From assembly GCF_000014585.1 (NCBI RefSeq), contig NC_008319.1, forward strand, positions 1,612,001-1,676,000: a DNA stretch of 64,000 bases, in the 5' to 3' direction. Made by a program: the position numbers and the translations under genes. Below the pieces are notes generated by a model that was not told the origin of the DNA, searched no databases, and saw only the letters and a list, made by a program, of their open reading frames with translations. Positions 1 through 64,000 of this stretch are shown here, piece after piece. Position 1 is the first letter of the stretch. Every line of letters begins with the position of its first letter. Source of the DNA: Synechococcus sp. CC9311 (GTDB taxonomy: Bacteria; Cyanobacteriota; Cyanobacteriia; PCC-6307; Cyanobiaceae).

Positions 1-69
1 GATCATCTTCTAGCAGGTCTGGTGGATAAAATTATTATTAGATTTCACGAAATAAGCAAGAATGCCTAA
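1..69 (+). CDS. possible 3' end of an ORF entering from upstream
   Basis: Frame 1 is open from the first base to a TAA at 67-69 and encodes 22 residues ending KNA. It could be the tail of a gene that starts before the window, or chance. The piece is too short to recognise. Confidence 0.25.
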   Translation, partial: DHLLAGLVDKIIIRFHEISKNA

Positions 70-395
70 TCAAATAGTTTGGACCATCTCTTGAAGACAG
101 TCCATCACACCTAGGTTGAAACAATGGCTTAAAAGACTAAGCTCGAAGTCAAATCACTCTTGGCCAAAGAATAAAAAATCAACTATAAAAAATATATCAA
201 AAACAAGAGGAGTTTCGAAACATTATGATTCGAGGATAATTCAATAGAAAAGATGCCCACATCCGTCAACTATTTTGCATACATTCATGCAAAACAAATG
301 AGCCAATGAAGACATTCTAGGTTAGATAGGTACTAAATTTCAGCCCAATGATGCAGCGTTGATTAGAGGCGTAGTCGTCACACCTCGAAGCATAA
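70..395. other. AT-rich spacer
   Basis: About 325 bases without a convincing reading frame on either strand. I saw no strong hairpin and no tRNA-like fold. Confidence 0.5.
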
Positions 396-635
396 TCAAC
401 GATGGCTACCAAGAGGTTCAATCCAATCAACTAGCACCTCACGATGATGCAGCCAGCGTTTTGAGACGCGGCATCCAAGATTGACCTGCCCTTCGTCCAT
501 AAGACGGCCTAAACGAATGGCAGCTGCTTCTTCAGGCCGTGAAAAGGTCTGAAGGTGATCTGTCAGCCATGTGACCTCATCTTCCGTAATTATCCCCGTA
601 GAGAGGGTTTCCAGCACTAACTCACCGACAGTCAT
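396..635 (-). CDS. conserved hypothetical protein (79 aa)
   Basis: A small acidic protein with no recognised domain. The frame is open to 701, but I prefer the internal ATG at 635 (MTVGELVLETL...), because the segment that follows (ITEDEVTWLTDHL, then EEAAAIRLGRLMDEGQ) resembles a family I recall from marine Synechococcus that starts at this point. The Cys in NLGCRVS is single. It is divergent from the small gene at 740. Function unknown; neither start has a good ribosome-binding site. Confidence 0.6.
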   Translation of the reverse strand: MTVGELVLETLSTGIITEDEVTWLTDHLQTFSRPEEAAAIRLGRLMDEGQVNLGCRVSKRWLHHREVLVDWIEPLGSHR

Positions 636-739
636 TGGGTTTGTAACAACTTCGTTACATTCTGGCGCTTCCGTGGCCCAGCCGTGGCCCGCAGTCCACA
701 TAGAGAGTTTTTAAGGTGGTGATACCAACAGGCAATTTC

Positions 740-898
740 ATGCAAGCCACTCTTGCCCAGCAATTCGAAACAGAATCAATCAAGAGGCAAATCGATTCCA
801 TGACTGACTTGGCTGAACTCCAAGCACTAGCGAGACATCTTGCAGATCTCTACCTAAAACAACGCGTTGCTACTGCCTGGGTCATTGCAAATAAATGA
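740..898 (+). CDS. conserved small cyanobacterial protein (52 aa)
   Basis: A short helical protein, MQATLAQQFETESIKRQ..., ending ATAWVIANK. The pattern of LAQQFE followed by a basic helix, an acidic turn (DSMTDLAEL), LA.HLADLYLKQ and a final AT.WV is typical of a small uncharacterised family in cyanobacteria. GTG codons at 716/719 are alternative starts and have an AAGG just upstream. I chose ATG 740 because family members begin close to the LAQQFE segment. Function unknown. Confidence 0.6.
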   Translation: MQATLAQQFETESIKRQIDSMTDLAELQALARHLADLYLKQRVATAWVIANK

Positions 899-1144
899 AC
901 CATCTGATTTCAAGCTCCTCCTTTCGAAGAACATTTAACTTTTAGACTTAAGCCTTACAGATAAAATCAATCATTTACTGCTCACACCTTTATAACAAGA
1001 AAGTCTTGCCTTAATAAAGAATACTTACTCGCAAAGACACTAAAAAAGCCTGTTACCAGCGAATGTTCAATAAAACTCTCTTGCTTTTACAGCTATCTGA
1101 AATTAACAACACAACAAGTTGCATTGCTTATTGTTTAATGTTTA

Positions 1145-1408
1145 ATGTTTTTTTTGCAGACCACGCTTTCATCTATCTTTTCTACGTCAAATCACCTTGA
1201 ACCATTACCAGGACACTGGTCACAGAGATTGAAGCCATCCCTCACCAGGTTCAAAGTTGAAAGACGGTTCCAAGCAGGCTGGCTGGGTGCTCAAACTGCT
1301 CTGCAGTTCGACGCTCGAGCTGAGCAATCATCACGAGATGAGCCGTGGTTCGAATCGCTGAAAGCAGCGCTAAGCCGATACAGAGAGGACAGTGAGTCAA
1401 AGTCATGA
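1145..1408 (+). CDS. hypothetical protein (87 aa)
   Basis: The frame starts at ATG 1145 within an AT-rich leader containing a repeated TTTAATG. The protein is basic and Trp-containing (GHWSQRLKPSL, RFQAGWLGAQ) and ends with a charged tail. No family is recognised and no membrane segment is visible. Codon use is unremarkable. It may be a lineage-specific gene. Confidence 0.45.
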   Translation: MFFLQTTLSSIFSTSNHLEPLPGHWSQRLKPSLTRFKVERRFQAGWLGAQTALQFDARAEQSSRDEPWFESLKAALSRYREDSESKS

Positions 1409-1489
1409 CGTCAATTTTGGAGCCAGTTCACGCCTCTGACTCCATTCCTTGCCATTTCTTGACCTAAAGGAAGATTCGACAGCTCATCA

Positions 1490-1678
1490 TCAGAAGCGAC
1501 ACCCGACCTCATGGATCAGGTCAATACTGTTGGGCCATCGCCGAATGTGCTCGTAAAACTCCATGGCAAGGATGCGAGCCTCCCAAGCGTCGGATGCGTA
1601 GAAACAAGCTTCCTGTTTGCTGCCATCTGACAGCTTGTAGCGAATCGTGAAATGTTTGTAGTGACTGAAATAAGCCAT
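1490..1678 (-). CDS. conserved hypothetical protein (62 aa)
   Basis: A short soluble protein rich in aromatic residues (MAYFSHYKHFTIRYKL, then ACFYASDAWEARILAMEFYEHI). It has the look of a small alpha/beta domain in which a strand-forming N terminus leads into an amphipathic helix. It lies three bases downstream of the stop of the 68-aa gene at 1682-1888, so the two probably form one operon. Function not recognised. Confidence 0.55.
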   Translation of the reverse strand: MAYFSHYKHFTIRYKLSDGSKQEACFYASDAWEARILAMEFYEHIRRWPNSIDLIHEVGCRF

Positions 1679-1681
1679 CGG

Positions 1682-1888
1682 TTAAGCCACCATTTCGTGA
1701 TCAGTCTGAATCGCGGTCGAACCCGAGCGATTCATGATGAAAACCATCTCATCCAAAGGGTTCAGGACTCTCGCAGATTGTCCTTCCTGCTGGCTGAGGG
1801 CATGAGCAGCCCAGAAAGCCTCGATTTCAGTTGTTCTGGATCCATGATCCATCCACCCCGAGGAGCTCAGCTCTTGAATTCTGTACAT
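1682..1888 (-). CDS. hypothetical protein (68 aa)
   Basis: The start is ATG 1888 (MYRIQELSSSGW). The frame is open upstream to 2134, but that part is Cys-rich and unlike coding sequence. The core, TEIEAFWAAHALSQQEGQ followed by VRVL-type strand residues, looks like a small alpha/beta protein. It is directly followed by the 62-aa gene on the same strand. No family recognised. Confidence 0.5.
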   Translation of the reverse strand: MYRIQELSSSGWMDHGSRTTEIEAFWAAHALSQQEGQSARVLNPLDEMVFIMNRSGSTAIQTDHEMVA

Positions 1889-2229
1889 CAATGACGTTTC
1901 GTATATACACAATTTATGCACCCAACCTCCAAAAGACGGTACAAACCACCCACATCGATCAGAAGTCTTCGGGATCACGGATGATTCATGTGGTAATAGA
2001 GACAAATAAACGTGATTTTTCAAGATTTCATCACATTCAAAGGAAATACAAACGACGAATAGATCTCGTCGAGCATGAATGCAAACAACCAATGAAAAGG
2101 CCGTGACCCCCCGGCCACGGCCCACGAGACGCATTCATAGAGCTTGATCTGAACTCTTCACATTGGGCTCTTTCGTTATGGCGCATGCAATCTCCCTGAC
2201 ACATCAGTGTTTGTACTCAGCAGCTTCAC
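1889..2229. other. spacer holding the Nif11-gene terminator
   Basis: About 340 bases without a supported gene. The only clear element is the GC-rich hairpin at 2099-2122 (listed separately). Confidence 0.5.
2095..2122 (-). terminator. intrinsic terminator after the Nif11 gene
   Basis: On the minus strand GGCCGTG pairs with CACGGCC across a 10-base GC-rich loop and is followed by TTTTC. It lies about 110 bases beyond the stop at 2230 and supports a minus-strand transcript from the Nif11 gene. Confidence 0.65.
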
Positions 2230-2448
2230 TCAGTAACGGTGTGGATATTCACCAGGATGATCGACACGATGAACACGCATCCCTCTCAGAGACTTGCCCG
2301 ATAGCAGGAGCACTTCGCTACCAGACACGGGATAACCGAGCTCCTGAGCGATCATTGCAACCTCAGCAGCTGTCATTGCAGAGTAAACCCGGCTTTGCAA
2401 ACGAGCATCCCGTTGCAAATGCTCCAAAAAGGACTGGAGAGCGCTCAC
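2230..2448 (-). CDS. Nif11-domain protein (72 aa)
   Basis: SALQSFLEHLQRDARLQSRV at the N terminus, the central AEVAMIAQELGYPVSG and the following EVLLLSGKSL match the Nif11 domain (Pfam family), which is abundant in marine picocyanobacteria. Nif11 sequences often form the leader of ribosomally made, modified peptides, but many are stand-alone. The frame is open to 2685, yet the domain starts at the GTG at 2448, so I place the start there; a weak AAGGA lies about 16 bases upstream. After the domain there is only a short charged tail with no Cys, Ser/Thr-rich core or double-Gly cleavage site, so a precursor role is not supported. No modifying enzyme is in the window. Confidence 0.7.
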   Translation of the reverse strand: MSALQSFLEHLQRDARLQSRVYSAMTAAEVAMIAQELGYPVSGSEVLLLSGKSLRGMRVHRVDHPGEYPHRY

Positions 2449-2559
2449 AAAAGATGTCCCATGTCCTTGACTCCGCCAGTGAATCACGAAATGGAACCCC
2501 GGCGAGAGCCGACGCAAACAAAACCAAGAACTGGAATGAGCAACTGAAGCGGTCATGAC

Positions 2560-4059
2560 ATGACGTTGAAGGCTCGATGGAGTACGAATCAAGGCATGAC
2601 CCATCACCAATCTCCAGCGATCGCTGGCCGAGAAGCCGATCTGCATTCTCTTTTGCAAAATCGTGAGCCTGTCTGGATACAGCACACAAATCTGAGGGTT
2701 GAGGGGATCAGCTCAGCGTTCGCCTGTGCACTGCACATGCATCAGCCCACGATCCCTGCTGGCAAAAGCGGAGAACTGGTCTCTCATCTGCAATACATGT
2801 TTGACAACCAGGGGGAAGGCGACAACCACAACGCGGAGTCCTTCGCGCAGTGCTATCGGCGCATGGCTGATCTCATTCCTCAGCTGATCAGCGAAGGATG
2901 CAATCCGCGAATCATGCTCGATTATTCCGGCAACCTCCTCTGGGGTGTTCACCAGATGGGTCGTGACGACATCACAGGCGCAATGCGCTATCTCGCCTGT
3001 GATCCAGCCATGCAACGTCATGTCGAGTGGCTGGGTACGTTCTGGAGCCATGCGGTCGCTCCATCCACACCAATTCCCGATCTCAAACTTCAGATCAGTG
3101 CCTGGCAACACCAATTCTTTGATCTATTCGGAGAAGAAGCACTGAAAAGGGTGAAAGGGTTTTCACCACCCGAAATGCATCTTCCAAACCACCCAGATAC
3201 ACTTCATGCCTTTATCCAGGCTCTCAATGACTGTGGTTACAAGTGGTTGATGGTTCAAGAACACAGCGTAGAAAACCTGGATGGTTCACCTCTTTCCCAT
3301 TCACAGAAATACCTCCCCAACCAACTGGTCGCACGCAGCTCAACAGGCGAGATTGCACGGATCACGGTTTTAATCAAGACACAGGGCTCCGACACGAAAC
3401 TGGTGGGTCAAATGCAGCCCTATTACGAAGCACTCACCCTTGGACAACAACCGCTTAGAAGCAGAAACATTCCATCAGTAGTGACGCAAATTGCTGATGG
3501 CGAAAACGGGGGGGTCATGATGAATGAATTCCCAGAGGCCTTCGTTCAAGCGCACCGCAAAGCGATGGATCAGAACTCACAGGGAGACAGCGGGCAAGTG
3601 AAAACGGTGGCGATCAACGGAAGCGAGTGGCTCGAGCTTCTCGAGCAGGCAGGGGTTACCGCTTCCGATTTCCCTGAAGTTCAAGCCGTACAACAGCACC
3701 GGCTATGGAAGCAGGTAGGCAGCTGTTCGACTCGTGAGACCGTTAACGCAGCAATCGATGAACTCAAAGCCAGTAACAGCGACTTCTCAATGGAGGGAGC
3801 CTCTTGGACCAACAACCTGAGTTGGGTTGAGGGGTACGACAACGTCTTGGAACCGATGAACAAACTCAGCGCAGCCTTTCATCAACATTTCGACAAGCAA
3901 ACGGCAGAAGACCCATCGTTCACGACAAGCGACAGGTATCAAAAAGCATTACTGCATCTGCTTTTACTGGAGACAAGCTGCTTCCGTTACTGGGGCCAAG
4001 GCACTTGGACGGAGTACGCGCGCAACATTCACAGCCAAGGCCAGGCTTTGCTGAGTTAA
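2560..4059 (+). CDS. glycoside hydrolase family 57-type protein
   Basis: The N-terminal ALHMHQPTIPAG (about residues 56-67) is the first conserved motif of GH57 enzymes. It is followed by a helical barrel-like region with IMLDYSGNLLWGV and later HVEWLGTFWSHAVAPS, in the expected order. GH57 enzymes act on alpha-glucans (alpha-amylase, amylopullulanase, branching enzyme), so a role in glycogen metabolism is plausible but the substrate is not shown. At 499 residues it is within the usual range. ATG 2596 is an alternative start. It is convergent with the gene ending at 4167, with a hairpin between them. Confidence 0.75.
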   Translation: MTLKARWSTNQGMTHHQSPAIAGREADLHSLLQNREPVWIQHTNLRVEGISSAFACALHMHQPTIPAGKSGELVSHLQYMFDNQGEGDNHNAESFAQCYRRMADLIPQLISEGCNPRIMLDYSGNLLWGVHQMGRDDITGAMRYLACDPAMQRHVEWLGTFWSHAVAPSTPIPDLKLQISAWQHQFFDLFGEEALKRVKGFSPPEMHLPNHPDTLHAFIQALNDCGYKWLMVQEHSVENLDGSPLSHSQKYLPNQLVARSSTGEIARITVLIKTQGSDTKLVGQMQPYYEALTLGQQPLRSRNIPSVVTQIADGENGGVMMNEFPEAFVQAHRKAMDQNSQGDSGQVKTVAINGSEWLELLEQAGVTASDFPEVQAVQQHRLWKQVGSCSTRETVNAAIDELKASNSDFSMEGASWTNNLSWVEGYDNVLEPMNKLSAAFHQHFDKQTAEDPSFTTSDRYQKALLHLLLLETSCFRYWGQGTWTEYARNIHSQGQALLS

Positions 4060-4078
4060 CGCATGTCAATGCCCCTAG

Positions 4079-4109
4079 ATGCACCGCAGAAAAATGTTCT
4101 GCCGTGCAT
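4079..4109. terminator. hairpin between convergent genes
   Basis: Two 13-base arms pair with a single C-C mismatch around a 5-base loop (ATGCACCGCAGAA / TTCTGCCGTGCAT). It sits 20 bases after the GH57 stop and before the convergent stop at 4167. No T-run follows, so it may be a bidirectional or stabilising hairpin. Confidence 0.5.
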
Positions 4110-4166
4110 TTCAGCAGGATTAAGGGACTCGATCAACAACCAATGATCGACCACTCACTTTCAAGA

Positions 4167-4469
4167 TCAACCAGCAGCGCGTGATCGACGACGCACCACT
4201 CGACGACCATCGGGTGTCTGCTCCACATCCGGCTCGCTGTCAGCACTGGTTGTGACATCTTTCCCCTCTGGTTCGTTCTCAGGCGGTTCTTGCTCAGCAA
4301 TCAGACCCACAACAACTGCAGCCTGAACCTGATCCGACAGATCGCCAATCACCATCAGTGCCTTGAGGGTGAGCTCCAATCGGGATTCGCGAGGCAAACC
4401 CGGGCGAAGCTTCTTGACAGAACCCCATAACTCCTTTCCGACTTCTTTGAGTAGCTCTTTGTCCGCCAT
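4167..4469 (-). CDS. conserved hypothetical protein (100 aa)
   Basis: An N-terminal helical domain (MADKELLKEVGKELWGSVKK, then LELTLKALMVIGDLSDQVQAAVVVGLIAE) is followed by an acidic linker (QEPPENEPEG) and a basic tail, DGRRVVRRRSRAAG. This helical-domain-plus-basic-tail design suggests binding to nucleic acid or membrane surfaces, but that is inference. ATG start at 4469. No enzyme motif. Confidence 0.65.
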   Translation of the reverse strand: MADKELLKEVGKELWGSVKKLRPGLPRESRLELTLKALMVIGDLSDQVQAAVVVGLIAEQEPPENEPEGKDVTTSADSEPDVEQTPDGRRVVRRRSRAAG

Positions 4470-4509
4470 CTAAATTATTGTCAATCACATCAACTTACCG
4501 AACGAACGG

Positions 4510-4896
4510 TTGGAGGGGCTGCTGAAGACGCTGGTCTACGACGGTGGGTGTCCTTTCTGCAAGGCGTTTGCCTTGCGAAGCGAACTGAAAGGGGGGATTC
4601 CAGATCTCATGATCCGGGATGGAAGGCATGAAGATGATCTCCGAAACGACTTACGTCGACGAGGTTTCAATTTGAGTGAGGGAGCGGTATTAATGGACGG
4701 AGATCAGATTTGGCACGGAAGCGAAGCAATATCCATTCTTTGCAGAGAACTAAAACCGAGCGATCCTCTTTTGGCATTACTGAATGGACTCTTTCGAAAT
4801 AAGAAACGAGCGAGTGTTTTGTATCCAGGGTTGCTTGCAGCTCGTCAACTCGCTCTAACACTCAAAGGATTGCCCGTTGATCCAGACCGTGCCTGA
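4510..4896 (+). CDS. DCC-family thiol-disulfide oxidoreductase (DUF393)
   Basis: The N terminus TLVYDGGCPFCKAFALR carries the DxxCxxC-type signature of the DCC/YuxK family (here DGGCPFC, residues about 11-17). A thioredoxin-like alpha/beta fold follows, then GSEAISILCREL and LYPGLLAARQLALTL near the end. Family members are predicted thiol-disulfide oxidoreductases; the substrate is unknown. The frame starts with TTG at 4510 with little room for an alternative. Its last 52 bases overlap an antisense small ORF (4845-5018). Confidence 0.8.
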   Translation: MEGLLKTLVYDGGCPFCKAFALRSELKGGIPDLMIRDGRHEDDLRNDLRRRGFNLSEGAVLMDGDQIWHGSEAISILCRELKPSDPLLALLNGLFRNKKRASVLYPGLLAARQLALTLKGLPVDPDRA

Positions 4897-5018
4897 GTCT
4901 TTTGATAAAGCTGCTCTTCAAGATCCATTTGATAGGAGAACTCGCGAATTTCTGCCTGCATCTCTAAGAGCATGACCACGAGTGAACGTGCCAGATCCCT
5001 GCTAAAGCAATTCTGCAT
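4845..5018 (-). CDS. possible small protein (57 aa), antisense to the DCC gene end
   Basis: ATG 5018 (alternative ATG 4973) opens a frame whose middle reads LLEMQAEIREFSYQMDLEEQ, a regular amphipathic heptad-like helix unlike chance translation, then QLYQKTQARSGS and a stop at 4845. It overlaps the 3' end of the opposite-strand DCC gene by 52 bases. No family recognised. Confidence 0.4.
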   Translation of the reverse strand: MQNCFSRDLARSLVVMLLEMQAEIREFSYQMDLEEQLYQKTQARSGSTGNPLSVRAS

Positions 5019-5311
5019 GGATGACGCTCAATACAGGACCCAACTCTTCTAAGTGACTTGAACAACCGTTCGTGGATAAGGTGAGGCTGCTGTTACACAG
5101 CTCAATGATTTTTAGTTCAATAAGGATGATGGACAAGCAAAAGAGCCTGAACATCGCATCAAAAGACAGCTCCTTAACATCAACCTAGGGATGCAATGCA
5201 CGCAAACCGCTTACTTGATGATGAACGTGCATAACACAACTCTACGTTCGGCAGAAGCAAAGATTTCCTAACGGAAACATATTCAGATTCGCACCTAAAA
5301 ACGACTGGATT

Positions 5312-5485
5312 TCACAGCAAGAGCCCACCCCGTGCTGGGGGCCTCTGCTTCGGGAGCTGAAACACCTCTGGCGAACGCTGTGGAACGACTCGATAGCGGA
5401 CACGTACTTGTGTTTTGGATGCGCAGTGCGTGAGCAAACCCAAGAACAACACAATAAGAAGCCCCATCACAACACGATGATTCAC
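5312..5485 (-). CDS. small membrane or lipoprotein-like peptide (57 aa)
   Basis: GTG 5485 is preceded by a purine-rich GAGGTGAGGGA that can act as ribosome-binding site. The N-terminal basic residues and the hydrophobic run GLLIVLFLGLLTHCASK resemble a signal or anchor segment with a Cys at residue 21; LTHC is only a poor lipobox because of His at -1. The rest is basic and Pro/Arg-rich (PKQRPPARGGLLL). ATG at residue 7 is an alternative start. Function unknown. Confidence 0.5.
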   Translation of the reverse strand: MNHRVVMGLLIVLFLGLLTHCASKTQVRVRYRVVPQRSPEVFQLPKQRPPARGGLLL

Positions 5486-5836
5486 TCCCTCACCTCTTCA
5501 GACCAGGCACAAAAACCAGAAACATCATCCCAAGCAATCAAGCTGTGTGCATCAATAAAATCCACAACGATTTGACATTTATCAAACCACCATAACCAGC
5601 ATTTCATGGGAATGCTCATTTAAGCCTCGAATCAATCCAACTATTCAAACAAGGTCATGGAAACATATAATCTTGGCAATTAGCAACGAACAAAAGATCA
5701 ATCAAAACCAAAGCTAACATCTGGGAAGCACTAAGCGATTGCGGAAGCAGAATCCCAGACAGCAATAGAAAAATTATAAAATCACGAAATATTCTGCGAG
5801 ACTTTATCGAACAGAAGCTTACTCTCAAAAAAGCAT
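5486..5836. other. AT-rich spacer upstream of the GTG-start small gene
   Basis: About 350 AT-rich bases with no supported gene. It may hold the promoter of the 5312-5485 gene and the 3' region of the band-7 gene, but I could not identify a specific element. Confidence 0.5.
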
Positions 5837-6646
5837 TTACTTCTTAGAGCTAACGATCACTGAAGGCATACCACCATTGGTTCCTGGCAATCCAGGAACA
5901 ACCTGGGTCATTCCATCCCACTTATCAAGGAATAATTTGTACAACACGCGATCATCAAGGCTTTGATTCAAGGTGTCGTAGCGCAAGGCTTCTTGTTCAG
6001 CGATCTTGACCTCGGTTTGAGCTCTGAGAAGTTGCTGCTCAGCAATCTGTTTCTGCTCAATTGCTGCCCGGTACTCTTCAGCGATTTCCAATCCAGTGAG
6101 ATCAAGGCCTAGCACCTTTACGTAATCAAATTGGTCAAGCTCATCAGCAACTGTTTCTGCAACGAGAGTTGAAATGTCATTCCATTCAGAAGCGATTGTG
6201 ACCAACTCATACTGAGAAAACACAGACTTGAGCGCTTTCAACAACGAAGGCTGAATAATTCTTGGATACACATCGCGGTCATTGCTTGCAATCGTGCTGT
6301 AAGCACGACCAGCTTGATCAGCTCTCAATGCATATTTGATAGTGGCCGTAGCCTCAATCACCTGCAAATCCTTCGTCAAAGTCGCAAAGTTTTCAGGCCG
6401 TACCTGGGTACGGATACTGAAGGGCCAAACCTGCTGAACGAGTGGGATTTTGACATTTAATCCAGGCTGGCGAGGTGCACCACTGACCTTGCCCAGTGTG
6501 GTTACAACAGCAACTTCACCAGCTGGCACCACAAACAAGGCCTGAGCAAACAAAAGCAAAGCAGCTAAGACGAGACCAAGAATTGCGACCAGCCCTCCTT
6601 CAGGCCCTCCTGGGGTCACCGAACGCATTTGGGATGGGGTCTGCAT
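5837..6646 (-). CDS. SPFH/band-7 (prohibitin-like) membrane protein
   Basis: One N-terminal membrane anchor (about residues 19-41, LVAILGLVLAALLLFAQALF) is followed by the SPFH core. VVPAGEVAVVTTLGKV, PGLNVKIPLVQQV and the strand pattern up to KALKSVFSQYEL are typical of prohibitins. A long coiled coil follows (AAIEQKQIAEQQLLRAQTEV). Such proteins form ring-like membrane scaffolds and are linked to protein quality control; in cyanobacteria they sit in plasma and thylakoid membranes. Length 269 is normal. The gene is transcribed alone. Confidence 0.85.
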   Translation of the reverse strand: MQTPSQMRSVTPGGPEGGLVAILGLVLAALLLFAQALFVVPAGEVAVVTTLGKVSGAPRQPGLNVKIPLVQQVWPFSIRTQVRPENFATLTKDLQVIEATATIKYALRADQAGRAYSTIASNDRDVYPRIIQPSLLKALKSVFSQYELVTIASEWNDISTLVAETVADELDQFDYVKVLGLDLTGLEIAEEYRAAIEQKQIAEQQLLRAQTEVKIAEQEALRYDTLNQSLDDRVLYKLFLDKWDGMTQVVPGLPGTNGGMPSVIVSSKK

Positions 6647-6759
6647 GAGAAATGTTGTCCACTAGAACTTTTCTGTACCTTCTTTAGCGAAAACGCACGG
6701 GATTGAGGCGACCATCGTGCTCAAAATGCCACAGTGATCTTGGTATCGACTGGAGAGCG

Positions 6760-6924
6760 ATGTCCCAGCGATTCACCGTTTTCTTCAAACTCACTGGTGA
6801 GAGTGTCGGCTCCATCACAGTGTTTGCCTCAGATCATGCAGCAGCTTGGGCTGCAGCTCTTGATGAATTCGGACCTCGAACTATCTCAGTAGTTCGAACA
6901 GCAGACGATGACAGCGCCCTATGA
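6760..6924 (+). CDS. conserved hypothetical protein (54 aa)
   Basis: ATG 6760 is preceded by GGAG at good spacing, so I choose it over the longer frame from 6703. The protein MSQRFTVFFKLTGESVGS followed by VFASDHAAAWAAALDEFG looks like a small beta-strand plus helix domain. Its stop overlaps the end of the convergent gene at 6919 by 6 bases. Function unknown. Confidence 0.55.
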   Translation: MSQRFTVFFKLTGESVGSITVFASDHAAAWAAALDEFGPRTISVVRTADDDSAL

Positions 6925-7218
6925 ACGTCGATTCAGCGACGCTTTCCATCGATCCCACAATTTTTGCTGCCAAGGTGTCACATCCATAGGGATGCGATCA
7001 GCCGATTTCTGCTGAACCTGATCCAGTTGCTCAAGTTCACTGCGCAATTGACGAAGGATCGGGATCAGGGCAAGTGCGGCGAGCAAGCCTGCAATCAGAA
7101 GGATCGGCAGCACGATGGGTAGCAAAGCCAACATCACCACCAATCCGAGGCCAACAACAAGGCCAGCAATAAGTTGTTGCTGCCAACGAGGACGCTTGCG
7201 GGCTGGAAGCTGTTTCAT
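6919..7218 (-). CDS. small membrane protein (99 aa)
   Basis: A basic N terminus (MKQLPARKRPRWQQQL) precedes a long hydrophobic stretch from about residue 18 to 54, probably two close-packed membrane helices. The C terminus is soluble, with a coiled segment (LRSELEQLDQVQQKSADR) and PWQQKLWDRWKAS. A GTG at 7251 is an alternative start. No known family. Confidence 0.6.
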   Translation of the reverse strand: MKQLPARKRPRWQQQLIAGLVVGLGLVVMLALLPIVLPILLIAGLLAALALIPILRQLRSELEQLDQVQQKSADRIPMDVTPWQQKLWDRWKASLNRRS

Positions 7219-7262
7219 TGCATCGCTGTCGGCCTTAGCGCACTCTTCCACAACAGTCCCTA

Positions 7263-8113
7263 ATAACCAAGCCAGATCGAACTGTCTTGATCACGGGGGC
7301 ATCGAGCGGAATTGGCAAAGCCACAGCTCTTCTTCTGCATCAAAAGTGGAAGGTCATCGCAACAGTAAGGAAAACAGAATCGATTAGCAATCTTCGGGAG
7401 TCAGGTACCGAAGTGCTGCCTCTTGACATAAGTAACATCGATTCAAGAAATCCTCTTTTGACATAAATCCGTCAATAATTGGAGATCTAGCAGCCCTGGT
7501 CAACAACGAAGAATTGGGAGAAGTAGAACCTATGGAAACCATTTCAACACCAATGGCTCAGGACCAGTGTGATGTATACGTTTCGGCCTGATCGTGCTCA
7601 ACAAAATGATTTCACCAGAAATGAGAAAACGTGAAAAAGCAGGGTCATCAATCATTAATCGCTCGCGGGTCGATTGACAACTACTGGAATCAGTTAGTTC
7701 CGGGCAAGCAAGCAAGCAAGCTTGTCTTGGATGCATTAATCGGTGCTTTGCAACTCGAGATTGACCAATTCGGTATCAAAGTCGTCATTATTAAACGCGG
7801 ATTAATTGAGGCTAGCGTCGAAACCATCGAGGGAAAATCAATGCCTGAAGCTCAACGCGACCCCACTTGGGCTCCAATGATGAAGAAAGTGGAAGGAAGT
7901 TGGAAAGAGGGCTTCAAAAGGACATCCCAAGCAGATGTCGTCGCTGAAACCATCCCAAAAGCCTTGAATGCAAGAGCACCAAAAGCCCGATATCGATGCG
8001 AACACAAAGCCGAATCTGCAGTCATACAAAGGCTGCTGGCCACTTATTTGCGGGACGCCATTCTTCGCTTACAGATGGAACAATCGCTACCAAATCAAAT
8101 CACGAAGCGCTAA
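7263..8113 (+). pseudogene. decayed short-chain dehydrogenase/reductase, three frameshifts
   Basis: Consecutive parts of one SDR protein are spread over three frames. Frame A, from 7263, reads TVLITGASSGIGKATALLL and has the TGxxxGxG cofactor motif, then VRKTESISNL and LPLDISN, with a stop at 7464. Another frame, from about 7451 to 7589, gives GDLAALVNNEELGEVEPMET, the NNAG region with AG changed to EE. A third, 7582-7675, gives FGLIVLNKMISPEMRKRE. From about 7660 the frame returns to give VPGKQASKLVLDALIGALQL, where the catalytic Tyr of YxASK is Lys, and then runs to 8113. The expected start codon position at 7263 reads ATA. It is non-functional as an SDR unless these are sequencing errors. 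It lies just upstream of ocp. Confidence 0.85.
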
Positions 8114-8164
8114 CGCCTCGATACACAGTGTTACACTTCACAAAACTTCAAGCGCGTGGCTTCC

Positions 8165-9121
8165 ATGTTCACAATCGATAAGGCCGCCCAGATTTTTCCA
8201 GATACACGCACTGCAGATGCTGTTCCAGCAATTACCGCTCGCTATAAATTGTTGAGTGCAGAGGATCAACTCGCACTCATCTGGTTTGCCTATTTAGAAA
8301 TGGGGCGCACGATCACAGTTGCAGCTCCTGGCGCCGCACGAATGGCGATCGCACAGCCAACCTTGGATGAAATTATTGGGATGAGCTTCAGCGAGCAAAG
8401 CCGAGTGATGTGCGACTTGGCAGGAAAGGTTGATGCTCCCATTTCAAAGCGTTATGCCTTCTGGTCGATCAACGTGAAGTTGGGGTTCTGGTACGAGCTT
8501 GGCGAGCTAATGCGTCAAGGAAAAGTTGCACCAATTCCCGAAGGCTATAAGTTGTCAGCCAATGCAAATGCCGTTCTTGAATCAGTCAAGAAAGTTGAGC
8601 AAGGACAGCAAATCAGCATTTTACGTAACTTTGTTGTTGACATGGGCTTTGACCCCGACAGCGACGATTCAGCCATTATTTCTGAACCGATTGTCAACCC
8701 AACACCTTCAGAAGCTCGCGAGAAAGTCTTCATTCCTGGTGTATTGAATCAAACTGTTCTTGACTATATGGAATTGCTTAATTCCAATGATTTTGATGGA
8801 TTGATTCAATTGTTCTTATCGGACGGTGCTCTTCAACCTCCCTTTCAAAGACCTATCGTCGGAACAGAAGCTATTCTTAGATTCTTCAAACGCGATTGTC
8901 AAAATTTAAAGCTTTTGCCTAAAGGCGGTTATGGCGAACCCACCGATGGTGGTTTCAACCAAATCAAAGTGACCGGACAAGTTCAAACTCCATGGTTTGG
9001 AGGAGAAGTCGGCATGAATGTTGCTTGGCGTTTCTTGCTCGACGAGAACGACAAAATCTATTTCGTTGCAATCGACCTCCTAGCCTCACCAGCTGAACTT
9101 CTGAAACTTGGTAGAAGCTAA
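8165..9121 (+). CDS. ocp: orange carotenoid protein
   Basis: A blue-light photoreceptor that binds a keto-carotenoid and quenches phycobilisome excitation. The N-terminal all-helical carotenoid-binding domain spans about residues 1-160 (MFTIDKAAQIFPD, SAEDQLALIWFAYLEMG, KLGFWYELG). A linker leads to the NTF2-like C-terminal domain, about 190-318. Tyr201 and Trp288, which hold the carotenoid carbonyl, and Trp277 are present. The interdomain salt-bridge arginine is present (R154), while its partner, Glu244 in Synechocystis as I recall it, is Asp here. Length 318 is normal. The start at ATG 8165 matches the family N terminus. It overlaps crtW by 14 bases. Confidence 0.95.
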   Translation: MFTIDKAAQIFPDTRTADAVPAITARYKLLSAEDQLALIWFAYLEMGRTITVAAPGAARMAIAQPTLDEIIGMSFSEQSRVMCDLAGKVDAPISKRYAFWSINVKLGFWYELGELMRQGKVAPIPEGYKLSANANAVLESVKKVEQGQQISILRNFVVDMGFDPDSDDSAIISEPIVNPTPSEAREKVFIPGVLNQTVLDYMELLNSNDFDGLIQLFLSDGALQPPFQRPIVGTEAILRFFKRDCQNLKLLPKGGYGEPTDGGFNQIKVTGQVQTPWFGGEVGMNVAWRFLLDENDKIYFVAIDLLASPAELLKLGRS

Positions 9122-9869
9122 ATCAATTCAGAATCATGAGTTGGGTTTAGTGCTCGCAGCATTGATTACAGCGATTTGGCTCATCACACTTGTGAGTTGC
9201 CTTTCGTTAAATTTGGAGTCTTTGCAGCTTTGGGCATTAATCCCACTCGTGATGTTGAGAACTTTTGTTCAAACAGGTTTATTCATCATTGGACACGACG
9301 CCATGCATGAAAACCTCGCACCCAAAAGTCCAAAACTGAACTGCTGCATTGGACGTACTGCTCTCATTCTTTATGCAGGTCTCAATTATCGCCTCTGCAA
9401 AAGAAATCATGCTCTTCACCACTTAAAGGCAGAGACAGAACGAGATCCTGATTTCCAAAGTCATCCAGACCATTCAGCATTGCGCTGGTTTTGGGACTTC
9501 CTGACCCGATACTTAAATGCTGGACCTCTCACGATTCTGGCGATGTACTGGATGACTCTCGTCATCCTTATCCCTTCAACGAATGAACAAGCAATTTTAT
9601 CCGTTGCTGTGTTCTGCGTCCTCCCTTTGATCCTCAGCGCGCTGCAACTCTTTTTTGTAGGCACCTGGTTTCCTCACCATCTCAATAAGAACAATCCCAA
9701 TCGTCAGACACCGAGGAGTTTGACGATTCATCCATTGCTCTCGTTCGCAGCTTGCTATCACTTTGGATATCATCGCGAACATCACCTATCACCGTCCACC
9801 CCCTGGTTTGATCTTCCGCGTTTGCGTCAACGATCCCCATTGAGTCAGACGGCCTGTACCTCCGGCTAA
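9108..9869 (+). CDS. crtW: beta-carotene ketolase, CrtW type
   Basis: A membrane di-iron oxygenase that puts the 4-keto group on beta-carotene rings, giving echinenone or canthaxanthin, the pigments OCP needs. The three histidine clusters of the fatty-acid-hydroxylase-like fold are visible: HDAMH (63-67), HALHH (101-105) and HREHH (222-226). Hydrophobic helices lie between them. The start is a TTG inside the last codons of ocp, so the two are probably translated together. Length 253 fits CrtW. An additional role on free thylakoid carotenoids cannot be excluded. Confidence 0.9.
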   Translation: MVEAKSIQNHELGLVLAALITAIWLITLVSCLSLNLESLQLWALIPLVMLRTFVQTGLFIIGHDAMHENLAPKSPKLNCCIGRTALILYAGLNYRLCKRNHALHHLKAETERDPDFQSHPDHSALRWFWDFLTRYLNAGPLTILAMYWMTLVILIPSTNEQAILSVAVFCVLPLILSALQLFFVGTWFPHHLNKNNPNRQTPRSLTIHPLLSFAACYHFGYHREHHLSPSTPWFDLPRLRQRSPLSQTACTSG

Positions 9870-9892
9870 CACCACCTCTTTTGAATCACGTC

Positions 9893-10213
9893 ATGACGCA
9901 AGTTGACTGGCCTTCCGCAGAAACAGAAATTGCGCGCAAAGCTTTCCAAAAAGGCAACGAGCGTGCCGTGACTGTTTTAATCAGTGTTATCCAAAATATG
10001 AGTCAGTCTTTGAGTACGTTGGAATCAGTTTGCTCACTCCATGACTATCTGAGTACCGAGAGATTTGAGATAGAAGGGCGAATGGAATTCAATCACGACA
10101 CAATTCTTTTTTCTCTCGCAGAAATGATGAAAAGAAATCTGATAGAGGCCAATGATCTGCAGGGACTAGATCCTAAAAAAGTCTCAAAAATCAAAGCAAT
10201 GTCTTTGTTTTAA
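9893..10213 (+). CDS. frp: fluorescence recovery protein
   Basis: An all-helical dimeric protein that detaches active OCP from phycobilisomes and speeds its return to the orange form. It aligns along its length with the Synechocystis protein as I recall it: WPSAETEIARKAFQKG, then LHDYLSTERFEIEGR (the conserved HD.LS..R.EI.G motif) and a C-terminal LIEANDLQGLDPKKVSKIKA. I chose ATG 9893; ATG 9881 would add four residues. It follows crtW by 23 bases and closes the ocp-crtW-frp operon. Confidence 0.9.
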   Translation: MTQVDWPSAETEIARKAFQKGNERAVTVLISVIQNMSQSLSTLESVCSLHDYLSTERFEIEGRMEFNHDTILFSLAEMMKRNLIEANDLQGLDPKKVSKIKAMSLF

Positions 10214-10335
10214 GACTAAACATCCAAAAATCAACAACGACATTACTACTGAGTAGTGCATTGATTCCAATAATTTACTGACAAATTACAAAATTTGTAT
10301 GCAGATTAAAGCATCTCATATACAAAGCATTAATA

Positions 10336-10503
10336 TCATGAAGCATCTGATTCATTGTCATTTTCAACGGAAGGACCTTTCTCAAGTTTGCGCTGTGCTT
10401 TTGCGGCTTTCTTCAGAATTTTTTGCGCCTCGCCTCTTGTGAGGCACTCTTCAGCTCGTGATTGAAGCTTATGAAGTTTTCGATGCTGCTTAGCGGGATT
10501 CAT
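10336..10503 (-). CDS. small basic protein (55 aa)
   Basis: ATG 10503 has an AAGG 1-4 bases upstream and a GGTAGG further up. The protein is highly basic and helical (MNPAKQHRKLHKLQSRAEE, then EAQKILKKAAKAQRKLEKG) with an acidic tail (ENDNESDAS). This suggests RNA or ribosome association by composition only. It is convergent with frp. No family recognised. Confidence 0.5.
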   Translation of the reverse strand: MNPAKQHRKLHKLQSRAEECLTRGEAQKILKKAAKAQRKLEKGPSVENDNESDAS

Positions 10504-10663
10504 CCTTTACCTACCCATACCCCTTTTTAACATTTTTAAAGGGACACAGGCAACTGAGCGGGTGATTTCCTCGCCACCCAACAACATCAGTAACCATCTG
10601 AACCCAGAAGCCACATATTGACAGCTGTTCTCAGCATGCTGAGGCAGCACTCAACTAGATGCC

Positions 10664-11518
10664 GTGGCGCCTTGGTGGGATATACCAATCTTGATCAGCC
10701 TCGGACTCCTAGCGGGAGGGTTGGCTGGATTGTTAGGGATCGGTGGCGGGCTTATTTTTGCGCCTGTTCTCCTTTGGCTCAACCTGCCTCCTCATCAAGC
10801 GCTCGCTACTAGCAGCTTTGCCATTGTCCCAACCGCATTAGCAGGGACAATCGTGCATCTTCAAAGTGGACGCCTGCCTTCACGATCAGCGTTAGCGATC
10901 GGCTTAGCAGGATTCGGATCAGCGTTTTTATTTGGTGGGCTCGGTGGCCTTGCTGCTGGATGGGTGCTGGTGGCAATGCAGACAGGGGTCTATGTATTGT
11001 TGGCTTTCACCATCCAAGAGCCGCCACAGGCTGAGGTTGAACCAGATCCAAATGCAGAAACAGTCACAGATATCGATATAGAAAAAAAAGAGAAAGAAGA
11101 GAAAGAAGAGATCAAGGTGCCACTCTGCCCAGAAACAAAAGAAACCTCTGCACCCCTGCTGGCAAGTGTGGGCTGCATCGCGGGTTGGACAGCAGGCATG
11201 CTTGGTCTCGGCGGAGGACTTGTGCTCGTACCACTCATGAGTGGGCCTTTCTCAGTCCCCATCCATCAAGCCATTCGACTCAGCACAGTGGCAGTGCTTT
11301 GCTCAGCGAGTGCAGCGTCACTGCAATTTCTGCACGAAGGTCGGGGTATTCCCTGGATGGGACTCACGCTGGGAAGCGTGGCGGCACTAGCCGCCCAATG
11401 GACCGCAAAACGCCTGGATCTTTTTGATTCGCTTGTATTAGTTCGTTGTCTACGCGGACTAGCCATCGTGTTGGCCATCGACAGCAGCCGCCGCGCCATT
11501 CAGCTAGTACTGAATTGA
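10664..11518 (+). CDS. TauE/SafE-family sulfite/anion exporter
   Basis: A predicted inner-membrane permease with eight helices in two repeats. Each repeat starts with the family Gly-rich signature: GGLAGLLGIGGGLIFAPVL (about 18-36) and AGMLGLGGGLVLVPLMS (about 179-195). The halves are separated by an unusual cytoplasmic linker of Glu/Lys repeats (IEKKEKEEKEEIK, about 140-152). Family members export sulfite, sulfoacetate or related anions; the substrate here is unknown. The start is GTG 10664. It appears to be transcribed alone. Confidence 0.85.
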   Translation: MAPWWDIPILISLGLLAGGLAGLLGIGGGLIFAPVLLWLNLPPHQALATSSFAIVPTALAGTIVHLQSGRLPSRSALAIGLAGFGSAFLFGGLGGLAAGWVLVAMQTGVYVLLAFTIQEPPQAEVEPDPNAETVTDIDIEKKEKEEKEEIKVPLCPETKETSAPLLASVGCIAGWTAGMLGLGGGLVLVPLMSGPFSVPIHQAIRLSTVAVLCSASAASLQFLHEGRGIPWMGLTLGSVAALAAQWTAKRLDLFDSLVLVRCLRGLAIVLAIDSSRRAIQLVLN

Positions 11519-11667
11519 CCCCTCATGTCCATGCAAAAGCAGAAAACAAAGGCATAGTATTGACCGAACAAGTTTCACATTTCATTGACCACCAATCAAT
11601 CTTTCAGCCATTTTTAAGGACAACAAAACTCGACTGAATATTATTCTTAGAAGAACAAGATAGTCCC

Positions 11668-11841
11668 ATGACATGCGCCCTGAAAGCATTTCATTATGGC
11701 AATTCGAAGAACAATCCACTGCGACAACTCATTACCAAGACAGTTGTCATAGGAGTGATTGCACCAGTTCTAGCCGCAGTAACTCTTAGCCAAAACCTGT
11801 CTTCATCAGCAACAGATACAACTAAATTTCAACTCTGGTGA
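11668..11841 (+). CDS. possible small membrane protein (57 aa)
   Basis: ATG 11668 opens a frame with a basic N terminus and one hydrophobic segment (TVVIGVIAPVLAAVTLSQN, about 28-46), which could be a membrane anchor or cleavable signal (LAA). The ribosome-binding site is weak. No family recognised; coding status is uncertain. Confidence 0.35.
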   Translation: MTCALKAFHYGNSKNNPLRQLITKTVVIGVIAPVLAAVTLSQNLSSSATDTTKFQLW

Positions 11842-11924
11842 TTGAAAACCCAAATTGCATGGAGTGGGATATTGCCAATTGCAGCGAATGAAGAGAGAAT
11901 GCAGCCATAGTGAATAGGCAACAG

Positions 11925-12086
11925 ATGGCCAACGATTCAGACAAGAGCAAGGATTACTGGATCGACGAAATTTCCTTCCTGGAATCACGACTGAATGGAA
12001 GTCAAGGTGACATCGATTCCGAGGATCGATTCGCCTGCGAAGAAGCGCTGAAGATAGCGAAGGAAAATCTTTCTTCCCACTCATAG
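11925..12086 (+). CDS. small acidic protein (53 aa)
   Basis: ATG 11925 starts MANDSDKSKDYWIDEISFLE, followed by SRLNGSQGDIDSEDRF and CEEALKIAKENL. The regular polar/hydrophobic pattern suggests two short helices. A weak AGGC lies upstream. No family recognised. Confidence 0.4.
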   Translation: MANDSDKSKDYWIDEISFLESRLNGSQGDIDSEDRFACEEALKIAKENLSSHS

Positions 12087-12666
12087 TCTCAACCAACATT
12101 CTCAACATTAACCGATTAATTCAGCACCTAAAAAAGAGTCAGGGAAAAATCAAACCCATACCAAGAACAACAAAAAATCAAACTTATCAATACCAAAGCA
12201 AAAACATCATTTCCCTCAAACCCAAATCGTCCCCTACTGAAACTTGCGTCCTGTTTCATTTCCCACCTCAATCACAACAAGTATCTCGCGCACAGGCAAA
12301 CAATAAGAGCCATCGCAACAGTAGTCATAACACAACTCAAGGCATTTCCTAGGGAGCATTTTTATCAATGCAAAGCAGAGATCAAATCTCCATGGCATTT
12401 GACAAATCCGATCATTTTTTTAAAGCTATAGCGACAGTTCGAACTCATCACAGACCAGTCAAACAGTCTTAAATGAAATCCAAAAGGCATCTCAGCTTAT
12501 TTAGGAGAATCAAATCGCCTATCTCTATCATTTAAGTACTCAAAATCCCCAGCCCAAAGCTCTTATCGCAATAGGTAAGGCCAGAACACTGATCTCCAAT
12601 TTCGGCAAAAAAGTCTCAGCAAAGGCTTTGCTGCGGCATGGTAACCATCTGCCCACTATCCAAGAC
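12087..12666. other. long AT-rich spacer
   Basis: About 580 bases without a convincing gene. A 34-codon frame (ATG 12368 to TAA 12470) has AGGGAG 13 bases upstream but no recognisable product. No strong hairpin seen. Confidence 0.45.
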
Positions 12667-13170
12667 ATGCTTCGGCGCTCCATCATTTCCATGTTGATCG
12701 CAATGTGTTTGCTGATCAGTACCCCCGTGCTAGCCGCTGAGCTGCGGTTGAGTGACGTGGCCTTAGCTCCTTGCGACGTCAATGATCCAGGGGCTCAACC
12801 CGGTCAGGCTCTCGGGAATACACGCAACAACATCACGAGCCCTGAGGGAGCGAGCTGCTATGTACTCAGCGGCACAGTGGAGAATCCAAGCAAACGCGTT
12901 GTCGTCGATACGGATGTGTATGCACGCATTCTTGATCGCAGTGGTGAACCGGTGCTTCAAAACCGAACACGGGTTGGATCCATTGGAGATGTGGAACCCG
13001 GGTCCCAAGCCTTTGCCCTCAGACTCGCTGTTCCCAAAGGAACACCAGGCCCCTTTGATGTCAAAAACCCAAGAGCTCGGGGATTCAATTCTCCAGTCCG
13101 TAGTCGTGCCAATGACGACGATGAATTACTACCACTCGAACAGAATGTGGTGACGGCAGCGCAGGATTGA
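12667..13170 (+). CDS. secreted hypothetical protein (167 aa)
   Basis: A clear Sec signal peptide (MLRRSIISMLIAMCLLISTPVLA) is followed by a beta-rich domain: SCYVLSGTVENPSKRVVVDTDV, then LDRSGEPVLQNRTRVGSIGDV and FALRLAVPKG. The wording 'VENPS...V..D..VYARI.D..G' resembles domains that recount differences between free and tethered chains in extracellular proteins (FxLYD-like), tentatively. A 13-codon longer frame begins at 12628, but the signal peptide fits ATG 12667. It is followed within 2 bases by the 58-aa ORF at 13173. Confidence 0.65.
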   Translation: MLRRSIISMLIAMCLLISTPVLAAELRLSDVALAPCDVNDPGAQPGQALGNTRNNITSPEGASCYVLSGTVENPSKRVVVDTDVYARILDRSGEPVLQNRTRVGSIGDVEPGSQAFALRLAVPKGTPGPFDVKNPRARGFNSPVRSRANDDDELLPLEQNVVTAAQD

Positions 13171-13172
13171 AA

Positions 13173-13349
13173 ATGAGTTCCCCGATCAAGTCTGGATTCA
13201 CCATGCTGGGCTTGATTGCATTGATGTTGCTCATCAGCATGAACCCAAGAGCAGCGAAATTAGACTCCCCTCTCCGTTCGATCAAAGACAATCGAATGAT
13301 GCCCCGCAACAGCATGCGACGACTTAGGGACCAACGAATACGAGACTGA
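13173..13349 (+). CDS. small basic membrane protein (58 aa)
   Basis: ATG 13173 with AGGA 8 bases upstream lies right after the secreted-protein stop. A hydrophobic segment (FTMLGLIALMLLISMNP) is followed by a strongly basic tail (MMPRNSMRRLRDQRIRD). It could be a signal-anchored peptide. Probably co-transcribed with the 12667 gene. No family recognised. Confidence 0.5.
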   Translation: MSSPIKSGFTMLGLIALMLLISMNPRAAKLDSPLRSIKDNRMMPRNSMRRLRDQRIRD

Positions 13350-13391
13350 TCGGCCAACCATTTGAATAGCTCAGTGTTCGTTGATCCAAAA

Positions 13392-14051
13392 TCAGTTGAT
13401 GTCAAACAGGGAACCCTGGATGGACGATGGAAAGGGTTCTTGCTCTCCCCGTTGAATCTGCTCCACCTTCCAACCTTGAGGATCCCAACCCATGAGGAGT
13501 GGCTCTAGAGCCCGAAGGTCATGCGCATCAGCGCTGGCTAGCCAGGCCTCCTCCAGACCATCCGGAATTAACACAGGCATTCGATCATGAAGCGGCTGAA
13601 TGAGAGCATTCGGCTCGGTGGTGAGAATCGTGCAGGTATCTAGTTCACTTCCATCTGAGCCAAGCCAGCGTTCCCACAACCCAGCGATCCAAAAGGAACG
13701 TTGATCACGACGGCAAACAAAGTGGTTTTTCTCGAAAAATCCTGTGGCTGGGATCAAACATCGCCGATGACGCCAAGCCGCCTTGAAGCTTGACTTCTCT
13801 GCGACAGTTTCCGAGCGGGCGTTGATGGGTCTAGGGCCGGCAGATGGGTCTTTCGCCCAAGAGGGAATCAAACCCCAAAGCATGAGCGCAGCGTCGATCT
13901 TGCCCTCCTCTTGACGCAATCCCAACACAGGCTCGGAAGGGCGAATGAGCTCTCGAGGCGCATAGCGCGACAGGTGCACATCAGACATCCGCTCCCGAAT
14001 AGCCACCGGAAGCTGAAGGGCATCTGCCGTGAGAGCAAAACGACCACACAT
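13392..14051 (-). CDS. SRAP-domain protein (YedK/HMCES family)
   Basis: A protein that forms a thiazolidine crosslink with abasic sites in single-stranded DNA and shields them. The start at ATG 14051 places the catalytic Cys at position 2 (MCGRFAL), as needed after Met removal. Other signatures are present: PINARSETV (about 79-87), IPATGFFE with the catalytic Glu (about 104-111), and LHDRMPVLI with the conserved His (about 160-168). Length 219 is typical. Upstream in-frame ATGs would bury the Cys and are rejected. Confidence 0.9.
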   Translation of the reverse strand: MCGRFALTADALQLPVAIRERMSDVHLSRYAPRELIRPSEPVLGLRQEEGKIDAALMLWGLIPSWAKDPSAGPRPINARSETVAEKSSFKAAWRHRRCLIPATGFFEKNHFVCRRDQRSFWIAGLWERWLGSDGSELDTCTILTTEPNALIQPLHDRMPVLIPDGLEEAWLASADAHDLRALEPLLMGWDPQGWKVEQIQRGEQEPFPSSIQGSLFDIN

Positions 14052-14247
14052 GTCATCCATCATCAATGGCGGATGGGATAGGTGGCGGGCAACGTCGATA
14101 AAAATCTCACGGATGGGAGATCAAAGTCGTCAGAATTGTGTCAATTTTGTAGACGCAGGAATGCTTCCTCTAAATCCGTTCTGCCTGATCAGTGCAGGCA
14201 AGGTTGCTGGCCTTAAAGCCACCATCGTGATCCTGATGGTGATGTTG

Positions 14248-14388
14248 ATGAAATCCAAGCTTCTACGCATCAAGATGTCGCTTCTGGGCTCCTTGATTGG
14301 TTTCACCCTGTTGGTTGGCTTCCTGCTCACCACCGGAGCCCTGACGCTTGTTGCAGGTGGAGCAGCTGTCTACGCGGCCAAAAAATAA
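14248..14388 (+). CDS. possible small membrane peptide (46 aa)
   Basis: The frame's final part is a strong hydrophobic helix with small residues (LIGFTLLVGFLLTTGALTLV, then AGGAAVYAAKK), preceded by KSKLLRIK. ATGs at 14242, 14248 and 14275 are all possible starts and none has a strong ribosome-binding site. The longer frame from 14029 overlaps SRAP antisense and is unlikely. Confidence 0.4.
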   Translation: MKSKLLRIKMSLLGSLIGFTLLVGFLLTTGALTLVAGGAAVYAAKK

Positions 14389-14438
14389 GGAATTGAATCC
14401 AACATTATTGTGGGTGCAGTCCAGCAGGACCTCAGCAC

Positions 14439-15317
14439 TCAACCCAATTCCAAACAGGCCAAAGCAAACACATCACTTAAATCAACGTTTGGGAGACCAC
14501 CTCGGTACATCCGCATGGTTTCCGACTGAGCCGTAAAACCAAGTGTGGCCATGAGCTCCTCCACCGCAGGATTAAATCCGGGGGTATCGATCAACAACAC
14601 CCCCGGGTGGCGTTGCTGAAGGTTTCGGATGAGATAAGCGGCTAACTCAGGAGAATCAGCGAGGAGCGGTCCGATCCTCCAACCTTCTCCCTCTTGCAAC
14701 AGGCAGGGGCGAATGCGCCCGAAACCATGACAGTTTCCCTTGTCATCAAAAAGAGTAAGAACTTGACCAGATTGGTGTCCTAGCCAATCGGCAAGGAAGT
14801 GGGGTCTGGGGCTTAGCTCCCTTTGAGCGTCGTACAACTGAACAGCATCTGAAGGAACACTGCTCCCCTTCACCACCTTCAAACCGGGCGGAAGATCGCC
14901 CCACAAGTCTTCTGAATTGCTCTCGTTGAAGCAGCTCCAACGGGTGGTCAACGAAGACGCTTCAAATCCCCATCCTGCATAGTCCAAGATTCGAGCTGGG
15001 GCAGCCTCTAATCCAATGCAGGTGAGATCAGAAAGGTGATCGAGAGCATGCTTCCAAAGCTGTTGTCCATACCCATGACCTCTCTGATGGGGGACAACGA
15101 GATAAAGACCAATAAACCCATAATCAGGGTTGTACCGAACGCCAGCAATGCAACCAATCGGCTCTTGATCGAGCCAGGCGATCCACAACCCTTGCCGATC
15201 CGTATGCCTGTAAATCTCAATATCCCCAAGACCTGGAGCAAATCCCTCACGACGAGACCAATCCGTCACGATTGGAATCTGGTTTGACTCCAATTCACAA
15301 ATTTGAAGAGACCCCAT
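14439..15317 (-). CDS. GNAT-family N-acetyltransferase (292 aa, two-domain)
   Basis: The N-terminal half is a GNAT acetyltransferase. GLYLVVPHQRGHGYGQQLWK (about residues 80-99) is motif A with the Q/RxxGxG acetyl-CoA loop, preceded by the strand IGCIAGVRYNP. The C-terminal half (GHGFGRIRPC, WRIGPLLADSPELAAYL and LLIDTPGFNP, then MRMYRG at the end) matches the second domain seen in the YitI/Acetyltransf_18-type subfamily. The substrate is unknown. Start at ATG 15317 (MGSLQICEL); the frame continues ten codons further upstream. Confidence 0.8.
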   Translation of the reverse strand: MGSLQICELESNQIPIVTDWSRREGFAPGLGDIEIYRHTDRQGLWIAWLDQEPIGCIAGVRYNPDYGFIGLYLVVPHQRGHGYGQQLWKHALDHLSDLTCIGLEAAPARILDYAGWGFEASSLTTRWSCFNESNSEDLWGDLPPGLKVVKGSSVPSDAVQLYDAQRELSPRPHFLADWLGHQSGQVLTLFDDKGNCHGFGRIRPCLLQEGEGWRIGPLLADSPELAAYLIRNLQQRHPGVLLIDTPGFNPAVEELMATLGFTAQSETMRMYRGGLPNVDLSDVFALACLELG

Positions 15318-15373
15318 CCAACCAATACAAACGTTGCACGGCCTCAATCATGGGGAAAAACCCTCTTAGATAC

Positions 15374-15556
15374 TCAGAATTCATTCTTGAATATTCGTTC
15401 CAAATCTTTTCGAAACTGTTGGGAGCTCAAAGGCTGAGCTTTTTGCCTCGCTGAATTTCTAAGCAGCAAGGAACGAATCCACCAGACCTGAAGAGCTGCA
15501 AAGAAAAACCCCACAGTCAGAAAACTGACTGTGGGGGAATCGAGTGGAAGGGCCAT
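15374..15556 (-). CDS. small single-pass membrane protein (60 aa)
   Basis: ATG 15556 starts MALPLDSPTVSFLTVGFFFA, then ALQVWWIRSLLLRNS and a basic-acidic tail ending RKDLERIFKNEF. The membrane helix with a Trp-Trp boundary looks genuine. However, codons for SPTVSFLTVGFFF form a textbook intrinsic terminator (15500-15536), so full-length mRNA would have to read through it. Either the ORF is spurious or its expression is conditional. It is divergent from the 55-aa ORF at 15580. Confidence 0.4.
   Translation of the reverse strand: MALPLDSPTVSFLTVGFFFAALQVWWIRSLLLRNSARQKAQPLSSQQFRKDLERIFKNEF
15500..15536 (-). terminator. strong intrinsic terminator, minus strand
   Basis: A perfect 12-bp stem (CCCCACAGTCAG / CTGACTGTGGGG) with a 4-base loop is followed on the minus strand by TTTTTCTTT. 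It most likely ends transcripts from doxX (stop at 15761), about 225 bases upstream on that strand. It lies inside the 60-aa reading frame 15374-15556. Confidence 0.75.
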
Positions 15557-15579
15557 GACTGTGACTCTGATCAAGCAGG

Positions 15580-15747
15580 ATGGAGGCTGATCGGGAAAGA
15601 ACCTTGCGCGAAATGAGTGTGGCCGAACTGCTACTTCGCAACGTAGGGAAGTTTGCTGCAGTGTCGGGAGTAATCGGCGTGGTGATCTGGTTGAGCTGGG
15701 TGATGCTCGACGTCAAACATCTTCAATCAGGATTCACCCTGCCATGA
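15580..15747 (+). CDS. small single-pass membrane protein (55 aa)
   Basis: ATG 15580 is closely preceded by AGCAGG. The product has a charged N terminus (MEADRERTLREMSVAELLLR), a hydrophobic helix (FAAVSGVIGVVIWLSWVML, about 27-45) and a short tail DVKHLQSGFTLP. It is convergent with doxX, and its stop lies 13 bases before the doxX stop. No family recognised, but composition and layout look like a real membrane peptide. Confidence 0.5.
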   Translation: MEADRERTLREMSVAELLLRNVGKFAAVSGVIGVVIWLSWVMLDVKHLQSGFTLP

Positions 15748-15760
15748 AGCGCCAAACAGC

Positions 15761-16300
15761 TTAAGCAACACCGTCTGATACAAAAGTATCAATAACGCCT
15801 GATTGCTCGCGCTCAAGCTCTGGACTGAAACGACGAACAATCAATTCATCGATCGCAAACAAACCAGGCCCCATGGCCAAGATCGCAACCGATGCTGCGA
15901 AATAAAGGCCAAGAAGCTCTAGCAAATAGATGTTGAAGCCCGCCGTAATGATCGCGTGATAAATAGCGACTGAGATTGTTCCCATGACCGCTAGAGCACC
16001 GAGGCGTGTCAAAAAACCTGTGATTAGGAGCCAACTACCAATCACTTCTGAAAAGGCTGCGATATAGGAAAGAAGGACTGGGAAGGGGAGATGGAGAGGC
16101 CGTACAAACGCATCAGCAAAATTTTCAATATTGGCAAGCTTCTCGTAACCGTGATGAATCAAAAGAGTTCCCGTTATGACCCTCAGGATCAAGATCCCAA
16201 AATTGGCAAAAAACGGTTTTGTCGCGATTGATCTCAACACTGGATTCACTCTTCTCAATATATCGTAATGAAAACCACGCTCCTTCGCGAAGAAAAGCAT
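15761..16300 (-). CDS. DoxX-family membrane protein
   Basis: A four-helix membrane protein. ILILRVITGTLLIHHGYEKL is the family's first helix with the GxxxxxHGxxKL signature. It is followed by PFPVLLSYIAAFSEVIGSWLLITG, LGALAVMGTISVAIYHA and LELLGLYFAASVAILAMGPG. DoxX/MauX-type proteins are linked to thiol or redox processes in membranes, but this one has no cysteine pair, so the role is open. ATG 16300 is listed; GTG codons at 16249 and 16240, nearer the conserved core, are alternative starts. Confidence 0.75.
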   Translation of the reverse strand: MLFFAKERGFHYDILRRVNPVLRSIATKPFFANFGILILRVITGTLLIHHGYEKLANIENFADAFVRPLHLPFPVLLSYIAAFSEVIGSWLLITGFLTRLGALAVMGTISVAIYHAIITAGFNIYLLELLGLYFAASVAILAMGPGLFAIDELIVRRFSPELEREQSGVIDTFVSDGVA

Positions 16301-16386
16301 CGCCAAGGCGTGTTATTAGGAATAAATACTCACTCACGCCTGAGCGAGCACAGGCGCCATAATGAGTTTTGTATCGAACTATTAAC

Positions 16387-16500
16387 ATGACTAGCGAAGC
16401 GTTGATCACTGTTTTTCTAGGTTTTGGTGCAGCAGTGACAAGTCTTACGTTTTGGAAGTTAAGCCAAAGTCGCTCACCCCAGGATTCTTCGACCCGCTGA
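16387..16500 (+). CDS. possible tiny membrane protein (37 aa)
   Basis: ATG 16387 gives MTSEALITVFLGFGAAVTSL then TFWKLSQSRSPQDSSTR. One membrane helix with a short polar tail is the architecture of photosystem and cytochrome b6f small subunits, but I do not recognise it as any of them. The ribosome-binding site is not obvious. Confidence 0.4.
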   Translation: MTSEALITVFLGFGAAVTSLTFWKLSQSRSPQDSSTR

Positions 16501-16545
16501 TACAAGTGTCCTTAGACACTTTTTGCATCTGTGCCGAATGTTCAA

Positions 16546-16965
16546 TCAGTCAACAAATCTCTTGTAAAGCCAGCGAACAAACCCGCCAAGAACAGGTACG
16601 GGGCCAAAGGTAGGACCTACAAAATCGAAATAATCCCGATGACTGATAACCTTTCCATCGGAATTAAGCTCTAGCCGCGAAGCTCCGGGATAGATGAATT
16701 CAATTCCCTTGATTTTAAGACCCATTTCCCATTCGACAAAAGCAATTTTGTTATTGATAGCTATCGCACCTGGGACAAGATAAAGATCATCACACCGTTT
16801 CATCAAGCCATCCTGTGCTCCGATATAAGCTTCGATACCTTGACGTTCCTGCGTTGGATCTCGAAAACTAACGTTCTCGTCATACAACTCTCTCCATTGA
16901 GATTCCGTTGGTGCTGGCTGCCCATAAGGCTTGGTGAACAGAGCTTTTAAACGATCAGCATCCAT
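16546..16965 (-). CDS. NTF2-like / SnoaL-type protein (139 aa)
   Basis: MDADRLKALFTKPYGQP is followed by the typical SnoaL-like pattern YDENVSFRDPTQERQGIEAY, then a strand-rich part (IAINNKIAFVEWEMGLKIKG), SRLELNSDGKVISHRDYFDF and a hydrophobic end. The fold is the cone-shaped alpha+beta barrel used by polyketide cyclases, steroid isomerases and also the OCP C-terminal domain. Ligand and reaction are unknown. The start at ATG 16965 is well placed. Confidence 0.75.
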   Translation of the reverse strand: MDADRLKALFTKPYGQPAPTESQWRELYDENVSFRDPTQERQGIEAYIGAQDGLMKRCDDLYLVPGAIAINNKIAFVEWEMGLKIKGIEFIYPGASRLELNSDGKVISHRDYFDFVGPTFGPVPVLGGFVRWLYKRFVD

Positions 16966-17048
16966 GGGTTCAGGCCTAAGGCTGTCCTAAGCCTATGAAA
17001 AGAAGTGTGATCTCTGCATAAAGTAGATCCAAATTTGTTGGACATCTT

Positions 17049-17267
17049 TTGTCGAGCCAGAATTTCCAGTACGAACCTGTAGAGGCTTTCGGCGAAGGCT
17101 TAACCACCAAACGTCCCTGGAATCAAGGATCACTTGGCTTTGTTGAGCTCCTCAACGGAAGAGTAGCGATGTTGGGCTTTATGGCTGCGATTGTTGGAGA
17201 GCTGATAAGTGGTCATGGCCCAGCAGGTCAGGTTGCAGACGTAATCCGCTGGTATTTGTCTTTGTAA
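17049..17267 (+). CDS. hli: high-light-inducible protein (Hli/Scp)
   Basis: A one-helix chlorophyll-binding protein of the LHC superfamily, associated with PSII repair and chlorophyll handling under stress. The motif ELLNGRVAMLGFMAAIVGEL (about residues 34-53) carries the ExxNGRxAMxGF signature whose Glu and Asn/Arg bind chlorophyll. The N terminus is soluble and the C terminus ends VADVIRWYLSL. The start is TTG 17049; no in-frame ATG precedes the helix. It is monocistronic. Confidence 0.9.
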   Translation: MSSQNFQYEPVEAFGEGLTTKRPWNQGSLGFVELLNGRVAMLGFMAAIVGELISGHGPAGQVADVIRWYLSL

Positions 17268-17602
17268 ACCAAACCAAAAACAATTGATTTCCGTTAAATC
17301 ATTTTTACAAAGACCGTACCGAGCTCAATTTAAAGCTCCAGCCATTTACGCATAGGAAAAGGTATCATTCAATATCTTTAAGTAATTTTCGAGCCTTAGA
17401 TGCGAAGGTGAAACCTTGCTATTAGTCTTATTGCATAACAGAAATCAATCAGTTCTTATCATTAGAATCACTCACGATTGAGCAAACAACCAGCATGTAT
17501 GAATACTGTTTCACATCTCTTTTACCCATTAGCAGTTATTTTCAGATTAGGTCAACAAATATGATCAACATCTAGGCATCACGCTTCCAATAGATCATCG
17601 AG
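17268..17602. other. AT-rich intergenic region
   Basis: About 335 bases between the hli and the convergent J-domain gene, with no supported ORF and no clear terminator. Confidence 0.5.
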
Positions 17603-17947
17603 TCACGACGTGACGATGTCTGACATCTCAGGCAGTAGTAAGACGTCACGGGCATTGTTCAGACGAATCATCATCTCTGGGTCACCACCCTTATCAGGGT
17701 GGTGCTGCACAGCCAATGCTTTGTGCACCCTCTTCACCGCCTGTTCAGTTAATCGACCTGAAAGAGCCAATCCCAAGGTCTGTCTCGCACAAATCGCTTC
17801 AAAATCAGGATCCCTACCCAAGGGCTGACGCTCGCGACCATGGTTGGACTGACCAGGTTTGCGCTTTCTACTTCGGTTTCGCTTGCTCCCGCCAGCATTA
17901 CCTGTTCCAAAACCAGAGCCCCCTTGGGCATCTTGATCGCTCGTCAT
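17603..17947 (-). CDS. J-domain (DnaJ-like) protein (114 aa)
   Basis: The C-terminal half is a J domain: ALSGRLTEQAVKRVHKALAV then the invariant HPD in QHHPDKGGDPEMM, and LNNARDVLL. The N-terminal part is Gly/Ser/Lys-rich and disordered (GSKRNRSRKRKPGQSNHG). Such proteins stimulate an Hsp70 partner; the low-complexity arm may choose a substrate. The start at ATG 17947 (MTSDQDAQGG) is preferred over the frame up to 17998. Confidence 0.8.
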   Translation of the reverse strand: MTSDQDAQGGSGFGTGNAGGSKRNRSRKRKPGQSNHGRERQPLGRDPDFEAICARQTLGLALSGRLTEQAVKRVHKALAVQHHPDKGGDPEMMIRLNNARDVLLLPEMSDIVTS

Positions 17948-18007
17948 GGTGATCGCACATGAATTGCCAGCCTGCCGGATCGCGATCACCGGATGCAAAG
18001 CAAACCC

Positions 18008-19258
18008 TCACTGGTTCAAAAATGGCCTTGGGTCTTGATCGAAACGATGATCAAAGGGCGGGGGGGCTGACTGGGCCTCACCATCAAGAGCTGCTGTCGC
18101 ATCAAGGGCCTTCCTCAACAACCGAGCACTCTGCAAAGGCATATCTCTGGGCACCGAAATTCGATCTCTTAAGTAACGGAGACCGCTTGCAGTATCGGCA
18201 TTTGGCTGGCAAAGATCGCCTGATATCAAATAGGTCAATGCAGCACGGAGGGGCTGATCAAACCCAGCACCGAGAGGATTGCGAGCCAATAGCGCAGCAC
18301 GATGGCGCAGAACTCTCTCGAGTGCCCTTTCAGAAAACATCACACCGTCGTCAGTCATCTCGGCACACCAACCAGTTTCGAGTTCAGCGAGACCAGCACC
18401 TTGATCCACCGCACGCGCCATCTCTTGCTGTTCGGGACTTGCATTGCTCCAACAACCACCCATTTGTGGTGGCAAGTCGTGGGCATGGGTATGGAAATCA
18501 CTTTGGGTACCGCGATAAGTCGCAAGCTGCTCCAAAGCGTTGAACCATTGATCGATACCTGGATGCTCTTGACGAAGCGCAAAGCCCTTGAAATAGGCCA
18601 ACGATGCATTCATCCTCTCGACGTAAGGAACGAACACCAAATCTGCCGTTCCTGGATGCGCTCCACCCGGATGATCAGGATCAAGCCATCGGCCACCTCC
18701 GGCTGTCAGCGCCTCCTCCATTTGACGTGCAATCGTATGAAACTGTTCACGCGCTTGAACCTCCTGCCGGTTATTCAGCCTGGGTGTGCAGAGCCAAATA
18801 CACCAAGCGCGAAACAAAAGACGCTCAAGATCGCGCAACCGTCGCACACGTTTGTCATGCATCCCTGTGCCCAAAGGGCCAAAGGCATGCTCCAACACTT
18901 CAAGGATGCGATCACTTTCTGTAAAAAGGCGTCCATCCAACTCAAGGGCTGGAAGCATTCCTGATGGCACCTTTGCGGTAAACCATGGCTCTTTCGGCCC
19001 ATAGCAGCGCATGGTGACTTTTCGAATCCGATAAGGGACTCGATGAAACTCCAGCCATAGCCAAACCTTCTGGCAATAGGGGCACCAAGCGTGGTGATCA
19101 CGAAACAGCGTGACCCGTACCTGAGACTCCAACTCTCCAAACAATCGCAATGTGGCTTGTGCATTAGCTGGACCTTCACAACGCTCTGCAGGTTCAGGTG
19201 CCAAGGCATCCAGCTCCTCCCAACTCAGGGCAACAGCATTAGCGAGCAGATCGGACAT
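18008..19258 (-). CDS. glutathione S-transferase-like protein (416 aa)
   Basis: A thioredoxin-fold N-terminal domain contains FRDHHAWCPYCQKVWLWLEF (about 52-71) with a CPYC active site like glutaredoxins and omega-type GSTs. It continues with VPSGMLPALELDGRLFTESD (about 97-116), the cis-Pro and Glu/Ser glutathione-binding segment. A long helical C-terminal domain follows. It is about twice the length of ordinary GSTs because of extra C-terminal sequence (about 280-416) that I do not recognise. Dithiol CPYC suggests reductase or dehydroascorbate-reductase-like chemistry. Confidence 0.8.
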   Translation of the reverse strand: MSDLLANAVALSWEELDALAPEPAERCEGPANAQATLRLFGELESQVRVTLFRDHHAWCPYCQKVWLWLEFHRVPYRIRKVTMRCYGPKEPWFTAKVPSGMLPALELDGRLFTESDRILEVLEHAFGPLGTGMHDKRVRRLRDLERLLFRAWCIWLCTPRLNNRQEVQAREQFHTIARQMEEALTAGGGRWLDPDHPGGAHPGTADLVFVPYVERMNASLAYFKGFALRQEHPGIDQWFNALEQLATYRGTQSDFHTHAHDLPPQMGGCWSNASPEQQEMARAVDQGAGLAELETGWCAEMTDDGVMFSERALERVLRHRAALLARNPLGAGFDQPLRAALTYLISGDLCQPNADTASGLRYLRDRISVPRDMPLQSARLLRKALDATAALDGEAQSAPPPFDHRFDQDPRPFLNQ

Positions 19259-19283
19259 AGCCCACGTTCGGATCTATGCATGA

Positions 19284-19520
19284 TCAAGGATCACCGAGCC
19301 TGCGGTTGCTCAGGAGGGCATACTCCTTAGCCTCAAACGTGTTGTGCAGCATTGGCTCACCGCCATTCAGCAACCAGAGTTCAAGCCGAGCATCATCGGG
19401 CGCCTCGAAAAAGTACACCTCAAACGGCATCAAAACTTTTTCACAAAAGAAATGACTCTCGCCAATACATTTGAGAATGACCATTTTTGAGGAGTCGTTG
19501 TGATAGCAACATTCGCCCAT
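19284..19520 (-). CDS. DUF1830 protein (78 aa)
   Basis: CCYHNDSSKMVILKCIGESH, then FFCEKVLMPFEVYFFEAPDD and ARLELWLLN match the cyanobacterial DUF1830 family: the C-Y-x-N-x-S/T start, the F.E.V..P...FEAP centre and the LE strand. Small, soluble, beta-rich, unknown role. ATG 19520 start. It is followed on the same strand by the GST gene after 25 bases, so co-transcription is possible. Confidence 0.8.
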   Translation of the reverse strand: MGECCYHNDSSKMVILKCIGESHFFCEKVLMPFEVYFFEAPDDARLELWLLNGGEPMLHNTFEAKEYALLSNRRLGDP

Positions 19521-19656
19521 CTAAGAATCACATTCACGATCAGAAGAACATCCTCTGAAAACCTCAGAAAGGTTGTCTAACTCAACACAAAAACAGACCC
19601 ATCTTTAGGTTTTTTTTATTTCCAATGCGACGATTGTCTTGTTCTTGCCCGCTCTC

Positions 19657-20130
19657 ATGAATTTCGCCATTCTGAATGCGAGAGAGAAGGCTGTGCGACT
19701 GACGGGCACTGGCCTCAAGAGCAGTGATCTCTTGGGATGCTGGTATCTGCAAACGGTTTGGTCGAAAGGAGACCAGAAAGCCAACCCGTTTAGCAGCTGG
19801 ATGCTGAGAAGCCTGGATGCCCGCCTCATGATCAACGCAGAGTTAGGGGACAACTGCAGAGAGTTGCGTCTTTCTAACGCCGTCAACTTGGGGCCTGTTG
19901 AACTTAAATTTCAAGGCCCAGGTTTGTTGAAAGGGAAGCGCCCATTACTGATCTTTCACTTTGACTCGCTAACGCTGCGGATTGGTGGAATTGTCTTGCT
20001 CAAAAAAGCATTGCCCGCTCCAGAGAAAAAGCGCACTCCTTTTTTTGCTCTGATCGAACGCAATCCTGATGGCTGGATGGCAGCCCGTGGACGGGGTGGC
20101 GGACTCGCGCTCTGGACACTCAAGGATTAA
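19657..20130 (+). CDS. conserved protein, possibly PAP/fibrillin-like (157 aa)
   Basis: The protein has GLKSSDLLGCWYLQTVWSKG near the start, then SLDARLMINAELGDNCREL, LSNAVNLGPVELKFQGPG and LLIFHFDSLTLRIGGIVLL. The order of a 'LLGCW.L..VW' segment followed by beta strands resembles lipid-associated plastid fibrillin domains, but the match is by eye and tentative. I chose ATG 19657 over 19639. It is convergent with the PPOX gene, with an 11-base overlap at the ends. Confidence 0.55.
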   Translation: MNFAILNAREKAVRLTGTGLKSSDLLGCWYLQTVWSKGDQKANPFSSWMLRSLDARLMINAELGDNCRELRLSNAVNLGPVELKFQGPGLLKGKRPLLIFHFDSLTLRIGGIVLLKKALPAPEKKRTPFFALIERNPDGWMAARGRGGGLALWTLKD

Positions 20131-20692
20131 TCCTTTGTTCTTGCCATTGCGTGGAAGACAACCACAGACGTCGCACGTGCGGGTGCGACTTGAGATCGAG
20201 CTGCTCAATGCGATGCAAGGAAATCCGAAGAAGGCGCAAATGCTCTGGCATCGCTGAATCCTCTGACACTTCCTGAGGCCATGGACCTTGAGGATCAAAT
20301 GGATCACCGGGAGGGGGCCAGGCCCAGACTGCTCGACCAGAAGGTGAGAGTCGCTTCCACTCTGGATTCAAAGCCACAGAATCATCTGCGGCAGAGATCA
20401 GTCTTGCCGTTCCACGGAGGCGAAACTGCTCGCGAGCCTTACGAAACAACCAGCACAACTCCACCTCAGGTGTTCGTTCAATCTCTAAGCACTTCTCACT
20501 GCGGGCATCAGTTAGCAGGTCCATCGTCGCCGCCGCACTCCAATCGCGGAAAACGAGCGTTCGCACTCTTGGACAACCATCAACCGCAAGACTTGCAAGC
20601 TGCACCCAGCGACCACCCGGTGAACGACCTTCCCTCTTGCGTGCCGCAATCAAGAGTGGTCTCCAAGGAGGGAGGGACTGCGTTGCATCCAT
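20120..20692 (-). CDS. pyridoxamine 5'-phosphate oxidase-like flavoprotein
   Basis: WRPLLIAARKREGRSPGGRW, then VQLASLAVDGCPRVRTLVFR, DARSEKCLEIERTPEVELCW and FRLRGTARLI follow the split-barrel FMN-binding PPOX order (T.R.V..R strand, S.K...I.....E.C). The end LDLKSHPHVRRLWLS replaces the PdxH WRL finish, so it belongs to the cyanobacterial PPOX-like branch rather than true PdxH. The start is ATG 20692, one base after the upstream peroxiredoxin-like stop, which indicates one operon. Confidence 0.8.
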   Translation of the reverse strand: MDATQSLPPWRPLLIAARKREGRSPGGRWVQLASLAVDGCPRVRTLVFRDWSAAATMDLLTDARSEKCLEIERTPEVELCWLFRKAREQFRLRGTARLISAADDSVALNPEWKRLSPSGRAVWAWPPPGDPFDPQGPWPQEVSEDSAMPEHLRLLRISLHRIEQLDLKSHPHVRRLWLSSTQWQEQRINP

Positions 20693-20693
20693 A

Positions 20694-21389
20694 TCAGTGC
20701 TCAATGTCCAGCCAAGGATCAAGAAAAGTAAGTGGCTTATTCATTGTTTCCGAGAAGCCCAAGATGCCCTGGTCGCGATGAAAGTAGAGAACTGAATCAT
20801 CCTCGTCCAACAGAAATGTGCCGCCTCGCTGAGTGATGTAAGCGTTGTTGGGAACATAAGTTCCCCACTTTGTTAGCACTTCATTCATGTTGCGAAGACG
20901 AACCGTGGCCAGCTCGAACGGGCGTAGAAACCCGCTTCCCCCAGCCAGGCGAAACAAAGGAGAGTCTTCAAAACGAGCGGGAGCATTGCGGTCTCCCATA
21001 TATCCCCTCAGAACTTCAGCAAGAGTGCCAGGGGAACCAATCCCTGCACACATCAACAGAAGAGATGGCCAAGGGCCTCCAGCAGCTTGAAGTCCTGGTG
21101 AAAGACCAACACTGCGATGCAGATCCGCATCGGGAACCACCCGAAGCTGAGACCTTGGAAATCCTGTAAACACGCAAAAACGATCAGCACCTGCTTGATC
21201 TCCGATCGCAATACCCAACGTCTTGATCCCTGCGTGCTCCAAACGAGAAAGCGCAGGCACAAGGGCTTGGGCATATTCCATTGAGTCGAAATCACCCAGC
21301 TGTGTGAACAGCAATACCAAACGCTTGGAGCCTGATTCCATGCCAGGAATTTGCTGGAGGTAAGCGCGTATGGCTTCTGGTGCTTTCAT
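20694..21389 (-). CDS. peroxiredoxin-like (AhpC/TSA-related) protein
   Basis: A thioredoxin-like fold: KRLVLLFTQLGDFDSMEYAQ, ALSRLEHAGIKTLGIAIGDQ, FCVFTGFPRSQLRVVPDADL and HRSVGL match the AhpC/TSA-like 2 family. The place of the peroxidatic Cys (usually PxxxTxxC) is occupied by QLGDFDS, without Cys, so classical peroxidase activity is doubtful. The C-terminal half (TQRGGTFLLDEDDSVLYFHR, then DQGILGFSE) is also family-typical. It precedes the PPOX gene in the same operon. Confidence 0.75.
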   Translation of the reverse strand: MKAPEAIRAYLQQIPGMESGSKRLVLLFTQLGDFDSMEYAQALVPALSRLEHAGIKTLGIAIGDQAGADRFCVFTGFPRSQLRVVPDADLHRSVGLSPGLQAAGGPWPSLLLMCAGIGSPGTLAEVLRGYMGDRNAPARFEDSPLFRLAGGSGFLRPFELATVRLRNMNEVLTKWGTYVPNNAYITQRGGTFLLDEDDSVLYFHRDQGILGFSETMNKPLTFLDPWLDIEH

Positions 21390-21699
21390 ATTCGATCAAG
21401 CCTTAACGGAGTCATTCGATACTGAGATCTCAAGCCTAAGCAAAATTGGATCCGATCTCCTAATTTAAAAATTTCATGCACCAACTCAGGATGTAGAAAA
21501 CATCATGGGAAAGACCAAGCGATTGCTGTTTGCACCATCAACAGCAACCCAAAAAGATTCGCGTGTATGACATTTGACTGATCAGATTTGAATCTTCCTA
21601 AATACAATCAATTCCCCCTAGCCATGGCAACTTTTCAATGAATTTTATTGGTGCAATCACTTCGCCTGTGCTGAATCAGCACGCGTTTCAACAAAGTGA
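21390..21699. other. intergenic region upstream of the peroxiredoxin-like gene
   Basis: About 310 AT-rich bases. No supported gene; probably contains the promoter of the 20120-21389 operon. No specific box identified. Confidence 0.45.
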
Positions 21700-21900
21700 T
21701 TAAGTCTCATCACTGCGTAATCCAAAATCCGAGATCATTGACAGGATCGCTTCTTCAATCTCTAACTCTTCTAACCGCCACTGCTTGGAGGAAGCATTCG
21801 GAATGTCAATGCGCTTGTAAATGTGACCATCAGTCACAAGGTACTGGCTGGGATCAACCATTTTTTTAGAGGTGACAATCAAGGCGAGGTCTCCATCCAC
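21700..21900 (-). CDS. conserved hypothetical protein (about 66 aa)
   Basis: MDGDLALIVTSKKMVDPSQY then LVTDGHIYKRIDIPNASSKQ and ELEIEEAILSMISDFG. It looks like a small beta domain plus a C-terminal helix. The start used is GTG 21900, but the frame remains open for 11 more codons with protein-like residues (SDQIWIVDG) and no ATG/GTG/TTG, so the real start may be lost or unusual. Confidence 0.5.
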   Translation of the reverse strand: MDGDLALIVTSKKMVDPSQYLVTDGHIYKRIDIPNASSKQWRLEELEIEEAILSMISDFGLRSDET

Positions 21901-22080
21901 AATCCAAATCTGATCGGACCATGCAGGGTGTCACAAGGGTTTGTCTTGGGGAGCACATCAAGACTGGCTGGCCTCCCCCGACCACCAGCCACGATCACAA
22001 GCCATGGAGGGCGGGCGATGAGGACTGAGAATCGTTAGCCACAGAGCGATGATGACCCATCCATGAATGCAGCATTCAGC

Positions 22081-22431
22081 ATGAAAAGCCAACATCTTTA
22101 CCTTCCGCTGCTGCTGCTTGCGCTCGGAGCATCCAGCTCAGTTCATGCCAGTTGCGACACCTTTTCAACCAAGCTGAGCAGGATTAATGCTGAAGAGGAA
22201 AAATCCTTCAAAGAAGCGCGAAAAAAGTACGTCCAAAAGAAATGTGGATCTCAAAGCCAATCCTGGATCGGAGGCGCGGCAGGCTCCAGACGATTTCAAT
22301 ATTTAAATTGCAAACTCAGTGCGAGGAACAGCGACGCGTTCAAAAAAGAATGGGCTGTCAATGCTGCGAGTTGGCAGGCCAAGCGAGAGAAAGTAAACAT
22401 TGAGCTCCTCTCCTTGAGTTGTACTGAATGA
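22081..22431 (+). CDS. secreted hypothetical protein (116 aa)
   Basis: A signal peptide (MKSQHLYLPLLLLALGASSSV, then HASC) is followed by a charged helical region (INAEEEKSFKEARKKYVQKK) and four cysteines in the mature part (SCDTF, KKCGS, NCKLS, LSCTE), compatible with two disulfides in the periplasm. ATG 22063 would add six residues. No family recognised. Confidence 0.55.
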   Translation: MKSQHLYLPLLLLALGASSSVHASCDTFSTKLSRINAEEEKSFKEARKKYVQKKCGSQSQSWIGGAAGSRRFQYLNCKLSARNSDAFKKEWAVNAASWQAKREKVNIELLSLSCTE

Positions 22432-22744
22432 TTGATTCCACAACACCAACAAGAAAGGCCAGTGCAGCGTTTAAAACCAGTTTCTTAGCAACAGACTCAA
22501 ACAGAACTGGCTTGACCTTTCAAAGAAACGCCAATGCACTCGCCTCTTCCCCAGGAAGAAATATCCAGGATCGATCCAGGCAGCCTGATTCAGCTTTAGC
22601 CAGCAACAACCTCGGCGTTGACGCGCGCAACCAACTCAACTAGAACGAATGTACCAGCGACAGACTCTTGGCTCCGAGCTCGCCCTATGCCACTTTCCAG
22701 GCTGAAGCGTGGATGCATGACTCTGTCATCAGCCCTCGAAAGAC
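22432..22744. other. spacer without supported gene
   Basis: About 310 bases. A 71-codon frame starting in the overlap ATGA at 22428 has low-complexity Ser/Asn/Arg-rich content and is not convincing. Confidence 0.4.
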
Positions 22745-22993
22745 ATGCCACACCAGGACTGGATCCAGGACCCCAACTCCACTGACACGAAACGGTTCCA
22801 CCCCGACGAAAAGAGTTGGGGCCGTGATCCACACGTCTTCGTGGATTCAGGGCGACCTCTTTCAGGTGACCCTCCCCTGTTGAAGACGCGTGTCCATTTG
22901 AGCCAGCAAACAGCTAATCAACTTTGGCGAGAACTCTTACGCGTCGGATGGCGACCCTGCAGCCCACAGTGGAGTCCAGACTCAGACATCTGA
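22745..22993 (+). CDS. DUF1651 protein (82 aa)
   Basis: RFHPDEKSWGRDPHVFVDSG, then RPLSGDPPLLKTRVHLS and QLWRELLRVGWRPCSPQW are the hallmark of DUF1651, a short family restricted to marine Synechococcus and Prochlorococcus. The N terminus before KRFHPDE is variable; ATG 22745 is the first start that keeps the domain intact. Function unknown. Confidence 0.8.
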   Translation: MPHQDWIQDPNSTDTKRFHPDEKSWGRDPHVFVDSGRPLSGDPPLLKTRVHLSQQTANQLWRELLRVGWRPCSPQWSPDSDI

Positions 22994-23045
22994 GCTTCCT
23001 CTATTACCAGTCAACGCTGCATTCGGAATGCCTCATCCAAAGCGT

Positions 23046-23315
23046 TTAACCAAATTGGTAATGCTTGCGGACAGGTTGGTGAACCTCCCAAGTGCAGCTC
23101 ATTCCCTTTGGAAACACAACAAGATCTCCAGCCCCAAAGCGGACCGGCTCGCCCCCATCCGGGGTCACCGTTACGTCCCCGTCCAGCAACAAACAGGTTT
23201 CACTCTGGTCGTAAGTCCAGGGGAATGTGCTGATGTCGCAGCCCCAAATCGGCCAGTCGCGCAACCCAAGAGCCAGGATCGTGCTCTCGGGGCAAGTCGA
23301 TGTGACGCTGATCAT
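23046..23315 (-). CDS. cupin-domain protein (89 aa)
   Basis: TFPWTYDQSETCLLLDGDVT (about 33-52), then PDGGEPVRFGAGDLVVFPKG (about 55-74) and MSCTWEVHQPVRKHYQFG give the two cupin motifs of the DUF861/EutQ-like single-domain group. The first motif lacks the usual His pair, so metal binding is uncertain. The start ATG 23315 gives the family length. It lies 22 bases downstream of the Rieske oxygenase gene, on the same strand. Confidence 0.8.
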   Translation of the reverse strand: MISVTSTCPESTILALGLRDWPIWGCDISTFPWTYDQSETCLLLDGDVTVTPDGGEPVRFGAGDLVVFPKGMSCTWEVHQPVRKHYQFG

Positions 23316-23337
23316 CACACTAATTAAGCAGACTTTC

Positions 23338-24660
23338 TCAGACTCGCTGATTTCGGGGCGCCTGACCATCCCCAACAAGCAATCCACGCTGCCAACGTGA
23401 TGTTTGTCGGAGCAAAAGACCGCTGAAACCAGCAAGACCGACACCCAACCAAAGCAGCCAACTCAACTGACCGGCTCCAATCAGGACAGCAGACAGCCAC
23501 AGCGATCCCCAAAGCCAAGGCCGTAGCGAGCGAATGCGACGCAGTGCAACCGAACAGCTACGGCAGTGCTTGGTATGACTGTGATATCGGTCCATTAAGG
23601 CTTCCACCTCTTGACGAGGTGGAAGCGGTCGACCGGCAAAGGGGCCCCCACCTTGGCGGTTAACCCAACGATGCAGCGCCTTGACATATATATCGGCTGA
23701 TGTTGGGAGGACAAAGGCCTGTTCAGCGGCAGCACTACCACCAGCGGTTTCAAGGACCCGTTCTTGCCAGTGCAGGAACACCTGATCGTCTTCCAAGACC
23801 TTGTGGTTACCGATGTGCTGTAACCAGCGAGGCCGAAGTCCCACCAAGAGACGAGGAGCAGCTGCCTTGAACTGAAAGGGAAACCGAGCAAACAAGCGAC
23901 ATTTCCCTCTGCTAATCGGTACGGCATAAACCACCGTCAGAATCCGCGCAAACCCCTTAGCCGTGAGGTCGTGCCACATCAGCTGGGGAGCTCGAAAGTG
24001 CGTGTCCTGTGAGCCGAGCTTTCCCCTGCGAGGGCCTTCCTGCCAAAACGCTTCAAATCCTTGCGAGTCCTCGCGGGTAATCACCGCCTCCACGGGAGAC
24101 GCATTCTCCCTTTTGCCCACGGTGCGGTGATGGGTGAATGGGACATGACTCACATCCAAAACATTTTCAAGAAGGGTGAGGGCATCCATCGGCAAATCGC
24201 GGAAGGTGTCCTGCACGATCCAGCCATCTGCCCAACCATCTCCTTGCTCCTGAAGAACGGGAACCAAAGGAAGTGCTGCAGAGTCAGCAGCTGAAGCGGT
24301 GCCACTCCAGACAAACAACAACCCCTGGCCTGTTGCTGTAGGAAAACTTCCACAACCCGTTCGCTTGGATTCCGAGCGAGCTCGCTCTCCCATTTGAGGG
24401 ATCGCCCGGCAGGTGCCCTGCCCATCAAAACTCCAACCGTGATAAGGGCATTCCAATTGACCAGCCTCATTAATACGACCTTCACTGAGAGGAACTAGTC
24501 GATGAGGGCAGACATCTTCAAAAGCCCTCCAACATTGGCCTGGAGCATCCCACCACAACACCAGGTCTTGCTCAAGGAGGGTGAATCGCTGGGGACGGGT
24601 CCGGTCAAGATCGCGCAAATAGGCCACAGGCCACCACTGTTCACTCCAGCTGGGGTGCAT
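23338..24660 (-). CDS. Rieske non-heme iron oxygenase, pheophorbide a oxygenase-like
   Basis: The Rieske 2Fe-2S motif is DVCPHRLVPLSEGRI (about 48-62) then LECPYHGWSFDGQG (about 69-82). The mononuclear-iron site is ENVLDVSHVPFTHH (about 164-177). The C terminus has HTKHCRSCSVALRRI, the CxxC that marks the PaO/Tic55/CAO group, and two hydrophobic helices that anchor it to the membrane. Relatives open the ring of pheophorbide a or oxidise chlorophyll intermediates; the cyanobacterial substrate is not shown here. Start ATG 24660. Confidence 0.85.
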   Translation of the reverse strand: MHPSWSEQWWPVAYLRDLDRTRPQRFTLLEQDLVLWWDAPGQCWRAFEDVCPHRLVPLSEGRINEAGQLECPYHGWSFDGQGTCRAIPQMGERARSESKRTGCGSFPTATGQGLLFVWSGTASAADSAALPLVPVLQEQGDGWADGWIVQDTFRDLPMDALTLLENVLDVSHVPFTHHRTVGKRENASPVEAVITREDSQGFEAFWQEGPRRGKLGSQDTHFRAPQLMWHDLTAKGFARILTVVYAVPISRGKCRLFARFPFQFKAAAPRLLVGLRPRWLQHIGNHKVLEDDQVFLHWQERVLETAGGSAAAEQAFVLPTSADIYVKALHRWVNRQGGGPFAGRPLPPRQEVEALMDRYHSHTKHCRSCSVALRRIRSLRPWLWGSLWLSAVLIGAGQLSWLLWLGVGLAGFSGLLLRQTSRWQRGLLVGDGQAPRNQRV

Positions 24661-24878
24661 GGCTATTGCACGACTGACGACATGATCGTCGGATCATGAT
24701 CCGTGACGTGAGGAGAAATACCGAACCGAGCAGATTGGTCGTTCAGAGCAAGTCAAGCTGACTCCAAAGCGCGCGATCATGGAAGAAAGGAGAGTATTGC
24801 TGCCCCTGCCTCTGCAGTGCTCAATGCGATAACCATCCGCTCCCTTCAACCTTTGATCAACTCCTAGACACCTTTTCT

Positions 24879-25280
24879 ATGGTCTTGACCGTTTTTTCAT
24901 TCCTTCTGGCGCTGTTTCATTTCGTCGGGCCGATACCTACCGATCTGGGCATCCATCAAGGTCAACTGAGTCCATGTGAATCACCCGCACACTGCGCTCA
25001 ACTTGAGTGGGAGCGAAATGATCCGATCGGAAGCCTGAACGAACTCGCCAAAGTCATCCAACAAACCCCACGATCCGAGATCGTCGAACAGCACACGAAC
25101 TACCTCCATGCAACGGCCAGCAGTCAGATCTTCGGCTTCGTTGACGATCTAGAGCTCTATGCCGATACGGCACGTTCCGTTCTCCAAGCACGCTCAGTTT
25201 CAAGACTTGGAGAATCAGATCTTGGCGTCAACGAACAACGTCTCCGAAGCTTGGAGTCTGTCTTGTCCAAGCAAGATTGA
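24879..25280 (+). CDS. DUF1499 protein
   Basis: An N-terminal hydrophobic signal or anchor (LTVFSFLLALFHFVG) is followed by LGIHQGQLSPCESPAHCAQL, the 'G..DGxLxPCPxxPNCV' start of DUF1499, then TPRSEIVEQHTNYLHATASS, FGFVDDLELYADTARSVLQA and RSVSRLGESDLGVNEQRLR. All family blocks are present in order. Role unknown; the family is widespread in bacteria and plastid-bearing eukaryotes. Confidence 0.85.
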   Translation: MVLTVFSFLLALFHFVGPIPTDLGIHQGQLSPCESPAHCAQLEWERNDPIGSLNELAKVIQQTPRSEIVEQHTNYLHATASSQIFGFVDDLELYADTARSVLQARSVSRLGESDLGVNEQRLRSLESVLSKQD

Positions 25281-25521
25281 TTGAGATTGTGTGGTGTTCA
25301 ATGTCACGCGACCACGTTGATCAGTGCACCTCGGACACAGACAAGGGGCGTAGTCATGCAAGCTGGCATGGTGCTGAACTGGTCGATAACTCGGGCGCAT
25401 GCGTCATCCGCTTAGGACTGTTTTGACGCATCAATGAAACACTCACCAGATCTGCCAATTCATTCTGAAATGGTGGTTATCAATGCTTCAGCAGTCCATT
25501 TTGACTTAGATCAGTCTTCTC

Positions 25522-26658
25522 TCAGACCAGTTGGTCGGCTAAATCAGCCGCACTTTGCAGAGCTCCTTCAGCCATGCCAAAGCCTGGGCCGGCGATCCAA
25601 TCTCCACAAAAGCCAACCGAGCTGAGCTCGCACCATTGAAGGGACTTGGGGAGAGGGTAATCCAGAGGCTGAGATGCTCCCCAGCGCATCACCCCCAAGG
25701 AACGGGCCAAGGGAAGTGCCTGAGCTAATTCGGGCCAAGGCCTCAATAATTGAGTTAGAGCCTTACGTTGACGTGATTCCTGCTCCAACAACAAACCTGG
25801 TTGGCTAGCTGGCGTGATCGGGGATCCGTCGTCTTTACCGTGGGCGACTAAACCCAGCCTTCGATCGCGCTGACGATGGAGAACAATCCGTTCGATGCCA
25901 AACCTTTCTTGGGCATCAGATGTCAACCAAATTTGCCTAGGAAGATGGTCGGTACAGCGAGGTAATTCGAGCATCAAATTCCAGCGCACCGATGCATCCA
26001 TCTCAGATATTTGCGCGAGTGCAGCGTCCAATAAGGGATCGACATACAGCGGAACTGCCGAGCGCAATGGAACATCGGGCCAACCCAACATCGCTAGAGA
26101 GCGAGGATGAGCGAGAAGATTGCCTGTGACCACCAAAGAGCGCGCCCGTCGTCGACCTGAGAAACACCACCATCCGTTCTCTCTGCGCAAGCTAGAGATT
26201 CGTTCTCCAAACGCCCCTTGGGTTTTAGAACCAGCAGCCCGCAGGAAAGCTTCCGGCACGGACGACATGGTTGGCACACCACGAAAACGCGGACCCTGGA
26301 GCAGTGGATGCTGAGGTGGGTCAACAAGACAACCCGTCTCACTCAGCCCAACCACAAGTCCTAGATCGGGCTGAACAATCCCTTGATCCAGAAGAGGATT
26401 CCACAGTTCAGCAAGAGAGCCCTGCGGTGGTTGACTGAAGCTGAAACAAGGAGCTCCATGGTCAAGGCGCCAGAGCAGGTCATCACGTCGACGCCTCGTC
26501 GCCGCTCGACCACCCGGACCTCGACCAGCCTCTAGTAGCAATATTGAGCCGTCAAAACCGCGTTGGCGAAGCGCGGCAGCAAGACCTGTGCCGCCAAGAC
26601 CCGCTCCGATCACAGCAAGATCAACGTCTAAGTGCTGAGAATCACCCAATAAGGTCAT
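25522..26658 (-). CDS. FAD-dependent amine oxidase/renalase-like protein
   Basis: A Rossmann dinucleotide-binding start, VDLAVIGAGLGGTGLAAALR (about residues 11-30), then LLLEAGRGPGGRAATRR with the GG-R-x-T/A-T/S-R motif of the renalase-like family. The C terminus FCGDWIAGPGFGMAEGALQS closes the FAD site. The substrate is unknown. The start is ATG 26658; the frame extends further but would overlap the divergent bestrophin gene's leader. Confidence 0.8.
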   Translation of the reverse strand: MTLLGDSQHLDVDLAVIGAGLGGTGLAAALRQRGFDGSILLLEAGRGPGGRAATRRRRDDLLWRLDHGAPCFSFSQPPQGSLAELWNPLLDQGIVQPDLGLVVGLSETGCLVDPPQHPLLQGPRFRGVPTMSSVPEAFLRAAGSKTQGAFGERISSLRRENGWWCFSGRRRARSLVVTGNLLAHPRSLAMLGWPDVPLRSAVPLYVDPLLDAALAQISEMDASVRWNLMLELPRCTDHLPRQIWLTSDAQERFGIERIVLHRQRDRRLGLVAHGKDDGSPITPASQPGLLLEQESRQRKALTQLLRPWPELAQALPLARSLGVMRWGASQPLDYPLPKSLQWCELSSVGFCGDWIAGPGFGMAEGALQSAADLADQLV

Positions 26659-26686
26659 GCTTGTGAAGCGCAAAGGTGGCAGAACG

Positions 26687-27649
26687 ATGTCAAAGCGAAT
26701 CTTCAAAAACGCCATGCCCATTAAGTCTGGGCCTTACGGCGATCCACCGCGCACAGCGCGTCGGGACTACTTCGTTGTTTTGTTGCTGTTGCTGTGGCGT
26801 ATGCGCTACGACCTCTTGCTGTTAGCAGCAATTGGCACTCTAATCTTGACCGAAACAGTGCCTACAAATTGGCAACAAAGCGGCAGCTTAGTTTCAATTA
26901 TGGGAATCACGGTTTCAATCTTTATAGGCTTTAGAAATACTCAGGCCATTGGCCGCTGGTGGGAAGCACGACAATTATGGGGCAAAATCGTTAACCAAAG
27001 CCGCAACTGGACAGACACTCTGGCAAGCCTCCTCCCAGAAGAAGAGTTAATGAGTACACAAGGACGAAATCTAGTGCGTTATCAAGTTGCGATGGTATGG
27101 CAGCTTAACTTTCAGTTGAGAAATTTTTACCATCACGATCTCAGATGTTTTCAAGACTACCTCCTGGAAAATCTAGGAATGAAGCCAAGCACCACTCTCA
27201 GGCAATTAGGGCAGGCCAGGGCAGTTGCTGTTCGTGAATTATATGAGAATAAAAAAATTAATGCTCGTGGCCGAGAGCAATTAATGAATATTGCAAACGC
27301 CACTGTTGATGCAATTGGCGGTCTAGAGAGAATTAGAAACACACCCTTGCCGGCAAGTTACGACGTATTTGTCCGCATGCTCAGCTGGATTTTCGGTTTT
27401 CAACTTTTGTTGAACTTCAAGATGGATGGCACATCCTTTGTCGGAAGCATCACAGGGATCTTGCTATTCCTAGGCTTTTTAATGGCAGAGCGTATTGGTG
27501 CCTACGTTGAGGGACCATTTGACGAAGATGGAAGCACATTTGCATTGCCTCTCAATGCAATCTGTCTGACAATTAGCCGAGACTTACTTGGAAATGAATC
27601 CGATTCATGTCTCCACCACTTTTCCAAAGATCCTGTTCGTTGGACATAG
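26687..27649 (+). CDS. bestrophin-family anion channel (UPF0187)
   Basis: A pentameric membrane channel for chloride or bicarbonate-type anions. The signature FIGFRNTQAIGRWWEARQLW (about 82-101) with RWWEAR after the second helix is diagnostic. Helices occur near 37-55 and 62-80 and in the C-terminal half (about 223-275), and the acidic gate-like segment VEGPFDEDGSTFALPLNAIC is conserved. The start is ATG 26687 with AAAGGTGG upstream. The preceding gene is divergent. Related algal bestrophins carry bicarbonate to thylakoids; here that is only a possibility. Confidence 0.85.
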   Translation: MSKRIFKNAMPIKSGPYGDPPRTARRDYFVVLLLLLWRMRYDLLLLAAIGTLILTETVPTNWQQSGSLVSIMGITVSIFIGFRNTQAIGRWWEARQLWGKIVNQSRNWTDTLASLLPEEELMSTQGRNLVRYQVAMVWQLNFQLRNFYHHDLRCFQDYLLENLGMKPSTTLRQLGQARAVAVRELYENKKINARGREQLMNIANATVDAIGGLERIRNTPLPASYDVFVRMLSWIFGFQLLLNFKMDGTSFVGSITGILLFLGFLMAERIGAYVEGPFDEDGSTFALPLNAICLTISRDLLGNESDSCLHHFSKDPVRWT

Positions 27650-27705
27650 AAGTTAAAATTGAGATCACAAGCCATCATTGTGAAAAGTATCCACGCCAGA
27701 GAAAA

Positions 27706-29079
27706 ATGACAGAGACAACAGGTCTTCAAGCAATCAATCCTGCCACTGGAGCAATCATTGCCACATATCCTTTAATGCATCAAGAGGAGATCATACAAGC
27801 CATAGAACAGGCGCATTCTGGATTCAAACAATGGAAACATTCTGCTTTTTCCGAAAGGTCAAAAGCCCTCACTCACGCCTCACAAGCCTTAAAAGCCAAC
27901 AACGTTGCCTTGGCGGAATGCATCACCCAAGAAATGGGAAAACCCATTCAGCAATCATTTGCAGAAGTGGAGAAGTGTGCCTGGGTCTGCGACTATTTTG
28001 CAAAATATGGTCAACAGCACCTATCTGATGAAACGATCGAACTGGATCACAAGAATGCAATCGTAACAGCACAACCACTTGGGGTTCTATTTGCAGTAAT
28101 GCCTTGGAATTTCCCGCTATGGCAAGCATTCAGGGCGATTGCCCCAGCCTTAATGGCAGGAAATACGCTCCTTCTAAAAGGTGCATCCAATGTGCCGGGA
28201 TGTAGCAGGGCCATTCAAAATATCTTTGACAGCTGCGAAATCCCTAAAGGCGTATTCACGAATATGCCCATTCGATCAACGGATGCAGAACTGGTGATTT
28301 CCCATCCAAAAGTACGAGCAGTCACCCTGACAGGGAGTGAAGAGGCTGGTCGAGCTGTGGCATCGATTGCAGGCGCCAATCTAAAAAAATGTGTTTTAGA
28401 GCTAGGGGGTCAAGACCCCTACCTAATCCTTCACGATGCAGATCTTGATTTGGCAGCAGATCGTTGTGCAGCAAGTCGGATGCTTTGCTCCGGACAAGTT
28501 TGCATTGCAGCAAAACGATTGATTGTTGTCAATGATATTTACGATCAATTCTTTGACCTTCTGCAAGAAAAGTTGAATTCCTATGTCATGGGGGACCCCA
28601 TGAATCCTGCATTCAATATCGGACCATTGGCACGATTGGATCTACGGCAACAAGTTCATCAGCAGGTTAAAAAAAGTATTGAACAGGGAGCAATACTACG
28701 CAAAGGTGGCGTTCTCCCTGAACAACAAGGCTGGTGGTATCCCATCACCATCCTCGAAGACGTCAAGCCGGGAATGCCTGCATTTGATGATGAGATTTTT
28801 GGTCCTGTGCTGAGCCTTGTGCGTGCAGAGCATGACGACCATGCGATAGAACTGGCCTCAGAGACACGCTTTGGATTAGGAGCTGCCATTTTTTCAGCAA
28901 ACACCGCCAATGCCCAGCGAATCGCCATCGAAAACATTGAGGCAGGATGCATCGCGATCAATGATTTTGTACGAAGTGATCCTCGGGTTCCCTTTGGCGG
29001 GATTAAAGATAGTGGTTATGGGAGAGAGCTGGGTAAGCTTGGCATCCATGAATTCATCAACAGCAAAAGCATTGTTTGA
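27706..29079 (+). CDS. gabD: succinate-semialdehyde dehydrogenase (aldehyde dehydrogenase family)
   Basis: Oxidises succinic semialdehyde to succinate with NAD(P)+. INPATGAIIATYP at the N terminus and PWNFPLWQAFRAIAPALMAG (cofactor site, about 129-148) are typical. The catalytic Glu lies in LELGGQDPYLIL (about 231-242) and the catalytic Cys in CSGQVCIAAKRL (about 264-275). The C-terminal PFGGIKDSGYGRELGKLG is the family end. Length 457 matches the short SSADH type. In cyanobacteria this enzyme with 2-oxoglutarate decarboxylase closes the TCA cycle. ATG 27706 with AGAGAAAA upstream. Confidence 0.85.
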   Translation: MTETTGLQAINPATGAIIATYPLMHQEEIIQAIEQAHSGFKQWKHSAFSERSKALTHASQALKANNVALAECITQEMGKPIQQSFAEVEKCAWVCDYFAKYGQQHLSDETIELDHKNAIVTAQPLGVLFAVMPWNFPLWQAFRAIAPALMAGNTLLLKGASNVPGCSRAIQNIFDSCEIPKGVFTNMPIRSTDAELVISHPKVRAVTLTGSEEAGRAVASIAGANLKKCVLELGGQDPYLILHDADLDLAADRCAASRMLCSGQVCIAAKRLIVVNDIYDQFFDLLQEKLNSYVMGDPMNPAFNIGPLARLDLRQQVHQQVKKSIEQGAILRKGGVLPEQQGWWYPITILEDVKPGMPAFDDEIFGPVLSLVRAEHDDHAIELASETRFGLGAAIFSANTANAQRIAIENIEAGCIAINDFVRSDPRVPFGGIKDSGYGRELGKLGIHEFINSKSIV

Positions 29080-29218
29080 GATTGATTGCCACGCAATCAA
29101 CCAAAAACAATCAAGAGCCGTTAATAAGATGGGTGGCGACCCATTTTTTAATACGATTACAAGGATCAAGGATTTTATTCTGATAGCAGATTTATCGCAT
29201 ATTCATAGGAGCTCGTCT

Positions 29219-29896
29219 CTAGGAATCCATTCTAAATAATGCTTCAGGAAGAGAGATGATTGGTCGAAACCTACTGCTTGTTACTTCAAGAATCCTTCCG
29301 GTCGAGGCCGGAGTGTTCAACGCCTCCAAGCAACAGCGAGCAACGAGACGCCTTGGGATGGACTCTTCCTCCTGTTGATCGGGACCTGACCAATACACCC
29401 CCTCTTCTTCCAGTGATTCCTCTCTTTCACTTAGACCGCCTGGCCTAATGACGGTCCAATCAAGGCCGCTATTCTCCAGAGCCTGCTCACCAATTCGCTT
29501 CCAAACAAGAATCAAACCAAACAAGTTCAGGGGATGACGCCAACGTCCTGCACAAAGAGAGCTCACGAGAATCACCCTGGACACACCAACTCTCAGACAG
29601 CTTTCCACCTGAGAACGCACCCCCCAAGCGTCAACCTTCATCGGACCTAACAAGTCAATCGAAGGCCTCGCACCCGTCGCAATCACTAAGGCATCCACCC
29701 CCTTTAAGGCTGAATCCAAAGCAGTTGGATCTTGCAAGCTGAGTCGAACTTGCTCAGCATTCATAAGGGTGTCAGGAATTACAGAAGAAGGCCTCACCAA
29801 CAAACGAGGACGATCTCCACAAGCCAACAACTCCTCAGCAATCCGAAACCCGGTTTTCCCAGAGGCCCCTGTAATCGCAATCGTTCTATCACTCAT
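29219..29896 (-). CDS. NAD(P)-binding protein, atypical SDR (NmrA-like)
   Basis: The N-terminal RTIAITGASGKTGFRIAEEL has the GxxGxxG nucleotide-binding loop of atypical SDRs. ALKGVDALVIATGARPS and RVILVSSLCAG follow, with a Ser but no YxxxK catalytic pair. WTVIRPGGLSE is the conserved C-terminal block. Relatives in cyanobacteria help assemble or biosynthesise photosystem cofactors, but nothing here specifies which. The start is ATG 29896 (MSDRTIAITG). Confidence 0.8.
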   Translation of the reverse strand: MSDRTIAITGASGKTGFRIAEELLACGDRPRLLVRPSSVIPDTLMNAEQVRLSLQDPTALDSALKGVDALVIATGARPSIDLLGPMKVDAWGVRSQVESCLRVGVSRVILVSSLCAGRWRHPLNLFGLILVWKRIGEQALENSGLDWTVIRPGGLSEREESLEEEGVYWSGPDQQEEESIPRRLVARCCLEALNTPASTGRILEVTSSRFRPIISLPEALFRMDS

Positions 29897-30001
29897 TGAA
29901 ATCACCTGGTACAACCCAAGAATTCATGAGTTAACCGTAAACGAGAACTAAGATGAGTTGTCATAAAAAACGCATCATTCGGAAGGGGAACTGATCAACC
30001 A

Positions 30002-30268
30002 ATGAAATCCTTAACAACCCTTGCCTTACTAACGATCTCCAGTATTCATCCACAGCAAAGCCAAGCGATGACTGAGTGTGAGCTGCTGACACGGATCATG
30101 AATAAGCTGGGGGCAAAGATGAGCATTAATCGGTATGTCATCTCGAGCAAAAAAGACGAAAACCTGATCAAGCAAGCAAGCAATGATCTTTCCGAGCAAA
30201 CAAAAAACTATAGAGCAGCAAAAGAACAATACAAAAAAGCCAACTGCAAAAGCATCTGGGACAAATAA
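30002..30268 (+). CDS. secreted hypothetical protein (88 aa)
   Basis: A cleavable signal peptide (MKSLTTLALLTISSIHPQQS, then QA) is followed by a short mature chain with two cysteines (ECELL, NCKSIW) and many Lys/Asn residues, ending in SIWDK. The mature part looks helical (NDLSEQTKNYRAAKEQYKK). No family recognised. Confidence 0.55.
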   Translation: MKSLTTLALLTISSIHPQQSQAMTECELLTRIMNKLGAKMSINRYVISSKKDENLIKQASNDLSEQTKNYRAAKEQYKKANCKSIWDK

Positions 30269-30301
30269 TTAATGAACACTCGAACGTACTCAACTGGAAC
30301 A

Positions 30302-30331
30302 CAAAAAAGCCGACAACCAAAGGCTATCGGC
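30302..30331 (-). terminator. intrinsic terminator after DUF4278 gene
   Basis: On the minus strand GCCGA pairs with TCGGC, with an inner CC/GG pairing, and is followed by TTTTTT. It is about 45 bases beyond the stop at 30375. Confidence 0.6.
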
Positions 30332-30374
30332 AAAAAAACAAAGAACTTACAAGCTCAGATCAATAGAGCGTAAT

Positions 30375-30551
30375 TTATCTGGAGTAAGCAACCCCTCGAT
30401 AGGTCAAGGAGGGATGTTCTTGCATCTCAGCCCTTACGAGTTCACGGCACGTGTTGTAGTGCTCATGACGATAAGTCAATTCAACGCAAGCTTTAACACT
30501 AGAAGGCTCACGAGTTACGTAGGCCTGACCTCTGTAGTGAAGAGTAGTCAT
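30375..30551 (-). CDS. DUF4278-type protein (58 aa)
   Basis: The short protein begins MTTLHYRGQAYVT and ends LTYRGVAYSR, two copies of the 'L-x-YRG-x-x-Y' motif typical of the cyanobacterial DUF4278 family. The frame is open further upstream but the start at ATG 30551 fits the family. Its leader contains a 12-bp inverted repeat with an inner hairpin (30616-30693). Function unknown. Confidence 0.7.
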   Translation of the reverse strand: MTTLHYRGQAYVTREPSSVKACVELTYRHEHYNTCRELVRAEMQEHPSLTYRGVAYSR

Positions 30552-30615
30552 GATGTTCTCCGAGAAAACCCAAGTCCCCGTTCCTTGGCTTGGGCCGATC
30601 TGCGCCTCGCAAAAA

Positions 30616-30693
30616 CGAGGTGAACGATGCAATGTGTAGCAGTTGCTACTGCACAAACATAGTGATTGGTCAAGGAAATCGTCGTTCACCTCG
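30616..30693. repeat. 12-bp inverted repeat with nested hairpin
   Basis: CGAGGTGAACGA at 30616-30627 is exactly complementary to TCGTTCACCTCG at 30682-30693. Between them is a perfect palindrome GTAGCA-GT-TGCTAC at 30636-30649. It lies in the 163-base gap between two minus-strand genes, so it could be a structured 5' leader, a small RNA, or a terminator without T-run. Confidence 0.6.
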
Positions 30694-30714
30694 ATACAAA
30701 GACACAAATCAGGA

Positions 30715-31437
30715 TCAAAGGAAACCATTGGGGTGGGTGTGCTGAACTTGCACCACATGACCTTCACCATTTACACGGCAAAGCCAGGGTGCCTTGGCAC
30801 GAGGAACCTGGACGCGAACCGAAAAGCCTCCCTTATATGGTTCAGTCCCAACGATCTGAAGAGAATCACGGCTTCGCCCAACCTGATGCGAGACCGCGCG
30901 AAGACAAGTGGACTCTGCATGCTGGCGCTGATTGCCACCGCCATGGCCAGAGTGACCTTGAATCAAACTTCCGATCAAAGCTCCTGCAAACGCTCCGATT
31001 GCAGACCCTGTACTCGTCGAAGAAGAATTGTCATAACGAGGGCTCGGATCGTGTGCGGTTTCTAAACGAACAGCAAGACGCTGCGCTTGACCTGCATCGT
31101 TCCAGGCAAAAACATTGCGATTTCCTCCATCACGAAATTGCGCGTTATGCAATCCAGAGGACGTTTCAATTTGCAGTGCCTCCTTGGAAGGTCCGCGGAA
31201 GCGAAAAGTAGAGCCATTTTCAAGCTTGATCACCAGCACGGTGTTGCCACCATTGACTTTTTGCTGGCTCACACAATGCCCCTGAAAGGCAACAGCACCT
31301 CCACTCATTAAGCGGCACACTCCCTGAGCACGCGCAATTGTTTTGGCGGAAACCATTGAAGGAGCTGTTAACAATGCCAGGGATGACATAGTGGCCACCC
31401 CAGACACCACAACACCAAAACGAGCCAGGCGCTTCAT
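30715..31437 (-). CDS. secreted protein with glycine-rich zipper (240 aa)
   Basis: A Sec signal peptide (MKRLARFGVVVSGVATMSSL ... VSA) precedes a beta-rich domain (GVCRLMSGGAVAFQGHCVSQ, VLVIKLENGSTFRFRGPSKE) with a Cys pair. In the middle lies a glycine-zipper segment, GSAIGAFAGALIGSLIQGHSGHGGG, which can insert in membranes or oligomerise. The C terminus has a second cysteine-containing domain (STCLRAVSHQVGRSR, WLCRVNGEGHVV). Function unknown. ATG 31437 is chosen because it fits the signal peptide. Confidence 0.65.
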   Translation of the reverse strand: MKRLARFGVVVSGVATMSSLALLTAPSMVSAKTIARAQGVCRLMSGGAVAFQGHCVSQQKVNGGNTVLVIKLENGSTFRFRGPSKEALQIETSSGLHNAQFRDGGNRNVFAWNDAGQAQRLAVRLETAHDPSPRYDNSSSTSTGSAIGAFAGALIGSLIQGHSGHGGGNQRQHAESTCLRAVSHQVGRSRDSLQIVGTEPYKGGFSVRVQVPRAKAPWLCRVNGEGHVVQVQHTHPNGFL

Positions 31438-31776
31438 ATCAGGAAAAGAGACGACCACTCATTAGTAGCAACACTTCTGGATAAAACCTTGGTCCACAGC
31501 CCACAAGCCGGAAACAACCAAAAGCAATTCGATAGCAGGAAATCATGCAATATTTAGGCCCAAACAAACCAATTCCGCACACCCAATGCGGAAAAACATA
31601 TCACTCAAACACCTAAGACTATAGGGACAAAAAGCTGTAGCAAAATAGTCCTTAAAAGATGCGGTATTATTCATACAAGCGCAACTAATCCAAAGTCACT
31701 GATCAAAAAGCATCAAATCCTCTCAAAGGAACAATTATCTTTTCAGGGCAAAGGACAGAGCAAACAACAGAAAACC
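31438..31776. other. divergent spacer
   Basis: About 340 bases between divergent genes. It must contain two promoters but I could not assign boxes. No ORF supported. Confidence 0.45.
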
Positions 31777-32370
31777 ATGCCTTCCAAAGCAATGCTTCAT
31801 GTTATTAAAGGGTTGTCCTGGGTAACAGCCTTGCTTTTGATCATGAGCTGTGAACCGGGAAATTTGGCGAAGCAGGCCAATAGCGAACACAACACCAAAC
31901 GAAGCACTGCACAAACTTCAAAAAAGCTTGATCCTGGCCAAACAGGTCCACATCCTGACCTTCTTCAGGGAAATCACGATGATTTTTCACTCAAAGCCAG
32001 ACGTCTTAGCAGTACCGTCACAATGAGCAACGGCCAATGGGTCGTCGAATTATTTAAGGGGAGCAAACGCCTTGCCCTATGGCCTGCCATCAGCGGATAC
32101 AACACCAGGCCCTCGGCCGATCGGCGTTGGAGCCCAGGAAATGGAGCAGCTCTACCAATAGGAGATTATGTGCTGGGGCAGCCAGAACCATGGGGAACAG
32201 ACATCTGGTTGAACTTACAGCCACAATTCAAAACAGACCGAAGTGGACTCGGCATACACCACTGCAATCCCGGAAGCGGATGTCTTTGCATTCCTAATCG
32301 CAACAACCTCGAAGCCATTGCCGCATGGGTAAAAGCCACCGGGATCAACAAATTAACCGTTCAGAATTAA
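31777..32370 (+). CDS. lipoprotein with L,D-transpeptidase-like domain (197 aa)
   Basis: A signal sequence ends in LLIMSC, where Cys24 could be lipidated (Ser at -1 is fine, Met at -2 is not ideal). A disordered linker follows, then a beta-rich domain: WVVELFKGSKRLALWPAISG, LPIGDYVLGQPEPWG and LGIHHCNPGSGCLCIPNR. The last block resembles the H...SxGC catalytic site of YkuD-type peptidoglycan enzymes, in the short-spaced version of the 'GIH....GCIGI' subgroup. Activity is inferred only. Confidence 0.6.
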   Translation: MPSKAMLHVIKGLSWVTALLLIMSCEPGNLAKQANSEHNTKRSTAQTSKKLDPGQTGPHPDLLQGNHDDFSLKARRLSSTVTMSNGQWVVELFKGSKRLALWPAISGYNTRPSADRRWSPGNGAALPIGDYVLGQPEPWGTDIWLNLQPQFKTDRSGLGIHHCNPGSGCLCIPNRNNLEAIAAWVKATGINKLTVQN

Positions 32371-32859
32371 ACAGAATAAGACAATAATCGCAGACACCAT
32401 TAATCCGAAGCCCTAACGTGGAACAATAGAAATGGATAAAAGATCCTAACTAAGCTCATAGCAAAGACAGGTCACAATCATAGTGACAACAATTCCTTTT
32501 AAAACGAAAGCAACAGAAACTAATAAGACGAGAGCTCAAACTTCTAATCAATCCGTTTCAAACAGATTTACGGAGTGCATTCATTCGAGCGTCTACCACT
32601 GCATTAAATGACTGAAGATTTTCAACATCAGCACCTGTTGGCTTTGCTAATGAATTTATTTAATCGGGTTGACGATAAACACAGTTAAAATCCTCAAAGC
32701 TTTGTCACCTGACAACCATCAAATACCATTTACCTTCACCGGAAACCTGATGCTTTACACTCCTCTGAATCCAATCAGTTTCATAAACAGCAATATTGAA
32801 AGCCAACTCTTAACAAGCCAGAATTTCAACTTTTCAATAAAAACCTCCGCACCATAACC
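32371..32859. other. long spacer with a possible remnant ORF
   Basis: About 490 AT-rich bases. On the minus strand 32659-32558 encodes 33 coding-like residues (AKPTGADVENLQSFNAVVDA, then RMNALRKSV and stop) but begins at ATA rather than ATG. A 62-codon plus-strand frame at 32669 is not convincing. Confidence 0.4.
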
Positions 32860-33075
32860 ATGAGCTGGACTGTTGCCAAATCCTGGACAAGCGTTTTGCC
32901 CCAACAGGGTTACCGACATTTTCGACTAATCCTTCAGGGCGGGAAAGGGCAATCGCGATGGGTGGAACTGGAAGCAGTTCTTGATTCAAACGTGCGTCTA
33001 CGCATCAACTGGAACGAACTCAAGAAGCAAGAACTTTGGACCAGCGGTTGGCAACAGCTGCCACCAGACGAGTGA
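32860..33075 (+). CDS. TIGR02450-family Trp-rich protein (71 aa)
   Basis: KSWTSVLPQQGYRHFRLILQ, then RWVELEAVLDSNVRLRINW and ELKKQELWTSGWQQLP match the TIGR02450 pattern (K.WTaV.P..G.kHF.v, WVELEAVL, W.eL.....W.pGW). Unknown function, cyanobacterial and proteobacterial distribution. ATG 32860. Confidence 0.85.
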   Translation: MSWTVAKSWTSVLPQQGYRHFRLILQGGKGQSRWVELEAVLDSNVRLRINWNELKKQELWTSGWQQLPPDE

Positions 33076-33119
33076 GGTCTTACTCGCAGTGCAACCAACT
33101 AACGCGCCAAAATGCGCTA

Positions 33120-33776
33120 ATGCCAGTTCAAATTCTTACCGAAGACCAGCGATACAAGCTCGACCGGGAGCCCGATCGGGTTTTTTATGCTGAACCACGC
33201 TTCGTTCAACACTTAGACGAAGGCTTTAGGACACGTCTCACAAACTTCTACAGAGAGCACATTCCGTCTGGAGCTGTTGTCCTTGACTTGGGATCGTCTT
33301 GGGTGAGTCACCTACCAGAAGAGATCCATTACGAGCGCGTGATTGGCCATGGCATGAATGAAGCGGAACTCGTAGCGAACACAAGGCTCGACAGCCACTA
33401 CGTCCAAGACATGAACCTGGATCCCACAATCCCTTTAAAGGATGCATCCGTTGATGCCTGTCTCGCTGTTGCTGCTTGGCAGTACTGGACTCAACCAGAA
33501 AATGTCGCGTCGGAGATGCTCCGAGTCACGAGGCCCAATGGCACTGCCATCGTTGCATTTTCGAATCGGATGTTTTTCACAAAGGCTCCACAGGTTTGGA
33601 CCGATAACGACGACAAGCAGCATCTCGACTATGTCGGCACAGTGCTGCAAGCCAATGGATGGTCTGACGTACGGGTGTTTGCTGAAGAGACAAAAGCCTC
33701 AGGATTGATGGGACTGGTAGGAGGCAAAGGCGACCCATTTTTTGCAGTTGTAGCGCGCAAAAGTATCGATTCATAA
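33120..33776 (+). CDS. class I SAM-dependent methyltransferase
   Basis: GAVVLDLGSSWVSHLPEE (about 52-69) is motif I for SAM binding, with the acidic residue in the next strand replaced by YERVIGHGMNE. ASVDACLAVAAWQYW (about 107-121) is the motif II/III region and EMLRVTRPNGTAIVAFSNRM is the post-II loop. Substrate unknown. The frame continues upstream to 33036, but ATG 33120 (MPVQILTEDQ) fits the typical N terminus. Confidence 0.8.
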   Translation: MPVQILTEDQRYKLDREPDRVFYAEPRFVQHLDEGFRTRLTNFYREHIPSGAVVLDLGSSWVSHLPEEIHYERVIGHGMNEAELVANTRLDSHYVQDMNLDPTIPLKDASVDACLAVAAWQYWTQPENVASEMLRVTRPNGTAIVAFSNRMFFTKAPQVWTDNDDKQHLDYVGTVLQANGWSDVRVFAEETKASGLMGLVGGKGDPFFAVVARKSIDS

Positions 33777-33988
33777 TCAATACTTGATCCACAAGACAAT
33801 ACAAAGTCTGAGAAATTGCATCAAGCCAAACCTGTGGCAATTGATTAAATAATCAACATAATCATGCTTATCGTATAAATTTTATTCTGATTGAGGTCTT
33901 ACAAACAATCATCGAGTCCTCCTCTCTTTCAAGTTATTTCTCGCTATCGAGAAGCTGAGATTTTGGAATTTTTAATCAGGACATACGC

Positions 33989-35524
33989 TTAAAGTTCGAG
34001 CGAGCGAAGCAAGTCCCGCTGGGCCTTACGGCCTGTAATGGCATGGGCTGCCATCGCACCACTCGCAGCCACGGGTGGAATACCAATCCCTGGGAAACAA
34101 CTCGCTCCACACTGCAAAAATCCCTGAAGAGGGGTGGTCACCCCAGGAAACAGCCCTTTCGCCGCAGACAACGCAGGGCCATAGCTGCCTTGATGCGTGG
34201 ATAGGTAATGACGGTGGGTAAGAGGAGTTCCCTCCATCACCACTTGGCAACGACCGCGGAGATCGGGTATGCGTTGCTCCAACACATCCCAAAACACCTG
34301 ACAACGTTGTTCACGTTTCTGCTGATAAGCCGCCGTTCCCCTCTGTAGACCAGCCCACTCTGACCAGGGTTCATTGGCAGGGGTATAGGCGTGAAGCACG
34401 TGATGGCCCTCAGGCGCCATCGAGGAATCGAGCACAGATGGAATCGACACCACCACGGCATTGCGCTCGGAATCAATGCCCCGTTCCCAGTCACCAACCC
34501 AAACGGTATGGATCGGCAGATCCTCGAGACCGTTCGCATCGAATCCCAGATGAAGGTGCAAAAAAGAATGACAACCAGGAGTGGAAAGCCGTTCCTGACT
34601 CCAAGTCTTCGCAGCCATCTCGGGCAACAGAGCCGCCGTACCCCAGGCATCCGCATTGCTCACCACAACATCGGCGTAAAGCGTCTCACCATTGCTGAGT
34701 TCTACGCCGATGACACGATCACCATCAAGCAGCAGCTCGCTCACTGTTGCACCAAGCCGCAAACTACCGCCGTAAGACTCCATGCCGCGCACGAGTGCGT
34801 TCACTACGGCTGCACTGCCTCCGCGCGGAAAATCAAGACACGATTCAGGGTCAAACCATTCACCAAACAAAGTGGCCATAGCGGCTGCGTTGGTGTCAAC
34901 CATCGGCATACCGCTGATCAAAAAACAGAGCAAATCAACCCAATGGCGAAGAAATGGATCCTGCAGGTGACGGTCGACTAAAGGCCCGAAAGCACCGCTG
35001 AGGTGGCGGATGGCCGGCAAATGCTGAACCAGTCGTCCACTACGCCTCAACAGAGGACCAATCCCATCCACAGATGCTGGTAATGCCAGCAATGGCAAAG
35101 CATCTGCAGCTGCTGCAATCGGCTGCAACACGGCGGTGAAGCGCTGCCATTCAGCCACAGCTTCAGGTCCACGCAGCCTTTCCACCACGCGTTCGAAGCC
35201 ATCCCCTCCAACCCCTACACGGAGATGTCCCTCCGGGAACAAGACATCCCAATCCTTGTAGGTCAAGACATCCAGGGGCTGATCTAACGCACGCAGGATC
35301 TGAGCGAGGGGATTACTGCTTGGCCAACGTGACAATCCACTCCAAAGGGATGGACCAGATTCGAAGTGATAGCCGTGCCGTTCAAAGCCATGGGCAGCGC
35401 CGCCTGGCTGGCTATGGGCTTCTAGAACCAAAACTTCCTTTCCAGCCCGGGCAGTGAGACCGGCACAGCACAAGCCACCGATACCGCTGCCAATCACGAT
35501 CACCTCAGCGCTTTTTGGCATCAA
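33989..35524 (-). CDS. FAD-dependent carotenoid isomerase/desaturase-like protein
   Basis: The N terminus EVIVIGSGIGGLCCAGLTAR (about 7-26) is the FAD Rossmann loop, followed by VLVLEAHSQPGGAAHGFERH. The mid-region LDFPRGGSAAVVNALVRGME is the CrtI/CrtISO substrate-domain motif, and GASCFPGIGIPPVAASGAMA is the closing FAD block of CrtI-type enzymes. It is closest in layout to CrtISO-like proteins, though the exact carotenoid step is not shown; one of several paralogues is expected. Length 511 is normal. ATG/ATG at 35524. Confidence 0.8.
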   Translation of the reverse strand: MMPKSAEVIVIGSGIGGLCCAGLTARAGKEVLVLEAHSQPGGAAHGFERHGYHFESGPSLWSGLSRWPSSNPLAQILRALDQPLDVLTYKDWDVLFPEGHLRVGVGGDGFERVVERLRGPEAVAEWQRFTAVLQPIAAAADALPLLALPASVDGIGPLLRRSGRLVQHLPAIRHLSGAFGPLVDRHLQDPFLRHWVDLLCFLISGMPMVDTNAAAMATLFGEWFDPESCLDFPRGGSAAVVNALVRGMESYGGSLRLGATVSELLLDGDRVIGVELSNGETLYADVVVSNADAWGTAALLPEMAAKTWSQERLSTPGCHSFLHLHLGFDANGLEDLPIHTVWVGDWERGIDSERNAVVVSIPSVLDSSMAPEGHHVLHAYTPANEPWSEWAGLQRGTAAYQQKREQRCQVFWDVLEQRIPDLRGRCQVVMEGTPLTHRHYLSTHQGSYGPALSAAKGLFPGVTTPLQGFLQCGASCFPGIGIPPVAASGAMAAHAITGRKAQRDLLRSLEL

Positions 35525-35609
35525 TCACCAATCAGAGATCCCAACTCGGGTCATAGCCAGTCACAGCTGTGATCGCGAAAAACTGGTCCCAATCAAAAGA
35601 TCGGTTGAA

Positions 35610-36392
35610 ATGGTTCAAAGCACCAAGTTCATGCCAGAACAATCCTCCCCAGGCCAGAACCAGCTATCGCTATGGCGTCGAACGCCTCCCCTGGTGTTGC
35701 CCATGTTGGTGCTGAGCTGCGGGCTTGTGGTCGCCGGAGCTGTTGCCGTGAAAGGAATTCGAACCGCAACAGACACCGTGACCGTGACCGGTGCCAGCAC
35801 TGAAAGGCTGCGCAGCGACTATGCAGATTGGACCGTGACCGTGAGTGGCAATGGCCTGAGCCAACAGCAGGCTTATCAAAATCTGCAACCCGATTTAAAG
35901 CGCACGCTTGCATTTCTGCGTGATGCTGGCATCCCAGAAAGCAGCACCCAACTCACTGTTTTACGGACTGATCGCAACGACATTCGCAACCGTGTGACCG
36001 GGGTGCTCACCAACACGGAGTGGACGGCACGTCAATCCATCCACGTTGGCAGCTCGGATGTGGATTTAATCCGCAAGGCATCGAACAAAATCAGCAACCT
36101 GATTGGCGACGGTGTGTCGTTGGCGATTCAGCCACCGGCTTACACCTACACAAAACTGGCTGAAAAACGTGTCGACATGCTGGCCAAAGCCACCGCTGAT
36201 GCTCGAGAACGAGCGATTGCGATCGCGGGTCAAGCTGGCTCCGGCATTGGAGCGATCACCAATGCCGACACAGGCACCTTCCAAATCACCGTGCCGAACT
36301 CCACAAAAATGGGGAGCTATGGCTCCTATGACACCAGCACCATCGACAAAGACATCACCGCGGTGATGGGAGTGACGTTCAGAGTGCAGTGA
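35610..36392 (+). CDS. SIMPL-domain (DUF541) protein
   Basis: An N-terminal membrane anchor (LVLPMLVLSCGLVVAGAVAV, about 28-47) is followed by the SIMPL domain: TDTVTVTGASTERLRSDYAD then WTVTVSGNG, LAFLRDAGIPESSTQLTVLR, RQSIHVGSSDVDLIRKASNK and MLAKATADARERAIAIA. The function of this family is uncertain (a periplasmic interaction module). ATG 35610 precedes the anchor; the frame is open upstream. Its stop overlaps the next start (GTGA). Confidence 0.85.
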   Translation: MVQSTKFMPEQSSPGQNQLSLWRRTPPLVLPMLVLSCGLVVAGAVAVKGIRTATDTVTVTGASTERLRSDYADWTVTVSGNGLSQQQAYQNLQPDLKRTLAFLRDAGIPESSTQLTVLRTDRNDIRNRVTGVLTNTEWTARQSIHVGSSDVDLIRKASNKISNLIGDGVSLAIQPPAYTYTKLAEKRVDMLAKATADARERAIAIAGQAGSGIGAITNADTGTFQITVPNSTKMGSYGSYDTSTIDKDITAVMGVTFRVQ

Positions 36393-36925
36393 TCATTCTT
36401 CCCTTGATCCTGTTAGGTCTGTCCTGGCTTCAGGAAGGCATCGACCAACTCCTGCTGGGCGGACGCTGGAATTTGGCTATGGGGCCTGGCACTCCTTGGT
36501 GGACCCTTCTGACCGCTCCATTCAGCCACGGAGATCTTGGTCACCTCATTGGGAACAGCATTATTTTTCTCCCGCTCAGCTATCTCGTGCTCTTGAAAAA
36601 CCTGCGCGGTTATGTAGCGGTTTGGATTGCCGTGATTCTTCTCGAAATTCCGCTCTGGTTGTTTTGGCCGGTTGGCAGTCACGGACTCTCAGGAGTCGTC
36701 TACGGACTCCTTGGCTACCTCGTTCTGATCGGATTTCTTGAACGCAGACCACTGGCCATCGCTTTAAGCGTGATTGCCGTTGCTTTTTACGGAAGCGCCC
36801 TACCTGGATTGCTGCCTTGGGCCTCACCCGCGGGAGTGAGCTGGATTGGCCACGCGAGTGGATTCATAGCTGGCCTTTTGGCAGCAGGAGCTGTGTCACG
36901 TGAGCCTCATCAGCCGTCAGCTTGA
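36389..36925 (+). CDS. rhomboid-family intramembrane protein
   Basis: Six predicted helices in 178 residues. The catalytic Ser lies in SHGLSGVVYGLLGYL (about 94-108, GLSG matches rhomboid GxSG) and the catalytic His in SWIGHASGFIAGLLA. SHGDLGHLIGNSIIFL provides the oxyanion-side HxxxN pattern. Rhomboids cut membrane proteins within the bilayer. It starts with GTG inside the SIMPL stop, so the two genes are translationally coupled. Confidence 0.85.
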   Translation: MIILPLILLGLSWLQEGIDQLLLGGRWNLAMGPGTPWWTLLTAPFSHGDLGHLIGNSIIFLPLSYLVLLKNLRGYVAVWIAVILLEIPLWLFWPVGSHGLSGVVYGLLGYLVLIGFLERRPLAIALSVIAVAFYGSALPGLLPWASPAGVSWIGHASGFIAGLLAAGAVSREPHQPSA

Positions 36926-37134
36926 TCCTCAGCTGATTTGAGAAAGCGACCTGACAGACGAACAGCCAAGACAGAGCAAGCGGCTCCATAGCCGATAAAG
37001 GTGGCCACTTGACCAAAAGATCCCATCTCATAAACCTCGCCGCTTAACAACACCCAATCCACCAGTGATGAGGCCACACCCCACACAACAACCCAAACCG
37101 AAACGTAGAGAATCCCCCTCACGGCGGTGTTCAC
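36910..37134 (-). CDS. small membrane protein (74 aa)
   Basis: Two hydrophobic helices (LYVSVWVVVWGVASSLVDWV and FGQVATFIGYGAACSVLAVR) separated by a short loop, with a basic tail ending LKSAEDQADG. No family recognised. It overlaps the convergent rhomboid gene by 16 bases at the 3' end. ATG 37134. Confidence 0.6.
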   Translation of the reverse strand: MNTAVRGILYVSVWVVVWGVASSLVDWVLLSGEVYEMGSFGQVATFIGYGAACSVLAVRLSGRFLKSAEDQADG

Positions 37135-37347
37135 GGCAGCTCCTTTTGAAAATGCTTGTTCATTTCGACGCTAGGCCAACCTTCAATCAAAGTCCTTCAG
37201 TGCTGATGGGATGACTAATCAATGAACCTGATCACTCATTCCTTTCAAAAAAGTTTCTTCAAAGCTTCTTGAAGCAACCTGACAAACATCCTTCGTGTCG
37301 CTAAGACCTTGGCGTAATCACTTTGATCGAAGCTGAAAGGTTCCCCT

Positions 37348-37563
37348 ATGTCTGAAGACAATCAGCAGCAACCTGTCGTAATCAAGCAAGGAGGCGGCGG
37401 CACTGGCATTGGACTGGTTCTGGCGGCGTTAATTCTTGGAGGTGCGCTTGTCTACTCCGTCACCATTTGGTCAAACACACAGAAAAGAATGATCGAGGCG
37501 CCCAAAGAAGCGATCCAGAAAGGCGTAGACACCATTAAAAAAGCGATTCAGCCTGGCTCCTAG
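37348..37563 (+). CDS. small single-pass membrane protein (71 aa)
   Basis: A polar Gln/Gly-rich start (MSEDNQQQPVVIKQGGGGTG) is followed by one membrane helix (IGLVLAALILGGALVYSVTI) and an amphipathic tail rich in Lys (EAIQKGVDTIKKAIQPGS). This looks like an anchored small regulator. No family recognised. Confidence 0.65.
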   Translation: MSEDNQQQPVVIKQGGGGTGIGLVLAALILGGALVYSVTIWSNTQKRMIEAPKEAIQKGVDTIKKAIQPGS

Positions 37564-37581
37564 TCCTAAGAGCAGATTCCT

Positions 37582-37839
37582 TCACCCTCCCTCGAGCGAT
37601 TGCTGCCGGCTGTGATGGCGATAGAGATCGCTGTCTCCATCAGCTTCCGGCTCAGATTTCGCTTGGCGCTCTCGCGGCTCAACCGCTTCAATCCGCTGTT
37701 TAGGCATCACTCCGTTTTCTTCTCGAGCGATCGCACGCTGATAGGCCGAAGTTACGTCTGATAAGTCGTCATTACGCACAGATGTCATGGCCGCCAAAGC
37801 AGTGTGGCCATGATGGCAGTCCTGCAACTCGATGACCAT
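37582..37839 (-). CDS. hypothetical protein (85 aa)
   Basis: A polar, His/Asp-rich protein (LQDCHHGHTALAAM, then LSDVTSAYQRAIAREENG) with a charged disordered C terminus (ERQAKSEPEADGDSD). It is divergent from nth and their start codons overlap by one base. It has no family and may be spurious, although the ORF covers the whole gap. Confidence 0.45.
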   Translation of the reverse strand: MVIELQDCHHGHTALAAMTSVRNDDLSDVTSAYQRAIAREENGVMPKQRIEAVEPRERQAKSEPEADGDSDLYRHHSRQQSLEGG

Positions 37840-38492
37840 TGCTCAGAAAAGAGCGCGCTTCCCATCTGCTCTGCCGCCTGGATGAGCACTATCCAGATCC
37901 ACCCATTCCTCTCGATCACAGCGACCCTTTCAGCCTGCTGATCGCTGTGCTCCTAAGTGCGCAGTGCACCGACAAAAAGGTCAATGAAGTCACACCAGCC
38001 TTATTTGCTGCGGGACCAACCCCAAATGCAATGGCGGCATTAACAGAAGCGGAGATTTTCGGACACATCCGCCAGCTGGGGCTTGCGAAAACCAAGGCCC
38101 GAAACGTGCACAAACTTGCTCACATGTTGATCACGATGCATGGGGGGAAAGTGCCGAGCAGCTTTGAAGAGCTCGAGGCACTGCCGGGCGTTGGCCACAA
38201 AACCGCCAGCGTGGTGATGGCCCAAGCCTTCGGAGTACCGGCCTTCCCTGTGGACACACACATTCATCGATTGGCGCAGCGCTGGGGGCTCAGCAATGGA
38301 GACAGCGTGGAGCGCACCGAAAAGGATCTGAAATCCCTATTTCCAGCTGAGAGCTGGAACAAACTTCATCTGCAAATTATTTTTTATGGACGCGAGCATT
38401 GCACTGCACGTGGATGCGACGGAACCGTTTGCCCAATATGCCGGGAGCTGTATCCAAAGCGACGGAAGCCAGTAATTTGGCGGAGGCCCTAG
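37839..38492 (+). CDS. nth: endonuclease III (DNA glycosylase/AP lyase)
   Basis: Removes oxidised pyrimidines and cuts the abasic site. The N-terminal LIAVLLSAQCTDKKVNEVTP and the helix-hairpin-helix ELEALPGVGHKTASVVMAQA with Lys120-equivalent are present. The catalytic Asp sits in FPVDTHIHRLAQRWGL. The C-terminal FeS region reads HCTARGCDGTVCPICRELYP. Cys spacing (C-x4-C-x4-C-x2-C) differs from the E. coli C-x6-C-x2-C-x5-C, so it may hold a variant cluster. Start TTG 37839. Confidence 0.9.
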   Translation: MLRKERASHLLCRLDEHYPDPPIPLDHSDPFSLLIAVLLSAQCTDKKVNEVTPALFAAGPTPNAMAALTEAEIFGHIRQLGLAKTKARNVHKLAHMLITMHGGKVPSSFEELEALPGVGHKTASVVMAQAFGVPAFPVDTHIHRLAQRWGLSNGDSVERTEKDLKSLFPAESWNKLHLQIIFYGREHCTARGCDGTVCPICRELYPKRRKPVIWRRP

Positions 38493-38541
38493 CTAATTAC
38501 CAGCCCAACGTCAAAACTCTGTTACAGTTCGTTTCAATTGA

Positions 38542-38787
38542 ATGAGCACGATGGAACGCACTCCCGCTAACGACACCTGGTTCCAAGGCCAAGCAACCCG
38601 CTCCATTCACGAAGATCAACTCAAGAAGGTTGAGCTCTTCAATGGTCGTGCAGCCATGATTGGTTTCGTCATCGGCGTGATCACAGAAGGACTTACAGGC
38701 CAGGGAATTCTCCATCAGATCGGCCTCGGCCCCCTCGTTGACGGATACGTGACTTGCAGCGTTCAGATGCTCCCCTTCTGTTTCTGA
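38542..38787 (+). CDS. hli: high-light-inducible protein (Hli/Scp), second copy
   Basis: KVELFNGRAAMIGFVIGVIT (about residues 29-48) is the chlorophyll-binding helix with the ExxNGRxAMxGF signature. The N terminus, MERTPANDTWFQGQATRSIH, is soluble. The C terminus carries TGQGILHQIGLG and then an unusual tail (PLVDGYVTCSVQMLPFCF). ATGs at 38542 and 38551 are possible. Role in photoprotection, as for the copy at 17049. Confidence 0.9.
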   Translation: MSTMERTPANDTWFQGQATRSIHEDQLKKVELFNGRAAMIGFVIGVITEGLTGQGILHQIGLGPLVDGYVTCSVQMLPFCF

Positions 38788-38849
38788 TCAGATCAGACAG
38801 TGCTTGTCAGCCCCCTAGCCTTAGGATTAAGGGCTGACAGTTCAGGCCA

Positions 38850-39119
38850 ATGGCTCGAAAGCGGCGCAAACTAAGCAAAGACATGGAGGCCGAAATTAAA
38901 GCGGCCAATAAAAAAGTTGAGTTTATTTCTGCGTTAATTCGAGACATCCGCGAAGAAGACATCCAAAACGAATACGCGGAAGCCTTTGTACAAGTGCATG
39001 CCGCATGCACCCACCTCGCCCAGCTTTACGACGCTGAAGGCATTACTGAAGAAAGCGAGGGGACACTGGTCCTCTACAAAGGTCTTCTCAATCAATTTGA
39101 AGAAGACTACGAGCTTTAG
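38850..39119 (+). CDS. conserved hypothetical helical protein (89 aa)
   Basis: A basic start (MARKRRKLSKDMEAEIKAAN) is followed by helix-rich sequence (NKKVEFISALIRDIREEDIQ, EAFVQVHAACTHLAQLYDAE) and an acidic end. No membrane segment or enzyme motif. ATG 38850 follows an AGGCCA. A terminator lies 40 bases after the stop. Function unknown. Confidence 0.65.
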   Translation: MARKRRKLSKDMEAEIKAANKKVEFISALIRDIREEDIQNEYAEAFVQVHAACTHLAQLYDAEGITEESEGTLVLYKGLLNQFEEDYEL

Positions 39120-39160
39120 GACATTTTCAAAACCTGGTCCTCATACACTAATTTTTTTCT

Positions 39161-39190
39161 AAAAACCCGGTAAAACCGGATGGGTTTTTA
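39161..39190 (+). terminator. intrinsic terminator
   Basis: AAAACCC pairs with GGGTTTT across an inner GGT/ACC stem, followed by TTAAAAA. It separates the 38850 gene from the 39202 gene. Confidence 0.6.
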
Positions 39191-39201
39191 AAAATAAATT
39201 G

Positions 39202-39735
39202 ATGCTAAACAACGACGAACCGCGCTGGTTCACTCTGGCGATGGCAAGCCGCTGGCCCCTCGCTGTCGTCATTGCGGCATGGTCAGTCGCTCTTGCTGCG
39301 ATCCAGATTCTCCGTCACCCCATCCCCATCGGACTTCCCCTCGATAAGCCGTTTCCAGTACGCCTCGTTGGTGGAGTCACTGTTGACGAACTCAAGGCAC
39401 CTATCCGTGTGAAAAGTGAGGGCTCGATCGCCATCGAAGCTTCGAAAAAACTCCCCATTGAAGCCTCTGAGGCCCTTCCTGTTCAAGGCGAAGTATCAGT
39501 AACCAAACCCGTCTTGATTGAATCCAATCAATCACTTGATGTTCAAGGACAGGTGTCAGTTAACGAGGTGACAAACCCAGTCAAAGTGCAAGGTGTGGAT
39601 GAAGGTCCTGTCCTTGTAGGTACATCCGACGAAGATCAGTTAACCGTGGGTGGAGCTGTAGAGGTAACCGAAGTAGGCGGTCCAATTAATGTGCGCCTGC
39701 GAGATGCGGCGAAATCTGTTTTGCCGATTCCTTAA
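39202..39735 (+). CDS. membrane-anchored beta-repeat protein (177 aa)
   Basis: One N-terminal membrane helix (PLAVVIAAWSVALAAIQILR, about 18-37) is followed by imperfect beta repeats with alternating valines: PFPVRLVGGVTVDELKAPI, LPIEASEALPVQGEVSVTKP, LDVQGQVSVNEVTNPVKVQG and LTVGGAVEVTEVGGPINVRL. The repeat period is roughly 25-30 residues. Such domains often form solenoids on the cell surface or in the periplasm. It abuts the PfkB gene (stop/start 39735/39736). Confidence 0.6.
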   Translation: MLNNDEPRWFTLAMASRWPLAVVIAAWSVALAAIQILRHPIPIGLPLDKPFPVRLVGGVTVDELKAPIRVKSEGSIAIEASKKLPIEASEALPVQGEVSVTKPVLIESNQSLDVQGQVSVNEVTNPVKVQGVDEGPVLVGTSDEDQLTVGGAVEVTEVGGPINVRLRDAAKSVLPIP

Positions 39736-40557
39736 ATGGCATCACTTCACGCTGATCTCACTCTTGCTGTTGTTGGACACCTCGAATGGGTTAATTTCCT
39801 TGCCGTTAATGCGTTGCCTGCGCCTGGGCAGATCAGCCGTGCCCATCGCTCGCTAGAAGAGCCAGCTGGAGCCGGAGCTGTCGTGGCTGTTCAACTGGCC
39901 AGGCTTACAGGGCAAAGAGTGGCCTTCTTCACGGCACTCGGGAAGGATGAAATCGGCGAGCGAAGCGAAGCCCGCCTGCTTGAGTTGGGTGTCATACCAA
40001 TCGTTGCCTGGCGTGACCAACCCACCAGACGCGGAATCAGCTTGGTTGATCACAGCAGCGATCGGGCGATCACAGTGATCGGAGAGCGACTAACGCCGGT
40101 CGCCAATGATCCATTGCCCTGGGAGCATCTCGCCGATTGCGATGGGGTGTTCGTCTCAGCAACCGATCCGCAGGGGCTAAGGCTGGCACGAGCAGCCAAA
40201 GTTCTAACGGCAACGCCACGCCTTCGTTTACCGGTTCTTCAAGAGGCAGGTGTCAGTCTCGATGCCTTGATCGGCAGCAATTTGGATCCAGCAGAGTCCA
40301 TCGAAGAGGATGCACTCACCCCAGCGCCAACCTTGCGGATCGCCACGGAAGGAGAGAAGGGAGGGATTCTCATTCCAGGTGGTCGATTTGAAGCCCAACC
40401 TCTCCCTGGCCTCCTCGCAGAAACCTACGGATGCGGCGACAGCTTTGCAGCTGGAGTAACAGCCGGACTCGCTGCAGGATTTGCCATCACTGACGCGATC
40501 AAGCTTGGAGCCCAGTGCGGAGCGACCTGTGCAACACACTTTGGTCCTTACGCCTGA
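39736..40557 (+). CDS. PfkB-family carbohydrate kinase
   Basis: Ribokinase-type fold: the N-terminal LTLAVVGHLEWVNFLAVNA is a variant of the substrate-site strand, AGAGAVVAVQLARLTGQRVA is the GG-N-A-like loop, and AETYGCGDSFAAGVTAGLAA near the C terminus supplies the catalytic Asp in GCGDSF (usually GAGD). The substrate may be a sugar or nucleoside and is not evident. ATG 39736 immediately follows the beta-repeat gene, so they may be co-transcribed. Confidence 0.8.
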   Translation: MASLHADLTLAVVGHLEWVNFLAVNALPAPGQISRAHRSLEEPAGAGAVVAVQLARLTGQRVAFFTALGKDEIGERSEARLLELGVIPIVAWRDQPTRRGISLVDHSSDRAITVIGERLTPVANDPLPWEHLADCDGVFVSATDPQGLRLARAAKVLTATPRLRLPVLQEAGVSLDALIGSNLDPAESIEEDALTPAPTLRIATEGEKGGILIPGGRFEAQPLPGLLAETYGCGDSFAAGVTAGLAAGFAITDAIKLGAQCGATCATHFGPYA

Positions 40558-40951
40558 ACCCAAAAACACAGCGCTCCAGCGGTTTGGGAGACGCTGTTAT
40601 TCATACATACTCCCGAGAAGACAAGAACTAAGCAAAGACGATTGCTATGTCTGATCTGAAGTGTCGTTTTAACGGATACACAGGCGGCAACAAGAGGGGC
40701 CTCTTCACAGAAAGGATGGGGTGCTCAGCACAGATGTCTTTGCCAATCTGCTCGATATGAATTCGGCGTGGACTCCAACCAGCAACAGCAAAGACAGCTA
40801 TATCTGTTGTGATCGCAGCACTGGTGAACCACGCTGAACTGCAAGCCGACTGGCTTTGGTCTATCGCTTTAAGCCCAAAGCAACAAAAAGCCCCCACCAA
40901 TCGGCGGGGGCTTTCTAGTTCAGTTGATCTGAACTTTGGTTGGTTTCCAGA
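40558..40951. other. intergenic region between the PfkB gene and psbA
   Basis: About 390 bases with no well-supported gene. Small plus-strand frames (37 codons at 40647-40760, and two overlapping frames to about 40840) are not convincing. The psbA terminator lies at its right end. Confidence 0.4.
40885..40914 (-). terminator. psbA terminator (first copy)
   Basis: On the minus strand AAAGCCCCC and GGGGGCTTTTT bracket a loop, forming a GC-rich stem with a T-run. The sequence is identical to that after the second psbA. A second stem (AGTTCAG-TTGAT-CTGAACT, 40918-40936) lies between it and the stop codon. Confidence 0.8.
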
Positions 40952-42031
40952 TCAACCGATTGCAGGTGCCTGAAGAGCCACAGGTGTGGACTCAGCAGCT
41001 GCCAGGTCGAGAGGGAAGTTATGAGCGTTGCGCTCGTGCATCACTTCCATGCCGAGACCGGCACGGTTCAACACGTCGGCCCAGGTGTTCAGGACACGGC
41101 CCTGACCATCAAGGATGGACTGGTTGAAGTTGAAGCCGTTCAGGTTGAAGGCCATGGTTGACACGCCAAGGGCGGTGAACCAGATGCCGACAACAGGCCA
41201 GGCTGCAAGGAAGAAGTGAAGGCTACGGCTGTTGTTGAAGGAGGCGTATTGGAAGATCAGGCGACCGAAGTAGCCGTGAGCAGCCACGATGTTGTACGTC
41301 TCTTCTTCTTGGCCGAACTTGTAGCCATAGTTCTGGGACTCGGTCTCGGTTGTTTCACGAACCAAGGAGGAGGTCACCAATGAACCGTGCATGGCGGAGA
41401 ACAGTGAACCACCGAACACACCAGCAACTCCCAGCATGTGGAAGGGGTGCATCAAGATGTTGTGCTCAGCCTGGAACACCAACATGTAGTTGAAGGTTCC
41501 AGAGATGCCCAAAGGCATGGCGTCAGAGAACGAACCCTGACCGAAGGGGTAAACCAGGAACACTGCAGATGCAGCAGCAACAGGTGCGCTGTATGCAACA
41601 CAGATCCAAGGGCGCATGCCCAAGCGGTAGGAAAGTTCCCACTCACGTCCCATATAGGCGTAGATGCCGATCAGGAAGTGGAACACAACCAGTTGGAAAG
41701 GACCGCCGTTGTAGAGCCACTCGTCGAGTGAGGCAGCTTCCCAGATTGGGTAGAAGTGCAAGCCGATGGCGTTGCTGGAAGGAACAACAGCACCAGAAAT
41801 GATGTTGTTGCCATACATCAGTGAACCTGCAACAGGCTCGCGGATGCCGTCGATATCAACCGGAGGTGCGGCGATGAAAGCGACGATGAAGCAGGTGGTA
41901 GCGGCAAGCAGTGTGGGGATCATCAACACACCGAACCAACCGACATACAGACGGTTGTTCGTGGAGGTGACCCAATCACAGAACTGCTGCCAACCGTTAG
42001 CGCCGGAGCGCTGCTGGATGGTGGTAGTCAT
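40952..42031 (-). CDS. psbA: photosystem II D1 protein, E130 form (D1:2)
   Basis: Reaction-centre subunit that binds the P680 chlorophylls, pheophytin, QB and the Mn cluster. Five helices, [40 protein letters not shown] and the full D1 core are seen. Residue 130 is Glu ([11 protein letters not shown]), the mark of the high-light D1:2 type. The C-terminal tail [18 protein letters not shown] contains the CtpA processing site. ATG 42031 is the true start (MTTTIQQ); the frame is open upstream. Length 359. Confidence 0.97.
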
Positions 42032-42216
42032 GAGAACGGAAATAGATGCCTGTAGAGACGAGCCCTTGAGGCGAAATAAGACTGGAAAGATCCAGCTCAC
42101 AAAATTTAATTGAGTTGTGTTGCCTTGTGTTGCGCCTGGGATAGCGACTCATCATCACGCCCATAAAGCCAGCTAATAAGTGGCCTTGTTGCTGTTCGGC
42201 TCATAGCGTTAGCGAG

Positions 42217-43272
42217 ATGCAAACAAGTCGGCGCTTATTTCTGAAGCTGTTAGCAACCACGGCAGTGAGTCCGTCCTTCCTTCATGCCGTGCAAGCAGCG
42301 CCTAACCAAAAAACGTTTGAATCAGTTGCCGTCTTAGAGCGAGGGAATCTTCGCCTTGCATTGATCAGTGATCTCAACGGACCTTATGGATCAACCATCT
42401 ACAGCCCCACCGTTGCAACAGGATTTGATCTGCTCTCTGAACTGAAACCAGATCTGGTGCTTTGCGCAGGAGACATGGTGGCCGGCCAGAAGATCAGCCT
42501 GACGGATTCGCAGCTTGAGGCGATGTGGAGCAGCTTCCAATCCACCATTCTCAATCCCCTCCTTCAGCAGGGGATTGGAATGATCCCAACGATGGGCAAT
42601 CACGACGCATCCAGTCAGAAATGGTCCTCTCAGTACGTGTTTGCAAGAGAACGCCATCAGGCAGAAAGCTTTTGGGCACGTCAGAAGAACCGGCTAGGGC
42701 TCGAGTTCATCGATGCGAAGCAGTACCCATTTCAATTCAGCGTTAAACAACCTGGCTTGTTCGTCATCGTGATTGATGCCTCTTCCGCCACGGTTGATCG
42801 AGGTCAACGGCAGTGGCTTGAGCAAGCACTGACCTCAGAGTCCAGATCTTCCGACGATTGCTGTGTAGTGATGGGACATCTCCCACTGACCGCGATCAGT
42901 CATGGTCGGGATCGTGCCGGTGAGTGCATCGAAGACGCCGTGAACCTCACCGATTTAATGCAACGTCATCGGGTAGACCTCTATCTCTCAGGACATCACC
43001 ACGCCTGGTATCCAGGCGAACTCAGGGGACAGCGATTGCTCAGTCTTGGTGCTATGGGAAACGGACCTCGTCGATTGTTAGGGACGCAACGCACATCTGA
43101 TCCGAGCCTCACACTGCTTGATCTTTTTCCAGCCACAAAAACAGTGCGTGAAACCACATTCAGCTTGAAAACATTGGAGCCCATCAGCCTTAACTCCCTA
43201 CCAAAGCAATTGAGCTCAAAATCGTTTCCAACTTTGGATCGGCGTGACACCAGCTGGTCCTATGGCTCTTAA
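42217..43272 (+). CDS. Tat-type secreted metallophosphoesterase
   Basis: A twin-arginine signal, SRRLFLKLLATTAV (about 4-17), with a cleavage region AVQAAP. The calcineurin-like core has LRLALISDLNG (motif D-x-N in place of D-x-H), LVLCAGDMVAG (GDxx), IGMIPTMGNHDASS (GNHD), VMGHLPL (GH) and LYLSGHHHAWY (GHxH). All metal ligands except the first H are seen. Substrate unknown. It lies between the two psbA genes on the opposite strand. Confidence 0.85.
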   Translation: MQTSRRLFLKLLATTAVSPSFLHAVQAAPNQKTFESVAVLERGNLRLALISDLNGPYGSTIYSPTVATGFDLLSELKPDLVLCAGDMVAGQKISLTDSQLEAMWSSFQSTILNPLLQQGIGMIPTMGNHDASSQKWSSQYVFARERHQAESFWARQKNRLGLEFIDAKQYPFQFSVKQPGLFVIVIDASSATVDRGQRQWLEQALTSESRSSDDCCVVMGHLPLTAISHGRDRAGECIEDAVNLTDLMQRHRVDLYLSGHHHAWYPGELRGQRLLSLGAMGNGPRRLLGTQRTSDPSLTLLDLFPATKTVRETTFSLKTLEPISLNSLPKQLSSKSFPTLDRRDTSWSYGS

Positions 43273-43299
43273 AGACGCTTCCCCTCTGAGTAATACATA

Positions 43300-43330
43300 A
43301 AAAAGCCCCCACCAATCGGCGGGGGCTTTC
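43300..43330 (-). terminator. psbA terminator (second copy)
   Basis: Same stem, loop and flanks as 40885-40914, including the following AGTTCAG/CTGAACT hairpin. On the minus strand it ends in a T-run, so it serves the D1:1 gene; it may also stop the convergent metallophosphoesterase. Confidence 0.8.
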
Positions 43331-43366
43331 TAGTTCAGTTGATCTGAACTTTGGTTGGTTTCCAGA

Positions 43367-44443
43367 TCAACCGATTGCAGGTGCCTGAAGAGCCACAGGT
43401 GTGGACTCAACAGTTGCAAGGTCGAGGGGGAAGTTATGAGCGTTGCGCTCGTGCATCACTTCCATGCCGAGACCGGCACGGTTCACCATGTCGGCCCAGG
43501 TGTTCAGGACGCGGCCCTGACTATCAAGGATGGACTGGTTGAAGTTGAAGCCGTTCAGGTTGAAGGCCATGGTTGACACGCCCATGGACGTAAACCAGAT
43601 GCCGACAACAGGCCAGGCTCCAAGCAAGAAGTGAAGGCTACGGCTGTTGTTGAAGGAGGCGTATTGGAAGATCAGGCGACCGAAGTAGCCGTGAGCAGCC
43701 ACGATGTTGTACGTCTCTTCTTCTTGGCCGAACTTGTAGCCATAGTTGTGGGACTCGTTCTCGGTTGTTTCACGAACCAAGGAGGAGGTCACCAGTGAGC
43801 CATGCATGGCGGAGAACAGTGAACCACCGAACACACCAGCAACTCCCAGCATGTGGAAGGGGTGCATCAGGATGTTGTGCTCAGCCTGGAACACCAACAT
43901 GAAGTTGAAGGTTCCAGAGATGCCCAAAGGCATGCCATCAGAGAACGAACCCTGACCGAAGGGATACACCAGGAAAACAGCCATGGCTGCAGACAGCGGA
44001 GCGCTGTATGCAACACAGATCCAAGGGCGCATGCCCAAGCGGTAGGAAAGTTCCCACTGACGGCCCATATAGGCCGAAATACCAATCAGGAAGTGGAAAA
44101 CAACCAGCTGATAGGTGCCGCCGTTGTAGAGCCACTCATCGAGTGAGGCAGCATCCCAAATTGGGTAGAAGTGCAAGCCAATGGCGTTGCTGGAAGGAAC
44201 AACAGCACCAGAAATGATGTTGTTGCCATAAAGCAGTGAGCCAGCGACAGGCTCGCGGATGCCGTCGATATCAACCGGAGGTGCGGCGATGAAAGCGACG
44301 ATGAAGCAGGTGGTAGCGGCAAGCAGACAAGGAATCATCAGCACACCAAACCAACCGATATAAATACGGTTGTTGGTATCTGTGACCCACTGACAAAAGC
44401 TTTGCCAGCTGCTTAAGCGACCGCTGCGAACGGCAGTAGCCAT
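43367..44443 (-). CDS. psbA: photosystem II D1 protein, Q130 form (D1:1)
   Basis: D1 of the standard-light type: [11 protein letters not shown] gives Gln at the position equivalent to 130. Otherwise nearly identical to the copy at 40952, apart from the N-terminal ~30 residues ([20 protein letters not shown]) and scattered changes (Pro110 to Thr, Glu98 to Asp). Length 358. The last 100 codons and the 3' flank are almost the same as in the E130 gene. ATG 44443; the 5' region carries the palindrome at 44569-44603. Confidence 0.97.
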
Positions 44444-44568
44444 GAGAAAAAAATAAGAACGGGATCGATCACTCCATCCTTAAAAGGACAAATGATCGAG
44501 CTCAAGATGATGAAAAGACCTCCACAATTCAAGAGAAACAAACGGATCTCATCATCTCGACAACATTG

Positions 44569-44603
44569 TTCATGACAACTTCATGAATTGTTCATGAAGT
44601 TGT
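44569..44603. promoter_or_regulatory. palindrome with three TCATGA blocks at 11-bp spacing
   Basis: TCATGA occurs at 44570, 44581 and 44592, exactly one helical turn apart. The second and third blocks form a perfect 13-bp inverted repeat (ACAACTTCATGAA / TTCATGAAGTTGT, 3-base centre). It lies 126-160 bases upstream of the D1:1 psbA start and immediately 3' of the DUF697 gene's stop, so it could be an operator or a terminator-like element without T-run. Confidence 0.6.
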
Positions 44604-44604
44604 G

Positions 44605-45945
44605 TCAAGCACCCGCGTATCTCTGCGTTTTGAGCCATTCCTTTGCCTGATCGGCAAAACCGGAGAGATCCAAGCGTTCACGCTCTGCAGCCTTCGCCAC
44701 CAACAACGGTGCCTGACGCTTGAGATCGTCCAAATCAGGCTGGGTAACTCCGGCATTCAGAGCCATCCAATCAGCCATTGATGCGCCCACAACTCTTGTG
44801 AGATAAGCAGCGCTGAGGCCTTGAATCAAACCTGCCGCCAACCAAGTACCACCGTCAAGTTTGGCCATGCCAAGCAAGGCTTGACCACTCCACTCCACAA
44901 CGCCCTGCCCAAGAGCTGCAGTCCCCAATTGGCGCGCCACAACCTGCAACACCTCAGAGCTCCAGGAGCAGCCCCAGATCTCAGCCATTTCCTTCACCAT
45001 CAGGCCATTCACTACAGCCACAGCAAGAAGATCAACGCTTGGAACAGGGGAGGCAATCACCACACCCGCCACAATCCACTGACTCCGTTGAAGCAGGGAG
45101 CGGAATCGCTCACGACGCAACTGTTCTAGTTCTGCTTGCCAACGGCGATGAAGTGAAGTCAACAGGCGTTGCTTGGTGATCTCGCGGCTCCGAGACGGTT
45201 GGGCAAAATGACGTCGCACTGGAAGCAAGCCCCGCCGTAGATCAGCTGACTCCCCGCTCCAGAACAACAGTCGATCGCACCATGGCTTAGGTAACTGACA
45301 ACTCAAGGCCTCCTGTCGTGCTTCACGAGAGTCGTGGACAGAATCCTTGATCAGCAACCAAGCAGGTTGATCCGTGGGCAATTGTTCCAGCCGCAAAAGA
45401 TCAGCTGCCCTTAGAGGCATTGGAAGTCCGTACAAGATCACATCAAGCGACTCAAGCTCCTGAGGCCAGCTCCAGGCATCAGCAACCACTGGCAATGGCT
45501 TGGCAATGCACAGCTCAAGTGAATGGGAACCCTCCAAAGCGGTGTGAAGCTCTGAAGTACTCGGATGAGTCCCGCCCTCACTGGTAACCACCCCCACGCT
45601 GAGAGGTGAGTGCTGAGCTTTCAAGCGGTCAAGCTCCTGTTCGCGAGGAGATCGCAAACCATCGAGACCTAACGACAGCTCAAGCTCTGTGAACTGCGCC
45701 AGCACCTTCTCACAACGTCGGATCCAACCAGGGATTGAGGACGGCTCTGAAAATTGAGCAGGCCTAGAGGAGCGGGACACCCACCAGATCCCAGCCCCCA
45801 AGGCCAGGAAGCCTGCGCCACCACCAGGAAGGTGAACAAGGTCGCTGAACAGCCAACTCCCAAATGCGAGGGTTCCTCCAGCCAAAGCAAGTTTCCCTGC
45901 GATGGATGGAATCAGCTTGATGGTGCTGATTGATGGAACCGGCAT
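44605..45945 (-). CDS. DUF697-containing membrane protein (446 aa)
   Basis: Two N-terminal hydrophobic segments (about 15-57) precede a region resembling a GTPase-like fold that lacks the P-loop (GxxxxGKS/T) and DxxG motifs. The C-terminal ~150 residues are the DUF697 domain: SQWIVAGVVIASPVPSVDLL then AVAVVNGLMVKEMAEIWGC and VGASMADWMALNAGV. Cyanobacterial homologues are often described as GTPase-like but are probably degenerate. ATG 45945 (MPVPSIS). Function unknown. Confidence 0.7.
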   Translation of the reverse strand: MPVPSISTIKLIPSIAGKLALAGGTLAFGSWLFSDLVHLPGGGAGFLALGAGIWWVSRSSRPAQFSEPSSIPGWIRRCEKVLAQFTELELSLGLDGLRSPREQELDRLKAQHSPLSVGVVTSEGGTHPSTSELHTALEGSHSLELCIAKPLPVVADAWSWPQELESLDVILYGLPMPLRAADLLRLEQLPTDQPAWLLIKDSVHDSREARQEALSCQLPKPWCDRLLFWSGESADLRRGLLPVRRHFAQPSRSREITKQRLLTSLHRRWQAELEQLRRERFRSLLQRSQWIVAGVVIASPVPSVDLLAVAVVNGLMVKEMAEIWGCSWSSEVLQVVARQLGTAALGQGVVEWSGQALLGMAKLDGGTWLAAGLIQGLSAAYLTRVVGASMADWMALNAGVTQPDLDDLKRQAPLLVAKAAERERLDLSGFADQAKEWLKTQRYAGA

Positions 45946-46104
45946 CAGCACGACAAATCCATGACTTGGGGCTTTCTTAGCTCAACCTGACTAGTCAGGG
46001 CCAGTGCTTGCGCACCTATAAAAACTGGCAGCGTCCACTCTTTCCTAACAACTTTACCTCTGATCGAGGTATTCATATGGTATGGAGACCTGTGCCTGAC
46101 ATCG

Positions 46105-47010
46105 ATGGCCCGCGATCGTCGTCATGAGGTCACACGTGTCCTAATGGTGGCCCTCACCATCAACGTGGCCATGACGTTGCTCAAAATGGTGGTGGGCATA
46201 GCAAGTGGATCTTTGGCTGTGATTGCTGATGCGATGCACAGCGCAACCGACGCCCTCTCAAGCTTGACAGGACTGATCACGAACGGGCTGTCGGATCCGA
46301 AACCAGATCGAGATCATCCCTACGGACATCACAAATATGAAGGAATTGGAGCTCTGGCGGTCGCCGGTTTCATCTTCTTCACCGCGATCGAAATCCTGAT
46401 CACCTCAAGCGAACGACTCACTAAGGGATTGCCTGAACTGCGGATCAATGCAACTGAGCTATTGCTTCTGCTCGTAGTGCTCGTCTTCAATCTTCTTCTT
46501 GCCGGTTACGAGCGCCGGGAGGGGCGCCGATTAAATAGCCCGCTGCTCCTCGCCGATGCCCACCACACCACAAGTGACATCTGGACCACGATGATTGTGC
46601 TGGTAGGCCTAACTGGGGCTTGGCTACTCAAGATCAGCTGGCTAGACGTCGCCCTAGCCATTCCACTTGCAGTGTTTTTGATCCGTGTCTGCTGGCAGGT
46701 TTTACGCGACAACCTCCCTTGGCTTGTGGATCACATAGCGATTGCACCCGAGGCGATTAACGAAGCGGCCTTAGGGGTACCTGGAGTTCTTAATTGCCAT
46801 GACATCGCCAGCAGAGGAGTTCTGGGTCAACAGGTGTTCATTGACATGCACATGGTTGTGGATGTCGATGACTTGATTGCGGCTCATCAAATCACTGAGC
46901 GAGTGGAAGAGCGCCTGGAATCCCGCTTCGGCCCTGTTCGCTGCACCATTCATCTCGAACCTCGGGACTATGTCGAACAGGTGATCACCTTCCGTGGAAC
47001 CCACGGTTAA
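46105..47010 (+). CDS. cation diffusion facilitator (CDF) transporter
   Basis: A metal/H+ antiporter. Six helices: VLMVALTINVAMTLLKMVVG, then IADAMHSATDALSSLTGLIT with the His/Asp metal site HSATD, LAVAGFIFFTAIEILITSSE, and LLLADAHHTTSDIWTTMIVL with the second site (AHHTTSD). A soluble C-terminal domain (GVLNCHDIASR, VFIDMHMVVDVDDLIAAHQI, CTIHLEP) follows. Zn2+ or Fe2+/Mn2+ specificity cannot be told. ATG 46105. Confidence 0.9.
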   Translation: MARDRRHEVTRVLMVALTINVAMTLLKMVVGIASGSLAVIADAMHSATDALSSLTGLITNGLSDPKPDRDHPYGHHKYEGIGALAVAGFIFFTAIEILITSSERLTKGLPELRINATELLLLLVVLVFNLLLAGYERREGRRLNSPLLLADAHHTTSDIWTTMIVLVGLTGAWLLKISWLDVALAIPLAVFLIRVCWQVLRDNLPWLVDHIAIAPEAINEAALGVPGVLNCHDIASRGVLGQQVFIDMHMVVDVDDLIAAHQITERVEERLESRFGPVRCTIHLEPRDYVEQVITFRGTHG

Positions 47011-47085
47011 GCACGGAGATCAAGAAAAGAGGCACCTTTCGTTCGGTGATGCGTCACACTTGCGCCTGATTCCAGGCCTCGGGCC

Positions 47086-47604
47086 ATGACTGATTCCAAC
47101 AGCGATTCCCGTCAACAGGGCAGACAAGGTGAGGGCGGCGGGGGGTCCCGTGGCGGCCGCAATGCCGGCAGCCGAGAAGGGGGAGGGTTCCGTATTCGAC
47201 TCAGTGACAATGAAATGCGCGCAGTGAGAGCCCTTCAAGAGGCTTTCAATCTGCGCTCAACAGTTGCAGTGCTGGGTTTTGCTGTTCGCACACTTGCTCA
47301 GATGCTGGAGGACGGCCAACTCACTGAGCTGGTCGCTCAGCAAAGAGCCCAAGGCGGAGGACGACGATCCGAAGACGGACGCGGAGAACGTAATCGAGGT
47401 GACCGGAATCGGACACCTCGTCCTGATCCATTTGCACGGCCAGCCAAACCCCAACCCCCTGCCCCTGAACCAGAGGCTGCTGCCGAAGCAGAGCCTGCAG
47501 CGGAGTCAGAGGCTTCAACTGAGACAGACGCGTCAGCAGACGCCAGCGCTAGCGATGGGACTGACACGCAAGTGACTGACAACAACACTGAAACAGGAGA
47601 CTGA
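47086..47604 (+). CDS. low-complexity hypothetical protein (172 aa)
   Basis: A Gly/Arg/Gln-rich N terminus (QQGRQGEGGGGSRGGRNAGS) precedes a short ordered segment (FRIRLSDNEMRAVRALQEAF, then LRSTVAVLGFAVRTLAQML), and a Pro/Ala/Glu/Thr-rich C-terminal tail. The ordered part resembles a ribbon-helix-helix or coiled segment, so a DNA/RNA-binding or scaffold role is possible but unproven. It is followed after 3 bases by trpS. Confidence 0.6.
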   Translation: MTDSNSDSRQQGRQGEGGGGSRGGRNAGSREGGGFRIRLSDNEMRAVRALQEAFNLRSTVAVLGFAVRTLAQMLEDGQLTELVAQQRAQGGGRRSEDGRGERNRGDRNRTPRPDPFARPAKPQPPAPEPEAAAEAEPAAESEASTETDASADASASDGTDTQVTDNNTETGD

Positions 47605-47607
47605 ACG

Positions 47608-48618
47608 ATGGGGCGGCCGAGGGTTCTCTCCGGCGTTCAACCAACAGGTGCTCTTCATTTGGGCAACTGGCTGGGCGCTATTCGCAATTGGGTGGATCTG
47701 CAGAATGACAACGACACATTTTTTTGTGTCGTTGATCTGCATGCCGTCACCGTTCCGCACCAACCAAATCGCTTAGCGGAGGACACCCTCAGCACCGCAG
47801 CCCTCTACCTGGCCTGCGGTCTCGATCCCGATCAATCCACCGTCTTTGTCCAAAGCCACGTCAAAGCTCACAGCGAGCTGTGCTGGCTTCTGAACTGCGT
47901 CACGCCCCTGAACTGGCTCGAGCGCATGATTCAGTTCAAGGAAAAAGCCGTTAAACAAGGCGACAACGTCTCGGTAGGCCTTCTTGACTACCCAGTGCTG
48001 ATGGCCGCCGACATCCTTCTCTATGACGCAGACCTTGTACCTGTTGGAGAAGATCAGAAACAACATTTGGAATTGGCTCGCGACATCGCCCAACAACGCA
48101 TCAACGCTCGCTTCGGCTCAGAGGATCAACCGCTGCTTCAGGTTCCCAAACCCTTGATCATGCGAGAGGGGGCAAGGGTGATGAGCCTCACAGATGGCCG
48201 CAACAAGATGAGCAAAAGTGATCCGAATGACAACAGTCGAATCACCCTTCTTGATCCACCTGCACTGATCACCAAAAAAATTAAGCGGGCCAAAACAGAC
48301 CCTCAAATGGGTCTTGAGTTCAGCAACCCAGATCGGCCTGAAACAGACAATCTCCTCGGCCTTTATGCGCTGTTGAGTGGCAAAGGCCGAACAGCCGCGG
48401 CCGAGGAATGTGCAGAGATGGGCTGGGGCACGTTTAAGCCCCTACTGGCAGAGGCCGCCGTAAACGCTCTTGAGCCGATTCAAGACCGATACAACGAGCT
48501 CATGAATGACAGGGGAGAGTTAGAAAACGTGCTGCAACAAGGCCGTGAACGGGCTGAAGGCGTTGCAACAGCAACAGTGGATCGCGTACGCAAGGCCATG
48601 GGCTTCCTGACGGCCTAA
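47608..48618 (+). CDS. trpS: tryptophanyl-tRNA synthetase
   Basis: Charges tRNA-Trp. Class I catalytic motifs are in place: GVQPTGALHLGNWLGA with HLGN at residues 17-20 and GRNKMSKSDPND with KMSKS at 200-204. QSHVKAHSELCWLLNCVTPL and VPVGEDQKQHLELARDIAQ contact the substrate. Length 336 is typical. ATG 47608 starts right after the previous gene's stop (3-base gap), suggesting one transcript. Confidence 0.97.
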   Translation: MGRPRVLSGVQPTGALHLGNWLGAIRNWVDLQNDNDTFFCVVDLHAVTVPHQPNRLAEDTLSTAALYLACGLDPDQSTVFVQSHVKAHSELCWLLNCVTPLNWLERMIQFKEKAVKQGDNVSVGLLDYPVLMAADILLYDADLVPVGEDQKQHLELARDIAQQRINARFGSEDQPLLQVPKPLIMREGARVMSLTDGRNKMSKSDPNDNSRITLLDPPALITKKIKRAKTDPQMGLEFSNPDRPETDNLLGLYALLSGKGRTAAAEECAEMGWGTFKPLLAEAAVNALEPIQDRYNELMNDRGELENVLQQGRERAEGVATATVDRVRKAMGFLTA

Positions 48619-48864
48619 TCAATAGAGCATTTATCGAAAAGATTCTCTAATGCTTAAAGCTGACTGAGAAGCCTTGACGCCAACCCCGAGAAATGCCAGC
48701 AAGAACCAGCCAAAACAGCGCGTCTCGCGAGTCTCGAGCAGGGACTAATTAAGTGTTTCTGCTCATGCACAACTGATCCTCACTCGTCAAGGCCGGTAGC
48801 AAACGACTCGCCAAAAGCATCCCTTCCTGAAGAAAGTGGTGTCTCCATTACGGAACGTCACCTT

Positions 48865-49539
48865 TTGCTGAGCTCCTTCGCCAAGCTGCCCTTCGCCGTC
48901 TTACCCGCTTTCCGTCAAGCAAGAGGCATTGGTGTTGTCAGCGTGGGGCTGCTTCTAGGCCTTGGACAAGGCATTCATGCCGAGCGCTCCAGCGAAAGAC
49001 TTGATCAAGCAGAGCAAGTGGCATCAGCCCTTCTGCAAGACGTCAAAACGGACCACAAAGCTTCCCCCTATTCAATCACTCCAGAACGACGCGCCCTGCT
49101 AAACACCATTCGCTTTGCAGAAGGAACTTGGAAGGATGGGCACGATCTTGGCTATCGCACTCTTTATGGAGGCGGCCAGTTTGAAGATCTCTCAAAACAC
49201 CCAGAGAAGGTGGTCGTTAAGCGTTACGTCAGTGCCGCTGCAGGGGCTTATCAATTTTTGCCCACCACTTGGGAAGAAGTTTCAGGACGTTTGAGCTTGC
49301 CCAGTTTCTCTCCAGAACATCAAGACCAAGCGGCTCTTCATCTAGTCAAAAGACGCGGAGCTCTCAAAGAGGTAGACCAAAAAGGATTAACAGCCGAAGC
49401 GATGAATAGCCTCGCCCCTGAATGGGCATCTTTTCCCACCCATTCAGGACGCAGTGCCTACGGTCAGCCCGTCAAAAGCCATGCTGAGCTAGCAAGTTTC
49501 TATTCAAAAAATCTTCAGAAGCTTCGTCAAGGCGCCTAG
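48865..49539 (+). CDS. secreted muramidase-like protein (GH104/endolysin type)
   Basis: The N-terminal region holds a weak signal or anchor (VVSVGLLLGLGQGIHA). The core LLNTIRFAEGTWKDGHDLGY then RTLYGGGQFEDLSKHPEKVV and AAAGAYQFLPTTWEEVSG matches the lysozyme-like domain of phage-lambda-endolysin type, in which the Glu of AEGT is catalytic. It is a probable peptidoglycan hydrolase of the periplasm. Start TTG 48865 is unusual; no ATG is available. Confidence 0.75.
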   Translation: MLSSFAKLPFAVLPAFRQARGIGVVSVGLLLGLGQGIHAERSSERLDQAEQVASALLQDVKTDHKASPYSITPERRALLNTIRFAEGTWKDGHDLGYRTLYGGGQFEDLSKHPEKVVVKRYVSAAAGAYQFLPTTWEEVSGRLSLPSFSPEHQDQAALHLVKRRGALKEVDQKGLTAEAMNSLAPEWASFPTHSGRSAYGQPVKSHAELASFYSKNLQKLRQGA

Positions 49540-49853
49540 AGCGAGTTCTTCGCATTTGCCTCCGATACACGGGCTGCAAGGCCCCAGACCTCGATCACGA
49601 GCTGGTGCCAAGGAGTCATCGCCTCCATCGAGATAGCCATAGCTGCTGGGGTGGCATTCACGAGGGCTCTTGTGGCAATAATCGCCTTTAGACCCTCATC
49701 AATTCGCACTCCCATCGCTTCGCGTTCAACTCGGGGCATCACTGAATCCGGACAAGCTTTTAAAAGCTCCTGACCACGTTTGAACCAGTGGTTGAAGTCA
49801 TTGAGCAACGAGTCCAACAACGACTCCAGCAGAGCATCCGCCTCTTGATTCAT
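49536..49853 (-). CDS. DUF2605 protein (105 aa)
   Basis: ALLESLLDSLLNDFNHWFKR then GQELLKACPDSVMPRVEREA and AAMAISMEAMTPWHQLVIEV match DUF2605, a cyanobacterial all-helical family. Function unknown. It is divergent from thrS and its stop overlaps the end of the convergent muramidase gene by four bases. ATG 49853. Confidence 0.8.
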   Translation of the reverse strand: MNQEADALLESLLDSLLNDFNHWFKRGQELLKACPDSVMPRVEREAMGVRIDEGLKAIIATRALVNATPAAMAISMEAMTPWHQLVIEVWGLAARVSEANAKNSL

Positions 49854-49878
49854 TGCCTATTCAGCGCACACTCATAGG

Positions 49879-51732
49879 ATGACTGGCCCTGAACAGGAAA
49901 TGGTGAGCAGCGTCGCAGCAACCACCCCCGCACCTATCGCGCCTGTGGTTCTGCCCAAGACCAGCGAAAGTGAGAATCTGCTCAAGATTCGCCACTCGAT
50001 GAGCCACGTGATGGCCATGGCAGTTCAGAAGCTATTTCCCAAGGCCCAAGTGACCATTGGTCCATGGACTGAAGCAGGCTTTTATTACGACTTCGACAAT
50101 CCGGAACCCTTCACGGAAGCAGATCTCAAGGCGATCAAGAAGGAGATGGGAAAAATCATTGGCCGCAAGCTCCCGTTAGAACGCATTGAAGTCAGTCGTG
50201 AGGAAGCAGAACGTCGAATCAAGGCGCAAAACGAACCTTATAAATTAGAAATTCTCGAGCGATTGGTCGAGCCCATCACGCTCTACACCCTGGGTGAGCA
50301 GTGGTGGGATCTCTGTGCTGGGCCTCATGTGGCCAACACAAGCGAACTCAATCCAAAAGCGTTTGAGCTCGAAAGTGTGGCAGGTGCCTACTGGCGTGGT
50401 GACGAAACCAAGGCTCAACTTCAGCGCATTTATGGCACAGCGTGGGAAACCGCCGACCAACTGTCAGAGCACAAACGCCGCAAAGAAGAAGCACTCCGAC
50501 GTGATCATCGCCGCCTTGGCAAAGACCTTGATCTGTTCTCCATCGAAGATGAAGCGGGAGCAGGCCTTGTCTTCTGGCACCCCCGGGGCGCACGCATGCG
50601 TCTCTTAATTGAAGACTTCTGGAGGCAAGCGCACTTTGAGGGGGGGTATGAGCTGCTCTACACACCCCACGTCGCGGACATCAGCCTTTGGAAGACCTCT
50701 GGACACCTCGACTTCTATGCGGAAAGCATGTTCGGCCCCATGGAGGTGGATGAGAGGCAATACCAGCTCAAGCCGATGAACTGTCCATTCCACGTTCTGA
50801 CCTACGCCAGCAAACTTCGCAGCTACAGAGAACTCCCGATCCGATGGGCGGAGCTCGGAACCGTTTACCGCTACGAGCGACCGGGGGTGATGCACGGGCT
50901 GATGAGAGTCCGTGGCTTCACGCAAGACGACGCCCACGTGTTTTGCCTACCCGAACAGATCAGTGATGAGATCTTGCGAATCCTGAATCTCACAGAACGG
51001 ATTCTTTCAACGTTCGATTTCAGTAACTACGAGATCAACCTTTCAACAAAACCAGACAAAGCCATCGGCGATGACGCTGTCTGGGAGCTCGCGACCAAAG
51101 GCCTGATCGAAGCCCTAAAACGCAAGGGTTGGGCCTACAAAATAGATGAGGGTGGCGGAGCGTTTTATGGACCCAAGATCGACCTAAAAATTGAAGATGC
51201 CATTGGTCGGATGTGGCAATGCTCCACCATTCAGCTCGATTTCAACTTGCCTGAGCGCTTCGAACTCGACTACATCGCTGCTGATGGCAGCAAACAGCGC
51301 CCGATCATGATTCACCGGGCCATTTTCGGTTCACTCGAACGATTTTTCGGGATCATGACCGAAAACTATGCGGGAGACTTTCCGTTTTGGCTTGCCCCAG
51401 AACAGATCCGGCTACTTCCGGTGACGGATGAAGTTCTGGGTTATGCGGAAGAGTTTCAAAACCAACTCAAAGCAGCTGGTATTCGCGCCAGCATCGATCG
51501 CAGCGGAGACCGACTTGGGAAGCTGATTCGCATAGGAGAAAAAATGAAAATCCCGGTGCTGGCTGTTATTGGAGCCAAGGAAGCTGAACAGGGCGCCGCG
51601 AGCCTGCGCAGCCGCCGCGATGGCGACCTTGGCGTGATCACCAAGGAACGCCTGATCGCAACGGCACAATCGGCCAACCAAGATCGGAAAGCATCACTTT
51701 CTTTTGATAACAGTGTGAGCGTCGAAGAATGA
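49879..51732 (+). CDS. thrS: threonyl-tRNA synthetase
   Basis: Class II enzyme charging tRNA-Thr. There is no TGS domain: the protein goes straight to the editing domain (RHSMSHVMAMAVQKLFPKAQ, with the HxxxH motif, and DLCAGPHVANT). The catalytic core follows: LLIEDFWRQAHFEGGYELLY (motif 1), ELGTVYRYERPGVMHGLMRV (motif 2) and RAIFGSLERFFGIMTE (motif 3). The anticodon-binding domain begins near LAPEQIRLLPVTDEVLGYAE. Length 617. ATG 49879. It overlaps the next gene by ATGA. Confidence 0.97.
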   Translation: MTGPEQEMVSSVAATTPAPIAPVVLPKTSESENLLKIRHSMSHVMAMAVQKLFPKAQVTIGPWTEAGFYYDFDNPEPFTEADLKAIKKEMGKIIGRKLPLERIEVSREEAERRIKAQNEPYKLEILERLVEPITLYTLGEQWWDLCAGPHVANTSELNPKAFELESVAGAYWRGDETKAQLQRIYGTAWETADQLSEHKRRKEEALRRDHRRLGKDLDLFSIEDEAGAGLVFWHPRGARMRLLIEDFWRQAHFEGGYELLYTPHVADISLWKTSGHLDFYAESMFGPMEVDERQYQLKPMNCPFHVLTYASKLRSYRELPIRWAELGTVYRYERPGVMHGLMRVRGFTQDDAHVFCLPEQISDEILRILNLTERILSTFDFSNYEINLSTKPDKAIGDDAVWELATKGLIEALKRKGWAYKIDEGGGAFYGPKIDLKIEDAIGRMWQCSTIQLDFNLPERFELDYIAADGSKQRPIMIHRAIFGSLERFFGIMTENYAGDFPFWLAPEQIRLLPVTDEVLGYAEEFQNQLKAAGIRASIDRSGDRLGKLIRIGEKMKIPVLAVIGAKEAEQGAASLRSRRDGDLGVITKERLIATAQSANQDRKASLSFDNSVSVEE

Positions 51733-52127
51733 GCGATCCAGCGATCACTGGTTTGGCCGATCTCAATCGATTACGCACTGCTCCTCCGCTGAGTGTGCTT
51801 GAGCGGAAAACTCTCAAAACTGAGCTGATCGCTGAAATGAACCACTTCGCCTGGTTCACTGTTGGCGTCATGGCCTCCTCATCCACTGAAGCGATGACCT
51901 GTCTTCGCGACCTTGAGCTGGCGATGGGTTGGCCATCCATGCATCTCGAGGACGAAACACGCATTGACAGCGGAGTTTTCCTGAAAGCCAACCAATCCAC
52001 CGGTTGCATTCGCATCCGTGCAGAGGCAGGCCTGGGTAAAGGCTTCTTGCTCAGCGGCCATCAAGGTGAATGGCAACAATCAGGTCCCACCTGGGGCCCC
52101 CTGCCTCTCGACCTGTTTCGTGACTGA
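51729..52127 (+). CDS. DUF1824 protein (132 aa)
   Basis: NRLRTAPPLSVLERKTLKTE, then MNHFAWFTVGVMASSSTEAM, LELAMGWPSMHLED and STGCIRIRAEAGLGKGFLLS are typical of DUF1824, a cyanobacterial and plastid-lineage family of unknown function. Its ATG overlaps the thrS stop by four bases, so translation is coupled to thrS. Confidence 0.8.
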   Translation: MSDPAITGLADLNRLRTAPPLSVLERKTLKTELIAEMNHFAWFTVGVMASSSTEAMTCLRDLELAMGWPSMHLEDETRIDSGVFLKANQSTGCIRIRAEAGLGKGFLLSGHQGEWQQSGPTWGPLPLDLFRD

Positions 52128-52205
52128 GCGTTCCAGAGCCTGATCAAGACTTGTCGATTCCGAGCAAAGCGATCAGCCTTGAGCTGAGATGCACCGATCG
52201 ACCCA

Positions 52206-53279
52206 ATGCAGCCAACGACTTACCTGGCCGGGGATCTCGGTGGCACCAAAACGCTCCTAGCCATCTACAGCGATCAAAATGGCGAGCTGAAACAAGAGCA
52301 TGTCCAGCGTTACGTGTCGGCGGAATGGACGTCTCTGGACTCCATGCTCAATCACTTCCTGCAAGCACGCCCAGACACCAACTCCACTCCTCAAACCAGC
52401 TGCTTCGCCGTCGCTGGCCCGGTTAAGAACCGTGCTGCTGAACTTACTAATTTGGGATGGACGATTAGCCAAGAGTCGCTGAAACAATCGGCTGGTTTAG
52501 AGCAGGTGGAACTCGTTAACGATTTTGCTGTTCTGATCTACGGCCTTCCCCATTTCAGCGATAGCCAGCAGATCACGCTTCAAGCTGGATCTACAAAGAA
52601 TTCTGAAAACACCCAATCCGAGCCAGGCCCCGTCGCCATTCTTGGAGCGGGAACGGGCTTGGGAATGGCTCGGGGGCTTCCGAGCAATAAGGGATGGATT
52701 GCCTTACCCAGCGAGGGGGGACATCGAGAGTTCGCGCCCCGATCCGACGACGAATGGGGCCTTGTTCAATGGCTCAAGCGCGATTTGTCTCTAGAGAGGA
52801 TTTCTGTGGAGAGGGTTGTGAGCGGAACCGGATTGGGCCATGTCATGCACTGGATGCTGCAGCAGTCGAAAGATGCAAAGCACCCGCTTCAAGAGAAGGC
52901 CAAAGCATGGAGATGGAACAAACCAGATCACCCTGATTATCACGATCTCCCTGCTTCAACATGCCAATACGCCAAAGCAGGCGACCAGCTCGCGAACGCT
53001 GCAATGACGCTTTGGCTTAGTGCTTACGGCGCAGCCGCAGGAGATCTTGCCCTACAGGAACTGTGCACGGGTGGGCTCTGGATTGGTGGGGGCACGGCCG
53101 AAAAAAACCAGGATGGATTGAAGTCGATTCATTTTTTAAACGCCATGCGTCAAAAGGGGCGCTTTCAGCCGTTTTTGGAAGGTTTGACGGTGCGCGCTGT
53201 GATCGATCCGGAAGCTGGTCTGTTTAGTGCTGCTTGCAGAGCACGAGAACTGGCTGAGTCGAGTGGGACACTGGCCTGA
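52206..53279 (+). CDS. glk: glucokinase
   Basis: Phosphorylates glucose at carbon 6 with ATP. N-terminal TYLAGDLGGTKTLLAIY is the phosphate-1 loop; NDFAVLIYGLPHFSD holds the catalytic Asp region; AILGAGTGLGMARGL is the phosphate-2/adenosine-type loop; and PSEGGHREFAPRSDDEWGLV is the bacterial glucokinase block. Length 357 fits. ATG 52206. Next gene thrB starts 15 bases after its stop. Confidence 0.9.
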   Translation: MQPTTYLAGDLGGTKTLLAIYSDQNGELKQEHVQRYVSAEWTSLDSMLNHFLQARPDTNSTPQTSCFAVAGPVKNRAAELTNLGWTISQESLKQSAGLEQVELVNDFAVLIYGLPHFSDSQQITLQAGSTKNSENTQSEPGPVAILGAGTGLGMARGLPSNKGWIALPSEGGHREFAPRSDDEWGLVQWLKRDLSLERISVERVVSGTGLGHVMHWMLQQSKDAKHPLQEKAKAWRWNKPDHPDYHDLPASTCQYAKAGDQLANAAMTLWLSAYGAAAGDLALQELCTGGLWIGGGTAEKNQDGLKSIHFLNAMRQKGRFQPFLEGLTVRAVIDPEAGLFSAACRARELAESSGTLA

Positions 53280-53293
53280 GTGGAAACGCAGGG

Positions 53294-54241
53294 ATGGCGC
53301 AGCCGCGTATCGGCCAAACAGTGGTGGTGGATGTTCCCGCTACCACCGCCAATATTGGACCAGGATTCGACTGTCTAGGCGCTGCTCTGGATCTCAACAA
53401 CCGTTTCACCATGCGTCGAATCGATGGCGATGGAGAGCGATTTGAACTGATCATCGAGGGACAGGAGGGGTCTCATTTACGGGGAGGACCGGACAACCTC
53501 GTCTATCGAGCTGCACAGAGGGTTTGGAAAGCAGCTGGCCAAGAGCCCATAGCTATCGAGGCTCGAGTGCGTTTAGCCGTTCCTCCAGCCAGGGGGCTTG
53601 GCAGCAGTGCCACGGCCATCGTCGCAGGACTCGTGGGTGCCAATGCCTTAGTGGGAGAACCGCTCAGTCGAGAAAAACTGCTGGAGCTCGCAATCGATAT
53701 CGAAGGCCACCCAGACAATGTTGTGCCTTCGCTACTGGGGGGACTGTGCATGACAGCAAAGGCTGCATCTCAACGCTGGCGAGTGGTGCGTTGCGAATGG
53801 ATGCACAGCATTAAGGCAGTTGTTGCGATCCCAGCAATTCGCCTCAGCACCAGCGAAGCGAGGCGAGCCATGCCCAAATCGGTCCCCGTTGGTGATGCAG
53901 TGGTCAACCTTGGTGCCCTCACCCTGCTGCTGCAAGGACTAAGGACCGGAAACGGCGATTTGATCTCAGACGGAATGCATGACCGCCTGCACGAGCCCTA
54001 TCGCTGGAGGCTGATCAAAGGTGGGCAGGAAGTCAAAGAGGCTGCACTCTCGGCTGGAGCCTGGGGATGCGCCATCAGCGGCGCAGGGCCAAGCATTTTG
54101 GCGCTTTGCTCAGAAGAGAGAGGGCCAGCCGTGAGTCATGCCATGGTGAAGGCTTGGGAAGCGGCTGGCGTCGCTAGTCGCGCTCCACTGCTTAACCTTC
54201 AGACGGCTGGGAGCCACTGGCAACCCAAAGACGCTGAGTAG
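53294..54241 (+). CDS. thrB: homoserine kinase
   Basis: GHMP-kinase family member that phosphorylates homoserine in threonine synthesis. [20 protein letters not shown] (about 11-30) begins the fold, [20 protein letters not shown] (about 95-114) is the ATP-binding glycine/serine loop, and [20 protein letters not shown] (about 255-274) closes it. Length 315 is typical. ATG 53294 with CAGGG just upstream. Confidence 0.95.
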
Positions 54242-54297
54242 AATTACTCAACAAAGCCCCTAGGGCTGATAAGTTCAATCACAATCTTGCGAACGCC

Positions 54298-55869
54298 ATG
54301 GACGCCAATTTGCCGCTGACGGCTGCGTCTCAGGCAGCGTTCCCCTGGCTCTCTCTCATCGTTTTGCTTCCTGCAGCGATGGCTTTGCTGATGCCATTGC
54401 TCCCAGGTGACGACTCGAAGCAATCACCTTTGCCACGCAATCTGGCCATCGGCGTCCTTCTTGTGGACCTCGTGCTGATGCTGGTGGTCTTTAGCCAGCA
54501 TTTCGACCCCAGCGACAGCAGTCTTCAGCTCGTTGAACGGGTGAACTGGGTTCCTTCGATCGGCCTGGAATGGTCCCTTGGCGCCGACGGGCTTTCAGCT
54601 CCACTTGTGGTTCTAAGTGGACTAGTGACGCTTTTATCCGTTGCCGCCAGCTGGAACGTTCAACACAAGACGAAGCTCTATTTCGGTCTTCTTCTTGTTC
54701 AAGCCTCTGCTCAGGGACTGGTCTTCCTCTCCCAGGATTTCCTGCTGTTCTTCCTTGCTTGGGAGCTGGAACTCGTCCCTGTCTACCTCCTCATTGCGAT
54801 CTGGGGTGGAAGCAATCGTCAATATGCAGCCACAAAATTCATCCTCTACACCGCTATTGCATCCCTTCTGATTCTGATCAGCGGTCTTGCCCTAGCCCTT
54901 TCCGGAGACACCTTCACTCTCAACCTGACTGAGCTCGCTGCGCGCTCTCCAGGCGGAACCTTTGGGTTGCTCTGCTATCTCGGCTTCTTGATCGGTTTTG
55001 GGGTGAAGTTACCGATGTTTCCGCTTCACACTTGGCTCCCAGACGCTCACGGAGAGGCCAATGCGCCGGTGTCGATGTTGCTAGCTGGTGTGCTGTTGAA
55101 AATGGGCGGTTATGCCTTGCTGCGCTTCAACGTTCAGATGCTGCCCGATGCCCATCTTGTTCTTGCGCCAGCACTCATCGTTCTTGGCATCGTCAACATC
55201 ATTTATGGAGCGTTGAATGCTTTCGCTCAAGACAATGTGAAACGGCGGATCGCCTGCAGCTCCGTCAGCCATATGGGCTTTGTGTTGCTTGGCATCGGTG
55301 CTGTCGATGCCCTCAGTCTTAGTGGTGCCATGCTCCAAATGATCAGCCACGGACTGATCGCAGCAGCCATGTTCTTCGTGACAGGCTGTTTTTATGAACG
55401 CACCAAAACGCTGTCTATTCCCAACATGGGCGGACTGGCCAAAGTGTTGCCGATCACCTTTGCGTTCTTCCTAGCAAGCTCTCTGGCCTCCCTTGCCCTT
55501 CCTGGCATGAGCGGATTCATCAGTGAAATCACCATTTTCCTTGGCATCACGAGTCAAGAAAATTTCACGACCTTGTTCCGCGTTACCACTGTTGCAATTG
55601 CAGCGATTGGGCTGGTACTGACCCCGATGTATCTCCTTTCCATGTGCAGGCGAGTGTTCTTCGGCCCACGAATCCCTGCTTTGGCTTTCATCGATGACAT
55701 GCGCTCCCGAGAATTAGTGATCGGTCTCACCCTGCTGGTGCCAACTTTGGTGATTGGAATTTGGCCTCGTATCGCGATGGATTTCTACGAAGCAGCCACC
55801 GATGCTCTCGCCAGTGATCTCGGCACTCATAGCCTGGTAGCTCTCACGACCCTGCTGCCGGCGGGCTGA
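54298..55869 (+). CDS. ndhD: NAD(P)H-quinone oxidoreductase subunit 4 (NDH-1)
   Basis: Proton-pumping antiporter-like subunit of cyanobacterial NDH-1, used in cyclic electron flow and respiration. About 14 helices. The key charged sites are seen: [20 protein letters not shown] (Glu in helix 5) and [20 protein letters not shown] (the central Lys, then His/Asp), with [13 protein letters not shown] later. NdhD1-type is likely from the core-like sequence. Length 523. ATG at 54298. Confidence 0.93.
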
Positions 55870-55874
55870 CAGCG

Positions 55875-57992
55875 ATGACCAATTCAGAACTCTTGCGCGG
55901 ACATGGCCTTCCGCGTTTCGAGGCCATCGATGCATCCCAGGTGAAAGCTCATATCCCAGCACTGATCAACGACTTAGGAGAACAGCTCAGCACGCTGGAA
56001 TCCACCCTTCAGCAGCGCCTAGCTGACAACACAGCGCTGAGCTGGGATGAGGTGATGACTCCACTTCACTTGATTGGCGAACGCTTGCGCTGGAGCTGGG
56101 GGGTGGTGAGCCATCTCAACGGTGTCTGCAACAGCTCTGAGCTGCGCGAAGCCCATGCGGAACAGCAACCCGATGTCGTCCGTTTTGGCAACCGTGCTGG
56201 GCAGAGTCAGGTCATCCACCAAGCACTGGAAAGCCTTCAAAAAAACCCCAGTCATCCGCTGGATTCCACCCAGATCAGGATTCTTGACGCCGAATTGTTA
56301 TCGATGCGCCATCGAGGGGTGGGATTGAGCGGAGCTGATCAAGAGGCTTTTAACGAAGCCAGCGAACAACTCGCCTCGTTGTCCACCCGATTCAGCAATC
56401 ACGTTCTCGACGCCACGCAGAGTTGGACCCTTCTGGTTCAGGACGCAGACCAACTTCAAGGCATACCGGAGCGCGCCATGCAGGCTTTTGCTGCTGCCGC
56501 AAAGGAAGCTGGAGATCAGAATCGCAATGGACAGGACCCGACAGCCTTGGAAGGGCCTTGGCGCCTAGGTCTCGACATGCCTCGTTACCTACCCGTTCTG
56601 ACCCATGCCGACAACCGCAACCTGAGAGAAACCGTCTATAGGGCACAGGTGAGTCGGGCGAGCTCAGGAGAACTCGACAACACTCCTCTGATCGAAGAAA
56701 TCCTCGACCTTCGGACCCATCAGGCTTCTCGCCTTGGCTACCAAAATTGGGCTGAACGAAGCCTGGCCTCAAAAATGGCTGACAACGTAGAAGCCGTTGA
56801 AAAGCTTCTCGAAGAACTTCGCGTTGCAGCCCTGCCTATCGCAGAACAAGAGATGGACGAGCTCAGGGACTGTGCCCGTCGTCATGGTGCGACAGAAGCG
56901 GATGATTTCAGCCCCTGGGATGTGAGCTACTGGGCAGAAAAACTTCGTCAAGAGCGCTTCAATCTCAATCAAGAAGCTTTGCGTCCGTGGTTTCCACTTC
57001 CACAAGTGCTCGATGGACTTTTCCAGCTTTGCGAACGTTTGTTTTCCATCAGGATTGAAGCTGCTGATGGCGAAGCACCGATCTGGCATCCGGATGTGCG
57101 CTTTTTCAGAGTCAACGATCAAGAAGGCCATCCACTCGCGGCGTTTTATCTCGATCCCTTCAGCCGGCCCGCCAGCAAGCGAGGTGGAGCCTGGATGGAT
57201 GAATGTCTAAACCGGTCTCGTAATTCTGAAGGTGAGCTCACCCATCCTGTGGCATACCTGATTTGCAATCAGACCCCACCCTCCGGAGACATCCCAAGTC
57301 TGATGAGTTTTGAAGAGGTTGAGACCCTTTTCCATGAGTTCGGCCATGGGCTACAACACATGCTCACCACGGTGGAACATCCCCAAGCAGCCGGAATCAA
57401 CAACGTGGAATGGGACGCGGTGGAGCTTCCCAGTCAGTTCATGGAGAACTGGTGCCTTGATCACCAGACCTTGATGGGAATGGCCCGTCATTGGAAAACA
57501 GGTGAACCCTTGCCTGAAGAGGATTACAACAAACTGCGCAACAGCCGCACCTTCATGCAGGGATGCGGAACGCTGCGCCAGGTTCATTTCGCCTTAACCG
57601 ATTTACGTCTTCACAGCACGTGGACTCCCGAGCTCGGTCAATCCCCTGATGCGTTCAGACGCAAGATCGCAGACAGCACGACCGTGTTGCCCCCGATACC
57701 GGAAGACCGATTCCTTTGCGCCTTCGGCCATATTTTTGCTGGTGGTTACTCCGCTGGCTATTACTCCTACAAGTGGGCAGAAGTCTTAAGCGCTGACGCT
57801 TTTGCCGCTTTCGAGGAGGTTGGCCTCGATCAGGAAGAGGAGGTGCAAACCACCGGTCAACGCTTCCGCAACACGATTCTCAGCCTTGGAGGAAGTCAGC
57901 GACCAGCTGATATCTACAAATCCTTCCGGGGTCGAACGGCTAGCACTGATGCATTAATTCGCCATTCCGGACTGGCAGCAACCGGACGTTGA
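55875..57992 (+). CDS. prlC: M3-family oligopeptidase A
   Basis: Cytosolic zinc metallopeptidase that cuts short peptides, for example released signal and transit peptides. The zinc motif is ETLFHEFGHGLQHMLTTVEH (HEFGH; third ligand Glu in the following NNVEWDAVELPSQFMENW). The C-terminal HIFAGGYSAGYYSYKWAEVL loop binds the peptide. Length 705 is normal. ATG 55875 follows ndhD by 5 bases. Confidence 0.95.
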   Translation: MTNSELLRGHGLPRFEAIDASQVKAHIPALINDLGEQLSTLESTLQQRLADNTALSWDEVMTPLHLIGERLRWSWGVVSHLNGVCNSSELREAHAEQQPDVVRFGNRAGQSQVIHQALESLQKNPSHPLDSTQIRILDAELLSMRHRGVGLSGADQEAFNEASEQLASLSTRFSNHVLDATQSWTLLVQDADQLQGIPERAMQAFAAAAKEAGDQNRNGQDPTALEGPWRLGLDMPRYLPVLTHADNRNLRETVYRAQVSRASSGELDNTPLIEEILDLRTHQASRLGYQNWAERSLASKMADNVEAVEKLLEELRVAALPIAEQEMDELRDCARRHGATEADDFSPWDVSYWAEKLRQERFNLNQEALRPWFPLPQVLDGLFQLCERLFSIRIEAADGEAPIWHPDVRFFRVNDQEGHPLAAFYLDPFSRPASKRGGAWMDECLNRSRNSEGELTHPVAYLICNQTPPSGDIPSLMSFEEVETLFHEFGHGLQHMLTTVEHPQAAGINNVEWDAVELPSQFMENWCLDHQTLMGMARHWKTGEPLPEEDYNKLRNSRTFMQGCGTLRQVHFALTDLRLHSTWTPELGQSPDAFRRKIADSTTVLPPIPEDRFLCAFGHIFAGGYSAGYYSYKWAEVLSADAFAAFEEVGLDQEEEVQTTGQRFRNTILSLGGSQRPADIYKSFRGRTASTDALIRHSGLAATGR

Positions 57993-58002
57993 GCTTGCAG
58001 AC

Positions 58003-59469
58003 ATGCACCATGACCTGCTTGCACTGAATTCCAACTGGAACCTGTCTCAAACCGATCCATCAACGCGTGTTCCGCTGGTCTCGCTAGACGAAGCCCTCGA
58101 GCGCAGCAGTTTGAAGAAAGGGATTAGCCGTCGAGATTTTCTTGCGGAGCTCCTGAAAGACGTTCAACATCAACGCCTGCTTCCTTTGCTGGCGATGCTT
58201 CCTCGCCGCTGGCGGCAGGAGCCTGCGTCACTGCCGGAACAATTGAGAGGTCTAGGGAACCTGCTTGGAGAGGGACTGATGAGTCCACTGCTTCTTGCGG
58301 CATTCGCTGATGACTTGCAGCACTTACTGCCTCAACGAACAAACCCCAGACGCTCAGCTTTGGATCTTTGGTGCCAGCGCACCTACAACAACCCCGGCAG
58401 CCAGCAATGGCCACTGCCTGAGGGACTGGAAACATGGAGGTCCCAAGCCGCGGAATCCCTCAAATCACAAAACGAGCGACTTAAGCCGAAAGGTCGTTCA
58501 GGGCTAACGGGACTGACATCGCTAGGTGGGGAGATTGCTTGGAGCAATCACGGACTCTCCTATCTCCAATCCGCAGAGGCCAGACATCGGAATCAACAGA
58601 TGGCTCAAGTGTTCAACGTTCTTGGAAGCAATCTTCTCGTTGAACAGAACCTCAACGTGGACACCTATCGGTTCGAAGGCCAGTCCTCCGGAAAGGATCT
58701 AATCCAATGCCTTCAATCCAAAGGATGGAGGTGTCAAGCGAGAGTACGGACCAGTGTGGCCAGCTTCGGACTTGGAGCCAGTACACCTAGTTCTGACAGC
58801 AATCAATGGAATCAAATCCCCCTTGCGGTCCCTTACCGAACGGGATTACAAGAGACGAACCAAAAAGAGATCAACGCCTTACTACCCCACGCCTGCCTAG
58901 AGCTGGAGTTACAACCGCCAGAGGATGACACCGTTCTGCTGCAGTACTACCAAGGCACAGAAGGCCTGAATGGCTGGGCCGCGATGAATGACTTGGATCG
59001 ACCATGGCAAAACGGACGTTCCAACGGAAGCGTTCAATACTCGCCAACGGTCTTTCGCGATCAACAACTGTCCGATGCTGTTGAACTCTGCGAATTGATG
59101 GGCGCCATTCACAACAGCGAGGCGGGCATGGAAAACCTCCATCTCGGTGGATACGGAGCGATCGGTTTCTGCATCGACTCCACTGCGCTCTTGGAATATG
59201 CACTGACAGGTCAGACCAACCTTTTTCCACTCACGCTTGGAGGCCTATGGCGAGAACGGCTAAGCGCACAGCTGAATCATTTACTTGAACAAAACATGCG
59301 GCCCAATGATGACGCTGTTGATCGCTACAAGAGGGCAATTGAAGACATGCCTCAAGATCTTTATCACACTTCAGTGACCCGAACAGATGCGAGGAGACGC
59401 CTTTTAGCCAGTCAACCTAGTTATTCACCTTTTTTACTGATCCAAGATCTCAACTTGCAGAAGAGCTGA
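58003..59469 (+). CDS. uncharacterised protein (488 aa)
   Basis: Not recognised. It begins MHHDLLALNSNWNLSQTDPS and has a Lys/Arg-rich helix pair (KKGISRRDFLAELLKDVQHQ, LLPLLAMLPRRWRQE). The middle is Ser/Thr/Gly-rich, and the C-terminal half has strand-like segments (HACLELELQPPEDDTVLLQY, then GLWRERLSAQLNHLLE). No membrane helix, no signal peptide, no catalytic motif seen. It starts 10 bases after prlC, so it may share its transcript. Its 3' end overlaps the opposite-strand hydrolase gene by 20 bases. Confidence 0.7.
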   Translation: MHHDLLALNSNWNLSQTDPSTRVPLVSLDEALERSSLKKGISRRDFLAELLKDVQHQRLLPLLAMLPRRWRQEPASLPEQLRGLGNLLGEGLMSPLLLAAFADDLQHLLPQRTNPRRSALDLWCQRTYNNPGSQQWPLPEGLETWRSQAAESLKSQNERLKPKGRSGLTGLTSLGGEIAWSNHGLSYLQSAEARHRNQQMAQVFNVLGSNLLVEQNLNVDTYRFEGQSSGKDLIQCLQSKGWRCQARVRTSVASFGLGASTPSSDSNQWNQIPLAVPYRTGLQETNQKEINALLPHACLELELQPPEDDTVLLQYYQGTEGLNGWAAMNDLDRPWQNGRSNGSVQYSPTVFRDQQLSDAVELCELMGAIHNSEAGMENLHLGGYGAIGFCIDSTALLEYALTGQTNLFPLTLGGLWRERLSAQLNHLLEQNMRPNDDAVDRYKRAIEDMPQDLYHTSVTRTDARRRLLASQPSYSPFLLIQDLNLQKS

Positions 59470-60553
59470 CCAAACTGCGTTCAAGTTCACGACAAATTGC
59501 AGCCACAACCTTTTGGCGGAAGGCGACACTAAAAGGTCCCGAAGAACCGTTATGACTCATATGGTTAATGAGATAACGATGCAAGCAATGCGATCGCTGC
59601 CAACGGTTCCAGTTCGTTAAAGGCAATAAGCTCAATCGTCCTGGATAGGCGAGTCGGCCAAATGCAGCGACAGGATCTTTACTACCGACCACCATCGCAA
59701 CATCCTGAATACTTTCGAGAGCCGCATTTCCACTAAAGACCCCACAAATCGTAATTACTTGTACAGGACTACAGCAAAGCTTCTGCAACATTTCAGCAGT
59801 ACCAATGGCCATTTCAGCACCACCGCTATAACCAACTAAAACCACACGAGAGGCATGTGAAGGATGAAAATTTAACTGCTCTAATCGTCGGGCTATTTTT
59901 AAAGCTAATTCATAGTTCATCACAGGACCATAACGCCGATCAGACGAGATCCCAACCTTAATAACATTATTTGCCTGAATACAAAACGCACAAACGAATT
60001 GCACAAACTTATTAGGATGATGCTCCTGAAGAGAAAACAACCACTGCCAAAACCATCTGGAGTAAGAAGCAGCACGAAGTCCAACATCCGTAATGGTATA
60101 AGCCTCAATTCCTTTTACCAGTAAGGAATCATTGGCAATCTCAGACTCCAAGCAATTCAGAAACTCTTGAACTCTTGGAGGATGACTCTCTTCACTTTGA
60201 TGAATACCATCGAGATAAACCAAAAAATGGCGGTGATCTGACCGTTTCTCCTCATTCCCATCAAATAATCCGCTGGCATCAGGAAAGCTTTGCATCCACC
60301 CTTCCCAGAACACAAAATCAACCATCACTGAATACACACCTACCAAGGCCAGCACAACAACAATCGCTCCTCCAGACACGCCAAGAAGCTCTAAAAGAGA
60401 TCCGGATTGCAGAAGGGAATCTGCATCGCGCCGCACCACTCCAACACCAATCAGCATCAGAATTCCCACCAAGACCAACACACCAATCAAGACACGCGCG
60501 CCAAGGCGAATGCTGTGCCGATGACCATTAACGACGGCGTTGCTTCTAGTCAT
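59450..60553 (-). CDS. membrane-anchored alpha/beta-hydrolase-like protein (367 aa)
   Basis: Two N-terminal membrane helices (about 19-42 and 55-82) hold a C-terminal hydrolase domain. HFLVYLDGIHQSEESHPPRV could be the first strand, SRVVLVGYSGGAEMAIGTAE has the nucleophile elbow G-Y-S-G-G, AMVVGSKDPVAAFGR offers an Asp and NHMSHNGSSG a His in triad order. Family not recognised beyond this. It starts within the stop of the upstream gene (ATGA), so the two are coupled. Confidence 0.7.
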   Translation of the reverse strand: MTRSNAVVNGHRHSIRLGARVLIGVLVLVGILMLIGVGVVRRDADSLLQSGSLLELLGVSGGAIVVVLALVGVYSVMVDFVFWEGWMQSFPDASGLFDGNEEKRSDHRHFLVYLDGIHQSEESHPPRVQEFLNCLESEIANDSLLVKGIEAYTITDVGLRAASYSRWFWQWLFSLQEHHPNKFVQFVCAFCIQANNVIKVGISSDRRYGPVMNYELALKIARRLEQLNFHPSHASRVVLVGYSGGAEMAIGTAEMLQKLCCSPVQVITICGVFSGNAALESIQDVAMVVGSKDPVAAFGRLAYPGRLSLLPLTNWNRWQRSHCLHRYLINHMSHNGSSGPFSVAFRQKVVAAICRELERSLVSSSAS

Positions 60554-61101
60554 CGCTGGATTTGAAGTGCAACTTCTTTAGCCAAAGTGTCATAACTCGA
60601 TCGCCATCGCTGAGAAAACAAAGCCCCTACAAGTAGCAGAGCAATCACAAAGCCAGGGAGGCAAACAAATAAGGCTTGAAGAAAAGGAATCCCGTACATC
60701 GCATTCACTAATATCATCATATTGAGATGCATCCATGCCAGAAGTGTGACGGCAATAAGATCACTCACATAAGGAGCTGCCGCCAGAACATAAAAAAGGC
60801 CTGGCCAGAGTGCTACTGCCATCCGATTACCGAAAGCAATGGGCTGCAAGGGAATCCCTGCCATCAAGGCAAGCATCAAACAATGACTGATCAGGCAAAG
60901 CAGAAGAGCCAGGCTAAGCACAAGAGCATCTACTACCATATGGAGAAAGATTTGCCTGGGAGTGAGTCGATTAGCAAGCAGAGAAAACAGATGAGACACA
61001 GACATTGAAAAACCGACAGCCACAAGAAGGCCCACACCAGTATCAAGGGCCAGAAGAATCTGACCCATCGAAACAAGCTGCTCTGTAAGTTGCTGAATCA
61101 T
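60550..61101 (-). CDS. polytopic membrane protein (183 aa)
   Basis: At least five hydrophobic segments, including MVVDALVLSLALLLCLISHC, ALWPGLFYVLAAAPYVSDLI and LIAVTLLAWMHLNMMILVNA, and a C-terminal basic tail (RWRSSYDTLAKEVALQIQR). No family recognised. It sits between the DUF6629-like gene (4-base gap) and the hydrolase (4-base overlap), forming one operon. ATG 61101. Confidence 0.65.
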   Translation of the reverse strand: MIQQLTEQLVSMGQILLALDTGVGLLVAVGFSMSVSHLFSLLANRLTPRQIFLHMVVDALVLSLALLLCLISHCLMLALMAGIPLQPIAFGNRMAVALWPGLFYVLAAAPYVSDLIAVTLLAWMHLNMMILVNAMYGIPFLQALFVCLPGFVIALLLVGALFSQRWRSSYDTLAKEVALQIQR

Positions 61102-61105
61102 CAGC

Positions 61106-61801
61106 TCACGAACGCTGAATTTGAGGACGATTTACAATCCACAACACCATGATGGAAAGAACGGCGCAGTAGAAGCACCAAACAGAGTTAAATGTTGCGC
61201 TGTAGGTAATCCAAGTAAGGAAGATCGAGACAAAGATCAACACACCAAACAACTTCACAGCCCGATCACTTACAGCAACCAGTGGCAGAACAATGAAGCC
61301 CCAGTAAACAAGTTCCCCAACTGGCTCAGTATTGACGAAATTATGGAAGATGCTTTGAAGGTTAGAGACGTCATACATCAATCGACCGTTGCTGAATACG
61401 GAAGGCTGAAGAGCTGGAGGATTAAGCAATAAAGGAACATAGAAAAAGATTCCCAAAACTGTTGCAACAATTGCCACCCATTTCAAACGCCTTTGCAAAC
61501 CCGTTGAATCAGTTGTTCGACTAATAGACCAGGCACTCCACGGAATCCAAATCATCCAAAAACAATAAGCAAAAAATAGAAATCCAAGCCCGGCCATTGA
61601 TGTCAATGGCTCAATTTTTCCACCCACGATTCCAGTCCACTCCAATCCCTCTACAAATTGCTGAACACCAAAGAAGAAAGGCACTAGTGCTAACGGTTTG
61701 TATCCAGGCTTTTCAGCCTTAGAAGCGAGGTGATGGGAATACAGCCCTAATGGCATGAGAACCGCAGACGCAGTGAAACTCGCAGAAGCCGAGAAGCACA
61801 T
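61106..61801 (-). CDS. DUF6629-type membrane protein (231 aa)
   Basis: The N terminus MCFSASASFTASAVLMPLGL is the diagnostic start of the DUF6629 family, with Cys2 followed by Ser-rich residues and the first of about seven helices (ALVPFFFGVQQFVEGLEWTG, LGFLFFAYCFWMIWIPWSAW, VAIVATVLGIFFYVPLLLNP). Function unknown. First gene of the three-gene operon that runs to 59450. ATG 61801. Confidence 0.8.
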   Translation of the reverse strand: MCFSASASFTASAVLMPLGLYSHHLASKAEKPGYKPLALVPFFFGVQQFVEGLEWTGIVGGKIEPLTSMAGLGFLFFAYCFWMIWIPWSAWSISRTTDSTGLQRRLKWVAIVATVLGIFFYVPLLLNPPALQPSVFSNGRLMYDVSNLQSIFHNFVNTEPVGELVYWGFIVLPLVAVSDRAVKLFGVLIFVSIFLTWITYSATFNSVWCFYCAVLSIMVLWIVNRPQIQRS

Positions 61802-61859
61802 GAGCTCTAATCAAAATCATCGAACGACCAAGCTTGGCCACGCCCACCCACGTTGTCAG

Positions 61860-62468
61860 TCAATCGATAAGAAGTGATTCGATCAACAGATCAAGCGATT
61901 TGGGATGTGACATCAATTGCTGGTGCGTCCAGACGGGTACCGCAGTATTCGGCCCGATTGGGAGCACGGCTTGCCACCCAGGGCAGACCATGAGATCCCA
62001 ACGGCAGAAAAAGCTGATGCACTCCACAGACTGCAACTCGGCGTAATTGCCATTTAAAGAGCGCAGTAGAGGACTACCCCGCTTCATGTCTGCCACACCA
62101 GCGAGCAACCAGGCAGGAATGCACTGTGCTGTGAGCGTTCCCTTTTGGGGGCTACCAACGCTAATGAACCGATGCGTTCGCTTGGCGCCACCAAACTCTT
62201 GGAGCCAAGTCCGACCAATCACCCCGCCCATGGAAAACCCAAGCAAGTCAATCGGCGTTTCCGCTCCCCAACGTTCTTGAATCAAGCCATCCAGCTGTTG
62301 AGCGAGCTTGCGTAGAGGAATTGCACCGAATCGATGGGGCAAATGGGGAGAAAATACTGCGCGATGCTGTCCTTCAAGACGACGTTCTAAGCAAGAGAAC
62401 AAACGAGGCGTATCGAGAAGACCGTGGACCAAAACGAGGGGACGGGTGGCAGCTTCAGATTGCATCAA
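61860..62468 (-). CDS. alpha/beta hydrolase (lipase/acyltransferase-like)
   Basis: ATRPLVLVHGLLDTPRLFSC (about 6-25) is the oxyanion HG motif, IDLLGFSMGGVIGRTWLQEF (about 73-92) holds the nucleophile in GFSMGG, and VWTHQQLMSHPKSLDLLIES supplies the final His. The probable acid lies between. Substrate unknown; it resembles bacterial triacylglycerol lipases. Its start codon overlaps the end of folB (4 bases), which suggests joint transcription. Confidence 0.8.
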   Translation of the reverse strand: MMQSEAATRPLVLVHGLLDTPRLFSCLERRLEGQHRAVFSPHLPHRFGAIPLRKLAQQLDGLIQERWGAETPIDLLGFSMGGVIGRTWLQEFGGAKRTHRFISVGSPQKGTLTAQCIPAWLLAGVADMKRGSPLLRSLNGNYAELQSVECISFFCRWDLMVCPGWQAVLPIGPNTAVPVWTHQQLMSHPKSLDLLIESLLID

Positions 62469-62848
62469 AAGCCCTGCTGACCAGACCAGTTGCGCCGCCG
62501 TTCAATGGCAACAGACCCCGTAAAACCTGCAATGGGAGGGTGGCACTTCTGCAAGACCAGATGCATTGGCAAAGGGCCGTAGAGACGTTCCAGCACCTCA
62601 AAGACCTCCTCACTAAAACGTTCAATGGTGAGGCAACACAGCTCGCTCACCAACGTCTGAAGCGCCCCCACCGCCAGGCTGTAATCAGCGGTTGCGCTGA
62701 GATCGTCGGACTTGGCCGATGCACGCAGATCCAAGCCCAGGGTGATGTCGAGTTGAAACCATTGACCATCCCGTCGTTCATGGTCCAGAACGCCGACATG
62801 AGCCCAGAGTCGTAGATCATGGATATGAATCAAATCCAAAGGAATCAC
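62465..62848 (-). CDS. folB: dihydroneopterin aldolase
   Basis: Folate pathway enzyme cleaving dihydroneopterin. [20 protein letters not shown] (about 5-24) starts the tunnelling fold; the catalytic Glu is in [12 protein letters not shown] and the later Lys in [20 protein letters not shown] (about 98-117). [20 protein letters not shown] is the Y/D pterin-binding block. Length 127 is typical. It overlaps proA by 4 bases at its start. Confidence 0.9.
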
Positions 62849-64000
62849 TCCGTCCCGGTGGGTAGATCGCGATGGCTGAACTGTTCACGCCCCTCAGAAA
62901 AATCAGCAGCAACATGCCCCTCACCGCGCAATCGGTAGCGATAGGTCACCAAACCTTCAAGCCCTACAGGCCCACGCGGCGGCAAGGTCTGGGTGCTGAT
63001 GCCAACTTCTGCGCCAAATCCATAGCGGAAACCATCAGCGAAACGGGTTGAGCAGTTGTGATAAACGCCGGCGCTATCCACTGCCCGCAAAAACCTTTCT
63101 GCGGTGTCGTGATTGACAGTTGCAATGGCTTCCGTATGGCGTGAGCCGTACATCCGTATATGTTCGAGCGCTTCGTCGAAATCCTTCACTACTCGCACAG
63201 CAAGCACGAGATCTAGGTATTCCTGACTCCAATCGTCGCTGGTGGCGACCTGCTCGACCCCTAAATCTCGACTGGCTTCATCACCGCGCAAACAAACACC
63301 AGCCTCTTGGAAGGCGGGAACAGCCTCTTTCAAAAAGATTGGCGCAATCTTTTCATGGACTAGAAGCGTCTCGATCGCATTGCAAGCCGCCGGGTACTGG
63401 GTCTTGCTATCGATCGCAATCCGCAAAGCTTGCGTGCAATCGACCTCTTGATCCACATACAAATGGCAAACACCATCGGCATGACCAAGGACTGGAATTC
63501 GGGTGTTGTCCTGAATAAAACGGACCAGCTCATTGCTACCCCGGGGAATAATCAAATCAACAAGACCATCGAGGCGCAGAAGAGCCAAGCTCTCCGCTCG
63601 GGTTGTTAGCAAATCCAACGCATCTACAGACACCGATGTGCCAGCCAAGCCCTCTTTCAGCGACTGCATCACAGCTTGATTGGTGCACTTGGCCTCGCTA
63701 CCACCCTTCAGGATTGCACCATTACCTGAACGAATCGCCAGTGCAGCGATTTGAATCACAGCGTCTGGCCTTGCCTCAAAAATCACCCCCAAGACCCCGA
63801 GCGGGACCGTAACGCGCTCCAAAACAAGGCCATCGGCCAGCTCGCGATGCAATTGCCTGGCACCCAGAGGATCCTGCAGGGACGACAATTGACGGACGCC
63901 ATCGATGGCTCCTGCCAATTTGCCCGCATCTAATTTGAGGCGTGCCACCAACGCAGGTGCCAAGCCATCAGCGGAGGCCTGAGCAAGATCCTCCGCATTG
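62845..64000 (-). CDS. proA: glutamate-5-semialdehyde dehydrogenase (partial)
   Basis: Gamma-glutamyl phosphate reductase of proline synthesis, cut by the window end: the frame continues to 64000 with [20 protein letters not shown], and the true start lies beyond. The catalytic Cys is in [18 protein letters not shown], the NADP site is [18 protein letters not shown], and [19 protein letters not shown] is typical. The C terminus [20 protein letters not shown] is normal. Its stop overlaps the folB start. Confidence 0.93.

Follow-up and report, generated by a model that had tools for sequence, protein, structure and literature searches.

A conserved three-block tandem array upstream of the D1:1 psbA gene of marine Synechococcus, at a fixed distance from a predicted −10 hexamer

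The intergenic DNA between the D1:1 form of psbA and the gene next upstream, which encodes a DUF697 protein, carries in Synechococcus sp. CC9311 an array of three short tandem blocks that, judging from its conservation among relatives, is a genuine and conserved part of the psbA D1:1 promoter. In the window, i.e. the whole stretch of 64,000 nucleotides that was analysed, TCATGA occurs in this intergenic DNA at positions 44570, 44581 and 44592, so that the three blocks are 11 bp apart. On the minus strand, from which psbA is read, block 1, the distal one with respect to psbA (44591 to 44598), and block 2, 11 bp away from it (44580 to 44587), both consist of TTCATGAA; the full 8-mer is confined to these two blocks, as block 3, the proximal one, which follows at another 11 bp (44569 to 44576), reads GTCATGAA. 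The psbA gene itself (43367 to 44443, minus strand; Pfam Photo_RC match) is of the D1:1 form, with Gln130, and the array is located 126 to 160 bp upstream of its ATG, which begins at 44443. The DUF697 gene (44605 to 45951, minus strand; Pfam DUF697 match) ends with the stop codon at 44605 to 44607, next to the array. Blocks 1 and 2 fall within an inverted repeat (44575 to 44603) with two 13-nt arms, 44575 to 44587 and 44591 to 44603, that are 100% complementary and are separated by a 3-nt centre. All these elements had been described in a sequence-only reading of this DNA, namely, the three TCATGA words at 11-bp intervals and the inverted repeat with 13-bp arms upstream of the D1:1 psbA, along with their placement relative to the psbA start and the DUF697 stop, and both the elements and the coordinates agree with our own analysis.

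When the window was searched for the three-block pattern with up to three mismatches, a single match was obtained, without any mismatches, compared to the expectation of 0.09, and among 100 shuffled windows, 8 contained at least one such match. Neither single TTCATGAA words (2 found, 2.35 expected) nor the two-block pattern with up to two mismatches (7 found, 4.65 expected) were enriched in the window. In the whole genome, TCATGA-N5-TCATGA is present in 4 exact places, two of these within the array, and in 11 more at one mismatch. Thus, given that single words and pairs are not enriched, it is the triple, and most of all its conservation in relatives, that argues against a chance origin.

A DUF697 orthologue was identified in 30 of the 31 genomes of the same genus (the window's own genome included), and in all 30, psbA is the next gene on the same strand. 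The gap between the two genes contains TTCATGAA-N3-TTCATGAA, with one mismatch at most, in 29 of these 30 genomes; relative L030 has 3 mismatches to the pattern, with TTTACAAA as its block 2. At the same threshold, each of the 24 genus genomes that are at least 90% complete has the pattern in exactly one place, whereas the control with the reversed pattern yielded no matches in any of the 24. Across the family, 54 of 251 genomes match the pattern, 45 of them at psbA (16 in the window's own genus, 11 in g5, 10 in g10, 7 in g65 and 1 in g78) and 9 elsewhere, the latter all in genomes no larger than 1.9 Mb, with no psbA within the 3-kb locus. In the other genera, a match at one mismatch is not universal (11 of 16 genomes in g5, 10 of 15 in g10, 7 of 9 in g65 and 1 of 4 in g78). 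The sequence-only reading had proposed a search for the repeat upstream of psbA in relatives and named its absence there as one of two outcomes that would speak against a regulatory site; the repeat proved to be present in all 24 genus genomes and in four further genera.

To compare the blocks position by position, 79 psbA upstream sequences were reduced to 69 by removing those that share the last 160 bases (L079 was excluded as the same stretch as L103); 61 of these non-redundant sequences have the array and 8 do not (L065, L066, L075, L083, L084, L086, L087 and L089). The 61 sequences are related to one another and, therefore, their number is not a count of independent events. In block 1, TTCATGA is invariant in 61 of 61 sequences. 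Block 2 is the exact 8-mer in 42, and the 19 deviants differ by small changes, being mostly TTGATGAA (the commonest), TTCATAAA or TTTATGAA. Block 3 deviates from the exact 8-mer in 35 of the 61 sequences, and its offset from the start of block 1 is +22 in 26 sequences and +23 in 35. The spacers and flanks of the array are variable, and many of the sequences show a weaker CTTCA about 10 bp before block 1.

The blocks are positioned at a constant distance from a predicted −10 hexamer, which in the window is TCATCT (44505 to 44510, minus strand) and lies 66 bp away from where block 3 starts. Among the 61 sequences, TANNNT is found at exactly 66 bp from the block 3 start in 52, from four of the five genera (here, group g10 takes in two named records, L137 and L141, with no genus handle assigned), compared to a background rate of 0.3% per offset at other offsets; the lone g78 sequence has TANNNT at 67. 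A 1-bp shift of block 3 is accompanied by an equal shift in how far the hexamer is from block 1 (88 or 89). When groups are compared, the blocks average 92% identity and the 58 bp that separate block 3 from the hexamer average 36%. Other distances are far less constant: in the 30 same-genus loci, the array is between −7 and 83 bp from the DUF697 stop (standard deviation 23) and block 1 is 153 to 174 bp from the ATG, and in the 61 sequences, the hexamer is 35 to 102 bp from the ATG. Because the distance to the DUF697 stop and that from the hexamer to the ATG both vary, the array appears to be locked to the promoter, and the 66-bp lock despite the divergent intervening DNA is consistent with a DNA operator that keeps its helical phase relative to the D1:1 promoter. 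A fixed helical distance to the promoter, as in sites of class-I-type activators, is thus observed, with the hexamer taken as a predicted −10. An atypical hexamer (TCATCT, TCATGT or TCATCC) is found at this place in the window's own sequence and in those of 7 close relatives, which weakens the −10 assignment there. Between the hexamer and the gene, the D1:1 leader, inspected by eye in the window (44443 to 44505, minus strand) and in relatives L014 to L128, can form a hairpin with lineage-specific letters, and a pyrimidine-rich CCGTTCTC-like word that, also by eye, is common to the D1:2 copies is located between this hairpin and the psbA ATG.

The sequence-only reading interpreted the site as one for a cooperative regulator of psbA, as opposed to a simple terminator, with emphasis on the palindrome with 13-bp arms. 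The first part of this interpretation is strongly supported by comparison, the array, the gene and the distance to the predicted −10 being shared by five genera, whereas the palindrome does not stand up as the key feature. Its outer five pairs hold together well only in the nine closest sequences. In the inner 8-bp stem of blocks 1 and 2, there are 22 broken pairs, in 21 of the 61 sequences, and no two-sided repair was detected in any of the 61, with three one-sided G-T cases. For the complete 13-pair stem in 34 representative sequences, 79.9% of the cells are paired compared to 80.6% in shuffles (407 of 500 shuffles were as high), and covariation amounts to two-sided changes in 8 cells, none of them outside the outer five pairs, compared to 7.7 in shuffles. 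Each 8-bp block is a palindrome in itself and the blocks are in tandem, so that the perfect palindrome is most plausibly a by-product of this arrangement. By these comparisons, the 13-bp palindrome looks incidental, and the tandem array is the conserved feature.

The same observations bear on the possibility that the repeat acts in the DUF697 transcript as a terminating or stabilising hairpin. In the window, the array begins directly after the DUF697 stop, and few shuffles match the folding of the RNA strand (3 of 200 were as good; z = −2.57), as would be expected of such a hairpin. However, the pairing and covariation of the 13-pair stem do not exceed those in shuffles, the inner stem is broken in a third or so of the relatives (21 of 61) without two-sided repair, the distance to the DUF697 stop varies by some 90 bp (−7 to 83), and there is no T-run: the search for intrinsic terminators (a G+C-rich stem followed by a T-run) found 0 sites in 44400 to 44900 on both strands, in accord with the sequence-only reading, which had noted that no T-run follows the repeat. 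Furthermore, DUF697 is adjacent to psbA without a tandem array in eight loci from other genera, one of which (L086) has an inverted form. All this makes a transcript hairpin highly improbable. A search of Rfam over 40500 to 46500 gave six matches up to E = 1, all under the gathering score and none overlapping the array. In L086, from a g6 genome, the gap between DUF697 and psbA is occupied by a long inverted repeat around two TTCATGAA words.

The array is associated mainly with one form of D1. Among the array-bearing psbA genes, 46 were readable at residue 130, which is Gln in 42 and Glu, the D1:2 residue, in 4; thus, what the array accompanies is the psbA position that follows DUF697, and this position is nearly always, though not invariably, occupied by the Gln130 form. 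The four array-bearing Glu130 genes after DUF697 (L011, L018, L020 and L103) look as if D1:2-like sequence had overwritten the D1:1 place. The window's genome encodes one D1:1 and three D1:2 psbA genes, and the array is missing upstream of all three of the latter, one of which has a single TTCATGAA. The second psbA gene of the window (40952 to 42031, minus strand; the start codon was chosen, and the open frame runs to 42100), with Glu in the GREWE stretch, is of the D1:2 form and lacks the array.

For those genera of the family sample that have small genomes, which we take to be Prochlorococcus, the pattern search, with a minority of the psbA upstream sequences read singly, gave no psbA-linked match. 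As to expression, PMC3441193 reports that the D1:1 gene of WH7803 is repressed at noon, with the opposite behaviour of the D1:2 genes, and that in Prochlorococcus PCC 9511, a single D1:1-like gene shows a D1:2-like pattern. The contrast with Prochlorococcus, a correlation that involves one expression study, agrees with the interpretation of the array as a regulator site. The array is comparable to the psbA family switching in WH7803 and S. elongatus in that it is located at D1:1, the copy that falls in strong light. Among the literature matches listed, there was neither a cis element for D1:1/D1:2 switching in marine Synechococcus nor an earlier description of a conserved array at psbA D1:1.

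Within array-bearing genomes, the psbA site stands alone as a strong match. A 46-position profile was applied to 19 genomes, and each of the 14 with the array yielded a single strong place (E-values of 1e-8 to 1e-11); among the 150 first-look candidates scored per genome, the next non-overlapping place in these 14 had an E-value of 0.075 or worse. We opened 11 other places, 9 from the profile and 2 from the TCATGA-N5-TCATGA pattern. A wider target set was rejected, the profile hits ranking below psbA being weak, with five of the places within long reading frames (L002, L181, L182, L184 and L185) and one at a gene start (L001). A single TTCATGAAG block was seen at the same place in five close relatives (L176 to L180), overlapping the ATG of a short frame that consists of 14 codons in four of them and 74 in the fifth and is not clearly coding.

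The strict three-block pattern was found in 17 stretches of named genomes, of which 12 are at picocyanobacterial psbA and 5 are elsewhere, in unrelated bacteria or other cyanobacteria. When the profile was run against 195 genomes of the class, 16 matched at E = 0.001, 9 array-bearing members of the family and 7 genomes outside it; three of these 7 matches were inspected, and none is at psbA, with two being the same stretches as L138 and L144. Given such stretches in other bacteria, the tandem word is not confined to psbA across all bacteria. Tandem TTCATGAA-like blocks with the 11-bp period were observed between unrelated genes in L134 (577 to 606), L144/L305, L138/L307 and L306; in L134, from Paenibacillus, they are flanked by a catalase-looking gene (as read from the frame) and a regulator gene. 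Phage origin of the array was considered and rejected, with 0 exact matches to the strict three-block pattern in viral contigs and two 31-bp matches to phage records at E = 0.8.

Taken as a DNA element, the array is probably a tandem operator, that is, a regulator-binding array of the D1:1 psbA promoter that drives low-light D1. The three blocks, with an 11-bp period and on one face of the helix, would serve one psbA promoter, that of D1:1 in nearly all relatives, from a position roughly 70 to 100 bp before the predicted transcription start that is fixed by the 66 bp to the −10 hexamer. A regulator would bind the blocks side by side and, like a class-I activator, would contact RNA polymerase, and, when bound, would run the low-light D1 gene; in strong light, binding would be lost, D1:1 would fall, and the array-free D1:2 copies would rise. 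Here, we infer the identity of the hexamer as the true −10, an activating and not a repressing role of the regulator, and light as its signal. The single strong site per genome and the helical phase that is kept both among the blocks and in their distance to the hexamer could also be explained if the blocks acted via DNA shape, through phased flexible TG/CA steps or a nucleoid protein, with no dedicated sequence-specific regulator. However, the base conservation of block 1 (TTCATGA in 61 of 61 sequences) seems to be stricter than shape should need, and we regard this explanation as quite improbable.

If the array is an operator for a dedicated regulator, its layout points to a particular class of proteins. 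Tandem operators of the OmpR/PhoB type (Pho box type) are direct repeats with an 11-bp period that include several half sites and are located upstream of the promoter. The array resembles these operators in consisting of direct repeats, at 0, 11 and 22 or 23, i.e. with a period of about 11 bp, and differs from them in that each block is itself palindromic; a match to a known consensus was not established. From the period and the direct-repeat layout, the regulator is probably an OmpR/PhoB-type response regulator. Against this, a response regulator with a global role should recognise more places in a genome than the one strong site that is seen. In a comparison of OmpR-type regulators (117 loci from 23 genomes, with 116 usable frames; the sets are complete for 6 genomes only, G000, G010, G034, G035, G053 and G054), none of the orthologue groups separates array-bearing from array-free genomes, and a PhoB-like group was not seen in the window's own genome. 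One candidate from that genome, an OmpR-type regulator with a degenerate receiver (L192/L273, G000:C1:747590-748270), was matched at E = 1e-30 in 135 of the 251 family genomes, mostly larger ones among those listed, and was rejected, as it was not found at this threshold in the array-bearing G023.

Among known regulators of this kind, the one to be weighed is RpaB. PMC13421787 describes activation by RpaB of the low-light psbA1 gene of S. elongatus from the HLR1 element at about −66 to −45 and gives the HLR1 consensus as KTTACAWW-N2-KTTACAWW; the parts of PMC6331805 and PMC10805033 that cover the HLR1 background do not give the letters of the RpaA site. The array could accordingly be conceived of as a variant site of this known light regulator. 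Like HLR1, it lies upstream of a low-light psbA promoter and is built of 8-bp direct repeats spaced by roughly one turn of the helix, but it differs from HLR1 in the word, TTCATGAA, in the period of 11 rather than 10 bp, in the number of blocks (three), in its location farther upstream (predicted to be about −70 to −100) and in being one strong site per genome compared to the large target set of HLR1. In all 61 array promoters (the last 257 bp before the ATG), HLR1 with its 2-bp gap is absent, the best match having at least 4 mismatches. Elsewhere in the window's genome, HLR1-like sites occur at 4 places with one mismatch and, therefore, RpaB probably keeps its usual site. One site of this kind (L284) is 34 bp upstream of an hli-looking gene, as read from the frame. 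Conversely, two proteins in the window's genome score above the NCBIfam cut-off for RpaB, and, in two relatives only, exact HLR1 half sites replace individual blocks, namely, TTTACAAA as block 2 in L030 and its reverse complement as block 3 in L126, so that RpaB or a paralogue stay candidates. On balance, a variant RpaB site appears possible but doubtful. The two RpaB-like proteins (L187, G000:C1:2277483, and L197, G000:C1:123354) differ in the letters of the recognition-helix region. Somewhat more speculatively, a regulator with essentially one target, perhaps the second RpaB-like protein with a changed recognition helix, might control the exchange between D1:1 and D1:2 via the array, and loss of the array in Prochlorococcus might have made D1:1 noon-peaking; we consider this scenario unlikely.

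Whichever protein would bind it, the array interpreted as a tandem operator of the D1:1 promoter concerns the exchange of D1 forms, one of the principal means by which these abundant phototrophs adjust to changing light. A short, near-invariant element at a fixed distance from a predicted promoter makes the cis control of D1:1 directly testable.
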